This document shows, piece after piece, positions 1-62,457 of a stretch of 62,457 bases of DNA; position 1 is the first letter of the stretch; every line of letters begins with the position of its first letter. The stretch is taken from contig CACEHK010000003.1 of the NCBI GenBank assembly GCA_902559305.1, forward strand, positions 1 through 62,457. The letters run 5' to 3'. This DNA comes from an uncultured Pelagibacteraceae bacterium. Lineage in GTDB: Bacteria > Pseudomonadota > Alphaproteobacteria > Pelagibacterales > Pelagibacteraceae. The translations under genes and the position numbers were made by a program. The notes beneath the pieces are model-generated. The model searched no databases and was not told the origin of the DNA. It saw only the letters and a program-made list of their open reading frames with translations.

Positions 1-47
1 AATAAAAAAAATAAAAAAATTTTTTATATTTTTTCTACCTTAAGTTG

Positions 48-308
48 CTAAAGAGAATTAATTTTCTTTGTTACTCTAGAAATATTTCTTGATGCGTTTT
101 CTTTTTTAATAATTCCAGTTTTTGCAATCTTCATCAACTCTGAATTTAATTTTGGTAAAAATGCTAATGCTTCTTTTTTATTCTTTTTTTCTAGTATTAA
201 GTTCATTTTTTTAATGGCATTTCTGAACTTACTTTTTCTAGATTTATTAACTACTGTCTGCCTTGCTATTCTTCTAATTCTTTTAATTGCTGATTTAGTA
301 TTTGCCAT
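48..308 (-). CDS. rpsT: 30S ribosomal protein S20
   Basis: S20 is a primary-binding small-subunit protein that contacts 16S rRNA. The 86-residue product is the usual family size and begins with the typical MANTKSAIKR. It is Lys/Arg-rich throughout, as expected of an all-helical rRNA-binding protein, and ends TKKINSL. The ATG is fixed by this conserved N-terminus. A good sigma-70 promoter lies 9 bp upstream, which leaves almost no 5' leader. mutM lies upstream on the same strand with a 50 bp gap. In related alphaproteobacteria rpsT is followed by dnaA, which would lie beyond the left edge (inference). Confidence 0.97.
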   Translation of the reverse strand: MANTKSAIKRIRRIARQTVVNKSRKSKFRNAIKKMNLILEKKNKKEALAFLPKLNSELMKIAKTGIIKKENASRNISRVTKKINSL

Positions 309-317
309 ACGCGCGAT

Positions 318-346
318 TGTATAACTTGCTAATTAGATATGGTCAA
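318..346 (-). promoter_or_regulatory. Sigma-70 promoter of rpsT with GC-rich discriminator
   Basis: On the minus strand TTGACC (341-346) and TATACA (318-323) are separated by exactly 17 bp. Between the -10 and the ATG are only 9 bases, ATCGCGCGT, which is strikingly GC-rich for this genome. Transcription should start within a few bases of the rpsT start codon. GC-rich discriminators are typical of stringently controlled ribosomal promoters, so growth-rate control is a reasonable inference. Confidence 0.6.
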
Positions 347-358
347 TAAGATAATTTA

Positions 359-1222
359 TTATTTTTGGCATGATTTGCAAAAAAAAGTTGATCTATTTGA
401 TATGAAAATCTTAGATATTTTATTATTACAATTTTTTTTTAAACAATTTAAATTTTCTTTTCTATAAACTTTAAATTCATTTTGAAATAATCCCCTTTGA
501 CCTGTTGCATTTTTAAAATCCCTTATTGAAGAGCCACCAAATTTTATTGCTCTATTTAATACAAATTTTGAATATTTTATTAGTTTTTTCATTTCTTCAA
601 TATTAATTTTATTTACGCTTCGAAGAGGATTAATTTTACAGAGATATAATATTTCGCTGGCATAAATATTCCCAATTCCAGATACAAAATTTTGATCTAA
701 TAAAATATTTTTTATATTTTTTTTTTTGTTAATTATATTTTTTTTTATATATTTTAAATTAAAATTTTTAGAAATTGCATCTGGACCTTTTGTTTTAAAA
801 AAATTTTTAAGTTCTTCATTACTTTTTATTAATTTAAAAAAGCCAAACCTTCTTGGATCGTTATAGACTAACATAAAATTAGAAAATTTTATTTTAATGT
901 GGTTATGTTTTTCTGGAAGATGCTTTGAACGGTAAAAACTTAAATTTGAAAAACCTTCTTTGTTATAATAATTAACCAAATGTAGAGTTCCTGTCATACC
1001 AAGATGAATTATGCAAAATAAGTCATTATTTAATTTTAAAATTATATATTTTGAAAATCTAGATATTTCGACTATTTTTTTTCCTTCTAAAATGCTTTTA
1101 AAATTTTTTTGGACCTTAAACCTTAAATTTCTATTTGAAATAATAATTTTTTTAATTTTTTTATACTTAACACTATTTTTAAGTGATCGTTTTACTATTT
1201 CTACTTCTGGCAATTCTGGCAT
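359..1222 (-). CDS. mutM: Formamidopyrimidine-DNA glycosylase (Fpg/MutM)
   Basis: Base-excision repair glycosylase/AP lyase that removes 8-oxoguanine and ring-opened purines. The mature N-terminus PELPEVEIV supplies the catalytic Pro2 and Glu3. Further landmarks are MTGTLHL near residue 75, NDPRRFGFF near 120 and the helix-two-turn-helix segment VSGIGNIYASEIL near 181-193. The C-terminal zinc finger uses Cys260, Cys265, Cys282 and Cys285; the first pair is spaced by four residues rather than the usual two. At 287 residues it is slightly longer than the E. coli enzyme. It lies upstream of rpsT and divergent from ubiE across 37 bp. Confidence 0.95.
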   Translation of the reverse strand: MPELPEVEIVKRSLKNSVKYKKIKKIIISNRNLRFKVQKNFKSILEGKKIVEISRFSKYIILKLNNDLFCIIHLGMTGTLHLVNYYNKEGFSNLSFYRSKHLPEKHNHIKIKFSNFMLVYNDPRRFGFFKLIKSNEELKNFFKTKGPDAISKNFNLKYIKKNIINKKKNIKNILLDQNFVSGIGNIYASEILYLCKINPLRSVNKINIEEMKKLIKYSKFVLNRAIKFGGSSIRDFKNATGQRGLFQNEFKVYRKENLNCLKKNCNNKISKIFISNRSTFFCKSCQK

Positions 1223-1259
1223 TTAATATTATATTGTTATTTTAAATAAATATTAAACT

Positions 1260-1964
1260 ATGAATCAGGTTCTCCAACAAAAAAAAGGTTTGGTCAAAGA
1301 CGTTTTTGATAAAGTCTCAAAAAAGTATGACTTTATGAATGACGTTATGTCTTTAGGTATTCACAGAAGGTGGAAGAGAAACTTGATACAAATGATGAAT
1401 CCTTCAAGTAAAAAGAGTCTAGTAGATGTTGCGTGTGGAACAGGTGATATAGCTAAGCTATATATGGAGGCTACTAATAATAATTCATCAGTTTTGTGTA
1501 TAGATCCAAATATTAATATGGTCAAAGAATGTAAAGATAATTTAGTAAAATATAAAAATATTAAATTTAAAGTTTGTAATGCAGAAAAGTTGAATGTACC
1601 TGATGATAGTTTTGATTTTTATACTATAAGTTTTGGTCTTAGAAATACAAAAAATTTGAATAAAAGTTTAGAGGAAGCACACAGAGTCTTAAAAAAAGGA
1701 GGCAGATTTTTTTGCTTAGAATTTTCAAAAATTGAAAATAGTAATTTAGAATATATTTATAAAAAGTATTCAAAAATAATACCACAAATCGGTGAAATAA
1801 TAGTTGGAGAAAAAAAACCTTATGATTATTTGGTAAAAAGTATTGATAATTTTATTAACCAAGAAGAACTAATTGCGAAAATGAAAGATAATAATTTTGT
1901 TAAATGTAAATATAGGAACCTAACTGGAGGAATAGTAGCTATTCACTCAGGTTGGAAAGTATAA
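1260..1964 (+). CDS. ubiE: Demethylmenaquinone/ubiquinone C-methyltransferase UbiE
   Basis: SAM-dependent C-methyltransferase of ubiquinone biosynthesis. The 234-residue protein has the family start VKDVFDKVSKKYDFMNDVMSLG, SAM-binding motif I (VDVACGTGDIA, about residues 57-67) and later motifs SFGLRNT and EFSK. The C-terminus GGIVAIHSGWKV is characteristic. It opens a rightward cluster, and its TAA overlaps the ATG of ubiB (TAATG), which suggests coupled translation of the two ubiquinone genes. Confidence 0.95.
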   Translation: MNQVLQQKKGLVKDVFDKVSKKYDFMNDVMSLGIHRRWKRNLIQMMNPSSKKSLVDVACGTGDIAKLYMEATNNNSSVLCIDPNINMVKECKDNLVKYKNIKFKVCNAEKLNVPDDSFDFYTISFGLRNTKNLNKSLEEAHRVLKKGGRFFCLEFSKIENSNLEYIYKKYSKIIPQIGEIIVGEKKPYDYLVKSIDNFINQEELIAKMKDNNFVKCKYRNLTGGIVAIHSGWKV

Positions 1965-3532
1965 TGATTAAAAAAATAATTGTTTTAATTAAGATAGCTC
2001 GTAAGCTAGCTTTATCAGATGCCTTAAAGGTTATTTCAAAATTTCACAGACCTCCTCTAATTATAAAAATTTTTTTAAATATATTGTCAATTTCTTTTTC
2101 TAGAAATAACTTAAAAAAATATGACATAAGTGATGAAGAAAAATTGTGTAATTCTATGCAAGAAATGGGAACAACATTTATTAAATTAGGTCAATTTTTA
2201 GCTACTAGACCAGATATAATTGGTGAAAGCTTATCTGCTCAACTTGAAAAACTTCAGGATGATTTGCCTCCATTTTCAAACCATGAAGCTAAAGAAATAA
2301 TTAAAAGAAATTTAGGAAATAAAATATTTGACTCTATAACTAATTTTGAAGAACCTATTGCTGCTGCATCCATAGCGCAAGTACATAAAGCTCAATTAAA
2401 TGAAAGTGGTGTAATAAAAGATGTTGCTATTAAAATTTTAAGACCAAATATAAAAAAAAAATTTAATGAAGAAATTGATGCTTTGATGTTATTGGCCTAT
2501 TTTGTTGAAAGTCTAGCCTCTAAAACAAAAAGACTGAAACTTGTAGAGGTAGTTTTTTTATTAAAAGAAATTACTAATCATGAAATGGATTTAAGATTTG
2601 AAGCTGCTGCTGCAAATGAATTTCGAGAAAATACTAAAAATGATGCTGGTTTTGTTGTACCTAAAATTTATTGGAATTTCACAAGTGAAGAAATTCTAAC
2701 TTTAGATTGGGTTGAAGGTGTTTCTATAAGAGAAAAGGAAATTTTGGATTCAAAAAAAATTGATACAAAAAATATTTCTACTGATATAATTCAACATTTC
2801 TTAAGACATGCTGTAAGAGATGGTTTTTTTCATGCAGATATGCATCAGGGCAATTTATTCATAAACGATAACGGTGAAATTATACCCATTGATTTTGGTA
2901 TTATGGGAAGAATGGATAAACTTAATAGGCGTTACTTGGCAGAGATACTTTATGGGTTTGTTCAAAGAGATTACAAAAAAGTTGCTGAGGTTCATATTTT
3001 AGCAGGACTGGTTCCACAAAATGTTAATGTGGATGAGCTGGCTCAAGCATTAAGATCTATAGGTGAACCTATTTTTGGACAATCTGTTAAAGATATTTCT
3101 GGTGGTAAATTACTAAAACAATTATTTGATGTTACTGAAAAATTTAATATGCAAACTCAACCACAATTATTACTTTTACAAAAAACAATGGTTGTAGTTG
3201 AGGGAGTAGCTAGAAAATTAAATCCTAATACCAATATTTGGGAAACATCAAAGCCAGTCCTGGAAAAATGGCTTAAAGAAACAAAAGATCCAATAAATAA
3301 TTTTACTGAAACACTAAAAGATTCTGCTGAAATTCTTAAAAAACTACCTGAACTACCTAAGATAATGGATAAAGCCAACCAAGCATTAACTTTTATGGCT
3401 AGTGGAAAAATACCTAGTGAGTCTAATTCTTTTTCAGCATTAAATGAAAAGAAAATGGAAATGAAGTCGTTTAGAAACCAAAGTATTATTGGATTATTAT
3501 TGCTTGTATTTCTTGGAATCATAGTATTTTAA
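1964..3532 (+). CDS. ubiB: Ubiquinone biosynthesis kinase-like ATPase UbiB
   Basis: UbiB belongs to the ABC1/ADCK atypical kinase family and supports ubiquinone synthesis at the inner membrane. Visible motifs are the Ala-rich loop AAASIAQVHKA, EIDALMLLAYF, the catalytic-loop equivalent FHADMHQGNLF and the DFG motif in IPIDFGIMGR. The last 17 residues form a hydrophobic segment that fits the membrane anchor. I chose the ATG at 1964 (522 aa), which overlaps the ubiE stop. An upstream in-frame TTG at 1952 lies inside ubiE and only adds four residues. Confidence 0.95.
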   Translation: MIKKIIVLIKIARKLALSDALKVISKFHRPPLIIKIFLNILSISFSRNNLKKYDISDEEKLCNSMQEMGTTFIKLGQFLATRPDIIGESLSAQLEKLQDDLPPFSNHEAKEIIKRNLGNKIFDSITNFEEPIAAASIAQVHKAQLNESGVIKDVAIKILRPNIKKKFNEEIDALMLLAYFVESLASKTKRLKLVEVVFLLKEITNHEMDLRFEAAAANEFRENTKNDAGFVVPKIYWNFTSEEILTLDWVEGVSIREKEILDSKKIDTKNISTDIIQHFLRHAVRDGFFHADMHQGNLFINDNGEIIPIDFGIMGRMDKLNRRYLAEILYGFVQRDYKKVAEVHILAGLVPQNVNVDELAQALRSIGEPIFGQSVKDISGGKLLKQLFDVTEKFNMQTQPQLLLLQKTMVVVEGVARKLNPNTNIWETSKPVLEKWLKETKDPINNFTETLKDSAEILKKLPELPKIMDKANQALTFMASGKIPSESNSFSALNEKKMEMKSFRNQSIIGLLLLVFLGIIVF

Positions 3533-3539
3533 TTTGCGA

Positions 3540-4739
3540 ATGAAAAATTTAAATGGAAAAAAAATCCTTTTAATTATATGTGGTGGAATAGCCGCTTACA
3601 AAAGCTTAGAAATTATAAGGCTTTTAAAAAAGAATGGGTCAGTAGTAAAAACAATTCTTACAAAGAATGCCAAAAACTTTGTAACTCCTTTATCGGTGGC
3701 TTCTCTGTCACAAGAAAAAGTATATACTGATTTATTTAATTCAGACAGTGAAGCAGAAATGGATCATATATCACTATCAAGGTGGGCAGATTTAATATTG
3801 GTTGCTCCTGCCACAGCAAATACGATTTCAAAAATTAGTTATGGATTATCAGATGATTTGGCATCTACAGTTATTTTTGCATCGGATAAAAAGGTTTTTA
3901 TTGCGCCCGCTATGAATGTGAGAATGTGGGAGCATCAATTAAACAAAAATAATTTAAAAAAATTATACGAAACAGATTATGAAATAATTGGTCCTGATAG
4001 TGGTGAAATGGCTTGTGGAGAGTATGGAATGGGAAAAATGTCAGAACCGAATACAATTATAGATTATTTAAACAACTATTTTAAAAAGTTAGAAAGTAAC
4101 AATCAACTTAAAGCACTTGTAACAGCAGGTCCTACTCACGAAAATATTGACGCTGTTAGATTTATTACAAATAAATCTAGTGGCAAACAAGGTTATGAAA
4201 TTGCAAGATCTTTAAAGGATAACGGATTTAATACTACTCTAATATCGGGCCCAACAAATTTAGAATCAATCAAAGGTGTAAATATTATAAGAGTTAAATC
4301 AGCAGATGAAATGTTAGAAGCAACACTAAATAATCTGCCGGCAGACGTTGCTGTTTTTTCTGCAGCAGTAGCAGATTTTAAAGTTAAAAATATTAAAAAA
4401 GAAAAAATAAAAAAAAATAAAATTTCAGAACTTTATTTAGAAAAAAATACTGATATTTTGAAGCACATTTCTAACCACAACTCTTTAAGACCAAAATTAG
4501 TTATTGGATTTGCAGCTGAAACAAGTTGTTTAAAAAATAATTCTAAAAAAAAATTATCTGAAAAAAATTGTGACTGGATAATTGGTAATGATATATCTCA
4601 AAAGGATATTGGTTTTAACTCAGATTATAATAAAGTTTCTATATTTTATAAAAATAATTTTGAAGAAGAAATCCCTAAAATGAAAAAATCAAAGCTTGCT
4701 AATGAGATTGTAAATAGAATAGTTTCTCGACTAAATTAA
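3540..4739 (+). CDS. coaBC: Bifunctional phosphopantothenoylcysteine decarboxylase/synthase
   Basis: Two consecutive steps of coenzyme A synthesis: CTP-dependent joining of cysteine to 4'-phosphopantothenate (CoaB) and FMN-dependent decarboxylation (CoaC). The N-terminal CoaC half has GGIAAYKSLEIIR, DHISLSRWADLILVAPATAN with the catalytic His, APAMNVRMW and the substrate flap CGEYGMGKMSEP. The CoaB half begins near residue 190 with LVTAGPTHENIDAVRFITN and SSGKQG. ATG 3540 (399 aa) is preferred over the TTG six bases upstream. The stop overlaps the dut start (TAATG). Confidence 0.95.
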   Translation: MKNLNGKKILLIICGGIAAYKSLEIIRLLKKNGSVVKTILTKNAKNFVTPLSVASLSQEKVYTDLFNSDSEAEMDHISLSRWADLILVAPATANTISKISYGLSDDLASTVIFASDKKVFIAPAMNVRMWEHQLNKNNLKKLYETDYEIIGPDSGEMACGEYGMGKMSEPNTIIDYLNNYFKKLESNNQLKALVTAGPTHENIDAVRFITNKSSGKQGYEIARSLKDNGFNTTLISGPTNLESIKGVNIIRVKSADEMLEATLNNLPADVAVFSAAVADFKVKNIKKEKIKKNKISELYLEKNTDILKHISNHNSLRPKLVIGFAAETSCLKNNSKKKLSEKNCDWIIGNDISQKDIGFNSDYNKVSIFYKNNFEEEIPKMKKSKLANEIVNRIVSRLN

Positions 4740-5176
4740 TGGTTAAAATTTTAGTAAAAAGAACTAACTCCAAAGTTAAACTGCCCGAATATAAAACTAA
4801 TGGTTCTTCAGGTATGGATTTAATGGCTTTTATAGATAGTCCAATTAAAATTTTACCAAACACCCTTGAAATTATTCCAACAGGCTTACATGTTGCAATA
4901 CCTGGAGACTTAGAAATTCAAATAAGACCTAGATCGGGACTTGCGGCCAAATCTAGTATAGGTGTTTTGAATTCGCCAGGAACTATTGATAGTGATTATA
5001 GAGGTGAATTAAAAATAATATTATTCAATCATGGAAGTAAAGATTTTGTTATAAATAACAATGATAGAGTTGCCCAAATGGTTCTAACACCAATAATAAA
5101 AATGGAACTTGAAGAAGTGGATCAGTTACCAAAAACTATAAGAGGTTCAGGTGGATTTGGATCAACTGGTAAATGA
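4739..5176 (+). CDS. dut: dUTP diphosphatase
   Basis: Hydrolyses dUTP to dUMP, which prevents uracil incorporation and feeds dTMP synthesis. At 145 residues it is a standard trimeric dUTPase. Motifs seen: GMDLMAF (motif 1), PRSGLAAKSSIGV (motif 2), PGTIDSDYRGE (motif 3 with the catalytic Asp), RVAQMVL (motif 4) and the C-terminal arm RGSGGFGSTG (motif 5). The start overlaps the coaBC stop, and its own TGA overlaps the next gene's ATG (ATGA). The coaBC-dut pairing is common across bacteria. Confidence 0.97.
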   Translation: MVKILVKRTNSKVKLPEYKTNGSSGMDLMAFIDSPIKILPNTLEIIPTGLHVAIPGDLEIQIRPRSGLAAKSSIGVLNSPGTIDSDYRGELKIILFNHGSKDFVINNNDRVAQMVLTPIIKMELEEVDQLPKTIRGSGGFGSTGK

Positions 5177-5931
5177 AAAATACTCTTAATAAAAAATTAA
5201 TAGAAAGATACTCTAGACAAATAGTTTTGAAAAATGTTGGTCCAATAGGACAAAAAAAAATAATTAAATCAAAAGTTTTGGTTGTGGGAGCTGGAGGTTT
5301 AGGCTGTCCTGCAATTGATTACTTAAGTAGGGCAGGTGTTGGAAACATTGGAGTTGTTGACCACGATAAAGTAAATATTTCTAATATTCATAGGCAGTCC
5401 CTATACAACTCTAGAGATATAGGAAAGTTAAAAGTTAGTGTTTTAAAAAAAAAAATTAAATTAATTAATCCACAAGTAAAAATAAGAACTTTTAAAGAAA
5501 AAATCGATAAAAAAAACGTTAAAAAAATACTTAAAGGTTATGATTTCATTGTAGATGGATCTGACAATTTTAAAACTAAGTTTTTACTAAATAAATACTC
5601 CATTAAATTTAAGAAAATTCTTATTGTGGGAGCAATAAGCAAAATGGATGGACATATATTTACTTTTGATTTTAAAAATAAAAACAACCCATGTCTAAAG
5701 TGCTTTTATCAATCTGAGCCTTCTGATGAAATATTGAATTGTGAACGTGAAGGTATATTGGGTCCTATAGCAGGTATAGTCGGGAATATACAGGCAATAG
5801 AAATTTTAAAAAAAATTTTGAATTTAAGTAAAGAATCAAATAAAAAAATCTTAATTTTAGATTTGCTCAATTTAAATTTTAGAAAAGCAGAGTTTAATAA
5901 AAAGAAAAATTGTATATGCAAAAATTTTTAA
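5173..5931 (+). CDS. MoeB/ThiF-family E1-like adenylyltransferase
   Basis: Members adenylate the C-terminal glycine of a ubiquitin-like sulfur carrier (MoaD or ThiS). The 252-residue protein has the opening motif ERYSRQIVLKNVGPIGQ, a Rossmann loop VLVVGAGGLGCPAIDYL (about 35-51), HRQSLY, VDGSDNFKTKFLLN, and the Cys-containing stretch NCEREGILGPIAGIVG. A CxxC (PCLKCF) is present, but the expected second zinc pair is reduced to CIC near the C-terminus, so zinc binding may be altered. It starts as ATGA on the dut stop. Whether it serves molybdopterin or thiamine synthesis cannot be settled from the sequence. Confidence 0.85.
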   Translation: MKNTLNKKLIERYSRQIVLKNVGPIGQKKIIKSKVLVVGAGGLGCPAIDYLSRAGVGNIGVVDHDKVNISNIHRQSLYNSRDIGKLKVSVLKKKIKLINPQVKIRTFKEKIDKKNVKKILKGYDFIVDGSDNFKTKFLLNKYSIKFKKILIVGAISKMDGHIFTFDFKNKNNPCLKCFYQSEPSDEILNCEREGILGPIAGIVGNIQAIEILKKILNLSKESNKKILILDLLNLNFRKAEFNKKKNCICKNF

Positions 5932-6359
5932 TAATACTGGTTTTTTTATTAATAAATTCTTCTAACGTTATATCTAAAGAAAATAATTATTTTCTTTCTT
6001 TAAAAAAAAATAAAGTATATGTCAGGTATGGTCCAGGAAAAAATTATCCTATCAAATATATTTATAAGAAAAAATTTTTACCAATTAAAGTAATTGATAA
6101 AAAAGATAATTTTAGAAGAATAATAGATCATAAAAAAAATAGTGGCTGGATTCATCAAATTATGCTCAGAAAACTAAATTCATTGATTATTCTTGAAGAA
6201 AAAATTGTTTTTAAAAAAAATAGTAAATTTTCTAAGCCTTTGGTAAAATTAGAAAAAGGTAGATTGGTAATAATAAAAAAATGTAACCCAAATTGGTGCA
6301 GGATTCAAACTGGAGATTACATTGGATGGATTGATACAAAAAATGTTTGGGGTATTTAA
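5916..6359 (+). CDS. Exported bacterial SH3-domain protein
   Basis: A 147-residue exported protein. From ATG 5916 the N-terminus MQKFLIILVFLLINSSNVISK reads as a signal peptide. A TTG at 5910 would add only two residues. Two bacterial SH3-like repeats follow: one around VYVRYGPGKNYPIKY...GWIHQ and a second around KPLVKLEKG...WCRIQTGDYIGWI. Such domains usually bind peptidoglycan or cell-wall peptides, so a periplasmic wall-associated role is inferred, with no specific function known. The gene overlaps the end of the MoeB-like gene and converges on katG with only 5 bp between stops. Confidence 0.75.
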   Translation: MQKFLIILVFLLINSSNVISKENNYFLSLKKNKVYVRYGPGKNYPIKYIYKKKFLPIKVIDKKDNFRRIIDHKKNSGWIHQIMLRKLNSLIILEEKIVFKKNSKFSKPLVKLEKGRLVIIKKCNPNWCRIQTGDYIGWIDTKNVWGI

Positions 6360-6364
6360 TTGAA

Positions 6365-8637
<2,273 letters not shown>

Positions 8638-8697
8638 TACAGCAGAATTGTCTCAATACAATTTCAGTTTAATTTAATAATTTAGTAATATTTGAGA

Positions 8698-9114
8698 TTA
8701 ATTATTATTTTCAATCTTAACCAGGACTTCTATTGACTTAATTTTTTTTCCTGGAATTTTTTTTATTATACTCACTTTTTTTACATCTTTATCGTCAAGA
8801 TCTATTAATTCGTTGGTAGTCACATCAAGAAAGTGGTGATGGTCAGAGGTATTTGTATCAAAATATGTTTTGTCGCTATTTATTGCTATTTCTTTTAAAT
8901 ATCCCTTTTTCTTAAAAGAATGAATAGTATTATAGACAGTAGCTAAGGAAATTTTTTCTTTAAATTTATGTTTTAAAATTTTTGAAAGATCACCTACTGT
9001 AAAGTGAAAAGTTTCTTTTCTTTGAAACAATAATTTACAAATTTTCAATCTTTGTTTTGTAGGTCTTAACCCTGACGACCTTAATTTTTCTATAAATATG
9101 CTATTATTATCCAT
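8698..9114 (-). CDS. irr: Fur-family regulator, Irr/PerR-like
   Basis: A 138-residue Fur-superfamily repressor. The N-terminal winged helix contains LRPTKQRLKICKLLF and ISLATVYNTIHSFKKKGYL (recognition helix). The dimerisation domain has the DHHHFLD histidine cluster of Irr, the heme- and iron-responsive alphaproteobacterial branch. The cysteine pairs of structural-zinc Fur/PerR proteins are missing; the only Cys is in the winged helix. It lies between katG (same strand, downstream) and fabA (divergent, 78 bp). The irr-fabA-fabB-fabI order is typical of alphaproteobacteria and supports Irr. Peroxide control of katG is inferred from the operator; PerR-like function is the alternative. Confidence 0.75.
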   Translation of the reverse strand: MDNNSIFIEKLRSSGLRPTKQRLKICKLLFQRKETFHFTVGDLSKILKHKFKEKISLATVYNTIHSFKKKGYLKEIAINSDKTYFDTNTSDHHHFLDVTTNELIDLDDKDVKKVSIIKKIPGKKIKSIEVLVKIENNN

Positions 9115-9192
9115 TTTTTGCCAAATTTATAACAAACCTAAATAATTTGTATATTGTATTATTAATAAATAAAGTATTAAAGATCTATATTT

Positions 9193-9696
9193 ATGGAAAA
9201 AAAATCATCTTATAGCTACAAAGAACTAATCAACTGTGGAAATGGTGAGCTTTTTGGCCCTGGAAATGCTAAATTACCCTTACCTCCAATGCTGATGTTT
9301 GACAGAATAACTGAAATTAGTGAAAATAGTGGTATATTTAAAAAAGGCTCAATAAAAGCTGAGCTAGATATTAAAGATGGATTGTGGTTTTTTGATTGTC
9401 ATTTTAAAGAAGATCCGGTGATGCCAGGATGTCTAGGATTAGATGCAATGTGGCAATTAGTTGGTTTTTATTTAGGATGGTTAGGCAATCCAGGAAGAGG
9501 TAGGGCTTTAGGGGTTAATACTGTAAAATTTACAGGAGAAGTATTAAAAAATATTAAGTTAGCTTCTTATGAAATTGAAATGAAAAAGATATTAATTAAA
9601 GAAGGAACAACAGTTGGATTAGCAAATGGTAATTTATTAGCAGATGGTAAAAAAATTTATAGTGCTGAAAATTTAAAAGTAGGATTGTTCAAATAA
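9193..9696 (+). CDS. fabA: 3-hydroxydecanoyl-ACP dehydratase/isomerase FabA
   Basis: Introduces the double bond in anaerobic-type unsaturated fatty-acid synthesis by dehydrating 3-hydroxydecanoyl-ACP and isomerising trans-2 to cis-3-decenoyl-ACP. The 167-residue hotdog-fold protein shows [20 protein letters not shown], which carries the catalytic His and Asp, and [20 protein letters not shown]. It is first in fabA-fabB-fabI; its TAA overlaps the fabB ATG (TAATG). Confidence 0.97.
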
Positions 9697-10907
9697 TGAA
9701 AAGGGTAGTAGTAACCGGCATTGGAGTTGTATCTTGTTTAGGAAATAATCAAGAAGAAGTTTATCAATCTTTGCTAAATTCAAAATCTGGAATAACATTT
9801 TCAGAAGAGTACAAAGAATATAACTTAAAAAGTAATATTCATGGCAAACCAAATATTAAGCTTGAAGAGCATGTTGATAGAAAGTTTATAAGATTTATGG
9901 GTCCTGGCTCAGCATATAACTATATTTCAATGGCTGAAGCAGTTAAAGATTCTGGGCTAGAAGAAAAAGATGTAAGCAATGTTTTAACAGGAATGATTAT
10001 GGGATCTGGAGGACCATCAATACAAAATGTTATTTTAGCAGCAGACAAAACAAGAGAAAAAAACCCAAAAAAAATGGGACCATTTGTAGTGCCAAGAACT
10101 ATGTCAAGTACTGCTTCTGCTACATTGGCGGTACCATTTAAGATTAAGGGAGTTAATTATACAATTAGTTCTGCATGTGCAACTAGTGGACATTGTATTG
10201 GAAATGCAATGGAATTAATTCAACTTGGAAAACAAAATATTGTCTTTGCTGGGGGAAGTGACGAAGTTCACTATGCGATGACCGCAATGTTTGATGCAAT
10301 GACCGCTCTTTCTTCAAAATATAATGACACTCCAGAAAAAGCATCTAGACCATATGATAAAACAAGAGATGGATTTGTAATTTCAGGAGGTGGTGGAGTT
10401 TTGGTATTAGAAGAATATGAACATGCAAAAGCAAGGGGTGCAAAAATTTATGCAGAATTAACTGGTTATGGAGCAACTTCTGATGGATATGATATGGTAG
10501 CTCCATCTGGGGAAGGAGCAGCAAGATGTATGCAAATGGCTTTAAATACAAGTAAAAATAAAATTGATTATATAAATACTCATGGAACTTCTACTCCGGT
10601 CGGAGACATTACAGAATTAAAAGCTGTAGGTGAAGTCTTTAAAGATAAAGTTCCAAAAATAAGTTCCACAAAGTCACTTTCGGGTCATTCATTAGGAGCA
10701 ACTTCTGTTCATGAAGCAGTTTACAGTTTAATTATGATGAAAAATAACTTTATTTCAGCTTCTATTAATATAACTGATATGGATGAGGAAGCTAAGAATT
10801 ATCCTATAGTAACTCAAGTCGAAAAAAATATTCAACTTAACGCAATAATGTCTAACAGTTTTGGTTTTGGTGGAACTAATGCAACTTTAGTTTTTGAGAA
10901 AGTATAA
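9696..10907 (+). CDS. fabB: 3-oxoacyl-ACP synthase I FabB
   Basis: Condensing enzyme that elongates cis-3-decenoyl-ACP, partner of FabA. The 403-residue thiolase-fold protein has the nucleophile motif [14 protein letters not shown], the catalytic His motifs [11 protein letters not shown] and [12 protein letters not shown], and the C-terminal [15 protein letters not shown]. Co-occurrence with fabA makes FabB rather than FabF the likely assignment. The start overlaps fabA by one base. Confidence 0.95.
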
Positions 10908-10910
10908 TCA

Positions 10911-11696
10911 ATGAGTTTAATGAAAGGTAAAAAAGGATTAATAATGGGCGTTGCCAATGAAAGATCTATAGCGTGGGGCATTGCACAAAAACTATCAGAA
11001 GCTGGATCTGAGTTGGCGTTTACATATCTTGGTGATGCATTAAAGAAAAGAGTAGTTCCGTTAGCAGAAAAATTAAATTCAAATGTTACTTTCAGCTGTG
11101 ATGTAGAAAAAAAAGAAGATGTTATAAAATTATTTAAGGATATAAAATCTAATTGGGGTGAAATTGATTTTGTTGTACATGCAATTGCATTTTCAGATAA
11201 ATCAGAATTATCTGGAGAATATTTAAATACAACTAGAGAAAATTTTTTAAGAAGCATGTTAATTTCATGCTTTTCATTTACAGAAGTTGCAAGGGAAGCA
11301 TCTAAAATAATGAAATCTGGAGGTAGCATGATTACTTTAAGTTATGAGGCTAACAAAGCTATTCCCAATTATAATGTTATGGGTGTATGTAAAGCAGCAT
11401 TGGAATCTAGTGTTAAATATTTAGCAAGGGACCTGGGAGCTAAAGGAATAAGAATAAATGCTATAAGTGCCGGACCCATTAAAACTCTTGCAGCATCAGC
11501 TATAGGAGATGCCAAATTCCTATATAAGTGGAACGCGGATCATTCATTTTTAAAGAGAAATGTTGACAACTTAGATGTGGGAAACTCAGCTTTATATCTA
11601 TTAAGTGATATGGCGGGTGGAGTTACCGGAGAAATTCACTACGTTGATGCTGGTTATAATAAAGTTGGCATGCCTGACCCAAAAAATTTAACTTAA
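10911..11696 (+). CDS. fabI: Enoyl-ACP reductase FabI
   Basis: NADH-dependent reductase that completes each fatty-acid elongation cycle. The 261-residue short-chain dehydrogenase-type protein begins with KGLIMGVANERSIAWGIAQ, the FabI cofactor signature. It has the active-site Tyr-x6-Lys in YNVMGVCK, preceded by LSYEANKAIPN, and the substrate segment ISAGPIKTLAASAI. It is three bases downstream of fabB and is followed after four bases by a small basic ORF in the same direction. Confidence 0.96.
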   Translation: MSLMKGKKGLIMGVANERSIAWGIAQKLSEAGSELAFTYLGDALKKRVVPLAEKLNSNVTFSCDVEKKEDVIKLFKDIKSNWGEIDFVVHAIAFSDKSELSGEYLNTTRENFLRSMLISCFSFTEVAREASKIMKSGGSMITLSYEANKAIPNYNVMGVCKAALESSVKYLARDLGAKGIRINAISAGPIKTLAASAIGDAKFLYKWNADHSFLKRNVDNLDVGNSALYLLSDMAGGVTGEIHYVDAGYNKVGMPDPKNLT

Positions 11697-11700
11697 TTTA

Positions 11701-11814
11701 ATGTCTAAAAGATATAGTGGTAAATCATTTAAAGATGCAACTGTTATGAAAAAAGCCAAACTTTCTTTTAAAGAAAAGAGGAAGCTAAAAAGAGAGAGAA
11801 AAAAAAATAAGTAA
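11701..11814 (+). CDS. 37-residue basic micro-protein, unknown
   Basis: A complete ATG-to-TAA ORF encodes 37 residues starting MSKRYSGKSFKDATVMKKAK; nearly half are Lys or Arg and the tail is almost wholly Lys/Arg/Glu. It starts 4 bp after the fabI stop, and its TAA overlaps the ATG of the next micro-ORF (TAATG), the junction type used by real genes here. Extreme basicity suggests nucleic-acid or ribosome binding, but I recognise no family. It could still be a chance ORF; the tight spacing and coupling argue for a gene. Confidence 0.5.
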   Translation: MSKRYSGKSFKDATVMKKAKLSFKEKRKLKRERKKNK

Positions 11815-11951
11815 TGTTGATACTAGTTTGGTTTATAATTTGTATTATATTTTATTTTGTTCAGCTGATTTTAGGAAATTCAGGTCACGCACTAGAAGTA
11901 TTTGCTGTATTGAGTGCAATAGCTATTTTCCTAATTAGTAAAATCAAATAA
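11814..11951 (+). CDS. 45-residue small membrane protein, unknown
   Basis: The ORF starts at the ATG overlapping the previous stop and encodes 45 residues. A first hydrophobic segment covers about residues 2-20 (MLILVWFIICIIFYFVQLIL), then a short polar loop GNSGHALE, then a second hydrophobic segment VFAVLSAIAIFLI and a short basic end SKIK. It reads as a two-helix hairpin in the inner membrane. No family recognised. It is the last gene of the fab run and converges on pnp 32 bp away. Confidence 0.5.
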   Translation: MLILVWFIICIIFYFVQLILGNSGHALEVFAVLSAIAIFLISKIK

Positions 11952-11983
11952 TCAATAAAAAATTATTTAAATTTTATCCTTTT

Positions 11984-14056
11984 TTATGCAACGGCTTGTT
12001 TGATTGATAATTTAACTTTACCTCTGTCAAAACCAATAACTTTAACCTTTACTTCATCACCCTCTTTTACAACATCTGTTACTTTAGCAACTCTTTTGTC
12101 TGCAAGTTCAGAAATATGAACAAGGCCATCTTGTTTTCCAAGAAAATTAACAAATGCTCCAAATTCCATAATTTTCATAACTTTCCCATTATAAATTTTA
12201 TTTAATTCAGCTTTGGCAGTAAGATCTTTTATAAATTGCAAAGCGATATTTCGCGACTCTTCATCTGGTGCAGCAACTGTTACCACTCCTTCATCATTAA
12301 CATCAACTTTTGCGCCTGATTTTTCTACTATCTCTCTGATAGTTGCGCCACCTTTACCGATAACAGTAGCAATATCTTTTTTATCTACAGTTATTTTCTC
12401 CATCTTGGGTGTATGTTTACCAACACCATCTCTTGATTTATTTAAAGCCTTATTCATTTCGCCTAATATATGAATTCGTCCATCCTTAGCCTGGTTTAAA
12501 GCCTGTTCCATAATTTCAAATGTAATACCTGTAATTTTGATATCCATTTGGAGAGATGTAATACCATCTTTTGTTCCAGCAACTTTAAAGTCCATATCAC
12601 CTAAGTGATCTTCATCTCCTAAAATATCTGACAGTACACTAAAATCGTCACCTTCTTTTATTAAACCCATTGCAATACCTGCAACTGGTTCTTTGATTGG
12701 GACACCAGCATCCATTAATGCTAATGAGGTTCCACAAACTGTCGCCATTGAAGAGGATCCATTAGACTCAGTAATTTCTGATACAATTCTAAAAGTATAA
12801 GGAAAACTTTCTTTTGATGGTAAAGAAGAATTTATAGCTCTCCATGCAAGTTTTCCATGTCCAATTTCTCTTCTTCCGGTGCCAATTCTTCCAGTTTCAC
12901 CAACCGAAAATGGTGGAAAATTATAATGAAGCATAAATCTTTGTCTTTGAAGTCCTTCTAAACTTTCAATTCTTTGTTCATCATCTGAAGTTCCAAGTGT
13001 AGTTGTAACTATCGCTTGAGTTTCGCCTCTTGTAAACAAAGCTGAGCCATGAGTTCTTGGTAAAATTCCAACTTCACACATAATTTGTCTTACATCTGAA
13101 AGTCCTCTTCCATCAATTCTATTCTTATTTTTTAAGATGTCCGTTCTAACTATCCTTTTTTCTAGATTTTTAAGTTCAGAGTTAACATCTAAATCTGTAA
13201 AATTTTCATTTTCTTCAAATAGTTTTTTTGCTTTATCAGTTATTTCAGATATCAAATTTGATCTTTCTTGTTTATCTTTGATTGAAAAAGCTTTTTTCAG
13301 CTCATCTGTAAATTCTTCTTCAATTTTATTCTTAACTTCAGAAAGATCCTTTTTTTCTACGACCCAATCAGTTTTCTTACATTCTTTAGCAAGTTCTTCA
13401 ATCATGTTAATTACTGGTATAAAATTTTCATGACCAAATTTCACTGCATTTAGCATTTCTTCTTCTGTTAAACCACTTGCTTCAGATTCTACCATTAAAA
13501 CTGCATTTTTAGTGCCCGCAACAACAAGATCCAACTTAGAATTTTCTAAATCTTTTTTTGATGGATTTAATATATATTTACCATCAACATAGCCAACTCT
13601 AGATGCTCCAACTGGTCCCATAAAAGGCATACCTGAAATTGCTAGAGCTGCTGATGAAGCAATTATCGATAAAATATCTGCTTCATTTTCTTTATCATAA
13701 GATATTACTGTTGGAAGTAATTGTACTTCATTTTTAAATTCATCAGGAAACAACGGTCTTATTGGCCTGTCAATTAATCTTGATATTAACGTTTCACTTT
13801 CTGTAGGTCTTGCTTCTCTTTTAAAATAACCACCAGGAATTTTTCCTGCTGCATAATACTTTTCTTGATAATTTACCGATAGTGGAAAATAATCCACATC
13901 TGGATTTATTTTTTTTGCACCAACAACAGTTGCTAATACTACTGTTTCTCCACATTTTGCGATTATCGCTCCATCTGCTTGTCTTGCAATTTTTCCTGTC
14001 TCTAAACTTATTTTTTTTCCATTTAATTCAATTTCTTTTTTAAATACTTTAAACAT
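11984..14056 (-). CDS. pnp: Polyribonucleotide nucleotidyltransferase (PNPase)
   Basis: Phosphorolytic 3'-5' exoribonuclease of the RNA degradosome. The 690-residue protein has the standard order: first RNase PH-like domain (about 1-215), helical linker, second RNase PH domain with the FTRGETQA and [14 protein letters not shown] motifs, a KH domain around [16 protein letters not shown], and a C-terminal S1 domain ([28 protein letters not shown]). It is last in nusA-infB-rbfA-rpsO-pnp and starts 6 bp after the rpsO stop. rpsO-pnp adjacency is near-universal in proteobacteria. Confidence 0.98.
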
Positions 14057-14062
14057 TTATTT

Positions 14063-14311
14063 CTACTTTCTTAGATTTAATTTCGATATTACATTCTGAT
14101 AAGATTCTAATTTATTTTTTTTTAAATAGTCTAATAATTTTTTTCTTCTATTTACTGCCTTTAGCAAACCAACAGACGAATGCTTATCTTTTTTAAATTT
14201 TTTTATATGACTTGACAAATTTTCAATTTTATCAGTCAATTGTGCTATTTGAAATTCTGAAGACCCAGTGTCTTTATCATGTATAGCAAGTTCTTTACTC
14301 TTTTTAGTCAT
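14063..14311 (-). CDS. rpsO: 30S ribosomal protein S15
   Basis: Primary 16S rRNA-binding protein of the central domain. The 82-residue product is a few residues shorter than typical S15 (about 88-89), mainly at the N-terminus. It keeps the conserved DTGSSEFQIAQLTDKI, LSSHIKKFKKDKHS and the RRKKLLDYLKK block. It lies between rbfA (8 bp upstream) and pnp. The truB gene that normally separates rbfA and rpsO is missing. Confidence 0.96.
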   Translation of the reverse strand: MTKKSKELAIHDKDTGSSEFQIAQLTDKIENLSSHIKKFKKDKHSSVGLLKAVNRRKKLLDYLKKNKLESYQNVISKLNLRK

Positions 14312-14319
14312 TTTTTTCC

Positions 14320-14685
14320 TTATTTATTTGTTTGTTTTATTAAGTTTTCAATTTTTTCAGCATAATCAAAGGACTCATCCTTAACAAATAATATTTTTGG
14401 CAAATATTTCATTGTTATTTTTTTTGACAAAACTTTTCTGATTATAAATGAAAACTCTTTTAGTTTATCCACTATTTCTTTCGCATTTTTACCTCCTAAG
14501 GGTAAAACAAATGCTTTAGCTATTTTTAAATCTTGACTCATTCTTACCTCAGTTACTGTGATTTCTCTTGTTTCAAGATTGGGGATCTTGGCTTCATCTC
14601 TTAACAGAATCATGCCTAATGCTTGTTTAATCATTTCGCCAACTCTTAATTGTCTCTGTGAAACTGGTTTTCCTAATTTACTCAT
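14320..14685 (-). CDS. rbfA: Ribosome-binding factor A
   Basis: Late 30S maturation and cold-adaptation factor that acts on helix 1 of 16S rRNA. The 121-residue KH-like protein shows RQLRVGEMIKQALGMIL near the start, ITVTEVRMSQDLKIAKAFVLPLGG in the middle and the typical YLPKILFVKDESFDYAEKIE near the end. Its ATG overlaps the infB stop (TAATG), so translation is probably coupled. Confidence 0.94.
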   Translation of the reverse strand: MSKLGKPVSQRQLRVGEMIKQALGMILLRDEAKIPNLETREITVTEVRMSQDLKIAKAFVLPLGGKNAKEIVDKLKEFSFIIRKVLSKKITMKYLPKILFVKDESFDYAEKIENLIKQTNK

Positions 14686-16892
14686 TATATTTTTCTTTCT
14701 GTAACAGTAGAATTATATACTTCAATAATATCTTTTTTTTGAAAATCATTAAAATTTTTTATTGTAATTCCACATTCTAGACCTGCTGATACTTGTTTTG
14801 CTTGGTTCTTTTCTCTAAATATTGATCCAATTTTGCCATTATGCACTATTGCACCATCTCTAATTACTCTAGCGCTAGAATCTTGTAAGATTTCACCATC
14901 TATTACCTTTGATCCAGCTACTTTTCCAACTTTAGATACTTTAAATATTTCAAGAATTTCTGCTGATCCAATTATCTTCTCTTGTACATCTGGAGTTAAC
15001 AATCCAGACATTCTATTTTTAATAAAATCTAATAGTTCATAAATTATATTGTAAGAGTTTATTCTAATTTTTTCTTTTTCAGCAATTATTTTTGCTTCTT
15101 TGCTAGGTTTAACATTGAATGCAATAAGAACAGCATTTGATGCCTTTGCCAACGTAACATCTGTTTCTGTTATCATTCCTATATCTGACAAGATTATTTT
15201 TGGTTTAACTTCTTCATGTTTAATCTGAGAAATTGCATTTTTAATCGCTTCAGAAGATCCATGTACATCAGATTTAATTATAATATTTAATTCTTCCGCT
15301 GTTTTATCTTTAAAAGCAGAGTCTTGAGTAACAAATGTTAATGGATTTTTTCCTTCTTGGTTTTCTTGAACTCTGACATCACATAAAGATTTTGCCTCTT
15401 TTTCATTTTCTAGAACAATGAAATCATCACCAGCTTTTGCTGCACCATTAATACCTAAAACTTCGACTGGAGTTGAAGGATTAGCTTCATTAACATTATT
15501 TCCTTGATCGTTAATTAATGCTCTTATTTTCCCCCATTTTAATCCACTTACAAAATAGTCTCCCTTTTTTAAAGTTCCCGAAGTGACTATAATATTAACT
15601 ACTGGACCTCTTCCAACATCAATTTTTGATTCTAAAACTACTGCATTCGCTTTTAAATCATAATCAGTTTTTAAGTCTAATAATTCTGCTTGTAATAAAA
15701 CTGACTCTATCAATTTATCTAAATTTTTTTTATTTTTAGTAGATATCTCAACCATCAATGTGTCACCTGATAATTCCTCTGCTATTAGTTCATGTTCTAA
15801 TAATTGGTTTCTTATTTTCTGAGGATCTGCTTCAGGAAGATCACATTTATTAATTGCTACTACTATTGGAACATTTGCGGCTTTAGCATGCTTGATTGAC
15901 TCGATAGTTTGTGGTTTTACTCCATCATCAGCTGCAACTACTAAAATAACAACGTCAGTCAATTTAGAACCTCTGGACCTCATTTCGGTAAATGCTGCGT
16001 GTCCAGGAGTATCTATAAATGTAATCTTATTAGAATTATAATTTATTTGATATGCGCCTAAATGTTGAGTTATACCTCCAAACTCACCTGAAACTACATT
16101 TGTTTTTCTTAAAACATCTAAAACTGAAGTCTTACCATGATCAACATGTCCCATAACTGTAACAATCGGTGGTCTACTTTTTAGATTTTCTGATTTAATT
16201 TCTTTAAATTTTTTTATTATTTCTTCTGCTTTTTGTTCTTTTATTGGATTATGACCAAATTCTTGAACTAAATATTCTGCAATATCAGAATTTATACTAT
16301 GGTTAATTGTAGCTGTTACTCCCATTTTTAGAAGATGCTTAATAAGGTTGCTTGATTGCTCAGCCATTCTATTTGCAAGTTCTCTAATTGTAATTACTTC
16401 TGGAATATTTATATCTCTTTTTACTGGTTTTAAGTCTTCTTTGTTTTCTGTCTTGTTAAGTTCTTTATTTTCCTTTTGTTTTGCTCTTTTTAGTGATGCT
16501 AAGCTTCTTCCTTTAAAACCAATATCCTCTTCACTCAAAGCTCTTGAAACTGTTAACTTTAATTCTCTTCTTTTTGATCCAATTTTTCTTTTTTGTGAAG
16601 GTTCTCCTTTTAATCGTTTTGTTGCTCTTTGCTCTGCTAATTTTCTTTTTTCAAAATCATTAATTACAGGATTTTTAGAAGGAGTTGTTTCTTTTGCTAA
16701 AAAATTATTTTTTGACTTGCTCTGAAAGTTTCTTTGAGGGCTTGTTTTTGAATATGAAGGTTTAGCACCAAATCTTGTATTTTTTTTCTCAATTATAACA
16801 GAATTTTTTGCTTTTGATTTTGCTAATTCAATATTATTAATTGTTTTTTTTGAACTTCCAGAGATTGTTAACTTTAATTTTTTTTTCTCCAT
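14685..16892 (-). CDS. infB: Translation initiation factor IF-2
   Basis: GTPase that delivers initiator tRNA to the 30S subunit. The 735-residue protein starts with a Lys/Ser-rich, low-complexity N-terminal region (about 1-150), followed by the IF2 N domain (IRELANRMAEQSSNLIKHLLKMG). The GTPase domain has GHVDHGKTSVLD (G1), DTPGHAAFTEMRSRG (G3) and NKCDLPEA (G4). Domains II-IV complete the C-terminal half, ending DIIEVYNSTVTERKI. It lies 10 bp after nusA. Confidence 0.97.
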   Translation of the reverse strand: MEKKKLKLTISGSSKKTINNIELAKSKAKNSVIIEKKNTRFGAKPSYSKTSPQRNFQSKSKNNFLAKETTPSKNPVINDFEKRKLAEQRATKRLKGEPSQKRKIGSKRRELKLTVSRALSEEDIGFKGRSLASLKRAKQKENKELNKTENKEDLKPVKRDINIPEVITIRELANRMAEQSSNLIKHLLKMGVTATINHSINSDIAEYLVQEFGHNPIKEQKAEEIIKKFKEIKSENLKSRPPIVTVMGHVDHGKTSVLDVLRKTNVVSGEFGGITQHLGAYQINYNSNKITFIDTPGHAAFTEMRSRGSKLTDVVILVVAADDGVKPQTIESIKHAKAANVPIVVAINKCDLPEADPQKIRNQLLEHELIAEELSGDTLMVEISTKNKKNLDKLIESVLLQAELLDLKTDYDLKANAVVLESKIDVGRGPVVNIIVTSGTLKKGDYFVSGLKWGKIRALINDQGNNVNEANPSTPVEVLGINGAAKAGDDFIVLENEKEAKSLCDVRVQENQEGKNPLTFVTQDSAFKDKTAEELNIIIKSDVHGSSEAIKNAISQIKHEEVKPKIILSDIGMITETDVTLAKASNAVLIAFNVKPSKEAKIIAEKEKIRINSYNIIYELLDFIKNRMSGLLTPDVQEKIIGSAEILEIFKVSKVGKVAGSKVIDGEILQDSSARVIRDGAIVHNGKIGSIFREKNQAKQVSAGLECGITIKNFNDFQKKDIIEVYNSTVTERKI

Positions 16893-16902
16893 TTTTCATC
16901 TC

Positions 16903-18456
16903 TCAATCTTTATAAACTTTATTTCTTGCAGACATTATTAAATCATCAGCCTCAGGTTTAGAAAGAGCAAAATCTTCAAGAAAACCTTTAATTTTAATTC
17001 TTTCTCCTTTTACAATATCATATGCGCCTGTAAGCTCATCTGATGATAAATCAGCAAAATCAGATAATTTTAAAATATTTTGCTCTCCAAGAGTAACTAA
17101 CATTCCTGGAGTTAGGCCTTTGTGATTTATTAACTCAGTATCTAAGCCAAGTTTTTTTATTCTATTATTTATTTCCATTTGATCTTTTTGATAATACTCA
17201 TCGGCTCTTTCAATTAGTTCCTTAGCAGTATCTTCTTCAATTCCTTCAATTTTTATTAATGCTTCAATTGAACTATCTTTAATATCATCTATAGATGAAA
17301 AACCTTCAGCTACCAAAAGCTGTCCTAGTGTTTCGTCTAATTCTAAATTTTTAACAAAATTATCTGTTTTTTCTTTAAATTCGATTTGTCTTTTTTCTGA
17401 GTCTTCTTGATCAGTCATGATATTTATTTCGTAGTTTAATAATTTAGTAGCAAGCCTTACATTTTGCCCTCTTCTACCTATCGCTTTACTTAAATTTTCT
17501 TCAGTCAAAATTACATCAAGTTTTTTTAACTCATTATCTACGTTAACTCTTTGAACTTCAGCTGGAGATAAAGCATTTGATACTACTACTGCGGGGTCTT
17601 CTGACCAATTTACAATATCAATTTTTTCTCCTTGTAATTCATTTACTACTGCTTGTACTCTACTTCCTCTCATGCCTACGCAAGCACCAACTGGATCTAA
17701 AGATGTATCTATAGCCTTAACACATATTTTTGCTCTACTTCCTGGATCTCTGGCTGAAGATTTAATTTCAATCAGTCCATCATAAATCTCTGGAACTTCT
17801 TGAACAAAAAGTTTTTCCATGAACTTTGGATGTGCTCTTGACAAAAATATTTGTTGTCCCTTTGGCTCTCTCCTAACATCTAAACAATATGCTTTGACTC
17901 TATCTCCAGCTTTAATATTTTCTCTTGGTATCATTTCATTTTTTTGAATAATTGCTTCAGTTCTACCTAAGTCTACTATCACATTTCCAAATTCCAATCT
18001 TTTTACAATACCACTTAAAATAGTATCTTTTTTATCTTTGAAATCTTCATATTGTCTTTCCCTCTCAGCCTCTCTAACACTAAAACTAATCACTTGTTTT
18101 GCAGTTTGAGCAGCTATTCGACCAAAATCAAAAGAGGGTAAAGATTGCAATACTTCATCACCAACTTTTTTATCTTTATTATTTGGATCTAACTTAATTG
18201 CTTGATCTAAGCTTATTTCTGAATTTGAATTTTCAGGTTTTTCTGTGATTATTAACCTTCTAAATATGCCTATATCTCCACTATCTCTATCTATAAGTAC
18301 CTTTATTTCATTCTCAGAACCAAATTTTGATTTTGCTGCTTTAGCAATACCACTTTCCATGGAGTCGATAATTAATTCTTTATCTATAGATTTCTCTAAT
18401 GCTACTGCTTCAGCAATTCTTAGTAATTCTAATTTATCTGCTCTTCTATTTAACAT
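16903..18456 (-). CDS. nusA: Transcription termination/antitermination factor NusA
   Basis: RNA polymerase-binding factor that modulates pausing, intrinsic and Rho termination, and antitermination. The 517 residues comprise an N-terminal RNAP-binding domain, S1 (GIVKRLEFGNVIVDLGRTEAII), two KH domains (VGACVGMRGSRVQAV, SKAIGRRGQNVRLATKL) and two C-terminal acidic helix-hairpin-helix repeats after residue 370. rimP, which usually precedes nusA, is absent and metK lies directly upstream. The start codon sits 18 bp after a terminator-like hairpin, which suggests attenuation control. Confidence 0.97.
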   Translation of the reverse strand: MLNRRADKLELLRIAEAVALEKSIDKELIIDSMESGIAKAAKSKFGSENEIKVLIDRDSGDIGIFRRLIITEKPENSNSEISLDQAIKLDPNNKDKKVGDEVLQSLPSFDFGRIAAQTAKQVISFSVREAERERQYEDFKDKKDTILSGIVKRLEFGNVIVDLGRTEAIIQKNEMIPRENIKAGDRVKAYCLDVRREPKGQQIFLSRAHPKFMEKLFVQEVPEIYDGLIEIKSSARDPGSRAKICVKAIDTSLDPVGACVGMRGSRVQAVVNELQGEKIDIVNWSEDPAVVVSNALSPAEVQRVNVDNELKKLDVILTEENLSKAIGRRGQNVRLATKLLNYEINIMTDQEDSEKRQIEFKEKTDNFVKNLELDETLGQLLVAEGFSSIDDIKDSSIEALIKIEGIEEDTAKELIERADEYYQKDQMEINNRIKKLGLDTELINHKGLTPGMLVTLGEQNILKLSDFADLSSDELTGAYDIVKGERIKIKGFLEDFALSKPEADDLIMSARNKVYKD

Positions 18457-18474
18457 TTTTTATATTTACAAAAA

Positions 18475-18496
18475 AAAATGGGCCGAAGCCCATTTT
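18475..18496 (-). terminator. Intrinsic terminator between metK and nusA, possible nusA attenuator
   Basis: On the minus strand AAAATGGGC and GCCCATTTT form a perfect 9-bp stem around a UUCG tetraloop. The loop is unusually stable and is followed by a run of T. It lies 55 bp after the metK stop and 18 bp before the nusA ATG. It could simply terminate metK transcripts, but every transcript entering nusA from further upstream must also pass it. Confidence 0.85.
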
Positions 18497-18518
18497 GAAA
18501 TTTCAATAATGTGATGTG

Positions 18519-18546
18519 AATATATGTATTTTTTTTACATTTTCAA
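18519..18546 (-). promoter_or_regulatory. Candidate promoter for the nusA operon
   Basis: On the minus strand TTGAAA (18541-18546) and TATATT (18519-18524) are separated by 16 bp. Initiation would fall near 18512, upstream of the terminator-like hairpin, making a leader of about 55 bases that contains it. Promoter-like matches are frequent in such A+T-rich DNA, so this is tentative. Confidence 0.35.
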
Positions 18547-18551
18547 CTTAA

Positions 18552-19715
18552 TTACTTATTAAAAACGTCTGCTTTATCCGTTTTTTCCCATGAAAATGAA
18601 CCATTAGACTCTGGATCTCTCCCAAAATGACCATAAGCTGCTGTTTTTTCATATATTGCTCTATTTAAACCAAGCATTTCTCTAATTCCTCTTGGACTTA
18701 AATCAAAATTATCATTAATTAGTTTTTCTACATGCCTATTTTTTTCTTCATCATTGTCAAAAAGATCAACATAAATCGATAAAGGCTTAGATACTCCAAT
18801 TGCATATGCAAGCTGAATTAAACATTTATCAGCAATCTTTGAAGCAACAACATTTTTTGCTAAATATCTAGATGCATATGCGGCTGATCTGTCAACTTTT
18901 GTAGGATCTTTTCCTGAGAATGCTCCTCCTCCATGAGGTGCTGCACCTCCATATGTATCTACAATAATTTTTCTTCCTGTTAATCCACTATCACCATCCG
19001 GACCACCAATTACAAAATTACCAGTGGGATTTACATAAATTTCATTTTCATCTAGTCCGTTTAGTAAATTTTTTGGTATTGATTTTTCTATGTATGGTTT
19101 TACTAGATCTCTAACTTTAGCTTGGTTTACATCAGCTGAATGTTGTGTTGAAATTACTACTGACTTTACATTCGAAGGTTTTCCGTCTTTGTATTCTATT
19201 GTAATTTGGCTTTTTGAGTCTGGCTCAATATTCTTTAACTTTCCTGATTTTCGATCTTCTGCCATTAATCTCAATATTTTATGTGAGTAGTGTATAGGTG
19301 CCGGCATCAAAACATCAGTTTCATTGCATGCGTACCCAAACATTATTCCTTGATCTCCAGCTCCTTCATCTTTGTTTCCAGATGAATCTACACCCATTGC
19401 TATATCAGCTGATTGTGAATGAAGATGACTTTCTATCTTTGTTGCATCCTTCCAAGTAAAACCTTCTTGGTCATAACCAATATCTTTAATGCATTCTCTA
19501 ACTTTTTGTATTAAATCATCTTTTTTAATTTCTGGTCCTCTAACTTCTCCTGCCAAAACTACTTTATTAGTTGTTGTTAAAGTTTCGCAAGCTACTCTTG
19601 ACTGAGGTTCGGCACCTAAATATGAGTCGACTACCATATCTGAGATTCTATCACAAACTTTATCTGGATGTCCCTCTGAAACTGACTCACTGGTAAATAA
19701 AAAATTTTTTTTCAT
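18552..19715 (-). CDS. metK: S-adenosylmethionine synthetase
   Basis: Makes SAM from methionine and ATP. The 387-residue protein shows [16 protein letters not shown] at the N-terminus, [12 protein letters not shown], the phosphate loop [19 protein letters not shown] and [11 protein letters not shown]. Its ATG overlaps the lnt stop (TAATG). In many alphaproteobacteria metK and nusA are separated by trmB and rimP; here both are missing. I see no SAM riboswitch before the gene because the upstream sequence is lnt coding DNA. Confidence 0.98.
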
Positions 19716-21241
19716 TAAGTCTCCCTTTTTTTTAAAAAAAAAATCAAACTAATATAAAATAATAAAAAATAAAAGAAGATCTTGTTTCCAAAAGTGCTAA
19801 AAGTAGTTTTTTTGGTATTTTGAAATTCTTTTACTTCAATAACTCCCCTTTTGGTTGATTCTACATGACTTATAACTTGTCCCCTTGAATTGATAAATGC
19901 AGAAGTACCATTATTGGCTGAACGAATTAAATTCTTACCCTCTTCTATAGATCTAAATATCGAATGAGAAAAATGTTGAATAGGTCCAACAGAATTTCCA
20001 AACCAACCATCCTCAGATATATTTAAGATAAAATCGAAGTCGCTGTTGGTTTTGTTAATTTTTCCAGAATAAATTATTTCATAACAAATTAATGGAATAA
20101 AATTTAAATTATTTAAACTTATTATTTTTCTTCCCTCACCTTTTGTAAAAGATTTATATCCCTGAGTGATTTTTTTTAAGCCAAACTTAATAAATAAATT
20201 CTCAAGTGGTAAAAACTCACCAAATGGTACTAATTTATTTTTGTTATATTTGTTTAATATATTTACGTCTTTATCCAAAACTACCATTGAATTAAATACA
20301 CTAGAGTCTTCCTTGCTATTTATTCCTAAAATAATTTTGTGTTGATCAGAATAATTTTCAGAAAATATATAACTATAATATTTTAAATCTTGTAGATAAA
20401 TATTAGAAAGCACCCCCTCAGGAAAAATAAAAATAGTTTTTTGTAAATTATTTGGTTCACTCAATTTAATTAATTCTAATATTATTTTTTCAGGATTTTC
20501 ATCTTGAAAATATCTTTTAATATCAATTTTTGGTGAAACAATTTTAATTATAAAATTCGTTTTTATTAATTCTAATTCTTTATTATTTTTAAGAATAAAT
20601 GATCCATAAAAAACATTTATTAAAAAAATTATTATTGTGAAACTTAAAAATAGTAATTTTTGTACTTTTTTATAATTAAATAAAACAACAGCTGGAATTA
20701 AAAAAATAGTTAAAGTTAGTAAATTAAATGAGTATGTTCCAATAAATGAAAGAATCTGTAAAACATTTAAATAGTCTGTCCAAGCAAATGCAATTAGATT
20801 CCAAGGGAAACCACCTAGAATAAAACTTCTAAAAAACTCAATTAAAGAAATAATTATTGAAAAAATTAATATTGAAGAAATTTTTTTTGTTAATTTAAAA
20901 AAATAGCAAATCAGTGTGCCCAGACCATAAAATGAACCTAAAAATAAAGGAATTAAAAGTAAAGCAATTGGAATTAATGGTCTAAAATTTTGTTCAAATG
21001 TAAGAGCATTAGTTATCCAATACAAATTAGAGATAAAATATCCAAAACCAAACATCCAACCAATTTTAAAAGACACCCATTTACCATTTTGCTGATTTAG
21101 TATTAAATAATTTAATAAAAGAGGAAAGGTTATAAAATTAACAAAAAAATAGCTGTATGGAGGAAGACTATAGGAAGTAATTAAACCAAGAATAAAAGGT
21201 ATTCCGTAAATTAATATTTTATTTTGAAGTAAAGATGTCAA
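19715..21241 (-). CDS. lnt: Apolipoprotein N-acyltransferase Lnt
   Basis: Inner-membrane enzyme that N-acylates the lipid-modified Cys of lipoproteins, the last step before Lol export. The 508-residue protein has about six N-terminal membrane helices (residues 8-215), then a nitrilase-fold periplasmic domain with catalytic Glu in IFIFPEGV, Lys in [14 protein letters not shown] and Cys in PLICYEIIY, and a final membrane helix near 485-503. The start is a TTG at 21241 overlapping the ybeY TGA (TTGA); the first hydrophobic segment begins right after it. Confidence 0.93.
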
Positions 21242-21684
21242 TTTATTTTATAGAAATAATTTAAAACTAAATTTTCTTTTTTATTCATTTTTTTAAAATC
21301 TTTTAAACTTTTATGATCATAACCAATTAGATGAAAATATCCATGAATCCACATTTTATCAAACTCAAGATTAAAATTTGATTTTTTTGATCTATTTTTT
21401 ATAATTTCATAACTAATAGCTATATCACCAATGTATAAGTTATTATTTGAAAAATATTTTAATGGAAATGATAATACGTCAGTTACTTTATTTTTTTTTC
21501 TGAACTTAAAATTAAGTTTTTTAATTTTTTTATTATTAGTTAATAATATTGAAAATTCCTGTTTTTTTTTTTTAAAAAAAGAAATATTTAATAATTTATT
21601 AATTTTTTTTTTTAAATAAGCTTCAGGATTTTTAATTTTAGTTTTCCATTTTGGGCAATCTAAAATTACATTTACTTTAATCAT
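21238..21684 (-). CDS. ybeY: Endoribonuclease YbeY
   Basis: Single-strand-specific metallo-endoribonuclease for 16S 3'-end maturation and ribosome quality control. The 148-residue protein has the zinc signature WIHGYFHLIGYDHKS (HxxxHxxxxxH) and the family segment VTDVLSFPLKYF. Its ATG overlaps the phoH stop (TAATG). phoH-ybeY-lnt adjacency is a conserved proteobacterial cluster; the corC/ybeX gene often found between ybeY and lnt is missing. Confidence 0.93.
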   Translation of the reverse strand: MIKVNVILDCPKWKTKIKNPEAYLKKKINKLLNISFFKKKKQEFSILLTNNKKIKKLNFKFRKKNKVTDVLSFPLKYFSNNNLYIGDIAISYEIIKNRSKKSNFNLEFDKMWIHGYFHLIGYDHKSLKDFKKMNKKENLVLNYFYKIN

Positions 21685-22688
21685 TATTCAGTATTTTTAT
21701 CTGAATAAGCTTTAACAATTTTTGAAACTAAAGGGTGCCTGACTACATCTTTATGATCAAAATCAACAACAGAGATTTCTTTCAAATGGCCTAATAATTT
21801 TTTTGAATGATTCAAACCCGATAACGATTTATTAGGTAAATCGATTTGAGAAGGGTCTCCATTTATCACAATTTTAGAATTTTCTCCAATTCTTGTTAAA
21901 AACATTTTTATTTGTGTATCTGTTGCATTTTGAGCTTCGTCTAGAATGGCAAAAGAATTTTTTAAAGTTCTACCTCTCATAAACGCCAATGGTGCTATCT
22001 CAATATCTCCTACTTCTATTTTTTTTTGAATTTTTTCAAAATCTAATAAATCATAAAGTGAATCATATAAAGGCCTCAGGTATGGATCCACTTTTTCTCT
22101 CATGTCACCAGGCAAAAAACCCAATCTTTCTCCAGCTTCAACAGCTGGTCTTGATAATATTATTTTCTCAATTTTTTTTTCTAAAAGCATTGTTAAGGCT
22201 ACAGCTACAGCTAAAAATGTTTTACCCGTACCTGCTGGTCCGGCAGAAATAATTATTTCACTTTCTTTAAGTGCCCTTAGATATTTTTTCTGTTTTTCAG
22301 ATCTTGGTATTACAGATTTTTTTGGTGTTTTAATTATATAATCAATATTTTTATTTGAATCATTTTTCTGATTAATCATAAACTTATTTACTGATGAGAT
22401 TATATCTTTTTTTTCAATTGAACCATTAATAATAAATTGTTCGTACAAAAATTTTATTGCATTTTTAACCAATTCATTTTTTTTTACATTACTTTTTACT
22501 AAAATTGAATTCCCTCTAGTATGTATGTTGGTATTAGTAATTTCCTCCAGTTGTTTTATATTATTATTAAATTCACCAACAATACCTAAAAGAGTTTCAT
22601 TATTTTGGAAAATAATACTTAAAGTATCGTTGTCAGAATAAACAAATTTTAATTCTGATTTAAAGTTTTTTTCAGCTATATTTTTCAA
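21684..22688 (-). CDS. phoH: PhoH-family ATPase (YbeZ)
   Basis: Cytoplasmic P-loop ATPase of the PhoH family, functionally linked to YbeY in ribosome/RNA metabolism. The 334-residue protein has a short N-terminal KH-like region (about 12-80), Walker A SAGPAGTGKTFLAVA near 150-164, LSRPAVEAGERLGFLPGD, and Walker B AILDEAQNAT. The start is a TTG at 22688 immediately after the miaB stop; no nearby ATG gives a better N-terminus. Confidence 0.93.
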   Translation of the reverse strand: MKNIAEKNFKSELKFVYSDNDTLSIIFQNNETLLGIVGEFNNNIKQLEEITNTNIHTRGNSILVKSNVKKNELVKNAIKFLYEQFIINGSIEKKDIISSVNKFMINQKNDSNKNIDYIIKTPKKSVIPRSEKQKKYLRALKESEIIISAGPAGTGKTFLAVAVALTMLLEKKIEKIILSRPAVEAGERLGFLPGDMREKVDPYLRPLYDSLYDLLDFEKIQKKIEVGDIEIAPLAFMRGRTLKNSFAILDEAQNATDTQIKMFLTRIGENSKIVINGDPSQIDLPNKSLSGLNHSKKLLGHLKEISVVDFDHKDVVRHPLVSKIVKAYSDKNTE

Positions 22689-24023
22689 TTATGCTGCTCT
22701 CATATTATTTTTTTGAGTTTTACCAAAAAGACTATTTTGATTAACATCAATTATTTTAACATTTATATTTTTTCCTATAAAATTATGATCCCCATCAAAA
22801 ATTACAGAATTCATATATTTATTTCTACCAAATAATTTATTTTGATCATTCATTTTATTTTCTACAAGTACATCTATTGTTTTATTTATAAGTGATTTGT
22901 TGAGTTTTAATTGAAATTTAAATAGATTTTCTTGAATTTTCAATAGTCTTTCTTTTGAAATTTCCTTATCAATCATTTTTAAATTTGATGCTTTTGTTCC
23001 TGGTCTAGGACTAAATATAAAAGAATATGAATTTATAAACTTAAGTTTTTTTATCAGACTTAGTGTATCATTAAAATCTTCGTTTGTTTCTCCTGGGTAG
23101 GATATTATAAAATCACTTGAAAATTCTACTAAAGGATTAATTTTTTTTATTCTTTCATAAACTTCTATATATTGCTCAACTGTATGTTTTCTATTCATTA
23201 ACTTAAGAATTTTATTTGATCCACTTTGAATAGGCAAATGGACAAAGGGCATTAATTTTTTACTTGAAGAATAACATTCTATTAAATCATCGGTCATATC
23301 TTTTGGATGGGAGGTGGTATATCTTATTCTTTTTAGCTCTGAATAACTTTCAAGCTTATTAATTAAATCAGAAATTCTGTATTCTTTTAATTTATCATTA
23401 TAAGAGTAAGCATTTACATTTTGACCTAATAAAATAATTTCCTTTACTCCATTTTTAATTAAATTTTCTGCTTCACTTATAATTTTGTTAAAAGGTCTAG
23501 AATATTCCGGTCCTCTTGTATAAGGAACTACACAGAAAGTACAAAATTTATCACAACCTTCTTGGATTGTTAAAAACGAAGAAACCTTACTATTTTGATT
23601 TTCAATATTATCAAAATAGTTAAACTTGGAAACAGAATCAAATTCAGTTTCTTCTATTTTATTATCTTTAATAAAATTTTTTAATTTATCATTTATCTTA
23701 TGATATGACTGTGGGCCTATAACTATATCTATATACGGTTCCCTTTTTAACATCTCTTGATTTTCGGCCTGAGCTACACATCCTGCTACAACAACTATTG
23801 GTTTATTTTTTTTTTTATATAGTTTTTTGAATCTTCCAATCTCATGATAAACTTTTTCTTTTGCTTTATCTCTTATATGACAAGTATTCAATATAAAACA
23901 ATCTAGATTATTCTGATCTTTGCTTTTGGTAAATCCTAATCTTTTTACAGAATCATAAATCCTATTAGAATCATATTCGTTCATTTGGCAGCCAAATGTT
24001 TTAATAAATATTTTTTTACTCAT
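22689..24023 (-). CDS. miaB: tRNA-2-methylthio-N6-isopentenyladenosine synthase MiaB
   Basis: Radical-SAM methylthiotransferase that modifies A37 of tRNAs reading UNN codons. The 444-residue protein has an N-terminal UPF0004 domain (FGCQMNEYDSNRI, LNTCHIRDKAKEK, VVAGCVAQAE) with three cluster Cys, the radical-SAM motif CDKFCTFCVVPYTRG, and a C-terminal TRAM domain near 375-440. It abuts phoH without a gap and lies 3 bp after fur. Confidence 0.96.
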   Translation of the reverse strand: MSKKIFIKTFGCQMNEYDSNRIYDSVKRLGFTKSKDQNNLDCFILNTCHIRDKAKEKVYHEIGRFKKLYKKKNKPIVVVAGCVAQAENQEMLKREPYIDIVIGPQSYHKINDKLKNFIKDNKIEETEFDSVSKFNYFDNIENQNSKVSSFLTIQEGCDKFCTFCVVPYTRGPEYSRPFNKIISEAENLIKNGVKEIILLGQNVNAYSYNDKLKEYRISDLINKLESYSELKRIRYTTSHPKDMTDDLIECYSSSKKLMPFVHLPIQSGSNKILKLMNRKHTVEQYIEVYERIKKINPLVEFSSDFIISYPGETNEDFNDTLSLIKKLKFINSYSFIFSPRPGTKASNLKMIDKEISKERLLKIQENLFKFQLKLNKSLINKTIDVLVENKMNDQNKLFGRNKYMNSVIFDGDHNFIGKNINVKIIDVNQNSLFGKTQKNNMRAA

Positions 24024-24026
24024 TAA

Positions 24027-24437
24027 TTAAGTTTTTTTTTTGATCCCATATAGCTCTAATTTATGATCAACAAGTTTATAACCATATTTTTCTGCAACTT
24101 TTTTTTGTAAAATTTCTATTTCCTCATCAACGAACTCGATTATCTCTCCAGTTTTAATATCAATTAAGTGATCATGATGACTTTCATTAACTTCTTCATA
24201 TCTTGCCTTACCGCCCTTAAAGTCATGCTTTGTTATTATTCCAGCTTCTTCAAATAATTTTACTGTTCTGTAAACTGTTGCAATACTAATTTTAGTATCT
24301 ATTTTTGAAACCCTCATATAAAGTTCGTTAACATCAGGATGATCTTGGGATTGTGACATTACCTTAGCTATTATTCTTCTCTGGTCAGTTAGTTTAACAC
24401 CTTTTTCAATGCATTTCTGTTCAATGGTTTCTGACAT
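24027..24437 (-). CDS. fur: Ferric uptake regulator Fur
   Basis: A 136-residue Fur repressor. It has the winged helix LTDQRRIIAKVMSQSQDHPDVNELYMR, the recognition helix ISIATVYRTVKLFEEAGI, and the metal-binding ESHHDHLIDIKTGEIIEFVDEEIE of classical Fur/Mur. No C-terminal CxxC zinc pairs are seen, as in alphaproteobacterial Fur/Mur proteins, so a manganese-responsive Mur role is possible. It differs clearly from the Irr-like paralogue at 8.7-9.1 kb. It sits upstream of miaB and 15 bp after tsaB; rimI, normally in between, is absent. Confidence 0.9.
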   Translation of the reverse strand: MSETIEQKCIEKGVKLTDQRRIIAKVMSQSQDHPDVNELYMRVSKIDTKISIATVYRTVKLFEEAGIITKHDFKGGKARYEEVNESHHDHLIDIKTGEIIEFVDEEIEILQKKVAEKYGYKLVDHKLELYGIKKKT

Positions 24438-24452
24438 AATTTTATATTAACT

Positions 24453-24824
24453 CTAATACTGCGGTTTAATCAAATTTTTTATTAATAAACCTTTATTAAA
24501 TAAATCAATAATTTTTGTATAATTTTTATTAATTATTTGATCTGAAGTAAAGCCATATACATCAATTTTATTTGCAAAACTTAGTGCTTTTACTACTGCT
24601 AATGAGGCTCTGATACCAGAAAATTTACCAGGGCCTTGGTTAACAAATATATTTTTAATATTTTTAATACTTAGATTGTGATTTTTTAGAAAATTCATAA
24701 TTAAAATTGTAAATTTATCAAAATTTTCTCTATTGTTAATAAACTCACTAGTATATGCTTTGTCATCAACCATGATAATAAAAAAAATTTTATCATTAGC
24801 AGCATCTATAATTAAATTATTCAT
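24453..24824 (-). CDS. tsaB: Short TsaB-like protein (t6A37 synthesis)
   Basis: TsaB partners TsaD and TsaE in making N6-threonylcarbamoyl-A37 in tRNA. The 123-residue ORF keeps the ASKHA-fold start NLIIDAAND and the diagnostic NQGPGKFSGIRASLAVVKALSF near residues 62-83, but most TsaB proteins are 200-230 residues. The C-terminal second lobe is missing except for a short end, NLIKPQY, that resembles the family's usual P-x-Y tail. I see no downstream frame that restores the lost part, since fur starts 15 bp later. A natural minimal TsaB is likelier than a pseudogene. The 5' end overlaps the divergent deacetylase gene. Confidence 0.75.
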   Translation of the reverse strand: MNNLIIDAANDKIFFIIMVDDKAYTSEFINNRENFDKFTILIMNFLKNHNLSIKNIKNIFVNQGPGKFSGIRASLAVVKALSFANKIDVYGFTSDQIINKNYTKIIDLFNKGLLIKNLIKPQY

Positions 24825-25830
24825 AGTTTTTAATATTATTTTAAATTTTAATGCCTATGCAAGCAACAAAAAATATTATTCTGAAGATAATGGTGTTCTT
24901 TCTATAATGTACCATAGATTTAACGAGGATAGATATCCTTCTACAAATATTAATATGGATATTTTTGAAAAACAAATAGAACTTATAAAAGAAAAAAATA
25001 TATCTTTTATTAATCCTCAAGATTTCAAAATAAATTATGATAAAAAAAAGAATGAAAAAAAAATTTTAATAACTATTGATGATGCATTTGACTCCTTTTA
25101 TAAAAACGCTTGGCCTTTTTTGAAAAAAAATAAAATACCATTTATACTTTTTGTCTCAACAGAACCAATTGGGAAAAAAGGATACATGAATTGGGATCAA
25201 ATAAAAGAAATAGAAAAAGAGGATTTTGCTTATTTAGGTAACCACTCACACTCCCATGAGTATCTGGTAGAGTATGAATTTAAAAAATTTAAAAATGATA
25301 TTGATAGATCTATTAAGATATTTATAGAAAATATTGGCTATAATCCTACTTTATTTTCATACCCGTTTGGTGAATACAGCTTAGAACAAAAAAAATATAT
25401 ATCTGATAATTTTGATTTTGCATTTGGTCAGAATTCGGGTGTTATTGATTTAAATAAAGATAAATATGAATTACCGAGATTTCCAATAAATGAAAAATAC
25501 GGTGACCTAAAAAGATTTAGTTTTCTGTTAGATTTACATCCTCTTGAATATAAAAATATTTTTCCTGAAGATAAATATATTTTTCAAAATGATAATCCAC
25601 CAAAGTTATTCATTGAATTTTTTAATGAACAAAAAAATTTAGAGAAAATAAATTGTTTTTCTGATGAAGGAAAAGGATGGGATAAATCTAAAATTGAACT
25701 AATTGAAAATAAACTTTATATCAAATTTAGAGAAAAATTTAACTTTAGAAGAGGTAGAATAAATTGCTCTCTAAATGATCAGGGTATTTGGAGATGGCTT
25801 GGAATACAATTTTCTATAAAACAAAATTAA
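24772..25830 (+). CDS. Exported polysaccharide deacetylase (NodB-like)
   Basis: Carbohydrate esterase family 4-type protein. From ATG 24772 (352 aa) the first 31 residues form a signal peptide with a plausible cut after AYA. Motif 1 is LITIDDAFDSF (catalytic and metal Asp pair); motif 2 is GNHSHSHEYL (metal His residues). LFSYPFGEY matches motif 3. The substrate is unknown; peptidoglycan, exopolysaccharide and N-glycan-like polymers are all possible. An ORF extension upstream to 24733 lies deeper in tsaB and is less likely. The start region overlaps divergent tsaB by about 53 bp, and the end overlaps the Bax-like gene by 4 bp. Confidence 0.78.
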   Translation: MIIKKILSLAASIIKLFIVFNIILNFNAYASNKKYYSEDNGVLSIMYHRFNEDRYPSTNINMDIFEKQIELIKEKNISFINPQDFKINYDKKKNEKKILITIDDAFDSFYKNAWPFLKKNKIPFILFVSTEPIGKKGYMNWDQIKEIEKEDFAYLGNHSHSHEYLVEYEFKKFKNDIDRSIKIFIENIGYNPTLFSYPFGEYSLEQKKYISDNFDFAFGQNSGVIDLNKDKYELPRFPINEKYGDLKRFSFLLDLHPLEYKNIFPEDKYIFQNDNPPKLFIEFFNEQKNLEKINCFSDEGKGWDKSKIELIENKLYIKFREKFNFRRGRINCSLNDQGIWRWLGIQFSIKQN

Positions 25831-26966
25831 ATTAAGTTTTTTTCTTTTTGACTGCTTGGTAAAATTTTAGCATCATCAAAATCTGTAAGTTTATTTTGAT
25901 CTATAATTTGTTTTAATATTTCAATGTATTTTTGTCCAGTTTCAGCATATTTATCTAGATAATTTACAAGTTCTAAACTATTTAAATTTCCAAATACATC
26001 TCTTTGAATTGCTCTTACTTTCCTAAATTTTTTGTAACTTTTATGAGTATTTAAATTTCTTTGATAAGCTCTAACAGAAGCTTTCAAAATTTTAAATTTC
26101 ATTACTTTGTGAGTATCATTGCTGTCTGATCCTGCTGGTTTTATTCCTTCTCCACTGTAAGTCCATTGACCAAATAATGCGTTACCTTCTTGAGCAAATC
26201 TTGATGTTCCCCATCCCGTTTCTTTGGCTGCTTGGGCAATAGCTAGTGATACTGGAATTTCATCCATTCTTATTTTTAAAGTTGCTAAATCTCGATTTAC
26301 AACACCATATTGTCTAAATTTACTTTTCAGCCAATTTTTTTCTGCTTTAGAATTATTATTTTTGTTTAATATTGCAAATAATGTTTTTCTTTCTAATCTA
26401 ATCTTTTTATTTTCCTCTAAAATTAAAGGCAATACTATTTGTATGAATAACTCCTTTCTTTTTTTGGTATTTTCTATTGATTTAATTTCACTTGGTAAAA
26501 GATCAATATTGATTGGCTTAACTAATTTATTTTTTCGTATATCTTGTAAATTGTAATTTTCATCCTTAAACAATTCTTTTATTGTAGATGCACTTAATCT
26601 AACAGTGTCTTGTTCGTTTATATCAATATCAAAAACATCTAAAAATAAATTTTTTGCATCTACTTCTTCATTTTCATCTTTTTTTAAATCTATTTCTTTA
26701 CCTTCAAATACTTTGCTAAAGTTTTGTTTAGAAGAATTAACTACAATATCATTTTTTGAAAAAATGCCTGAAGAATTTAAAGTTATTGGTATTAAATAAA
26801 AAAATAAAATTAAAAAAACGCTTCCAACTGCTGTATAATAAAAAGCAATAAAGTTTTCAGGTATTATTTTATTTTTTTTTGAAACCTTATAGCCTTTACT
26901 TTGAAGAAATTTTTTGATCGCCAAAATATTTTTTAGATTATTGTTTTTCATAAAATCCTTATACAT
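25827..26966 (-). CDS. Bax-family glucosaminidase-domain protein
   Basis: A 379-residue protein with an N-terminal membrane anchor (FIAFYYTAVGSVFLILFFYLI, about residues 43-63). The C-terminal domain resembles Bax and the FlgJ-type N-acetylglucosaminidases: MDEIPVSLAIAQAAKETGWGTS with the candidate catalytic Glu, then EGNALFGQWTY. It is likely to act on peptidoglycan from the periplasmic side of the inner membrane. An alternative start at the next Met would remove five residues. It lies 15 bp after the NifU-like gene on the same strand; its insertion between that gene and tsaB departs from the usual alphaproteobacterial order. Confidence 0.75.
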   Translation of the reverse strand: MYKDFMKNNNLKNILAIKKFLQSKGYKVSKKNKIIPENFIAFYYTAVGSVFLILFFYLIPITLNSSGIFSKNDIVVNSSKQNFSKVFEGKEIDLKKDENEEVDAKNLFLDVFDIDINEQDTVRLSASTIKELFKDENYNLQDIRKNKLVKPINIDLLPSEIKSIENTKKRKELFIQIVLPLILEENKKIRLERKTLFAILNKNNNSKAEKNWLKSKFRQYGVVNRDLATLKIRMDEIPVSLAIAQAAKETGWGTSRFAQEGNALFGQWTYSGEGIKPAGSDSNDTHKVMKFKILKASVRAYQRNLNTHKSYKKFRKVRAIQRDVFGNLNSLELVNYLDKYAETGQKYIEILKQIIDQNKLTDFDDAKILPSSQKEKNLI

Positions 26967-26981
26967 GATTCTTTTATTTTT

Positions 26982-27524
26982 TTAGACTGCAATTACTTCT
27001 TTAATTTCAGGTATATAATGGCATAAGAGATTTTGTACCCCTTGTTTTAGAGTCATCGTTGAGCTTGGACATCCTGAACAACTACCTTGAAGACTAACTG
27101 TAACAACGCCATCTTTAAATGTTTTAAACTTAATATCACCTCCATCTTTCGCAACAGCAGGCCTTACTTTTGTTTCTAAAATTTTAATAATTTTTTTTTC
27201 AACATCTGATAAATCTGAACTTGAATTATTATTATTCTGTTTATTAATTATGATCTCGTTACCATTTGAATAATAATCATTTATAAATGAAATAATTATA
27301 TGTTTTAAATCTTCCCAATCTATTTTTTCTTCCTTGTTTACTGAAAGAAAGTTATCTGATAAAAAAATTCCAGTAACACCATTGATAGATAAAATATTTC
27401 TAACCAATTCGTTATTACTTTCACTTTTATTAATTATTTCAACTGGTGTGTCATTTGATACTTTTTTCCCTGGTAAAAATTTCAGTGAATTTGGATTGGG
27501 TGTGATTTCAGTTTGCACAAACAT
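26982..27524 (-). CDS. NifU-family Fe-S scaffold/carrier protein (Nfu)
   Basis: Delivers Fe-S clusters to client proteins. The 180 residues comprise an Nfu N-terminal domain (about 1-90; FVQTEITPNPNSLKFLPG) and a NifU C-terminal domain (VEKKIIKILETKVRPAVAKDGGDI) with the cluster-binding CxxC in GSCSGCPSSTMTLKQGV. This domain order matches alphaproteobacterial Nfu proteins and mitochondrial NFU1. It follows trpS at a 44 bp gap, as in other alphaproteobacteria. Confidence 0.9.
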   Translation of the reverse strand: MFVQTEITPNPNSLKFLPGKKVSNDTPVEIINKSESNNELVRNILSINGVTGIFLSDNFLSVNKEEKIDWEDLKHIIISFINDYYSNGNEIIINKQNNNNSSSDLSDVEKKIIKILETKVRPAVAKDGGDIKFKTFKDGVVTVSLQGSCSGCPSSTMTLKQGVQNLLCHYIPEIKEVIAV

Positions 27525-27568
27525 AATGTTTATATAATTATTATTTAAATAATTTAAAGGATTTAAAT

Positions 27569-28570
27569 CTAAAAACCCACAATTTTTTTAATTTCTTTTA
27601 CTTTTTTAGATGCTATTTTTTCTGCTTTTTCTGCTCCACCTTTTAAAATTTTGTCTATATAAGTGTTATCATTTTTCATTTTATTTATTTCATCTGAGAT
27701 TGGTGATATTTTTTCAACTACTAAGTCGGAGAGTTTTTTTTTAAAATCTGAAAAATTTTTTCCACCAAATTCATTTATTGTATCTTGTAAAGTTTGACTG
27801 CTTAAGCTTGAGTAAATACCTAGAAGATTTTCAACCTCTGGTCTTTCATTTATTTTTTTTTCATCAGCAGGCAAAGGCGAATTATCTGTTTTAGCCTTTT
27901 TTATTTTATTTATTATTTCATCTTTTTTATCTGTTAAATTTATTCTACTTAAATCTGAAGGGTCTGATTTACTCATTTTTTTTGTTCCATCTTTTAAACT
28001 CATAATTCTAGCGAAACGTTTTTGAATTAATGGCTCTGGCACTTTAAGAAAGTTAGGGCAATTAAAATCTGAATTAAATTTTTGCGCAATATCTCTTGAT
28101 AATTCTAAATGTTGTTTCTGATCTTCTCCAACAGGGACGTGGGTTGAGTCATATAATAAAATATCTGAAGCCATAAGTATTGGATATATGTATAAGCCAA
28201 TACTTGCCTTTTCTTTATCTTTACCTGCCTTTTCCTTAAATTGAGTCATCCGATTTAACCAACCCATTCTAGCAGTGCATCCTAAGATCCATGAAACTTC
28301 TGAATGAGAAGGAACAAGAGATTGATTAAAAATTATACTTTTTTTATGATCAAGACCACTAGCAAGAAAAGCGGCTGTGGTCTCTCTTATGTTATTTTTT
28401 AAAAGATTTGGATCCTGCTTTACTGTAATTGCATGTAAATCTACAACACAATATACACATTCATTATCTTTTTCATTTTGTAATTCTACAAAATTTTTAA
28501 TTGCCCCTATGTAATTGCCCAGATGTAAATTTCCTGTGGGCTGTACGCCAGAAAAAATCTTTTTATTCAT
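27569..28570 (-). CDS. trpS: Tryptophanyl-tRNA synthetase
   Basis: Class I aminoacyl-tRNA synthetase charging tRNA-Trp. The 333-residue protein has the HIGH-equivalent [16 protein letters not shown] near residues 13-26 and the KMSKS motif in [12 protein letters not shown] near 195. [12 protein letters not shown] and [15 protein letters not shown] are typical of bacterial TrpRS. It lies 2 bp after the murJ stop. Confidence 0.97.
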
Positions 28571-28572
28571 TT

Positions 28573-30102
28573 TTAGTACTTTAATTTAATATCCGAAATT
28601 TTAAAAGCTTTTGTGACAATTGAAGTTGTTATATAAATTAAAATGGTAATAATCACTAATAAAACTATAGTTAAAAGTTTATATTCACTTTCATAAATTA
28701 AATATTCTTTAAAATTATTGATTAATTTGTAAAATATAAATGAAGAAAAAATACATACAAATAATATATTTAAAAACCTTAGTGGAAAGCTTTTATTAAA
28801 AGAAAAATATTTTTTTAAAAGAAGATAAAATAAGAGTAAAAAAGTATTTAACCATGATGAAATAGTCGTTGCTATAGGTATTATAATAAAACCTATTTCA
28901 TCGAAAAAATAAACACTTATAAAAACATTTAAACCAACTGAAAATACAGAAAAGTAAAAAGGTATTTTTGTATTATGTCTTGCAAATAAAAAACTTGAAA
29001 ATATTTTTATTGCTGCAAAAGCAGGCAGGCCTAAGGCAAAATAAAATAATGCATTAGCTGATTGATTCACACTATATAAGTCAAATGATCCATATCCAAA
29101 TAATGCTGAAGTAATTTCATTAGATGCTATTAATAATGCTGCGGTTGCAGGTAAACTTAAATATAAACTTAACTCTAAAGATTTATTTTGAATAAAATCA
29201 ATTTTTAAACTGTTATTACTATTTATATATTTAGATAAACTTGGTAATAAAACAGTACCAATAGCTATTCCGGCAATTGCTAAATTTATTTGGTAAATTC
29301 TATCAGCATAATAAAGATAAGATACCGCATTTGCTTGAAAAGATGCAATTATTGTTCCAACTAAAATATTTATTTGTGTAACACCCGAGGAAAAAATACT
29401 AGGAATTAATTTATTAAAAAATAATTTTATTTTATTATTTATTTTAAATTTAAAATTAAATTTAGGAATAAAATATTTTTTAACAAAAAAAATCAAAAAA
29501 ATTAATTGAATTAGTCCCGCAAAAGTAACCGCGTAAGAAATATAGTATACAAGTTTATCTTCTAAAAACTTTCCAAAAATTAAGACTAATATTAAAATAA
29601 TATTTAATATAATTGGTGTAGCAGACGCTGCTGCAAATTTATTATGTGAATTTAATATTGCTGAAAAAAATGAGGATAAGCTTACTAAAAGTAAAAATGG
29701 AAAAGTAATTCTTGTAAGATTAATTGCAATTTCTAATTTTTCTGAGTTTTCTTTAAATCCAGGAGCAATTAATGAAACGAAAATTGGCATAAAAATTTCA
29801 ATTATAAAAACAATTGCAAGAAGTGCTAAAAAAAGAATATTAAAAATATTATTAGCAAAATTTTTTGCACTCTTTTTGTTTTTATTTAATTCTGAAGAAT
29901 AGCTTGGAACAAATGCAGAGTTAAAAGTACCTTCGGAAAATAATCTTCTAAAAGTATTTGGAAATCTGAAGGCTACAAAGAATGCATCTGCAATTGGGCC
30001 CGCCCCCAAGAATATTGCAATAAGGATATCTCTCAAATATCCTGACAATCTACTAATTAAAGTAAAGAAACTAAATGTACCTGTTGACTTAATGAGGTTC
30101 AT
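28573..30102 (-). CDS. murJ: Lipid II flippase MurJ
   Basis: MOP-superfamily flippase that moves lipid II across the inner membrane for peptidoglycan synthesis. The 509-residue hydrophobic protein has roughly 14 membrane segments. Signatures include [42 protein letters not shown], and ALFGYGSFD in the middle. It is divergent from maeB across 50 bp. In relatives glnD and often mutS stand between murJ and maeB; neither is here. Confidence 0.95.
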
Positions 30103-30152
30103 AAATCATATTAGTCTTAAATTTGCTCCATTTGTATATCTAATTACATAAA

Positions 30153-32441
30153 ATGAAAAAAAATAAAATTGAACATTATTCTGATAAAGAGGCTTTAGAA
30201 TTTCATAATAGCAATAAATCTGGCAAGATTGAGATAGTTTCATCAAAACCCATGACTACAAAAAGAGATTTGGCATTAGCCTATTCTCCAGGTGTAGCAG
30301 CTCCGGTTAAAGAAATTTTCAAAAATCCTGATCTTGCATATGAGTATACAACTAAAGGTAACTTGGTTGCTGTTATTAGTAACGGTACAGCTATTCTTGG
30401 ATTGGGAAACCTGGGAGCGCTAGCTTCAAAACCTGTAATGGAAGGAAAGGCAGTATTATTTAAAAGATTTGCAGATATAGACTCCATAGATTTGGAAATA
30501 GACTCGAATAATCCTCAAGAAGTTATTTCATCAATAAAAAATTTTTCAAAAAGTTTTGGGGGAATAAATTTAGAAGATATTGCGGCTCCAAATTGTTTTA
30601 TAATTGAAGAGAAATTAAAAGAAATATTAGACATTCCAGTATTCCATGACGATCAACATGGTACTGCAATAATTACATGCGCAGCATTAAAAAATGCTGT
30701 GGATATAGCAAAAAAAGATTTAAAAAAAGTTAAGATAGTAATTAATGGAGCTGGAGCATCTGCTATGGCTTGTGCGAATCTATTTAAACATACAGGAGTG
30801 CCTCAAAAAAATATAACAATGGTAGACAGAAAAGGAGTTATTTATAGAGGTAGAGATAATTTGAATCAATGGAAATCAGGTCATGCAATTGAAACAAAAA
30901 ACAGAACTCTTGATGATGCAATTAAAAATGCTGACGTATTTTTAGGCTTATCTTCTGCCGGGGCATTGAAAAAAGAAATGGTAAAAAAAATGTCAAAAAA
31001 TCCAATTATATTTGCATGTGCAAATCCTGATCCAGAAATAACACCTGAAGAGATAGAAGAAATTAGAAAAGATGCAATAATAGCTACCGGTAGATCAGAT
31101 TATCCAAACCAAGTTAATAATCTTATTGGGTTTCCATATATATTTAGAGGTGCTTTAGATGTAAGAGCAAAAACAATTAACGAAGAAATGAAAGTTGCGG
31201 CAGCAAATGCAATAGCTTCATTGGCAAGAAAAAGAGTTCCGGACGAAGTAGCAGCTGCGATGGGCGGTGAGAGGCCAATGTATGGTAAAGATTATATTAT
31301 TCCATCTACATTCGACCCAAGGTTAATTAGTGTTATTCCAGTAGCGGTAGCAAAGGCAGCTATAAAAAGTGGTGTTGCAAGAAAAAAAATTGAAAATTTT
31401 GATTTATATTCTGATCAATTAAAACAAAGATTAGATCCTTCTGTAACAATTATGCAAGGGATAAACTCTCAAATTAAAAAAACTCAAAAAAGAGTGGTTT
31501 TTGCAGATGGAGAAGATGAAAATACCTTAAAAGCTGCAATTGCCTTTCAAAATAGTGGTCTAGGAATTCCAATTTTGGTTGCTAAAGAAAAAGTTGTAAA
31601 ACAAAGACTTAAAGAAATTGGGTACAGTGAAAACTTTGATATTAAAATTGTTAATTCTACTTTTAAAGAAAAAAGAGAGAAGTATGTAAAACATATTTTT
31701 AAAAAATTGCATAGAGATAAAGGTTTTTTAGAAAGAGATTGTGACAGAATAATTAGGAATGATAGAGTTGTATGGGGTTCTTGCATGGTTGCCTGTGGAG
31801 ACGCAGATGCAATGGTCACAGGAAATACAAGAAGATATGGTCAATCACTAAGCAAGGTTCTTAAAGTAGTTAATTCAAGACCTGGTGAGATTATGTTTGG
31901 TCTTAATATGGTAGTAAATAAAGGTAGAACTGTGTTTATTGGAGATACAACAGTTCATGAATACCCAACATCATCTCAAATGGCAGAAATAGCAATTTCT
32001 GCTTCAAGAGTAGTCAGACTTTTTGGATTTAATCCTAAAGTTGCTTTCTTATCACATTCAACTTTTGGACAGCCTATTACAAGTAGAACAAAACATATTA
32101 GAGATGCCGTCGAAATACTAAAAAGAAAAAAAGTTGATTTTAAATTTGATGGAGATATGCAGCCAGACGTGGCTTTAAATGATGAATACAAAGAACTTTA
32201 TCCTTTCTCAGAAATAGTTGGAAACGCTAATGTTTTAATTATGCCTGGTCAGCATAGTGCAGCAATTTCATATAAAATAATGAAAACATTGGGCGATGCA
32301 AAAGTAATTGGGCCACTATTAATTGGTCTTGGAGAAGCAATTGAAATAGCACCTTTGAGATCATCAACTTCGGATATTTTAAATCTTGCATCTGTTGCTG
32401 CTTATTCAGCGGGTATAATCGATTATAATAAAAAAAATTAG
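30153..32441 (+). CDS. maeB: NADP-type malic enzyme with phosphotransacetylase-like domain
   Basis: Decarboxylates malate to pyruvate with NAD(P)H. Residues 1 to about 430 form the malic enzyme domain: [12 protein letters not shown], the metal/substrate segment [13 protein letters not shown], the dinucleotide loop [12 protein letters not shown], and [10 protein letters not shown]. Residues 440-762 are a phosphotransacetylase-like domain ([14 protein letters not shown] through [14 protein letters not shown]), which in known homologues is regulatory rather than catalytic. Length 762 is normal for this class. It ends 4 bp into the convergent BON lipoprotein gene. Confidence 0.96.
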
Positions 32442-33031
32442 TTTTTTTGAATTCTTAAATCTTCAACCAAAAGAATACTAGAAATTACATCTTCCACATC
32501 AAGAATTTGCTTCGCTTCATCTATAACTAATGTTTTTTCCTCCTCTGTTTCGGCTATTCCATAAATATAAATTTTTTTTTTAAAAGTATCAATACTATAG
32601 TTCGCAGATTTTATTTTTTTATTAAATATTAAAGCTGTTCTTAACTGTGAAGTAATTAAAATATCTTTTGCTGATTGTTTAAAGTTAAAATCTTCCTTAA
32701 TTTTTAAATCATTTTTTACAGATCTCGCTCCTACTATCTCCCATGCTAATTTAGTAATTTTAAGTTTTTCTTCTGGATCATCAACTTTTCCAGTAATAAA
32801 TATTCGACCATCCAAAACTTGGGTACTTATGCTTAATAGATAGTTTTTATTCATTAATAATAATTTAGCATCTAGATTTTTATCCATTATTCCATCATCA
32901 ATCTGAGTACCTAGGGTTCTTGGGTCAAGCGCAACACTAACGCCAGTTCCAAAAACACCTTTAGAAGAAGCGCCCACACAACCATTTAATAAAACCAAAA
33001 TTAATAAAATTTTAATAAATCTATTTTTCAT
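32438..33031 (-). CDS. Dual BON-domain lipoprotein (DolP/YraP-like)
   Basis: A 197-residue predicted lipoprotein with signal MKNRFIKILLILVLLNGC and a lipobox ending at Cys18. Two BON domains follow, about residues 63-112 (YLLSISTQVLDGRIFITGKVDD) and 128-190 (IKSANYSIDTFKKKIYIYGIAETEEEK). DolP of E. coli is an outer-membrane integrity factor encoded near rsmI and lpoA; the same neighbours are present here, which supports the assignment. The start overlaps the rsmI stop by 11 bp. Confidence 0.8.
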   Translation of the reverse strand: MKNRFIKILLILVLLNGCVGASSKGVFGTGVSVALDPRTLGTQIDDGIMDKNLDAKLLLMNKNYLLSISTQVLDGRIFITGKVDDPEEKLKITKLAWEIVGARSVKNDLKIKEDFNFKQSAKDILITSQLRTALIFNKKIKSANYSIDTFKKKIYIYGIAETEEEKTLVIDEAKQILDVEDVISSILLVEDLRIQKN

Positions 33032-33884
33032 TTTTTATACTTAAACAATAATTATAAATTTCTTTTTTTGAAATATTTCTAACATCTTTTATTAAATCTA
33101 CTATTTCTCTAATACTTAACTTTTTAATTAATTGCCTAATTTTTATTTTATCAGATTCGTTTAATTTGTTCGAAATATTCTTAGAGGATTTTTTTCCTGA
33201 TATTACTAATGTTATTTCCCCTTTTAAACTTATATTTTCTTTCTCTAGCTGACTTATATCAAGCCTAAAAAATTCTTCATAATATTTTGTCATTTCTTTA
33301 CAAATTAAAATTTTTCTATCTAAAAAATATTTTTTTAAAATATCTACAGATCTATTAAATTTTCTAGCTGAAATAAAAAAAACTATTGAGACATCAATTT
33401 TAGACAAAATATCAAAATTTTTTTTTATTTCAGAGTTACTCTCTGGAAAAAAACCATAAAAAAAATATTTATCTGCAAATCCACTTACAGAAAGTGCTGC
33501 TATAGGTGATGATGGTCCAGGAATAGGAATTAAATTTATATTATTATTTATACATTCATTAATAATTATATTACCAGGGTCTGAAATAATCGGGGTTCCA
33601 GCATCAGAAATTAGAGATACTGTTTTATTTTTCTTTAATATATCTATTATTTTTTTAATGTTTTTTTTCTCATTAAATTTATGATTAGAAATTAATTTTG
33701 AACTAATTTTATATCTAGATAGTAGCCTCTTAGAAACTCTGGTATCTTCACAAAGAATATAGTCAGATTTTTGCAAAACATCCAAAGCTCTAAGAGTTAT
33801 ATCTTCTAGATTTCCAATCGGAGTAGAAACAATATATAAACCGGGTTTTAAATTAATATTTTGTGAGTCAGTTTGTAGATTCAT
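33021..33884 (-). CDS. rsmI: 16S rRNA 2'-O-ribose C1402 methyltransferase RsmI
   Basis: Tetrapyrrole-methylase-fold SAM enzyme modifying C1402 in the decoding site. The 287-residue protein shows GLYIVSTPIGNLEDITLRAL, ILCEDTRVSKRLL, SDAGTPIISDPG, IPIPGPSSPIAALSVSG and the C-terminal domain starting at IKIRQLIKKLSIREIVDLI. It overlaps the BON gene start and is divergent from the LpoA-like gene across 31 bp. Confidence 0.95.
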   Translation of the reverse strand: MNLQTDSQNINLKPGLYIVSTPIGNLEDITLRALDVLQKSDYILCEDTRVSKRLLSRYKISSKLISNHKFNEKKNIKKIIDILKKNKTVSLISDAGTPIISDPGNIIINECINNNINLIPIPGPSSPIAALSVSGFADKYFFYGFFPESNSEIKKNFDILSKIDVSIVFFISARKFNRSVDILKKYFLDRKILICKEMTKYYEEFFRLDISQLEKENISLKGEITLVISGKKSSKNISNKLNESDKIKIRQLIKKLSIREIVDLIKDVRNISKKEIYNYCLSIKNEK

Positions 33885-33915
33885 TATTTTAATTGATTAT
33901 AATAATAACATTAAA

Positions 33916-35067
33916 ATGAAAAAATTTATTAAAATTATTATTTTTATATTTACAGGTTTGATAATTAATGTTTTTCAAAGTTTAGCTGATGATAAAATCA
34001 AAATAGGCTTAATAGTTCCATTATCAGGAGATTATAAAGAAATCGGCAGATCAATACTTAAGGCTACTCAATTAGCAATCAATAAAATTGATGATAATAG
34101 AATATTAATTATTCCAAAAGATACTCGATCAGATCCTGAAATTACTTTAAAAGTTTCTAAGGAACTTTATGAAGAAGGGGTAAGGATTATAATAGGGCCA
34201 GTTTTCAATAAAAATTTAGTATATTTAAATCAATTAGAAGAAATAATTTTTTTATCTTTATCAAATACAAACATAAACAATCCAAAAAATGTCATAAGTG
34301 GTGGCATAAATGCAATTTCACAAATGAACGCAATAAAAAAATTTCAAAAATTTGCGAAATTAGAGAGAAGTATTTTATTAGTACCAAATTCTGAATTTAA
34401 AATTGAGATTGAGAATGCAGTTATGAAAACGAAAATTAAATTAAAGGACAAATTTATTTATGATTCAGACCCAACTATTTTAACTTCTCAAATAGAAAAA
34501 TTAACAAGATATGCTCAAAGAAAAAGAAACTTAAAAGATGAAATAAAAAGATTAAAAAATTCCAATGATATTAATAAAGAAAAAAAAATTTCTAATTTAG
34601 AAAAAAGAGATACATTGGGTGGAATTAATTTTGACTCTGTAATTATCGCTGATTTTGATGAAAGTTTAAAAAGTGTAACAACTTCATTATTATATACAGA
34701 CGTATCCTCAAATAGAATCAACTATATAACTCTTAATCAATGGTTCGATAAATCAATTTTAAAAGAAAAAAATTTACAACCAATATATTTTCCATCAATA
34801 AATAAAAAAAATTATGATGAATTTGTTTCTGAGTATTATAAAATTTATAATGAATATCCAAATCAAATATCTTTTTTGAGTTTTGACTTGACTGGCTTGG
34901 TGTATTTTTTGTTATACAAAAATGATTTTATTATGAATAATAAAATTTTTTACAAAAAAAATAAATTTAAAGGGAAAATAGGAGTTTTTGAAATTAATAA
35001 AAATAAAATAAGTCATATATTAAATTTTTATGTTGCAGAGGATAACGATTTTAAAAAAATTTTTTAA
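33916..35067 (+). CDS. Penicillin-binding-protein activator-like periplasmic protein (LpoA C-domain type)
   Basis: A 383-residue exported protein with a signal peptide of about 24 residues (ending NVFQSLAD), then a periplasmic-binding-protein type 1 fold beginning IKIGLIVPLSGDYKEIGRSIL. This matches the LppC/LpoA C-terminal domain, which stimulates class A penicillin-binding proteins from the outer membrane. No lipobox Cys is visible at the cleavage site, so it may be soluble in the periplasm. The divergent position next to rsmI matches the E. coli lpoA locus. An amino-acid ABC-transporter binding protein is the alternative, but no transporter genes are nearby. The 3' end overlaps rdgB by 17 bp. 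Confidence 0.72.
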   Translation: MKKFIKIIIFIFTGLIINVFQSLADDKIKIGLIVPLSGDYKEIGRSILKATQLAINKIDDNRILIIPKDTRSDPEITLKVSKELYEEGVRIIIGPVFNKNLVYLNQLEEIIFLSLSNTNINNPKNVISGGINAISQMNAIKKFQKFAKLERSILLVPNSEFKIEIENAVMKTKIKLKDKFIYDSDPTILTSQIEKLTRYAQRKRNLKDEIKRLKNSNDINKEKKISNLEKRDTLGGINFDSVIIADFDESLKSVTTSLLYTDVSSNRINYITLNQWFDKSILKEKNLQPIYFPSINKKNYDEFVSEYYKIYNEYPNQISFLSFDLTGLVYFLLYKNDFIMNNKIFYKKNKFKGKIGVFEINKNKISHILNFYVAEDNDFKKIF

Positions 35068-35653
35068 TTTTTCTGAATGCCTTAAACCTGTGATCAATTT
35101 TATATTTCTCCTTAGGGTTCATTTGACCAAAAGTAAATTTTTTTTTTAATGGAATAAATATTGGGTCATATCCAAAACCATTTTTACCTTTCTTAAATTT
35201 TGAAATAGTCCCTTCAACTTTACCAGTTACAATTATAAACTTATTGTTTGGCCAATAAATAGTTAGAGAACAGATAAATCTAGCAGTTTGTTTTTTTTTG
35301 TGCCAATTTTTATTTTTTTTTTTTAGTTCTTTATATATTTTTTTTATAGCTAAGTTAAAATTATTTTTTTTTCCTCCCCATCTTGCTGAATATATTCCAG
35401 GCAATCTATTTAAGGTATCAATCTCAAGACCAGAATCATCCGCGAGGCAAATCATTTTGGTTTTTTTTGAAAAGAATTTGGCTTTTATATATGAATTATC
35501 TTCAAAAGTTTTTCCATTTTCTGCTGGACTTTTTAAATTAAAGTCTTTTGGGGTTAAAATATGTACACTTTTAGGCAACAGGTCCGTTATTTCCTTTATT
35601 TTACCTTGATTATTAGATCCTACAAATAAATTAATTATTTTTTCTTTTTTCAT
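35051..35653 (-). CDS. rdgB: XTP/dITP diphosphatase RdgB
   Basis: House-cleaning pyrophosphatase that removes dITP, dXTP and ITP from nucleotide pools. The 200-residue protein shows LFVGSNNQGKIKEI, FEDNSYIKAK, CLADDSGLEIDTL with the catalytic Asp, GIYSARWGG, GTISKFKKGKNGFGYDPIFIP and the ending DHRFKAFRKI. It is divergent from grpE with 30 bp between starts and tail-overlaps the LpoA-like gene. Confidence 0.95.
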   Translation of the reverse strand: MKKEKIINLFVGSNNQGKIKEITDLLPKSVHILTPKDFNLKSPAENGKTFEDNSYIKAKFFSKKTKMICLADDSGLEIDTLNRLPGIYSARWGGKKNNFNLAIKKIYKELKKKNKNWHKKKQTARFICSLTIYWPNNKFIIVTGKVEGTISKFKKGKNGFGYDPIFIPLKKKFTFGQMNPKEKYKIDHRFKAFRKIKKFF

Positions 35654-35683
35654 CTAGAAATAATCATTTTTCTTACCATATAG

Positions 35684-36316
35684 ATGCCTATGGAAAAAGA
35701 AGAAAACCAAAATTCTAATTTGGATAATATGGAAGATAATAGAGATAGCAATGATCAAAGTAATCCTATTGAAAAAAATGAAGATCTTAAACCAGGTGAT
35801 AAGATAAAAGAATTAGAAGATAAATTGGCGCGAGCATACGCTGAGATTGAGAATCAAAGAAGAAGGTTCGAAAAAGAAAAAGATGATGCATTTGATTACG
35901 GTGGATTTTCACTCGCAAGAGAGAGCTTAAACTTAATTGATAATTTGGAGAGATCAAAAGTTGCTCTAGAAAATGATGAAAATTTAAAAAATTCTGAAGC
36001 ACTAAAAAAAATAGTTGACCATTTAGATGTAATACAGAAAGACATGATTTCAATATTAAAAAAAAATAATATTGAGGAAATAAAATCAATTGACCAAAAA
36101 TTAGATCCTAATTTGCATCAGGCAATGATGGAAATAGAAGATGATAATAAAGAAACTGGAACAGTAGTTCAGGAAATTCAGAAAGGATTTATGATGAAAG
36201 ATAGGCTATTACGACCTTCGCTTGTAGCAGTTTCAAAAAAAACAAATAAAAAAGATAAAAATTTAAAACAGGATCAAAAAAGTGAGGAAAATCAATCAAA
36301 ATCCAATGAAAATTAG
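35684..36316 (+). CDS. grpE: Nucleotide exchange factor GrpE
   Basis: Promotes ADP release from DnaK. The 210-residue protein has a charged, disordered N-terminus (about 1-45), a long coiled-coil (KIKELEDKLARAYAEIENQRRRFEKEKDDA), and the C-terminal beta-domain with HQAMMEIEDDNKETGTVVQEIQKGFMMKDRLLRPSLVAVSK. A second ATG two codons in is an alternative start. It heads grpE-dnaK-dnaJ. Confidence 0.95.
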   Translation: MPMEKEENQNSNLDNMEDNRDSNDQSNPIEKNEDLKPGDKIKELEDKLARAYAEIENQRRRFEKEKDDAFDYGGFSLARESLNLIDNLERSKVALENDENLKNSEALKKIVDHLDVIQKDMISILKKNNIEEIKSIDQKLDPNLHQAMMEIEDDNKETGTVVQEIQKGFMMKDRLLRPSLVAVSKKTNKKDKNLKQDQKSEENQSKSNEN

Positions 36317-36328
36317 TTTTTTAAGGAA

Positions 36329-36356
36329 CTTGTAGATTAAAAAATAACACATATAT
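36329..36356 (+). promoter_or_regulatory. Candidate heat-shock (RpoH) promoter of dnaK
   Basis: CTTG at 36329-36332 is followed after exactly 17 bp by CATATAT at 36350-36356. The alphaproteobacterial sigma-32 pattern is about CTTG-N17-CYTATNT, so only the Y position mismatches. Initiation would fall near 36363, about 11 bp before the dnaK ATG, just at the GGAAAG ribosome-binding site. It lies in the only sizeable gap (58 bp) of the grpE-dnaK-dnaJ run. Confidence 0.5.
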
Positions 36357-36374
36357 GAAGAAGGAAAGTAAATT

Positions 36375-38303
36375 ATGAGCAAAGTAATAGGAATAGATTT
36401 AGGAACAACAAACTCGTGTGTCTCGATAATGGAAGGGACTCAGCCAAAAGTTTTAGAGAATGCAGAGGGTGCAAGAACCACACCTTCAGTGGTAGCTTTT
36501 ACAGAAGGTGAAGAAAAATTAGTGGGTCAACCTGCAAAAAGACAGGCTGTTACTAATCCTGAAAATACAATATTTGCTGTTAAAAGATTAATAGGAAGAA
36601 ATTTTGAAGATCCAACAGTAAAAAAAGATATAGAAACATCTCCATTTAAAATTATAAACTCTGATAGTGGGGATGCGTGGATTGAATCTAAAAATAAAAA
36701 ATACTCTCCTTCTCAAATTTCAGCATTTGTTTTACAAAAAATGAAAGAAACTGCAGAGAAATACCTTGGTCAAGAAGTTACAAAAGCGGTAATAACAGTT
36801 CCGGCATACTTTAATGATGCCCAAAGACAGGCAACAAAAGATGCGGGAAAAATTGCAGGATTAGAAGTTTTAAGAATAATAAATGAACCAACAGCGGCAT
36901 CTTTGGCTTATGGATTAGACAAAAAACAGAATAAAAAGATTGCAGTGTATGATCTAGGTGGAGGAACTTTTGATGTCTCTATATTAGAACTTGGCGATGG
37001 AGTTTTTGAAGTTAAGTCTACTAATGGCGATACGTTTTTAGGGGGTGAAGACTTCGATAATACAATTGTTGATTATTTGTTAAGTGAATTTAAAAAAGAA
37101 AATGGAATAGATTTAAAATCAGACAAACTAGCACTACAAAGATTAAAAGAAGCTGCTGAAAAGGCAAAAATTGAATTATCTTCAGCAACACAAACTGAGA
37201 TAAATTTGCCATTTATTACTGCTGATAAAACAGGCCCGAAGCATATTAATTTAAAAATGACTAGAGCAAAATTAGAAGCTTTGGTTGAAGATTTAATTGC
37301 AAGAACAATTCCTCCTTGTAAAACTGCTCTTCAAGATGCTGGTTTATCTGCAAGTGAAGTTAATGAAATTATTTTGGTAGGTGGTATGACAAGAATGCCT
37401 AAAGTAATTGAAGAGGTTAAAAATTTCTTTGGTAAAGAACCAAATAAAAGTGTAAACCCAGATGAAGTTGTAGCTATGGGTGCCGCAATTCAAGCGGGTG
37501 TGCTCCAGGGCGATGTTAAAGATGTATTATTGTTAGATGTTACGCCTCTATCATTAGGAATTGAAACTCTTGGTGGAGTATCAACAAAACTAATAGATAA
37601 AAATACAACTATACCAACAAAAAAAAGTCAAGTTTTCTCTACTGCAGAAGATAACCAGCCAGCTGTATCAATAAGAGTTCTTCAAGGTGAAAGGGAAATG
37701 GCGACAGATAATAAATTACTTGGAAATTTTGAATTAGTTGGAATTGCGCCGGCTCCTAGAGGAGTACCTCAAGTAGAAGTGACTTTTGACATTGATGCTA
37801 ATGGAATAGTGAATGTTTCAGCAAAAGATAAAGGAACTGGAAAAGAACAAAAAATTCAAATTCAAGCTTCGGGTGGTCTAAGTGAAGAAGAAATTAATAA
37901 AATGGTTAAAGAAGCAGAATCAAATAAAGAGGCGGACAAGAAAAAAAGAGAAGCCGTTGATGCAAGAAATCAAGCTGATACTTTATTACACTCTACAGAA
38001 AAAAATTTAAAAGAACATGGCAGTAAAGTTTCTGAAGCAGACAAGAAAGCAATAGAAACTTCCTCTGCAAACTTAAGAAATGCATTAAAAGGAACTGATA
38101 TTGAAGATATAAAAAAAAAAACACAAGATTTAGTCCAAGCTTCTATGAAATTGGGTGAGGCAATTTATAAATCTCAGCAAAGTGCTAAGCCTGGTGATAA
38201 AACAAAAGATGCAAAAGAAAAAGAAGAAGGAAAAAAAGACGATAATGTTGTTGATGCAGACTTTGAAGAAGTAAAAGACGATAATAAAGAAAAAAGCGCC
38301 TAA
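36375..38303 (+). CDS. dnaK: Chaperone DnaK (Hsp70)
   Basis: ATP-driven folding chaperone. The 642 residues show [17 protein letters not shown] (phosphate 1), [48 protein letters not shown] (phosphate 2), [10 protein letters not shown] (adenosine), then the substrate domain from [13 protein letters not shown] and an acidic C-terminal tail ending [19 protein letters not shown] Shine-Dalgarno lies 7 bp before the ATG. Partner genes grpE and dnaJ flank it. Confidence 0.99.
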
Positions 38304-38329
38304 GCTAACAACTACTTGTCTAATTAGTT

Positions 38330-39454
38330 ATGGCAAAAAGAGATTACTATGAAGTCTTAGGTGTAAATAAAAGTGCAACTCCCGATCAAATAAAATCAGC
38401 TTACAGAAAGTTAGCTGTAAAACATCATCCGGACAAAAACAAAGGTGATAAGGCAGCTGAAGAAAAATTTAAAGAAGCATCTGAAGCTTATCATGTGCTA
38501 TCAAACTCTGAACGTAAACAAAATTATGATAACTTTGGCCATGCAGCATTTGAGAATGGTGGTGGTGGAAGGGGTGGTTTTGGCAATTTTGATTTTTCAA
38601 GTTCTTTTTCAGATATATTTGAAGATTTTTTTGGAGAAGGGTTTGGTGGCGGAAGGCGTTCAAGAAGATCAAATAATAGAGGATCAGATTTAAGATATGA
38701 CTTATCGATTACTCTAGAAGAATCTTATACTGGAAAAAAACAAGATATTAAATTTTCAACATCAGAGAAATGTGAAACTTGCAAAGGTTCAGGTTCAAAA
38801 CCGGGCCATGACGTTAGTTCATGTTCTATGTGTGGTGGCCATGGACAAGTCAGATCTAGTCAAGGATTTTTTACAGTCCAACAAACGTGTCCGCAATGTT
38901 CAGGGTCAGGTGAAGAAATTACAAATCCATGTACTAGTTGTAGTGGACAAGGAAAACAGCAAGCCTCAAAAAGACTTTCGGTTTCAATTCCAAAAGGTGT
39001 TGATGATGGAACAAGAATAAGACTTGCTGGCAAAGGAGAAGCGGGCTCCAGAGGTGCGGGGAATGGAGATCTTTATCTATTTATAAATGTTTATTCACAT
39101 GATTTATTTAAAAGATCTGATGAAAATTTATTTTTTGAGTGTCCAATCTCTATTGCTGATGCAGCATTAGGAACATCAATTGAAATACCAACAATTGATG
39201 GTGGAAAAGCTAAGATAAAAATTCCCTCAGGAACTCAAAGTGGAAAACAATTTAGATTAAAGGGTAAAGGAATGCCATTTATGAGAGGCAGTGGAATTGG
39301 GGATCTATATGTACAAGTTAATACTGAAGTTCCCATTTCTTTAAATAAAGAACAAAAAGAATTGCTTGAAAAGTTTAGAGAAATAGAAAATGAGAAATCT
39401 AATCCAAGCATTAAAAAATTCTTTCAAAAAGCTAAGAGTTTTTGGAAAAATTAA
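38330..39454 (+). CDS. dnaJ: Co-chaperone DnaJ (Hsp40)
   Basis: Delivers substrates to DnaK and stimulates its ATPase. The 374-residue class I DnaJ has a J domain with KHHPDKNKGD (HPD motif), a G/F-rich linker (about 74-105), four zinc-binding CxxCxGxG repeats (CETCKGSG, CSMCGGHG, CPQCSGSG, CTSCSGQG; about 147-210), and two C-terminal beta domains. It follows dnaK by 26 bp. Confidence 0.98.
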   Translation: MAKRDYYEVLGVNKSATPDQIKSAYRKLAVKHHPDKNKGDKAAEEKFKEASEAYHVLSNSERKQNYDNFGHAAFENGGGGRGGFGNFDFSSSFSDIFEDFFGEGFGGGRRSRRSNNRGSDLRYDLSITLEESYTGKKQDIKFSTSEKCETCKGSGSKPGHDVSSCSMCGGHGQVRSSQGFFTVQQTCPQCSGSGEEITNPCTSCSGQGKQQASKRLSVSIPKGVDDGTRIRLAGKGEAGSRGAGNGDLYLFINVYSHDLFKRSDENLFFECPISIADAALGTSIEIPTIDGGKAKIKIPSGTQSGKQFRLKGKGMPFMRGSGIGDLYVQVNTEVPISLNKEQKELLEKFREIENEKSNPSIKKFFQKAKSFWKN

Positions 39455-39457
39455 AAA

Positions 39458-39628
39458 ATGGGATTGGAAGAAATCGTTCCAGCAATATCTTTAATAGCTG
39501 TTTTAATACTAGTTCTCCCTGCATTTCTTAGATCTAATTCAAAATTAAAACTGTTTTTAAAAAATTTATCTATTTGGGCTATAATTGTTTTGGTAGTTAT
39601 GATAGTTTCATATTTTATCTTAAAATGA
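39458..39628 (+). CDS. 56-residue two-helix membrane protein, unknown
   Basis: A complete ATG-to-TGA ORF fills the space between dnaJ and dapB. It starts 3 bp after the dnaJ stop, and its TGA overlaps the dapB ATG (ATGA). The product starts MGLEEIVPAISLIAVLILVLP, giving a first hydrophobic segment at about 6-22, then a basic loop RSNSKLKLFLKN, then a second hydrophobic segment WAIIVLVVMIVSYFIL ending in Lys. Both junctions fit the compact operon style, which is the main evidence for a real gene. No family recognised. Confidence 0.6.
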   Translation: MGLEEIVPAISLIAVLILVLPAFLRSNSKLKLFLKNLSIWAIIVLVVMIVSYFILK

Positions 39629-40401
39629 GAAAAATTAATTTAGCTATAACTGGGTGCATGGGCAGAATGGGTCAACAGATTATTAAATCTGCTAGATCTG
39701 ATAAAAATTTTAAGATAGTTGCTCTTACAGAAAATAGAGTAATTAACAAAAAAATTAGTGGAATTAAACCTAGCTTAAATAGAGAACAGGCCTTTAAAAA
39801 ATCCAATTTAATAATAGATTTTACAGTTCCAAAATGCACATTTGAAGTTTTAAAAATTGCAGCAAAACTAAAAAAAAGAGTAGTTATTGGAACAACTGGA
39901 TTTTCAAAAAAAGAAGAAAAGTTGATTAAAAAATATTCAAAAAAAATACCGATACTTAGGGCTGGAAACATGAGTTTAGGAATAAACCTATTAATGTATT
40001 TAACTGAAATCGCATCAAAGTCTTTAGGAAATAATTTTCTAAGCAAAGTTTTTGAAATACATCACAAACATAAAAAAGATCATCCATCAGGAACTGCGTT
40101 AATGCTTGGAAAAGGTATAGCTGTTGGAAAAAATAAGGACTTTTATAAATTAATAGGGAAAAAATATTTAAACAAAAAATCTTTTCCTTATGGGAAAAAA
40201 ATTAATTTTAATTCATTAAGAAAGGGTGAAGTTGTGGGAGAACATGAGGTAACTTTCTCAAGTGGCAAAGAAATAATTACATTAAATCATGAAGCATTTG
40301 ATAGAGCTCTTTATTCAGAAGGAGCATTCACTGCAGCTAAATGGTTAATAAATAAAAAACCTGGCCTTTATTCAATGAGAGATGTTTTAAATTTTAAATG
40401 A
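39625..40401 (+). CDS. dapB: 4-hydroxy-tetrahydrodipicolinate reductase
   Basis: NAD(P)H-dependent step in lysine and meso-diaminopimelate synthesis. Starting at ATG 39625 (258 aa) the product begins MRKINLAITGCMGRMGQ, the dinucleotide-binding signature. Further motifs are IDFTVP, GTTGFSKKE, RAGNMSLGINLL, and the catalytic HHKHKKDHPSGTAL. The open frame reaches upstream to a TTG at 39574, but that stretch is the overlapping micro-ORF and lacks dapB character. Its TGA overlaps nth (ATGA). Confidence 0.96.
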   Translation: MRKINLAITGCMGRMGQQIIKSARSDKNFKIVALTENRVINKKISGIKPSLNREQAFKKSNLIIDFTVPKCTFEVLKIAAKLKKRVVIGTTGFSKKEEKLIKKYSKKIPILRAGNMSLGINLLMYLTEIASKSLGNNFLSKVFEIHHKHKKDHPSGTALMLGKGIAVGKNKDFYKLIGKKYLNKKSFPYGKKINFNSLRKGEVVGEHEVTFSSGKEIITLNHEAFDRALYSEGAFTAAKWLINKKPGLYSMRDVLNFK

Positions 40402-41051
40402 ATGAAGTTCAAAGATCTAAAATAATATTAAAAATATTAAATAAAATTTATCCAAAAACACCGATTCCTCTCAAACATATAAATAAATTTACTTTATTAG
40501 TTTCTGTATTATTGTCCGCTCAAACTACAGACGTTAATGTAAATAATGTCACTAGAAATATTTATCCAAAACACAATAAACCGGAACACTTTGTAAAATT
40601 GGGAAGAAAAAAAATTGAAAGACTAATCAAAAGTATTGGTATTTTTAGAATTAAGGCTAAAAGTGTTTACTTTTTATCAAAACAACTAATTGAAAAACAT
40701 AAGGGAAAAGTACCAGAAACTTTTGAAGAACTTGAAAAACTTCCTGGTGTAGGACATAAAACTGCTAGTGTAGTTATGTCACAAGGATTTGGTCATGCGG
40801 CCTTTCCTGTTGATACCCATATTCACCGATTAGCCCAAAGATGGGGTTTAACTAACGGCGATAATGTTATTCAGACTGAGAAAGACCTGAAAAGATTATT
40901 TCCAAAAAAATTTTGGAATAAACTTCACCTTCAGATAATTTATTATGGAAGAGAATATTGTAGAGCCAGAGAATGTTATGGTTTAACTTGTAAAATCTGT
41001 ACTACTTGTTATCCTAATAGAAAATCACCAATTAAAACAAAGAAAGCTTAA
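40398..41051 (+). CDS. nth: Endonuclease III
   Basis: Base-excision repair glycosylase/AP lyase for oxidised pyrimidines. The 217-residue protein has the helix-hairpin-helix LPGVGHKTASVV with the catalytic Lys, and FPVDTHIHRLAQRWGLT with the catalytic Asp. The C-terminal cluster loop CRARECYGLTCKICTTCYP has five Cys with spacing unlike the usual C-x6-C-x2-C-x5-C, although a 4Fe-4S cluster remains likely. It is coupled to dapB by an ATGA overlap. Confidence 0.94.
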   Translation: MNEVQRSKIILKILNKIYPKTPIPLKHINKFTLLVSVLLSAQTTDVNVNNVTRNIYPKHNKPEHFVKLGRKKIERLIKSIGIFRIKAKSVYFLSKQLIEKHKGKVPETFEELEKLPGVGHKTASVVMSQGFGHAAFPVDTHIHRLAQRWGLTNGDNVIQTEKDLKRLFPKKFWNKLHLQIIYYGREYCRARECYGLTCKICTTCYPNRKSPIKTKKA

Positions 41052-41053
41052 TT

Positions 41054-41983
41054 ATGAAAATTTTAGGAATAGGAAATGCAATTGTAGATGTTATCTGTAA
41101 AGTTGATGACAATTTTATTACTCAAAACGGTTTAACTAAAAGCACTATGAAATTAATCTTTGATGAAAATGAATTTAAAAAATTATTATCTAACCTTAAG
41201 ATAGAAAAGACTGTTTCTGGTGGCTCAGTAGCAAATTCAATAGTTGGAATATCTCAACTAGGTAACAAAGTAGGATTCATAGGAAAAGTATCTGATGACG
41301 ATCTTGGAAGTAAATACGAAGAAGGATTAAAAATTGAAAATGTAGAATATTTTTATTCTAAAAAAAAAGAAGAGTTGCCTACTGGAACATGCTTAATTTT
41401 AGTAACACCAGATTCTGAGAGAACAATGTGTACATTTTTGGGTACAGCGGGAAAAATAAATGAAAATGATGTTAATTCTGAAGCAATAAAGAATAGTGAA
41501 ATAATATTTCTTGAAGGATATTTGTGGGACGAAGGTGAACCAAAAAAAGCATTTGATAAAGCAATAAGTAGCGCAAATAAGGTTGCAATGTCATTATCAG
41601 ATCAATTTTGTGTTGATAGACATAAATCTCATTTTTTAGATTTAGTTAAGAATAAATTAGATATAACCTTTGCTAATGAGCAGGAAATTATATCATTAAT
41701 AAACGCAAAAAATTTTGACGAAGTAATAAACTTTTCAAAACAACTAGGTAAATTAATTGTTGTTACTAGAGGTGAAAAGGGTGCAGTTGCGGTCAAGGGA
41801 GACGAAATTTTTGAATGTGATATTCAAAAAAATCTTAAGATAGTTGATTTAACAGGCGCTGGTGATTTATTTGCTGCTGGGTTTTTACATGGATATATAA
41901 ATAATTTATCAATTAAAGAAAGTTTAAAGAAAGGTACTGAAATGTCTTCAAAAGTTATTCAACAAATTGGAGCTAGATTATAA
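41054..41983 (+). CDS. PfkB-family carbohydrate/nucleoside kinase
   Basis: A 309-residue ribokinase-fold kinase. The N-terminal part has GIGNAIVDVICKVDD and VSGGSVANSIVGISQLGNKVGFIGKVSDDDLG; the C-terminal signature DLTGAGDLFAAGFLHG contains the GAGD anion hole and catalytic Asp. The long N-terminal stretch and TGTCLILVTPDSERTMCTFLGTA match alphaproteobacterial proteins annotated as adenosine kinase. The substrate cannot be assigned from sequence alone. It starts 2 bp after nth and converges with the ArfA-like gene, leaving 2 bp between stops. Confidence 0.85.
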   Translation: MKILGIGNAIVDVICKVDDNFITQNGLTKSTMKLIFDENEFKKLLSNLKIEKTVSGGSVANSIVGISQLGNKVGFIGKVSDDDLGSKYEEGLKIENVEYFYSKKKEELPTGTCLILVTPDSERTMCTFLGTAGKINENDVNSEAIKNSEIIFLEGYLWDEGEPKKAFDKAISSANKVAMSLSDQFCVDRHKSHFLDLVKNKLDITFANEQEIISLINAKNFDEVINFSKQLGKLIVVTRGEKGAVAVKGDEIFECDIQKNLKIVDLTGAGDLFAAGFLHGYINNLSIKESLKKGTEMSSKVIQQIGARL

Positions 41984-41985
41984 AT

Positions 41986-42093
41986 TTATTTTTTACGTCT
42001 TTTAAAACTACCTTTTCCTTTTTTGGGTCTAACTACTTTTGGTTTAAATTTTTTTGAAAACAAATCTTTTGCTATATAATTTCTTTTTTTCAT
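41986..42093 (-). CDS. ArfA-like ribosome-rescue micro-protein (35 aa)
   Basis: A complete 35-residue ORF (ATG at 42093, TAA at 41986) whose C-terminal half reads FKPKVVRPKKGKGSFKRRKK. ArfA proteins, which recruit RF2 to ribosomes stalled without a stop codon, have FRxRVxxxKKGKGSYxRK in the same place: the KKGKGS core, the upstream F-(R/K)-x-(R/K)-V and the following aromatic and Arg all match. E. coli ArfA continues with a hydrophobic tail that is removed from the active form; here the protein stops right after the motif. Its ATG overlaps the regulator's TGA (ATGA). Short length prevents a firm call; a generic ribosome-associated basic peptide is the alternative. Confidence 0.62.
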   Translation of the reverse strand: MKKRNYIAKDLFSKKFKPKVVRPKKGKGSFKRRKK

Positions 42094-42662
42094 AAAACCA
42101 TATAACCTTCTTTTGAACTATTTATAAAATTATTATCTTTAAACTTAGTGCTTATTTTTTTTCTCAGTCTATAAATATGCGTTTCTACTGTGTGTGTTTC
42201 TAAACTAGAATTATGTCCCCACACTTCTTTTTGAAGAATTTCGATACTTTGGGGCTTATTATTTTTTTTTAAAAATAAAATAATTTCAAGTTCTCTCTCA
42301 GTCAATTTCAAATTTTCATTATCAACCATAATCGTTCTTGAATTTAAATCTATTGTGTATTTACCAATCAAAACTTTTGATTGTATTGAATATTTAAGTT
42401 TTAATAAATTTATATTAATTTTTTCAACGATTGAATAAATTGAATTAGGAAATTCGTCTATAATTACTTGAAAATTTTCACCATCAATTTCATTTTGAGA
42501 ATTGGTTAAAATTAAATAATTATTAGTATTATTTTTTTTAAAATCATCTAATTTTTCTTTTTCTAAAAATGAATATATTTTAAAATCTAAATATTCTTTT
42601 AATTCATTTAAAATTTGAAATAATTCTGGTATTTTAAAAATTAATACACTCTGTTTATTCAT
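42090..42662 (-). CDS. Orphan OmpR/PhoB-type winged-helix regulator with degenerate receiver
   Basis: A 190-residue protein. The C-terminal domain (about 95-190) is an OmpR/PhoB winged helix: KYTIDLNSRTIMVDNENLKLTERELEIILFL, ILQKEVWG and THTVETHIYRLRKKI (recognition helix). The N-terminal ~90 residues resemble a receiver in size, but the phospho-acceptor Asp is replaced (NYLILTNSQN) and the early acidic pair is absent, so phosphorylation control is unlikely. No histidine kinase is nearby. It is divergent from the L,D-transpeptidase across 14 bp and coupled to the ArfA-like gene. Target genes unknown. Confidence 0.8.
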   Translation of the reverse strand: MNKQSVLIFKIPELFQILNELKEYLDFKIYSFLEKEKLDDFKKNNTNNYLILTNSQNEIDGENFQVIIDEFPNSIYSIVEKININLLKLKYSIQSKVLIGKYTIDLNSRTIMVDNENLKLTERELEIILFLKKNNKPQSIEILQKEVWGHNSSLETHTVETHIYRLRKKISTKFKDNNFINSSKEGYMVL

Positions 42663-42676
42663 AAAAAATATAAACT

Positions 42677-43168
42677 ATGATAATTGAACTTAAAAATAAA
42701 GATACTTTAAATGTTGGAAATTTTAAACTTAAATGTTGTGTTGGAAAAAAAGGTATTTCAAAAAATAAGTTTGAGGGTGATTTAAAAACACCAAAAGGAA
42801 AATTTGGAATAGGAAATTTATATTGGAGAAGTGATAGAGTAAAAAAACCTCAAACTAAATTATTTTGTAAAAAAATTACCAGAAGTATGGCCTGGTGTAA
42901 CGACAGTAAGAGCAATTTATATAATAAACAAATAAGAATAAATAAAAGAATTGGTCATGAAAGGATTTTTAGGAAAGATTCTAAGTATGACTACTTTATA
43001 GTCATTAAATATAATTATGATAAAGTAAAAAAATATAAAGGCAGTGCAATTTTTATTCATTTAACAAAAAATTATAAACCTACAGCTGGTTGCATTGCTG
43101 TCACAAAAAAAGATTTTATAATTATTGCTAAAGTTTTAAAAAAAAATAGTAAAATTATTATAAATTAA
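42677..43168 (+). CDS. L,D-transpeptidase (YkuD) family protein
   Basis: A 163-residue protein with the YkuD catalytic signature IFIHLTKNYKPTAGCIAV (His...Gly-Cys nucleophile) near 122-139, and KTPKGKFGIGNLYWRSDRV upstream, typical of the family. No signal peptide is visible, as in short alphaproteobacterial homologues, so export is unclear. Expected activity is 3-3 crosslinking of peptidoglycan or attachment of proteins to it. Divergent from the orphan regulator by 14 bp, which may control it (inference). Its end overlaps yggS by 4 bp. Confidence 0.83.
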   Translation: MIIELKNKDTLNVGNFKLKCCVGKKGISKNKFEGDLKTPKGKFGIGNLYWRSDRVKKPQTKLFCKKITRSMAWCNDSKSNLYNKQIRINKRIGHERIFRKDSKYDYFIVIKYNYDKVKKYKGSAIFIHLTKNYKPTAGCIAVTKKDFIIIAKVLKKNSKIIIN

Positions 43169-43824
43169 TTTCTTTTTCCAAAAATTTTTGATCCAATTCG
43201 TAAGTAAGTTGCAGAATATTTAATTGCTTCGAGATAGTCATCAGACATACCCATGCTTAAATCTTTTAATTTTAAACTATCATTTATTTTTTTCATTTCT
43301 GAAAAAAAAGTGTCTTTTTTTATATTTATTGGAGGCAAACACATTGTCCCTATAATATCTAAATTAAGTTTTATACACTCATTATAAAATTCTACTAAAT
43401 CATTTTTATTAATTCCAGATTTCTGTTTTTCGTTACCAATATTTACTTGAATAAATATCTTTGGTTTTTTTAAATATTTTTTTTGTTCTTCTGATAGCTT
43501 ACTTGCTAATTTTAAATTATCTAAAGAATGAATAAAATCAAAAACTCTTAGAGCATATTTAACTTTATTTGTTTGAAGTTTACCTACCATATGAAGTTTT
43601 ATTTTTTTGTTACCATTTTTTATTTCAGTCCATTTTTCTATAGCTTCTTGAACTTTATTCTCTCCAAAGTGTATATGTCCGTTTTCAATAACTGGCAGTA
43701 TATGATTCATTGAAAAAGTTTTTGAAACGGCAATAATTTCTGGATAATAATTATATTTTAACTCATCAATTTTTGATTTAATTTGGGACTTAATGTTTAA
43801 TAAATTTTGTGTAGTTTGATGCAT
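43165..43824 (-). CDS. yggS: YggS/PLPBP pyridoxal-phosphate homeostasis protein
   Basis: Alanine-racemase-fold PLP-binding protein involved in vitamin B6 and amino-acid homeostasis. The 219-residue protein has IIAVSKTF with the PLP Lys, HFGENKVQEAIEKW, HMVGKLQTNKVKYAL, IFIQVNIGNEKQKSG, GTMCLPP and the phosphate-binding LSMGMSDDYLEAI near the C-terminus. Its ATG is the minus-strand half of ATGCAT at 43819-43824, directly against the start of the divergent ThiE-like gene, so neither has a conventional upstream region. Confidence 0.94.
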   Translation of the reverse strand: MHQTTQNLLNIKSQIKSKIDELKYNYYPEIIAVSKTFSMNHILPVIENGHIHFGENKVQEAIEKWTEIKNGNKKIKLHMVGKLQTNKVKYALRVFDFIHSLDNLKLASKLSEEQKKYLKKPKIFIQVNIGNEKQKSGINKNDLVEFYNECIKLNLDIIGTMCLPPINIKKDTFFSEMKKINDSLKLKDLSMGMSDDYLEAIKYSATYLRIGSKIFGKRN

Positions 43825-44340
43825 CTAGAAAAATATTATTTTATAAATAAATTTGACCCAAATCATATCAAAAAAATAGATAAAAATATTTCAATAATTT
43901 ATAGAAATTATACTTCTAAAATTGATACCAGTTTACTGATAAAAATTAGGGATTTTTGTAAAAGAAATAGAAGAAAATTTTTTTTATCTAATAATATAAA
44001 GCTTGCATTAAAACTCGATTTAAGCGGTGTATATTTGCCCTCTTTTAATAAAAACTTCTATCACCTAAATTATATTATAAAAAAAGAATTTATTATTATT
44101 GGATCTGCTCATAATCTTAAAGAAATACGTATTAAAGAAAAACAAAATGTTAGCCAAATTTTTATATCATCCTTGTTTAAAAAAGAAAAAAACTATTTGG
44201 GTTTTTATAAATTTAAAAACCTATCAAAATTAACAAAAAAAAAGATAATTGCCCTAGGTGGTATAAATAATAATAATTTAAAAAGAATTAATATACTTAA
44301 AATTAAAGGTTTTGCTGCAATTAGGCTTTTTGGAAATTAA
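43819..44340 (+). CDS. Divergent ThiE/TenI-like protein
   Basis: A 173-residue protein with the small TIM-barrel pattern of the thiamine-phosphate synthase/TenI family: FFLSNNIKLALKLDLSGVYLP (parallel to the vNDrxdLAxxxxAdGVHLgq segment), IIGSAHNLKEIR (parallel to GxSxHxxeE), and KKIIALGGINNNNLKRI. Key ThiE features are missing: the HLGQ His is Tyr-Leu-Pro, and the pyrophosphate-contacting TxTK stretch reads SSLFKKEKN. True thiamine-phosphate synthase activity is therefore doubtful. ATG 43819 abuts the yggS start; an upstream TTG at 43807 lies inside yggS. Confidence 0.6.
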   Translation: MHLEKYYFINKFDPNHIKKIDKNISIIYRNYTSKIDTSLLIKIRDFCKRNRRKFFLSNNIKLALKLDLSGVYLPSFNKNFYHLNYIIKKEFIIIGSAHNLKEIRIKEKQNVSQIFISSLFKKEKNYLGFYKFKNLSKLTKKKIIALGGINNNNLKRINILKIKGFAAIRLFGN

Positions 44341-44344
44341 GTAT

Positions 44345-44378
44345 AAAAAAAAGGCCCCTTAAATTTAAGGGGCCTTTA
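44345..44378. terminator. Strong intrinsic terminator downstream of the porin gene
   Basis: A perfect 28-bp palindrome occupies 44350-44377: arm AAAGGCCCCTTAAA and its exact complement, with a GGCCCC/GGGGCC core. On the minus strand it is followed by a run of T (A-run 44345-44352 on the plus strand), 26 bp after the porin stop. It can also end transcripts of the ThiE-like gene, whose stop is 9 bp away on the other side, so it is probably bidirectional. Confidence 0.9.
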
Positions 44379-44403
44379 ATATTTTGTATTCTACTAAACT
44401 GTA

Positions 44404-45297
44404 TTAGAATGCAAATGAGAAGTTAACTGATTTAGAGTCTTCGTTCTCAGTTCCACCATTCTGATTATCAGTTCCGTTAGCATGACCAGCTATAGTTAAG
44501 CCACCCATAGTATAAGACGCAGATATACCAGTTGATTCTTCATCGTTTGCTGCACCGCTGAATTCAACATCTTGTTTACCAGCAGATACAGTTAGGTTTT
44601 CGTTAACTGCAAATGAAACACCAACATGGTCAGCTTCTTTATCGTTTCCAGCTGCTGTTAAGTCGATTTCAGATATTTGGTAACCGAAAGTGATTCCACC
44701 TGTTACATATTTAATGTACATAGTTGATTCATCAGTACCTACTCCTACTTCACCTTCACCAGCACCGATAGTTAAACCATCTATTAGGTTAGCATACTCA
44801 ATTACAATAGATGAGCTAGATGTACTAGCTGGGCTATGAATAGCAGATAGAGTTACGTTACCGAAAGTTCCGTTATAGTTGAACGCATTTGTAGATGAAA
44901 TGTTACCAACAACACCGTTGTCTGTACCATCTGTTACATCATAAACTTCCTCGTACGCAGTTGGAACTATGTCAGCATAGTTATTTAAACCACCAACACC
45001 TTTTGAAGCTCCTGAGAAAGTTACTGCACCCATATCGCCTGTATCGATTTTAAGACTGTAGTCATCGTAAGTACCACCGTCTAACTCGATTTGTAATGAA
45101 ACTTCCATTCCATTTACATCGCCTGAACCGTTAAAGTTCACGCTGTCACCCATTGACCAGTTATTTCCAAGTCCTTCTGATTTAGAAGTATAGTCAAGAG
45201 ATGCACCAGCAGATACTGACATTTCGCCAGCAGATACTGATGTAGCTACTAAAGATCCTGCAAGAGCAGTTAATCCTAGTTTCTTTAAATTGTTCAT
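44404..45297 (-). CDS. Major outer-membrane porin
   Basis: A 297-residue exported protein. The signal peptide (MNNLKKLGLTALAGSLVATSVSA, cut before GEMSVS) is followed by an acidic, Gly/Ser/Thr-rich sequence of alternating beta strands and a C-terminal aromatic ending SFAF, the BAM-recognition pattern of outer-membrane barrels. Features fit alphaproteobacterial general porins. An excellent Shine-Dalgarno (AAGGAG, 5 bp before the ATG) is rare in this window. Codons use C and G at third positions more than neighbours, as in highly expressed genes, and a strong terminator follows. Pore specificity cannot be read from the sequence. Confidence 0.85.
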   Translation of the reverse strand: MNNLKKLGLTALAGSLVATSVSAGEMSVSAGASLDYTSKSEGLGNNWSMGDSVNFNGSGDVNGMEVSLQIELDGGTYDDYSLKIDTGDMGAVTFSGASKGVGGLNNYADIVPTAYEEVYDVTDGTDNGVVGNISSTNAFNYNGTFGNVTLSAIHSPASTSSSSIVIEYANLIDGLTIGAGEGEVGVGTDESTMYIKYVTGGITFGYQISEIDLTAAGNDKEADHVGVSFAVNENLTVSAGKQDVEFSGAANDEESTGISASYTMGGLTIAGHANGTDNQNGGTENEDSKSVNFSFAF

Positions 45298-45315
45298 ATT
45301 ATTACTCCTTAGTTG

Positions 45316-45331
45316 TTATAATTAATTATAA
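45316..45331. promoter_or_regulatory. 16-bp perfect palindrome at the porin promoter
   Basis: TTATAATTAATTATAA is a perfect inverted repeat 19 bp upstream of the porin start. It contains a minus-strand TATAAT (45325-45330), a consensus -10 that would give a leader of about 20 bases including the Shine-Dalgarno. No clear -35 with 16-18 bp spacing is visible. The symmetry may simply reflect the -10 repeated on both strands, or mark an operator. Confidence 0.45.
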
Positions 45332-45507
45332 ACTCCGAATTTTTAGCAAATATGACCTTAAATTTGTTGATAATCTTTTATTTTAAATCAAAAAAAGCAA
45401 TAGTGTTGCATAAATACATCGCTAATTTTCAAGATTATTTTGGGTTTATTTAGTTAAATTAAATTATATTAATTAGTATTTTTAGTGTTAATTTTCCAAT
45501 GATTATT

Positions 45508-46095
45508 ATGAAAAATTTACTCAATAACATCAAATTCTTGCTCGTTATCATATTAGTATCGTCATTATCTCTTTTAAATTCTTGTGGTATTTATAGGCCT
45601 GTTGATGCAAACGAATATCCTCCAGATCCTAAACTAAGGGTAAAAAAAAATATAGAAGAAGGCAGAGGCTTCAGATTAATGGGTGGAGAGAAAAAAGGTG
45701 GTGTATTTGATTTCGCAAGCTCAAATGAGTTGTGGAGAGCTAGTCTAGATACTATAGATTTTATGCCACTAATGGCTGCTAATTATAGTGGAGGTATAAT
45801 AATTACTGATTGGTACAGTGATGGAGGTTCAGGGGAATCTGTAAAAATCACTATTAGGTTTTTATCTAACGAAATTAGAATAGACTCATTAGATATAAAA
45901 GTTTTTACAAAAAAATGTAATGTTGCGGTTGACTGTCAAATATTTGAAAATGACGGATCTCTTCCAAATGAATTAAAGAAAAATATTTTAAAAAAAGCAG
46001 CTATTTATAAAAAAGAAAACAAGGATAAAAATTTTAAAGAGTATCCAATATTTGACCCTAAAGATAACCCAAACCGAGATAAAAAAAACAAATAA
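45508..46095 (+). CDS. DUF3576 outer-membrane lipoprotein
   Basis: A 195-residue predicted lipoprotein from ATG 45508. The signal segment ends in a lipobox-like LLNSC at about residue 26, followed by the DUF3576 opening GIYRPVDANEYPPDPKLRVKKN. The mature part has FASSNELWRASLDTIDFMPL, TDWYSDGGSGESVKITIRFLS and a Lys-rich end. This family is confined largely to alphaproteobacteria and typically precedes leuS-lptE-holA, as here; function unknown. An upstream ATG at 45499 would add three residues. Confidence 0.85.
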   Translation: MKNLLNNIKFLLVIILVSSLSLLNSCGIYRPVDANEYPPDPKLRVKKNIEEGRGFRLMGGEKKGGVFDFASSNELWRASLDTIDFMPLMAANYSGGIIITDWYSDGGSGESVKITIRFLSNEIRIDSLDIKVFTKKCNVAVDCQIFENDGSLPNELKKNILKKAAIYKKENKDKNFKEYPIFDPKDNPNRDKKNK

Positions 46096-46123
46096 TTTAA
46101 TTTATTAAATTTTAAAAATTTAA

Positions 46124-48667
46124 GTGGACCGTTACAATTTTAAAATTATTGAAAATAAGTGGCAAAAAAAATGGGAGACTAAAAAATCCTTTAAGGCAAA
46201 AATAGATAAATCAAAAAAAAAATTTTATTGTTTAGAAATGTTTCCATATCCCTCTGGTAAAATTCATATGGGACATGTAAGAAATTATACTATAGGTGAT
46301 GTTCTATCACGATTTAAAATTTCTCAAGGATTCAACGTATTACATCCTATGGGATGGGATTCTTTTGGAATGCCTGCTGAAAATGCTGCAAAACAAAATA
46401 ATTTAAATCCGAAAGAGTGGACTGAAGAGAATATTTCTGTAATGAAAAGACAGTTAAAAAAACTAGGACTTTCTATTGATTGGGACAGAGAAATATCTAC
46501 ATGTTCTAAAGAATATTACAAACATCAACAGCTATTTTTTTTAGAACTTTATGAAAAAGGTCTAGTTTATAGAAAAGAAAACTATGTTAATTGGGATCCT
46601 GTTGATGAAACAGTTCTAGCTAATGAACAAGTAATAGATGGAAAAGGTTGGCGGTCAGGAGCTATTGTTGAAAGAAAAAAACTTAGTCAATGGTTTTTTA
46701 ATATATCTAAATTCTCGGATGAATTATTGAATGGTCTAGAAAAACTTAACAATTGGCCAAATAAAGTAAAAGTTATGCAAAAAAATTGGATAGGTAAATC
46801 ATTTGGATGCGAAATAAATTTTAAAGTAGAAGGTGAACTGCCAGTTAATGAAATAAAATGCTACACAACCAGACCTGATACTCTTTTTGGATTTTCTTTT
46901 TTAGCATTATCAGTAGACCATCCATTATCAAAATTTTTTGATAAAAACCCTGAATTTATTAAATTTAAAGACGAATGCTCTAAAACTGGAACCACAGAAG
47001 AATCCATTGCTTTAGGTGAAAAAATTGGATTTGAGACAAATTTATTAGCTATAAATCCTTTGGACGCTAATCACAAAGTTCCTGTTTATTTTGCAAATTT
47101 TGTTTTGATGGATTATGGATTTGGAGCAGTATTTGGATGCCCTGCACATGATCAAAGAGATTTTGATTTCGCAAAAAAATATAAACTTAAAATAAAAACT
47201 GTAGTCAAGCCAAATGGTGAAAATGAAAATTTTGAAGTTTTGAAAGAAGCATTTACTGGTGATGGAATCATGATAAATTCAGGTTTTTTAAATGGATTAA
47301 ATGCACCTAGTGATTCTATAGAAAAAGTAATTGAATATTTAGAAAAGAATAAAATTGGAAAAAGAAAAATAAACTTCAGATTAAAAGACTGGGGAGTATC
47401 TAGACAGAGGTACTGGGGCTGCCCTATTCCTATAGCTTACAATAAAGAAGGTAAGATTTTACCAATTCCAAAAAAAGATTTGCCAGTGGAACTACCAGAA
47501 AATATAAACTTGAATTCTAAAGGTAATCCTCTTGATAATTCTGATGAATGGAAAAATATAAAAATTAATAATGAAAATTGCATTAGGGAAACAGATACAC
47601 TAGACACTTTTGTCGATTCTTCTTGGTATTTTCTTAGATTCTGCTCACCAGATAATAAAAAATACCCATTCGATGAAAATGAAATAAATTATTGGATGCC
47701 AGTTGATCAATATATAGGTGGTGTTGAACATGCTATATTACATTTACTTTACTCAAGATTTTTTATTAATGCTATCGCTTACAAAAATAATAGATTTAAT
47801 TTTAAAGAACCTTTCGAGGGTCTTTTCACACAGGGAATGGTTTGCCATGAAACTTATAGATCAATTGAAAATATTTGGCTAAGCCCTGACCAAGTTGAAT
47901 CGACTGACGGAAAAAATTTTTATGAAAAGGGAAATGGGGATAAAAAAGTTTTTGTCGGACCAAGTGAATCAATGTCTAAATCTAAAAAAAATACAATTGA
48001 TCCCGAAGAAATTATTAACAATTTTGGTGCCGATGCAGTACGATTGTTTATATTATCTGACAGTCCTCCAGAAAAAGATGTGCAATGGTCAGAACAAGGT
48101 ATGATTGCATCATATAAATTTATCCAAAAACTTTGGTCTCTTCATGATAAAATTAAAAAATCAATACATAAAGATATAAAAGGAGAAGCTGATGAAATAA
48201 GCAAGTTTACAAATCAGTTGATAAATAAAATAAATAATAATTTAGAAAGATTTAATTATAATGTTATTATTGCTAATATGTATGAAACATATAATTTTTT
48301 AATTAAAAAGGTTGAAGAAAAAAATAACAGCCAAAATTTAAAAGAAAATTATATAAAAATATTAACTATTATGTCTCCTGTTATACCGCATTTTACTTCT
48401 GAATGTCTTGAAGACCTTGGTGCTGATTCCATGTTAGATTGGCCAAAAGTTGAAAAACAGTTTTTAGAAGATAATAAAGTCAATGTAGTAGTTCAAATAA
48501 ATGGCAAAAAAAGATCAGTAGTAGAGGCAGATAAAAATATATCTGAAAGTGACTTGTTAAATTTAATTAAAAAAAACGAGAACATCAATAAGATTATAAA
48601 AGATAAGAAGATTGAAAAAAGTTTTTTTGTTCAAAATAAACTAATAAATATTCTAATAAATGAGTAA
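46124..48667 (+). CDS. leuS: Leucyl-tRNA synthetase
   Basis: Class I synthetase charging tRNA-Leu. The 847-residue protein has the HIGH-type motif [19 protein letters not shown] near 38-56, the CP1 editing domain with [11 protein letters not shown], and the KMSKS-type motif [12 protein letters not shown] near 621-632, followed by the anticodon-binding and C-terminal domains. The start is GTG at 46124, placed by the conserved [16 protein letters not shown]. Its stop overlaps the start of lptE by 8 bp. Confidence 0.98.
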
Positions 48668-49124
48668 ATTTTATAAATTAATAATTCTTTTTATTTTTGT
48701 TTTAGGATGTGGATATCAACCAATTCTTTCGGGTAAAAAAATAAATTTTGGAATAGGAGATATTAAATATGATAAGAACAAAAAAATTGAAACAAGTATA
48801 TATAAGATATTAAAAAAAAATAATACCTTTAAAAACAAAGAAAATATTTTCGACCTAGAAATTAATAGTTCAAAAAAGAAAATTATAATTTCAAATGATG
48901 AGAGAGGTGATCCAAAAAATTTTAGATTAGAAATAATAGTGAAATTAAAAATTGTAAAAAATGAAGACGTAATTTATTCAAAAAGTTTTATGAAAACCAA
49001 TAATTATGAAAATAATACAAATAAATTTGAATTAAAAAAATATGAAAATTTGATTACAGAAAGCTTTATTAATAAAATTTCTGAAGAAATAATAGTTTAT
49101 ATTTTATCACTAGAACATAGATGA
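48660..49124 (+). CDS. lptE: LPS-assembly lipoprotein LptE-like
   Basis: Outer-membrane lipoprotein that plugs the LptD barrel in lipopolysaccharide export. The 154-residue protein has a signal with lipobox ([17 protein letters not shown]; lipid Cys17), and the mature CGYQP start is characteristic of LptE. The rest is weakly conserved alternating strand/helix ([17 protein letters not shown]). Position between leuS and holA is the canonical lptE location. The stop overlaps holA (ATGA). Confidence 0.82.
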
Positions 49125-50104
49125 TTATAAAGACATTTGAACTTGAAAAAATTAAAAATAGTAAAAAAAATTTATTTTTATTTTATGGAGAAAATGAAGG
49201 CTTTAAAAATGAAATAATTAACAATATATTTTTAAGTTCTTTTAATGGAAGAATTGAACGATTTGAAGAATATGAGGTTTTAAATAATTTAGAAGACTTT
49301 TTATCAACTCTAATCAATAAGTCTTTTTTTGAAGATACAAGATTAATTTTAATTTCCAGAACTGGTGAGAAAATTATTAAGCTAATTAATGAAATAGTGG
49401 ATAGAAATATTGATGATGTAAAAATTATAATAAATGCTGGTGTTTTAGACAAAAGATCAAAACTAAGGACTGAATTTGAAAAAAATAAAAATTTAGTATG
49501 TGTCCCTTTTTACAAAGATGATAATAGAAGCCTTAATCAAATAGCAAACAATTTTTTTAAGAAAAAACAAATACCAATTTCACAAGAAATAATTAATTTA
49601 ATTATAGAAAGATCCAGTGGGGATAGGATAAATTTAAACAATGAGCTAAATAAAATTTCTCTTTTTTTAGTTAATAATGAAAAAATTACCATAGATAATA
49701 TTATGAAACTAACTAATTTAGCTGAAAATTATAGTATTTCAGAATTAGCTGATAACTGCTTGTCTAAAAATGTGAAAAAAATAAATAAAATTTTTAATGA
49801 AAATATTTTTTCAGTCGAAGATTGTATTTTAATAGTAAGAACATTATTAATAAAATCCAAAAGACTCTTAGAGCTTAAAAAAATTTATAATTCCAATAAC
49901 AATATAGAAGAAATAATTAGAAACTATAAACCTCCAATTTTTTGGAAAGATAAGGAGATTGTTAAAAATCAAATATCCAAATGGAATTTGGAAGAAACAG
50001 AAAATCTGGTTTATAAAATAAGTGATTTGGAGATGGATGTTAAAAAAAACTATTATAACTCATTAAATATTGTCTCAGATTTTGTTTTAAATACCGCCAA
50101 ATAA
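49121..50104 (+). CDS. holA: DNA polymerase III delta subunit HolA
   Basis: Clamp-loader subunit that opens the beta sliding clamp. The 327-residue protein shows LFLFYGENEGFKNEI near the start, SFFEDTRLILISR, RSKLRTEFEKN, the AAA+ lid segment RSSGDRINLNNELNKISLFL and a C-terminal collar domain. It is in the conserved leuS-lptE-holA order and meets convergent parB with no intergenic base. Confidence 0.88.
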   Translation: MIIKTFELEKIKNSKKNLFLFYGENEGFKNEIINNIFLSSFNGRIERFEEYEVLNNLEDFLSTLINKSFFEDTRLILISRTGEKIIKLINEIVDRNIDDVKIIINAGVLDKRSKLRTEFEKNKNLVCVPFYKDDNRSLNQIANNFFKKKQIPISQEIINLIIERSSGDRINLNNELNKISLFLVNNEKITIDNIMKLTNLAENYSISELADNCLSKNVKKINKIFNENIFSVEDCILIVRTLLIKSKRLLELKKIYNSNNNIEEIIRNYKPPIFWKDKEIVKNQISKWNLEETENLVYKISDLEMDVKKNYYNSLNIVSDFVLNTAK

Positions 50105-50956
50105 TCAATAATTTGCTTTAATAACCATTATTAACCTATTTAATTGGTCTAAATCTTTATATTCAAAAGTCACCGTTCCAGTATTATTTTTTTTATTTCT
50201 AATAAAAACTTTAATTCCAGTTCGTTCTTCTATGCCATTTTCTAAACTTATAAGATTTGGATTTTTAATTAGTTTATTTTTACCTTTATAATTTTTTAAA
50301 GATCTAATTAATTTTTCTGTTTGCCTTACTGATATATTTTTTTCTATAATTTTTTTCGCTAAAAAATAAGCATTTTCGAGCCCAACAAGCACTTTAGCAT
50401 GTCCTTGGGAAATTTTATTTTTTTCAATAAGCAAAATAACTTCATTTGGTAGTGATAATAATCTTAAGCAATTTGTTACGTGGGCTCTGCTCTTTCCTAT
50501 AAATTTTGCTACTTTTTCTTGGTCATAATCAAACTCATCAATTAATCTTTTATAGCCATTGGCTTCTTCTATTGGGTTTAAATCGCTTCTTTGAACATTT
50601 TCAACAATTGCAAATTCTAGTGATTTTAAATTATCTGCTTCAATTTCAACAACCGGAACCTCATGGAGACCGGCATTTTGAGCAGCTTGCCACCTTCTTT
50701 CTCCTGCAACTATTTCGAATTTATCAATCTGATCTAAAGATTTTCTAACTATAATTGGTTGTATAATTCCTCTCTCCTTAATAGAGCTTGTAAGCTCCTC
50801 CATTTTTTCTTTGTCAAAGTTTTTTCTCGGTTGATATCTGTTTCTGATAATTGAACTAATTGATATTTTATTTTTTAATGGTTTTGAATTTACATCACCA
50901 ATTAGTGACGATAGCCCTCTGCCTAATCCTTTTTTAGTTTTAAATGGATTCATCAT
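50105..50956 (-). CDS. parB: Chromosome partitioning protein ParB
   Basis: CTP-dependent sliding clamp that loads at parS to segregate origins. The 283-residue protein has the N-terminal GLGRGLSSLIGD, the ParB nuclease-like CTP fold with IIQPIIVRK and VAGERRWQAAQNAG (the GERRxRA CTP motif), IVENVQRSDLNPIEEA, then a helix-turn-helix (QEKVAKFIGKSRAHVTNCLRLL), and a C-terminal dimer domain. Its ATG overlaps the parA stop (ATGA). Two parS sites lie 1.4-1.7 kb upstream. Confidence 0.96.
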   Translation of the reverse strand: MMNPFKTKKGLGRGLSSLIGDVNSKPLKNKISISSIIRNRYQPRKNFDKEKMEELTSSIKERGIIQPIIVRKSLDQIDKFEIVAGERRWQAAQNAGLHEVPVVEIEADNLKSLEFAIVENVQRSDLNPIEEANGYKRLIDEFDYDQEKVAKFIGKSRAHVTNCLRLLSLPNEVILLIEKNKISQGHAKVLVGLENAYFLAKKIIEKNISVRQTEKLIRSLKNYKGKNKLIKNPNLISLENGIEERTGIKVFIRNKKNNTGTVTFEYKDLDQLNRLIMVIKANY

Positions 50957-51753
50957 GCTGCGCTCTCAACTTCTTTATCTTGATTTAAAAATTCATCGGT
51001 AAAAGTAAAATACGATTTGCTACCTGGACAAGTTTTGTCATAAAGTAGAACTGGAACACCATGAGATGGTGCTTCAGAGAGTCTTACATTTCTTGGAACT
51101 ACTGTTTGATAAACTTTTTCCTTAAAATAGTTTCTAGCTTCTTGTTCTACCTCACCAGACAATTTATTTCTCTTGTCATACATTGTAAGGAGGATGCCTC
51201 GTATGTTTAGTGATGGATTCAAGTTGGATTTGATCCTTTCAATTGTCTTCATCAATTGAGTAAGGCCTTCTAAAGCAAAAAATTCTGTTTGCAAGGGCAC
51301 AACAAGCTCGTCTGATGCAACCAGTGCCATAATTGTCAGAAGACTCAATGATGGGGGGCAGTCAATGAGAATATAATCATACAAAGCTCCAGAATCATTC
51401 AAAATAGAGGTTAATTCGTCTTTCAATTTAAATGCTCTTCGGCTGTCTCCAGCTGTCTCAACCTCCAAACCTGACAGATCCACATTTGAAGTCACCAAAT
51501 GTAAGTTATCAAACGTAGTTGATTGAACAACCTCTGAAATTTTTTTATTTCCGTTAAGAACACTATAAATTGTTAGTTCAGAATTTTCTGTATTTGACTG
51601 GCCAAGCCCTGTTGTAGCATTTCCTTGTGGATCTAGATCAATCACTAACACTTTTTTTCCTTTCATAGTCAAACCTGCAGCTAAATTGATTACCGTAGTA
51701 GTTTTTCCTACTCCACCTTTTTGATTAATTACTGAAATAATTTTTTTATCCAT
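50953..51753 (-). CDS. parA: Chromosome partitioning ATPase ParA
   Basis: Walker-type ATPase that forms the nucleoid gradient pulling ParB-parS complexes. The 266-residue protein has the deviant Walker A KGGVGKTTTVINLA, VIDLDPQGNATTGLG (Walker A'), and ILIDCPPSLSLLT (Walker B). It lies between rsmG (8 bp overlap) and parB, the standard rsmG-parA-parB order. Confidence 0.97.
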   Translation of the reverse strand: MDKKIISVINQKGGVGKTTTVINLAAGLTMKGKKVLVIDLDPQGNATTGLGQSNTENSELTIYSVLNGNKKISEVVQSTTFDNLHLVTSNVDLSGLEVETAGDSRRAFKLKDELTSILNDSGALYDYILIDCPPSLSLLTIMALVASDELVVPLQTEFFALEGLTQLMKTIERIKSNLNPSLNIRGILLTMYDKRNKLSGEVEQEARNYFKEKVYQTVVPRNVRLSEAPSHGVPVLLYDKTCPGSKSYFTFTDEFLNQDKEVESAA

Positions 51754-52390
51754 TTTTTTTTTGTAGGTTTGAAATCTTTACTATTAATGACTCGTGACTT
51801 GTTAAACTTTTTTTTTCTTCATAGTCAAATTTCCATTTCTTTGATGCATCTCTTAAAATTTCTTTCCCACTTTTTCCTAAAAATAAAATTATATATTTAA
51901 ATTTCTTAAAATTATTCAAAGCTATTTCAAAAATAACTGGCAGAGGTTTAAATGCTCTAGAAATTATAATGTCTGTTTGTAAATTTTTTTGCTCAAAAAT
52001 ATTTTTTTGATTAATTTTTGTATTCAATTTAAATTTTTTTGAGATTTCTTTTAGGAAATTACTCTTATGATAGCTTTTTTCATAGAAAATGACCTTAAAT
52101 TCTGGCTTTTTAGATTTCATCAAAATTGCTAAGACTATTCCTGGTAACCCTGCGCCCGATCCTAGATCAGTACATATTTTAACTTCATTTTTATTAATAA
52201 AATCAATGGTTTGTGCACTATCCATAATATGCCTTGTATTTATTGACTTTTCTGTGCTTGCACTTATTAGATTTATCTCTTTATTTTTTTTTAAAATTGA
52301 TAAACTATAATTGTTAAGCTCATCCAATGTTTCACGTGAAACATTTTGGATATCAAGTTTAGAGTTTTTTATAAAATCCGAATCAATCAA
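51746..52390 (-). CDS. rsmG: 16S rRNA G527 N7-methyltransferase RsmG
   Basis: SAM enzyme that methylates G527 of 16S rRNA; its loss gives low-level streptomycin resistance in other bacteria. The 214-residue protein has [18 protein letters not shown] near the start and the SAM motif [18 protein letters not shown]. The start is TTG at 52390 overlapping the mnmG TGA (TTGA); no ATG suits. The codons for NVSRET are the parS site, so this gene carries a centromere. Confidence 0.95.
52328..52343. promoter_or_regulatory. parS centromere site 1 (inside rsmG)
   Basis: TGTTTCACGTGAAACA, a perfect 16-bp match to the widely conserved bacterial parS palindrome; flanking A and T extend the symmetry to 18 bp. 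It encodes part of the NVSRET motif of RsmG and lies about 1.4 kb from parB. Confidence 0.95.
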
Positions 52391-54258
52391 GCTATATGCT
52401 TAATAGACTTTCTTTTTAGATGAGACAACAAAATATATACGGCAGCAGGCGTAATTCCGTCTATTCTTAGTGCTTGTCCCATTGTTTTTGGCCTTATTTT
52501 CTTAAATTTTGACTTAACTTCATTTGATAAACCTGAAAAAATATCATAATCTATATTTTCAGGAATAATAAGGTTTTCATCCCTTTTAAAGGCCAAAATA
52601 TCTGCATTTTGTTTCTTTAAATATCCTCTGTAATGAGAATTTATTTCTAATTGTTCATCTATTTCACGTGAAACATATGTAATTTCAGGCCAAATTTCCC
52701 TTATTTTAGACATATCTACTGATTTTTGGCTCAATATCTGACTAGCATTTCGACTAACTCCATCTTTTGCAATATTTACGCCGAATTTCGAGACTTTTGA
52801 TGGTGAAATTGTCAAATTGTCCATTTTTTCTTGTACTTTTTTAAGTTGAGTATGTTTCTGTAAAAATACTTCTTTTCTTTCATCAAGAACTAAACCTAAA
52901 TCTATTCCTTTTTGAGTAAGCCTAATGTCTGCATTATCAGATCTTAAAGATAATCTATATTCAGCTCTAGAAGTGAACATTCTATAAGGTTCAGCAACTC
53001 CTTTTGTAACCAGATCATCTATCATTACCCCAATATATGCATCGGATCTATCTAGAATAAACGGTTCGCTCCCCTTGAGTGAAAGGGCAGAATTAATTCC
53101 TGCTATAAGTCCCTGTGCAGCTGCTTCTTCATATCCTGTGGTTCCATTTATTTGGCCTGCTAGATATAAATTTTTGATTTTCTTTGTTTCTAAAGTCAAA
53201 AATAGCTCTCTTGGATCAACAAAATCGTACTCAATAGCATATCCAGGCCTTAATATCTTAACATTCTCTAAACCATTGATTTTACTACATATTTCTTGCT
53301 GAACATCAGCTGGTAGTGAAGTAGATATACCATTTGGGTAAACTGTATGATCATTTAAACCCTCAGGCTCCAGAAAAATTTGATGCCTCTGCTTTTCTGC
53401 AAACTTGACAATTTTATCCTCTATAGATGGACAATATCTTGGGCCAACTCCCTGAATAGTTCCTGAATACATAGCGCTTCGTTTTATATTCTTTGAAATA
53501 ATTTTGTGAACAGAGTCATTCGTATAAGTCATACGGCATGAAATTTGTTTGTTTGAAATTTCTTTTGTTAGAAAAGAAAAAAAATAAGGTTCATCGTCTG
53601 CAAACTGTTCCTCCAAATTATTAAAATTAATTGTTCTGGAGTCTAGTCTAGGAGGAGTACCTGTCTTAAGTCTTCCAATTTTAAAATTGAGTTTTTTTAA
53701 TTGTTCGCTTAATCCTGTTGAAGGTTTTTCATTATATCGACCTGCTGGTGTTTGTTTTTCACCTACATGAATCAAACCATTTAAAAAAGTGCCAGTTGTA
53801 AGTATTAGTTTCGATGTTTTAATTATCTTTCCAGATTGAGTTATAAATCCTTTTATGCTATTTCTATCAAATATAAACTCAATTACGGGATCAGAAAAAA
53901 CGCTTAAATTACAATAGTTTAGGAGTTTTTCTTGCATATGCATTTTGTACAATGATCTATCACTTTGAGTTCTAGGTCCTCTGACAGCTGGCCCTCTACT
54001 TCTATTTAACAATCTAAATTGAATACCTGACTTGTCTGCTACATCGCCCATCACGCCATCTAATGCATCTATTTCTCTGACTAGATGCCCTTTCCCCAAT
54101 CCACCAATGGCTGGATTACATGACATTTCTCCAATTGTTTCAATTTTATGAGTAAATAGAGCGGTGTTAACACCTAGCCTTGCAGATGCTGCAGCTGCTT
54201 CACATCCTGCATGACCTCCACCTATAACAACAACATCAAATGTTAAATCATTTTTCAT
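52387..54258 (-). CDS. mnmG: tRNA U34 carboxymethylaminomethyl-modifying enzyme MnmG
   Basis: FAD protein that with MnmE installs 5-(carboxymethyl)aminomethyl-uridine at U34. The 623 residues show the FAD loop [61 protein letters not shown], and [20 protein letters not shown], followed by the C-terminal GidA-associated domain. It lies 137 bp downstream of mnmE. A second parS-like site is inside its 3' part. Confidence 0.98.
52660..52675. promoter_or_regulatory. parS-like site 2 (inside mnmG)
   Basis: TATTTCACGTGAAACA differs from canonical parS at one position (second base). It lies 332 bp from the first site, encoding TYVSRE near residue 530 of MnmG. Most bacterial origins carry several parS copies, so a functional second site is plausible. 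Confidence 0.8.
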
Positions 54259-54395
54259 AAGTTAAACTTATAACTCAATTAAATATTTACAAGATCAGAG
54301 AGAAATTAATAAAAAAAAGTTATAAAACGACTAAAAAACGTTATTTATCAACGAAAAAGGCCTAATAGAGCTTAAAAATCGCTATAATATATAGG
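54259..54395. other. mnmE-mnmG intergenic region (137 bp)
   Basis: This is one of the longer gaps in the window. It holds no ORF, no RNA gene and no clear terminator. It is A+T-rich with three AACG-containing stretches, and TTATCAACG matches seven of nine DnaA-box positions. It probably carries the mnmG promoter; an origin function is a weaker alternative to the hemE/ppsR gap. Confidence 0.4.
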
Positions 54396-55727
54396 TTATT
54401 TGCCTATGCAAAAATCGTTGAAAATACTGCCTAATATCTCCTCTACATCGACTTTTCCGACAATTATTCCCAAATTTCTGGTTGCTAGCCTTAAGTCTTC
54501 TGCACCTTTATCAAAATCTTCTGTGTCATTTTTATTTTCAAAGTTTTCTAAATTTTGAACACATTGCTCTAAGTGCTGCCTATGTCTTTCTCTTGTAATC
54601 AAAATATCATCTGAAGTGATAAACTTGTTTTTTAATTTTATTTTAATTGCAGAGATTAACTCTTCAATATTTTTTTCATTCTTTAAAGAGATCAGAATAG
54701 GATTTAATTTTTTTAAATTTGTATTTATATTTTTAACTCCTAAATCAGATTTGTTTAAAACAAAAATAGCTTTTTCATTAACTAATTCATTCAAAAAGCC
54801 AGTAAAATCAACACTTTTTGGCTCTATTATTACTATGTTTAAATCAGCTTTTTCTGCACTTTTTAATGCAAGTTTAATGCCTTTTTTTTCTATTTCATCT
54901 TTAGACTCTCTTATTCCAGCTGTATCAGATATTACGACAGGGAGACCGTCTATGTTTAGATGGGTTTCTATTACGTCTCTTGTCGTTCCAGCAATTTCTG
55001 AAACTATAGCAACATCTCTTTTTGAAAGATAATTTAATAAAGAAGATTTGCCTGCATTAGTTGGCCCAACTATAGCAATCTTAAAACCTTCTCTGATTCT
55101 TTCTCCAACTCTTTGATCATTTAATAATTTTTTAATTTCTTCTTTTATGTATTTTGAAGTTTTTTTTATATCTTTTAAAATATTATCTGGAAGATTTTCT
55201 TCTGGGAAGTCAATTTTGGCCTCAACATTTGATAAAATTTTTAATAATTTTTCTCTCCACTCATTAAATTTTTTGGAACTTTTACCAGACATAATTTTAA
55301 TTGCTTGTTGCCTTTGAATTTCAGTTTCGGAAGAAATTAAATCTGCAATGCTTTCAGCTTTAAGAAGGTTTATTTTTCCATTTTGAAAAGCAATCTTAGT
55401 AAATTCACCAGGCTCTGCGATTCTACAGTTTTCCATTTTTGAAATTGATTTATGTATGGCATCTATTACTGCACGACTTCCATGGACATGAAATTCGGCC
55501 ATATCTTCACCTGTATAGCTTTCAGGCCCAGGAAACCATAAAACCATACCTTCGTCTATTAACTGATTAGTGTTGATTTTATTGATTTTTTTCAATGTTG
55601 CTACTCGAGGTTTAGGAATTTCATTTCCAATCATTTGTTGAAGGATTTTTTTAGTTTCAGGACCAGAAACTCTTATAACAGCAACCCCTGAAACACCAGG
55701 ACCAGAGGATAAAGCAAAAATTGTCAT
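54396..55727 (-). CDS. mnmE: tRNA modification GTPase MnmE
   Basis: Partner of MnmG in U34 modification. The 443-residue protein has the N-terminal formyl-THF-binding domain (SGPGVSGVAVIRVSGP), a helical domain, and the G domain with GPTNAGKSSLLNYL (G1), the TTRD effector loop in EIAGTTRDVIETH, SDTAGIRES (G3), and NKSDL (G4). It ends in the essential CIGK motif (Cys440). Slightly shorter than the typical ~450 residues. Confidence 0.97.
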   Translation of the reverse strand: MTIFALSSGPGVSGVAVIRVSGPETKKILQQMIGNEIPKPRVATLKKINKINTNQLIDEGMVLWFPGPESYTGEDMAEFHVHGSRAVIDAIHKSISKMENCRIAEPGEFTKIAFQNGKINLLKAESIADLISSETEIQRQQAIKIMSGKSSKKFNEWREKLLKILSNVEAKIDFPEENLPDNILKDIKKTSKYIKEEIKKLLNDQRVGERIREGFKIAIVGPTNAGKSSLLNYLSKRDVAIVSEIAGTTRDVIETHLNIDGLPVVISDTAGIRESKDEIEKKGIKLALKSAEKADLNIVIIEPKSVDFTGFLNELVNEKAIFVLNKSDLGVKNINTNLKKLNPILISLKNEKNIEELISAIKIKLKNKFITSDDILITRERHRQHLEQCVQNLENFENKNDTEDFDKGAEDLRLATRNLGIIVGKVDVEEILGSIFNDFCIGK

Positions 55728-55769
55728 ACATTAAGAGTACAACAAACTTAAGAGTAAAAAAAGATAATG

Positions 55770-57041
55770 TTAAGAAGGTTTGTTCATTGAATTAAAGAAT
55801 TCAGCATTATTTTTTGTGTTTTTCAATTTGGAATTTATAAACTCTATTGCGTCCATTGCTCCCATTGGGGCAATAATTCTTCTTAGCACGTTCATTTTTT
55901 GTAAATCATTTTTATCAAAAAGTAATTCCTCTCTCCTAGTTCCTGATTTTGTAATATCAATAGCAGGGAAGATTCTTTTCTCTGATATTTTTCTATCAAG
56001 AATGGTTTCACTATTACCAGTGCCTTTAAATTCTTCAAAAATTACTTCGTCCATTCTGCTTCCTGTATCTATTAATGCTGTCGCTATTATTGTAAGAGAC
56101 CCGCCCTCTTCAATATTTCTTGCTGCTCCAAAAAATCTTTTTGGTCTCTGAAGTGCGTTAGCATCCACTCCACCTGTTAAAACTTTACCTGAACTTGGAA
56201 CTACAGCATTATAGGCTCTTCCAAGTCTAGTTATAGAATCTAATAATATTACAACATCTTTTTTATGTTCAGTTAACCTTTTTGCTTTTTCTATAACCAT
56301 TTCAGCTACCGCAACATGCCTTTGTGCGGGTTCATCAAAAGTTGAACTTATCACCTCTCCTTTTACTGTTCTCTGCATATCAGTTACTTCTTCTGGTCTT
56401 TCATCGATCAGTAATACCATTAAATAACACTCTGGGTGATTGGCGGTTATAGAGTTTGCAATACTTTGGAGTATCATTGTTTTACCTGCTTTAGGTGGTG
56501 AAATTATAAGTGACCTTTGACCTTTCCCAATCGGACTTACCAGATCAATTAACCTAGCAGTTAAATCTGGTTTTTTTTCAATTTTATTGGTTTCTACTTC
56601 TAAAATTATTTGTTTATTTGGATATAATGGAGTTAAATTATCAAATGCTATTTTATGTTTAGATTTTTCTGGAGGTTCAAAATTTATCTTATTTACCTGC
56701 AATAATGCAAAGTACCTTTCGCCATCTTTTGGAGCTCTAATTGGTCCCTCTATCGTGTCTCCGGTTCTTAGTCCAAACTTCCTAATTTGATTTGGGCTTA
56801 TATAAATGTCGTCAGCTCCTGGAAGATAATTCGATTCCATTGCTCTTAAAAATCCGAAACCATCTTGTAAAAGTTGAAGAACTCCTTCACCTGTTATTTC
56901 TTCACCTTTTGCTGCTAATTTCTTTAAAATCGCAAAGTAGATTTCCTGTCTTTTTAAAGTACTAGCATTTTCAATTCCAAGCTTTTCAGCTTCATCTATC
57001 AGCTGCTCAGAACTCTTCTTTTTTAAGTCTTGTATATTCAT
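55770..57041 (-). CDS. rho: Transcription termination factor Rho
   Basis: Hexameric RNA helicase for factor-dependent termination. The 423-residue protein has the N-terminal Rho domain, an RNA-binding cold-shock-like domain ([35 protein letters not shown]), Walker A ([12 protein letters not shown]), Walker B ([16 protein letters not shown]), and the Q/R-loops ([34 protein letters not shown]). It lies between hemJ and mnmE, as in other alphaproteobacteria. Confidence 0.98.
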
Positions 57042-57104
57042 AATTTTAGGGGGGCTAAGATTTTAGATAAATTTAATATATATATTATTTTGGAAATTAC
57101 AACC

Positions 57105-57539
57105 TTAGATTGGCTTAAAAATTACTAAAAATATAATAAATATTAATAAAACTGTCGGAACCTCATTGATAATCCTAAAAAATTTTGAAGTTTTTTTGTT
57201 AGTATCAGATTTAAGGGACTTTAAACATATACCTAAATACTCATGATATATTGTAAGCAATATTACCGAAAAAAGTTTTAATTGGAACCAAAGTTGGGAA
57301 AATACATCTATTCCGTTAATATAAATTAAGCCAAACCCCAGAAGCCACGTTACAATCATGGCTGGCCTCATTATATAAAAATATAATTTTCTTTCCATGG
57401 TTTTGAATACTTCGGTTGTTTCTTTTTTCTCATAATTTTCTACGTGATAAATGAAAATCCTCGGCAAATATAAAAGTCCGGCCATCCAAGAAATTGCTGC
57501 GATAAGATGTATAGATTTAAAAAATAAATAAAAATTCAT
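57105..57539 (-). CDS. hemJ: Protoporphyrinogen IX oxidase HemJ
   Basis: Membrane enzyme of the penultimate heme step in bacteria lacking HemG and HemY. The 144-residue protein has four predicted membrane helices. It carries the conserved His in FFKSIHLIAAISWMAGLLYLPRIFIYHVE and the Arg/Lys-rich KLYFYIMRPAMIVTWLLG of the UPF0093 family. It lies 3 bp after hemH, completing a hemE-hemH-hemJ run. Confidence 0.93.
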   Translation of the reverse strand: MNFYLFFKSIHLIAAISWMAGLLYLPRIFIYHVENYEKKETTEVFKTMERKLYFYIMRPAMIVTWLLGFGLIYINGIDVFSQLWFQLKLFSVILLTIYHEYLGICLKSLKSDTNKKTSKFFRIINEVPTVLLIFIIFLVIFKPI

Positions 57540-57542
57540 GGA

Positions 57543-58535
57543 TTAAAAATTTGTTCCAACAAGATGTTTGAGTAATTTTATTTGGTCACTATTATCGTTT
57601 AAACAAGGTACCGCATCAAAATTTAAACCTCCAGATTTTAGGAAGCTTTCTTTGCCTTGTATTGAAATTTCTTCAAGAGTTTCAACACAATCAGAAGCAA
57701 ATCCTGGGCAGATAACTAATATATTTTTTTTTCCTTCTTTTGGTAAGGATTCAAGAGTCTTGTCTGTATAAGGTTGAAGCCAATCTTGTGGGCCAAATCT
57801 AGATTGAAATGTTGTTTTGATTTCTACATCTTTAAACTTTTCAGATAACAGTCTCGTGGTTTTTTGGCAGTAACAATGGTATGGATCACCTTTTTCAAAG
57901 TATTTTTTTGGGATTCCGTGATAAGAAGCAATTACTAAATCAGGTTTCCAATTAATTTCATTGATTTTTTTTTTTAAACTGTTCGCTAAAGCTTCGATAT
58001 ATAACGGTTCAGACTCGTAATGTGGAATAATTTTAAGGCTTGGTTGCCATCTCATTTTCATAAGTACCCTGTAAACTTCATCACACACAGTAGCGGTTGT
58101 TGCTGCCGCGTATTGTGGGTACAGTGGAAGAACTACAAGATTTTCACAGCCAGATTTTTTAAGATAGTTTATTTTCATTTTAATACTTGGTTTTCCATAT
58201 CTCATCGCATAATCAACAATTAGATTATTGGTGCCTATTTCTGATGAAAGTTTTTCTGATTGTTTTAAGGTGTAATATCTTAGTGGAGACATGTCTTCTT
58301 TTTTCATCCATATTTTTTTATAAGCTTCAGCTGTCTTTGATGGGCGAAAGTTAAGAATAAATAAGTTTAAAATAATTTTCCAAATAATTGGGTTTACTTC
58401 TATAACTCTCTTGTCTGATAAGAATTCACTAAGATAGCTTCTTATGTCCCACCAACTAGTTGATATAGGCGTGCCAAGATTAACCAATAAAACTCCAGTC
58501 TTGCCGAATTCGACTTTGGGGTGTTTTTCTATCAT
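57543..58535 (-). CDS. hemH: Ferrochelatase
   Basis: Inserts Fe(II) into protoporphyrin IX. The 330-residue protein shows KTGVLLVNLGTPISTSWWDIRSYLSEFLSD at the N-terminus, LVVLPLYPQYAAATTATV, the catalytic His in IASYHGIPKKYFEKGDPY, TFQSRFGPQDWLQPYTD and CPGFASDCVETLEEI. Its ATG overlaps the hemE stop (ATGA). Confidence 0.97.
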   Translation of the reverse strand: MIEKHPKVEFGKTGVLLVNLGTPISTSWWDIRSYLSEFLSDKRVIEVNPIIWKIILNLFILNFRPSKTAEAYKKIWMKKEDMSPLRYYTLKQSEKLSSEIGTNNLIVDYAMRYGKPSIKMKINYLKKSGCENLVVLPLYPQYAAATTATVCDEVYRVLMKMRWQPSLKIIPHYESEPLYIEALANSLKKKINEINWKPDLVIASYHGIPKKYFEKGDPYHCYCQKTTRLLSEKFKDVEIKTTFQSRFGPQDWLQPYTDKTLESLPKEGKKNILVICPGFASDCVETLEEISIQGKESFLKSGGLNFDAVPCLNDNSDQIKLLKHLVGTNF

Positions 58536-59539
58536 TTAAAATCTTTTACTAATTTTACTAAATAATCAACAATTTCTGGTTTAGTATTAGGTAATACACC
58601 ATGCCCTAGATTAAAGATATAAGGGTGATCTTTAAAAATATTTAAATATTCTAAGACAAATTTTTTTACATTGTTTGTGTCGGTTAATAAAATTTTAGGG
58701 TCGAGACCGCCTTGTATTGGTATATCTATCTCATAAATAATTTTCTTTGGATCAACATTATAATCTATATTTATGGCGTTTGGTTTAACTTCTTCTACAA
58801 ATTTTTTATAATTTTTAATATTTCTAGGAAAACATATTACTGGGATATTGAAAGATTTTATATATTCAACAAGATTTGAAGTTGGACGATATATGTATTT
58901 TTCTGTATCACCTTCTTTAACAAGACCTGCCCAGCTGTCAAAGATTTGTATTATTGTTGCTCCATTTTGGATTTGATTTTTGATATGTAGTTTTAAAAAT
59001 TCTTCTAATTTAATTAAAATTTTATCTAATAAATCTTTATCTTTAAAAAAATTGTCTGTAAGTTTTAATTTTGGTGACTGCCTATTTATCATATAAACTA
59101 AAATTGTCCACGGGGCTCCAACAAAACCTATTAGATCTTTTTTATTTTTAATAATCTCATTTTTTGCTAAATTTTTAAGAAGTCCATAAATAGGTTTTAG
59201 TTTATTTGTGAAATATTCATTATCTATTTTATTTATTTTATTAATATCTAATTCACCTAAAATGGGGCCAAAATTTTTTTTAAATTCTACTTTTTGATTT
59301 AAACCATAGGGTAACATTAATATATCTGAAAATATTATAGCCGCATCCATATCAAATCTTTTAATTGGTTGAAGTGTAATTTCAGCAGACAAATTTTCAT
59401 TTAAACATAATTTAATAAAGTCAGGATTATCTATTCTTATTTTTCTAAACTCAGGAAGATACCTTCCAGCTTGCCTCATTAACCAAATAGGACTATTTTT
59501 ATAGTCTTTATTATTTATGCATTGTTGAACAGGGGTCAT
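58532..59539 (-). CDS. hemE: Uroporphyrinogen decarboxylase
   Basis: Converts uroporphyrinogen III to coproporphyrinogen III. The 335-residue protein has the signature PIWLMRQAGRYLPEFRKI, AAIIFSDILMLPYGL, GFVGAPWTILVYM, FDSWAGL and IFNLGHGVLPNTKPE. It is first in the leftward hemE-hemH-hemJ-rho run and flanks the candidate replication origin. Confidence 0.98.
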   Translation of the reverse strand: MTPVQQCINNKDYKNSPIWLMRQAGRYLPEFRKIRIDNPDFIKLCLNENLSAEITLQPIKRFDMDAAIIFSDILMLPYGLNQKVEFKKNFGPILGELDINKINKIDNEYFTNKLKPIYGLLKNLAKNEIIKNKKDLIGFVGAPWTILVYMINRQSPKLKLTDNFFKDKDLLDKILIKLEEFLKLHIKNQIQNGATIIQIFDSWAGLVKEGDTEKYIYRPTSNLVEYIKSFNIPVICFPRNIKNYKKFVEEVKPNAINIDYNVDPKKIIYEIDIPIQGGLDPKILLTDTNNVKKFVLEYLNIFKDHPYIFNLGHGVLPNTKPEIVDYLVKLVKDFK

Positions 59540-59825
59540 ATAAAAATCATATATATAATCTTTAGTATTTGTTTTATATCTTGTTAATATAAAGAATTAT
59601 TAATTGTTAACATTTTACCAACTAAATACTAACAGATAAAAATAATAAAAAATTAAGACAAATAGCCTCTTTTTTATAAGTTTTAGGTTAGATAAATAAT
59701 TGTGTATATTAATTATTAAGGTGTTTATTTATGTTAATAATAAATGAGTTATTCAATTTAAAATTAAAACAAAAAAAAATATTTATTTTTAAGATATTTA
59801 TTAAATTATTATAAACGCTTTATAC
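59540..59825. other. Candidate chromosomal replication origin (hemE/ppsR gap)
   Basis: This 286-bp gap is the longest in the window and holds no ORF or RNA gene that I can support. It is extremely A+T-rich, especially 59720-59815. It includes ATATACACA on the minus strand (59701-59709), eight of nine positions of a DnaA box, and weaker TTATTCAAT (59749-59757). Transcription diverges from it. In Caulobacter, Rickettsia and other alphaproteobacteria oriC lies next to hemE, and parS sites lie 7 kb away here. The paucity of clear DnaA boxes keeps this tentative. Confidence 0.6.
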
Positions 59826-60647
59826 ATGAATATTAAACATGACATTTACCTAATTTCGGATTCAACGGGTGAAACTATAGATAGAATATTTTTAGCTCTC
59901 AAAGCTCAATTTTCAAATTTTGATTATAATGATCATCAGTTTTCATTCACAAGAACAAAAAATCAAATTGAAAAGATTTTAGAATTAGCAAAAAAAAATA
60001 AAGACCCAATAATTCTTTACACCGTAGTTGACGATAATCTTGCAAAACACCTCCAAGACAATGCAAAAAAACATAATATACCTTGTTTTAGTGTCCTTGG
60101 TGATTTAATTTTAAACTTTTCTAAACTTTTAAAACAAAGAGCTTCCCACATACCAAGTGGCCAGCATACTCTAGAAGAACATTATAAAAGAATAGAAGCC
60201 ATTCAATTTACAATGAACCATGATGATGGAAACATGATAAACGATATTGATAAATCTGATATAATCATACTTGGTGTCAGTAGAACAAGTAAAACCCCAA
60301 CCTCCATCTATCTTGCTAACAGAGGATATAAAACTTCTAACATCCCACTAGTGAATGAAAATTCTATACCAAATTTTTTAAAAGAGAAACCCAAATTAAA
60401 ATGTGTTGTTGGTTTAACTTTAGAGCCATCAAGACTCATAGATGTCAGAAAAAATAGAATGTCTGCTCTAAAAGAAGAGCACGGGATAGATTATACTAAT
60501 ATCGAAAAAATCGAAATTGAAATTAAAAAAGCCAAAAAATCTTTTAAAAAATATCAATGGCCAGTTATTGATGTTACTAGAAAGTCAGTTGAAGAAACTG
60601 CAGCAGCAATAATTAAAATATATGAAATAAAAAATCAAAATGTATAA
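59826..60647 (+). CDS. ppsR: Bifunctional kinase/pyrophosphorylase (PEP synthase or PPDK regulator, DUF299)
   Basis: Family members reversibly phosphorylate a Thr of PEP synthase or pyruvate phosphate dikinase to switch it off and on. The 273-residue protein has IYLISDSTGETIDRIFLAL near the start, PSGQHTLEEHYKRIEAIQFTMNHDDG in the middle, and the P-loop-like GVSRTSKTPTSIYLANRG near 150. The RP001-type gene beside hemE is a landmark of alphaproteobacterial origins. The target dikinase is not in this window. Confidence 0.92.
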   Translation: MNIKHDIYLISDSTGETIDRIFLALKAQFSNFDYNDHQFSFTRTKNQIEKILELAKKNKDPIILYTVVDDNLAKHLQDNAKKHNIPCFSVLGDLILNFSKLLKQRASHIPSGQHTLEEHYKRIEAIQFTMNHDDGNMINDIDKSDIIILGVSRTSKTPTSIYLANRGYKTSNIPLVNENSIPNFLKEKPKLKCVVGLTLEPSRLIDVRKNRMSALKEEHGIDYTNIEKIEIEIKKAKKSFKKYQWPVIDVTRKSVEETAAAIIKIYEIKNQNV

Positions 60648-61224
60648 AATAATTCTTGCATCTAATAGTAAAGTAAGAAAAGAAATTTTAGAGAAAAATG
60701 GGATTGATTGTAAAGTTATTCCATCGAATATTGATGAAGATATTGTAAAAATGAGCCTGATAAAAGAAAATGCTACTCCGGAATTAATTTCTAAAAATTT
60801 AGCAGAACTAAAAGCTAACAAAATAAGTTTAAAATTTAGTGAAGATATTGTTATGGGGGCGGACAGTGTTATAGATTTAAAAGGAGAAATAATTTCTAAA
60901 CCAAAAAATAGAAAAGATGCTTTTAAAATATTAAAAAAACTTAATGGCGAAACCCACAACCTAATAAGCTCTGTTTGTATTTCAAAAAAAGGTTATATGA
61001 TTTGGAATTACTCAGAAAAAGCAGCCCTAACCATGAAACACATGAAAGATAATGATCTAAGAGAATATTTGGATAAAATTTCTGATGAAGCTTTATATTC
61101 TTATAATGTTTACCAAATCGAAGGTGAGGGAAGAAGATTATTTTCAAAAATCGAAGGGAATGAAGACACAATCATGGGATTACCAGTTAAAAATATTAAA
61201 GATTATTTAAGGAATTTAGTATGA
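60640..61224 (+). CDS. maf: Maf-family nucleotide pyrophosphatase
   Basis: Hydrolyses modified or non-canonical nucleoside triphosphates. The 194-residue protein has IILASNSKVRKEILEKNGI at the N-terminus, ADSVIDLKGEIISKPKN (the catalytic acid and conserved Lys region), LNGETHNLISSVCI and YQIEGEGRRLFSKIEGNEDTIMGLPV. Substrate preference among Maf subfamilies is not clear. It overlaps ppsR by 8 bp and aroE by 4 bp. Confidence 0.93.
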   Translation: MYKIILASNSKVRKEILEKNGIDCKVIPSNIDEDIVKMSLIKENATPELISKNLAELKANKISLKFSEDIVMGADSVIDLKGEIISKPKNRKDAFKILKKLNGETHNLISSVCISKKGYMIWNYSEKAALTMKHMKDNDLREYLDKISDEALYSYNVYQIEGEGRRLFSKIEGNEDTIMGLPVKNIKDYLRNLV

Positions 61225-62015
61225 GAAAATATCTTGTAATTGGCAATCCTATTGAACACTCTTTATCTCCAAAATTGCACAATTATTGGTTAGAAAAAAA
61301 TAGTATTGATGCAATATTTGAAAAAAAAAAAGTAGAGCAAGAAGAGATTAAATCTTTAATATCTAAAATTAAAAAAGAAGAAATATATGGAATAAATGTA
61401 ACGGTTCCATTTAAAAAAGCTGTAATCCCATTTATGGATGAGTTAACTACAGAAGCAAACGAAACCCAATCCGTAAATACAATTTATTTACTAGAAGACA
61501 AGGTAATTGGACACAACACAGATATATCTGGGTTTGAACTCGGAATAAAATATTCAAAATATAATGTGAAAAACAAAACGGTTTTTATATTGGGAGCCGG
61601 GGGTGTTGTACCTTCAATAATAGTAGCTCTAAAAAGAATGGGAGCTCACAAAATTATTTTAAGCAACAGAACAAAAGAAAAAGCAAAAAAATTAAAACTA
61701 TTTTTTAAAGATATTGAAATATTAGATTGGGGAATTTTGCCAAAAGTGAATATGATAATAAATGCAACAAGCATAGGTTTAAATAAAAATGATAAATTAG
61801 AAGTAGATTTAAAAAAATTTGGATCAAATAATTTTTTCTTTGATATTATTTACAACCCGCAAGAAACAGATTTTTTAAAAAAAGCTAAACAATTAGGTAA
61901 TAAGACTGAAAATGGTAAAATGATGTTTATATATCAGGCACATCAGGCCTTCACAATATGGCATAAGATAATGCCAAATATAGATGAAGAAACAATAAAC
62001 TTATTAAAAGAATGA
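61221..62015 (+). CDS. aroE: Shikimate dehydrogenase
   Basis: NADPH-dependent step of chorismate synthesis. The 264-residue protein shows GNPIEHSLSPKLHNYWL (shikimate binding), INVTVPFKKAVIPFMDEL with the catalytic Lys, NTDISGFELGI, the cofactor loop LGAGGVVPSIIVAL, NRTKEKAK, and NATSIGL. It is coupled to maf and coaE by ATGA overlaps. The maf-aroE-coaE order beside oriC is conserved in alphaproteobacteria. Confidence 0.97.
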   Translation: MRKYLVIGNPIEHSLSPKLHNYWLEKNSIDAIFEKKKVEQEEIKSLISKIKKEEIYGINVTVPFKKAVIPFMDELTTEANETQSVNTIYLLEDKVIGHNTDISGFELGIKYSKYNVKNKTVFILGAGGVVPSIIVALKRMGAHKIILSNRTKEKAKKLKLFFKDIEILDWGILPKVNMIINATSIGLNKNDKLEVDLKKFGSNNFFFDIIYNPQETDFLKKAKQLGNKTENGKMMFIYQAHQAFTIWHKIMPNIDEETINLLKE

Positions 62016-62457
62016 TTAAGATTGGTATTATAGGAGATATAGGTTCAGGGAAAACTTTTATATCTAGGCAGTTCGGTTATCCAGTATTTAATGCTGATCA
62101 AGAAGTAGAAAATATATATAAAAAAAATAGAAATCTTTTTTATAAATTAAAAAAAAAATTACCTAATTTTTTAGGTTCTTTTCCCGTAAAAAAAAAAGAA
62201 CTAAAAGCTGCAGTTTTAAATAATAAAAAAAATCTTAAAATAATTGAAAAAATTATACATCCGGAAGTTCAGAAAAAATTGAAAAAATTTACGAGATTTA
62301 ATAAAAAGAAAAAAATTCTAATTTTTGATATTCCATTATTACTAGAAAAAGGAATATATAAAAAAAATTTTGTACTAGTTTTTGTAGATGCAAAGAAAAA
62401 AGACATTGATAAAAATTTAAAAAAAAGAAAAAATTATAATGAGAAAGTAATTGAAAA
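62012..62457 (+). CDS. coaE: Dephospho-CoA kinase, truncated by the window edge
   Basis: Last step of coenzyme A synthesis. The 148 codons visible start MIKIGIIGDIGSGKTFISRQ with the P-loop GDIGSGKT, followed by VFNADQEVENIY (the DAD-type Asp), a long lid, IIHPEVQKKLKKF and IFDIPLLLEKG. The reading frame is open at 62457, so the last ~45 residues lie outside. It overlaps aroE by 4 bp. dnaQ and secB usually follow in relatives. Confidence 0.93.
   Translation, partial: MIKIGIIGDIGSGKTFISRQFGYPVFNADQEVENIYKKNRNLFYKLKKKLPNFLGSFPVKKKELKAAVLNNKKNLKIIEKIIHPEVQKKLKKFTRFNKKKKILIFDIPLLLEKGIYKKNFVLVFVDAKKKDIDKNLKKRKNYNEKVIE

Follow-up and report, generated by a model that had tools for sequence, protein, structure and literature searches.

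In this study, we asked whether a gene of 35 codons in an uncultured Pelagibacteraceae bacterium could encode an ArfA-type ribosome-rescue peptide, and how such a gene would work in a lineage for which we found ArfA recorded from phages only. The gene lies at 41986–42093 on the minus strand of the window, by which we mean the whole analysed stretch of 62,457 nucleotides. Few cells in the ocean are as abundant as SAR11 bacteria. Our literature search, which was thin on subscription journals and is therefore weak evidence, found reports of ArfA in SAR11 for phages only. In a 2024 survey of 15,259 genomes it has been reported that ArfA occurs in Gammaproteobacteria, some Betaproteobacteria and 10 species of the Bacillus subtilis group, and that nucleotide profiles detected arfA in none and arfB in 2,022 of 2,376 Alphaproteobacteria (PMC11633108).

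The product of the short gene in the list of open reading frames, MKKRNYIAKDLFSKKFKPKVVRPKKGKGSFKRRKK, is 35 amino acids long and carries KKGKGS at residues 24–29, with F-K-P-K-V before it and F-K-R after it (KKGKGSFKR). All parts of the pattern named in the original prediction, that is KKGKGS with a preceding F-K-x-K-V and a following aromatic-x-R, are thus present in the minus-strand frame. ArfA (PF03889) is the sole Pfam match of the peptide and a borderline one, scoring 25.6 bits against a cut-off of 25.5 (E 8.2e-6); an NCBIfam search with the peptide gave no match, and the GGQ of the release-factor domain of ArfB/YaeJ/ICT1 is absent from its 35 residues. A profile of 21 SAR11 sequences (A1), of which the peptide itself is one row, matches its own locus at E 3.5e-18. 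A search of the whole PDB with A1 gave, at E ≤ 1, six distinct sequences, every one of which is E. coli ArfA (E 1.3e-6 to 3.8e-6). The alignment is gap-free over 32 positions, peptide residue n corresponding to E. coli residue n+9. The peptide hence equals E. coli residues 10–44, followed directly by a TAA codon, and lacks the hydrophobic tail, as had been proposed. N14, L20, F25 (F16 of the peptide), KKGKGS, an aromatic residue at 39 and R41 are kept, while A18 is replaced by lysine. Judged by its sequence, the SAR11 gene is an ArfA by family with a different gene design. The features of the locus are collected in the table below.

Coordinates of the short arfA gene and its neighbours in the window
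Feature	Position	Strand	Basis
Short arfA, 35 codons, ATG start at 42093, TAA stop ending at 41986	41986..42093	-	ORF list; Pfam ArfA; profile A1
ATGA, arfA start overlapping upstream stop	42090..42093	-	sequence
Regulator gene, 190 aa, C-terminal OmpR/PhoB-type winged helix	42090..42662	-	Pfam Trans_reg_C 47.8 bits
pfkB-family kinase gene, convergent, end 2 nt from arfA stop	41054..41983	+	ORF list; Pfam PfkB 158.6 bits
L,D-transpeptidase-like (YkuD) gene, divergent, in conserved neighbourhood beside regulator	42677..43168	+	Pfam YkuD 54.2 bits

Homologues of the gene are widespread in the order. PF03889 matches 196 of 297 genomes (114 of them over the cut-off) and A1 matches 206, and A1 also finds the gene in 117 of the 150 genomes that are at least 90% complete; the reading of the peptide as a SAR11 ArfA-like rescue factor, for which profile matches in homologues and a motif conserved within SAR11 had been named among the touchstones, is supported on both counts. 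The distribution of A1 scores has two humps: 197 genomes, all of one family, match at E ≤ 5.7e-8, and nine form a weak hump at E 4.7e-5 to 8.1e-4, three from that same family and six, at E 1.1e-4 to 5.8e-4, from a second family of the order. No strong match was found among the genomes of this second family in the 297-genome search. For a closer look at conservation, 111 SAR11 copies (L001–L031 and L124–L203) were picked by best score or by PKKGKGS[FY], so that the motif itself is invariant through the choice of copies; beyond the motif, N14, L20 and R41 do not vary either, and the position of F25 holds Y or F throughout (111/111). For these copies the median dN/dS in the arfA frame is 0.14, or 0.23 when the motif columns are left out, and the two remaining frames of that strand give 1.1 and 1.3. 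arfA is under purifying selection. It could be argued that a frame this short and lysine-rich, with a borderline Pfam score, has arisen by chance in AT-rich DNA; however, it occupies one conserved locus in many genomes, its dN/dS of about 0.2 is confined to the arfA frame, and related peptides are found in GC-rich alphaproteobacteria. We regard a chance frame as having next to no probability, and conservation together with dN/dS rules it out.

Not every SAR11 genome carries the gene. At the pfkB locus of eight relatives chosen from the genomes without an A1 match, pfkB, the regulator gene and ykuD are all kept (8/8) without arfA between them, which implies that some lineages can dispense with arfA, as is conceivable for a backup. 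These lineages seem to manage with neither ArfA nor ArfB. The stop codons of the 111 copies, which are related and not independent, are TAA in 81, TAG in 26 and TGA in four, compared with 38 TAA, four TAG and 11 TGA in the 53 window frames of at least 150 aa; few SAR11 arfA stops are thus of the RF2-only and many of the RF1-only kind.

The position of the gene is conserved as well. In a set of 31 loci, consisting of the window gene and the 30 best-scoring PF03889 matches, arfA lies between pfkB and the regulator gene in 29, one of which (L025) has about 0.6 kb extra before pfkB; in the remaining two, from genus g2, it lies within a few kb of pfkB and directly 3' of a gene that looks photolyase-like by eye, again with an ATGA overlap. 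Among named genomes, at least 401 of 598 pattern-bearing stretches were confirmed. The best 80 of these come without exception from Pelagibacteraceae or Candidatus Pelagibacter, with both neighbours present in 77, a contig edge in two and pfkB missing in one. No receiver domain was recognised in the 190-aa regulator, and the NCBIfam response-regulator models cover its C-terminal part only, far under their cut-offs. An assignment was possible for 96 of the 111 copies (15 were left unassigned), and in 90 of these the start codon of arfA overlaps the stop of the gene upstream; the ATGA shared by the regulator stop and the arfA start suggests translational coupling. This overlap in most copies, together with two loci (L012 and L024) in which CTG is the only possible start codon before the conserved part, would also be expected if the frame served chiefly to extend the upstream regulator at its C-terminus, by coupling or by a frameshift, and not to encode a free peptide. 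Against this, 84 of the 111 copies have an in-frame ATG, the g2 copies follow a quite different gene with the same ATGA overlap, and arfA occurs in viral contigs without the regulator, and we therefore consider an extension very improbable.

In E. coli arfA is controlled by tmRNA through a non-stop mRNA, and it was of interest whether the SAR11 gene shares this. The original prediction of a normal stop codon and no hairpin within the gene held: the TAA codon is there, and the best 60-nt window of the gene has a z-score of about +0.6. As a positive control, the hairpin of E. coli K-12 arfA gave z -6.4 and -29.1 kcal/mol (60 shuffles per window, against 30 for the SAR11 copies). Over the 111 SAR11 copies the mean best-window z is -1.05, windows below -3 occur in six (L014, L026, L141, L143, L005 and L167), and no E. 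coli-like hairpin was found in any of them; a hidden hairpin can be dismissed, as nothing comparable to the control was seen. The hydrophobic C-terminal tail, likewise a trait of E. coli-type regulation, is absent from the short gene, which TAA ends. Hairpin, non-stop message and tail are traits of regulation and not of the sequence family. With an ordinary stop, no tail and no hairpin, SAR11 arfA should escape control by tmRNA through non-stop mRNA, and this type of regulation seems to be absent. In the simplest reading, the stop directly after the basic end would allow the active form of ArfA to be made directly, and translational coupling with the regulator gene would probably determine how much peptide is supplied. 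Constitutive expression, which had also been proposed, can only be inferred, because arfA is usually coupled to this upstream gene.

Whether tmRNA and ArfB accompany the gene, a question raised along with the original prediction, was answered in the host genome for the former and in relatives for the latter. The window's genome contains a tmRNA gene with the tag ANESYAIAA. SmpB, RF1 and RF2 were not found in its own assembly, which is 82.8% complete; a true loss of the three can be set aside, since SmpB together with exactly two release factors is present in each of 21 relatives with nearly complete genomes (21/21). To look for ArfB, we searched for a third protein with an RF-1 domain, and none was detected in 74 other genomes of the order: there are two such proteins in 44/44 other genomes of the same family and, in the second family, two in 22/30 and one in 8/30. 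As these eight show only one release factor, some of the gaps in that family are due to incompleteness. The same search found an ArfB-sized third protein (open frames of 142–193 aa) in four of seven non-SAR11 alphaproteobacteria with an ArfA match. The absence in the order is therefore not blindness of the method, and ArfA and ArfB are not always mutually exclusive. In all eight genomes that were read, the two release factors are an RF1 (PxT) and an RF2 (SPF), and they differ at two of three positions: at 198 the RF2 has V or I and the RF1 has V, at 217 the RF2 has F and the RF1 has A, and at 319 the RF2 has W and the RF1 has S or T (8/8 each). We take these three RF2 positions to matter for ArfA. 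The residues found there are general to RF2 and no proof of ArfA contact. The second family, with no ArfB-sized protein in 30/30 genomes and no strong ArfA match, may depend on trans-translation alone or on an unrecognised factor.

Taken together, we propose that the gene encodes a naturally short ArfA, predicted to serve as a backup to trans-translation in a lineage in which no ArfB was seen; on these sequence comparisons we would put the probability of this reading at roughly 0.8. The peptide would bind the ribosome and most likely recruit RF2 to ribosomes that have stalled, leading to peptide release. For E. coli ArfA it has been reported that RF2 is contacted by F25 and residues 27–30, that the C-terminus obstructs the mRNA channel, that the last 17–18 residues are dispensable and that ArfA shortened to 40 residues is inactive (PMC8012679). 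The SAR11 peptide ends at E. coli residue 44, four residues past this limit, and therefore has little length to spare. At A18, which is lysine in SAR11, an A18T variant is described as inactive and an A18C variant as active (PMC4245945). The Lys-His pair that is described as common to ArfA and BrfA in a further study (PMC6881298) is missing from the SAR11 peptide. An ArfA homologue could also occupy the decoding centre and the mRNA channel without RF2-dependent release, for example by parking or protecting idle ribosomes while cells grow slowly. Several observations would fit this idea: the peptide is shorter than E. coli ArfA at either end, A18 is replaced, the gene lacks the non-stop control by which E. 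coli arfA is recognised as a backup, and some relatives do without it. However, the RF2-contact part, which consists of F25 and the strand that follows, is conserved like the channel-binding part, with an aromatic residue in 111/111 copies; RF2 is present in the relatives; and no ArfB was seen. We consider binding without release to be unlikely for these reasons, and a short, RF2-recruiting ArfA remains the reading that we prefer.

The family extends beyond SAR11. Among 385 genomes drawn from the class, PF03889 matches ten, seven of them outside the SAR11 family; in three of these seven the protein ends no more than about 25 residues from the motif, and in the other four the open frame continues for at least 30 residues. 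A wider profile that contains E. coli ArfA (A2) matches 26 of the 385, 22 of them outside the family. Thirteen of the 15 further outside-family matches were read and 12 proved to lack GKG (for example VVKSKKTYSRK), while the match at L247 is partial. A third profile (A3), consisting of 12 GKG-less sequences, retrieved only E. coli ArfA from the PDB (6/6 sequences at E ≤ 10, E 2.1e-5 to 5e-5), a result that is not wholly independent, as the members of A3 had been collected with A2; compared with A1, A3 gave an hhalign probability of 96.4. Of ten GKG-less peptides tested singly, two pass the cut-off of 27 bits of Pfam DUF7230 (42.8 and 34.6 bits) and none that of ArfA. ArfA-like peptides with KK-x-Y-x-R in place of the GKG form were noted in alphaproteobacterial genomes at L243–L246, L248–L250, L252 and L254–L257, some of them falling in DUF7230, a family of which our literature search found no mention. 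From their sequences, the GKG-less peptides are possibly a second branch of ArfA. One SAR11 genome without canonical arfA (G003) encodes a GKG-less relative, MSKKRKKVKKKNPMAKLLSSPMLRNKIVKNKKKIYNRKKFKLGNE (L253, 1501–1608, minus strand), near a gene that appears photolyase-like by eye and a relative of which directly precedes arfA in genus g2. No such peptide was found in the photolyase-like stretch of four other arfA-less genomes, and a general replacement of arfA by this form is discarded on that account.

Relatives are also carried by viruses. At least 198 of 600 pattern-bearing stretches of viral contigs encode them, and among the best 80, which were kept, 57 are short (<90 aa) and 23 have the ArfA core inside a longer protein of 121–142 aa, except for one cut by the contig end (L061, L063, L065, L084, L088, L090–L092, L094, L095, L097, L099, L102, L104, L105, L107, L109–L111, L113, L114, L121 and L122). 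In one 138-aa protein that was scanned, the ArfA core scores 31 bits, over the Pfam cut-off, and the N- and C-terminal parts correspond to phrog_2423 and phrog_17747, whose annotations name no function. When ten window genes were compared with the best 80 viral loci, there was no match at E ≤ 1e-6; masking was on and the arfA query was blank too. In phage and plasmid collections, tblastn is weak for this peptide, as low-complexity masking hides its lysine-rich part. ArfA is already in print for Pelagibacter phage HTVC027P (gp30; PMC12753301) and Citromicrobium phage RXM (PMC8953757); gp30 scores 20.2 bits, under the Pfam ArfA cut-off, and in Brevundimonas phages ArfA is already annotated or in print. 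In Caulobacter phage Cr30, a stretch without an annotated gene (KF301602, 11148–11237; L278) gives an ArfA-like match that shares 57% identity with a phage ArfA across 30 residues (E 2e-4).

It is tempting, though we hold the idea to have slightly less than an even chance, to regard ArfA not as peculiar to Gamma- and Betaproteobacteria but as one branch of a wide superfamily of 35–50 aa rescue peptides in Alphaproteobacteria and their phages, which would include the SAR11 KKGKGS form and a GKG-less form covering at least part of DUF7230. If this were true, the ancestral gene would have been simple and stop-terminated, and the non-stop-mRNA control of E. coli arfA would have been added to it later. 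If the backup rescue factor of SAR11 is indeed a 35-residue ArfA with a normal stop, then the family would be wider than the 2024 survey shows (PMC11633108), the smallest rescue factor would be smaller than the E. coli form, and tmRNA control of ArfA through non-stop mRNA would not be general. It also raises a testable question, namely what minimum of ArfA is enough for the recruitment of RF2.

Several known systems invite comparison. BrfA of Bacillus subtilis and ArfT of Francisella are likewise small rescue peptides that recruit a release factor; however, their sequences are described as unrelated to ArfA (PMC6881298). DUF7230 (PF23876) and the GKG-less peptides share with ArfA the pattern N-P-x-A..L..(Y/F)R-x-(R/K)-V-V..K..Y-x-R-K, but lack the GKG of KKGKGS; scored one by one, the peptides give weak matches to either Pfam family. 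The phage forms (HTVC027P gp30, gp10 of RXM and those of Brevundimonas phages) resemble the SAR11 gene in their short core, ordinary stop and alphaproteobacterial hosts, and differ in being phage-borne with other gene neighbours. The closest comparison is with E. coli ArfA itself (YhdL, PF03889), with which the SAR11 peptide shares the sequence family over 32 gap-free positions, including N14, L20, F25, KKGKGS and R41, and even the arrangement of a DNA-binding regulator gene upstream and a convergent gene at the 3' end. However, the SAR11 gene has 35 codons against 72 in E. coli, with no counterpart of residues 1–9 or of anything past 44, its start overlaps the upstream gene, and it ends in an ordinary stop codon without a hairpin where E. 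coli arfA gives rise to a non-stop mRNA.
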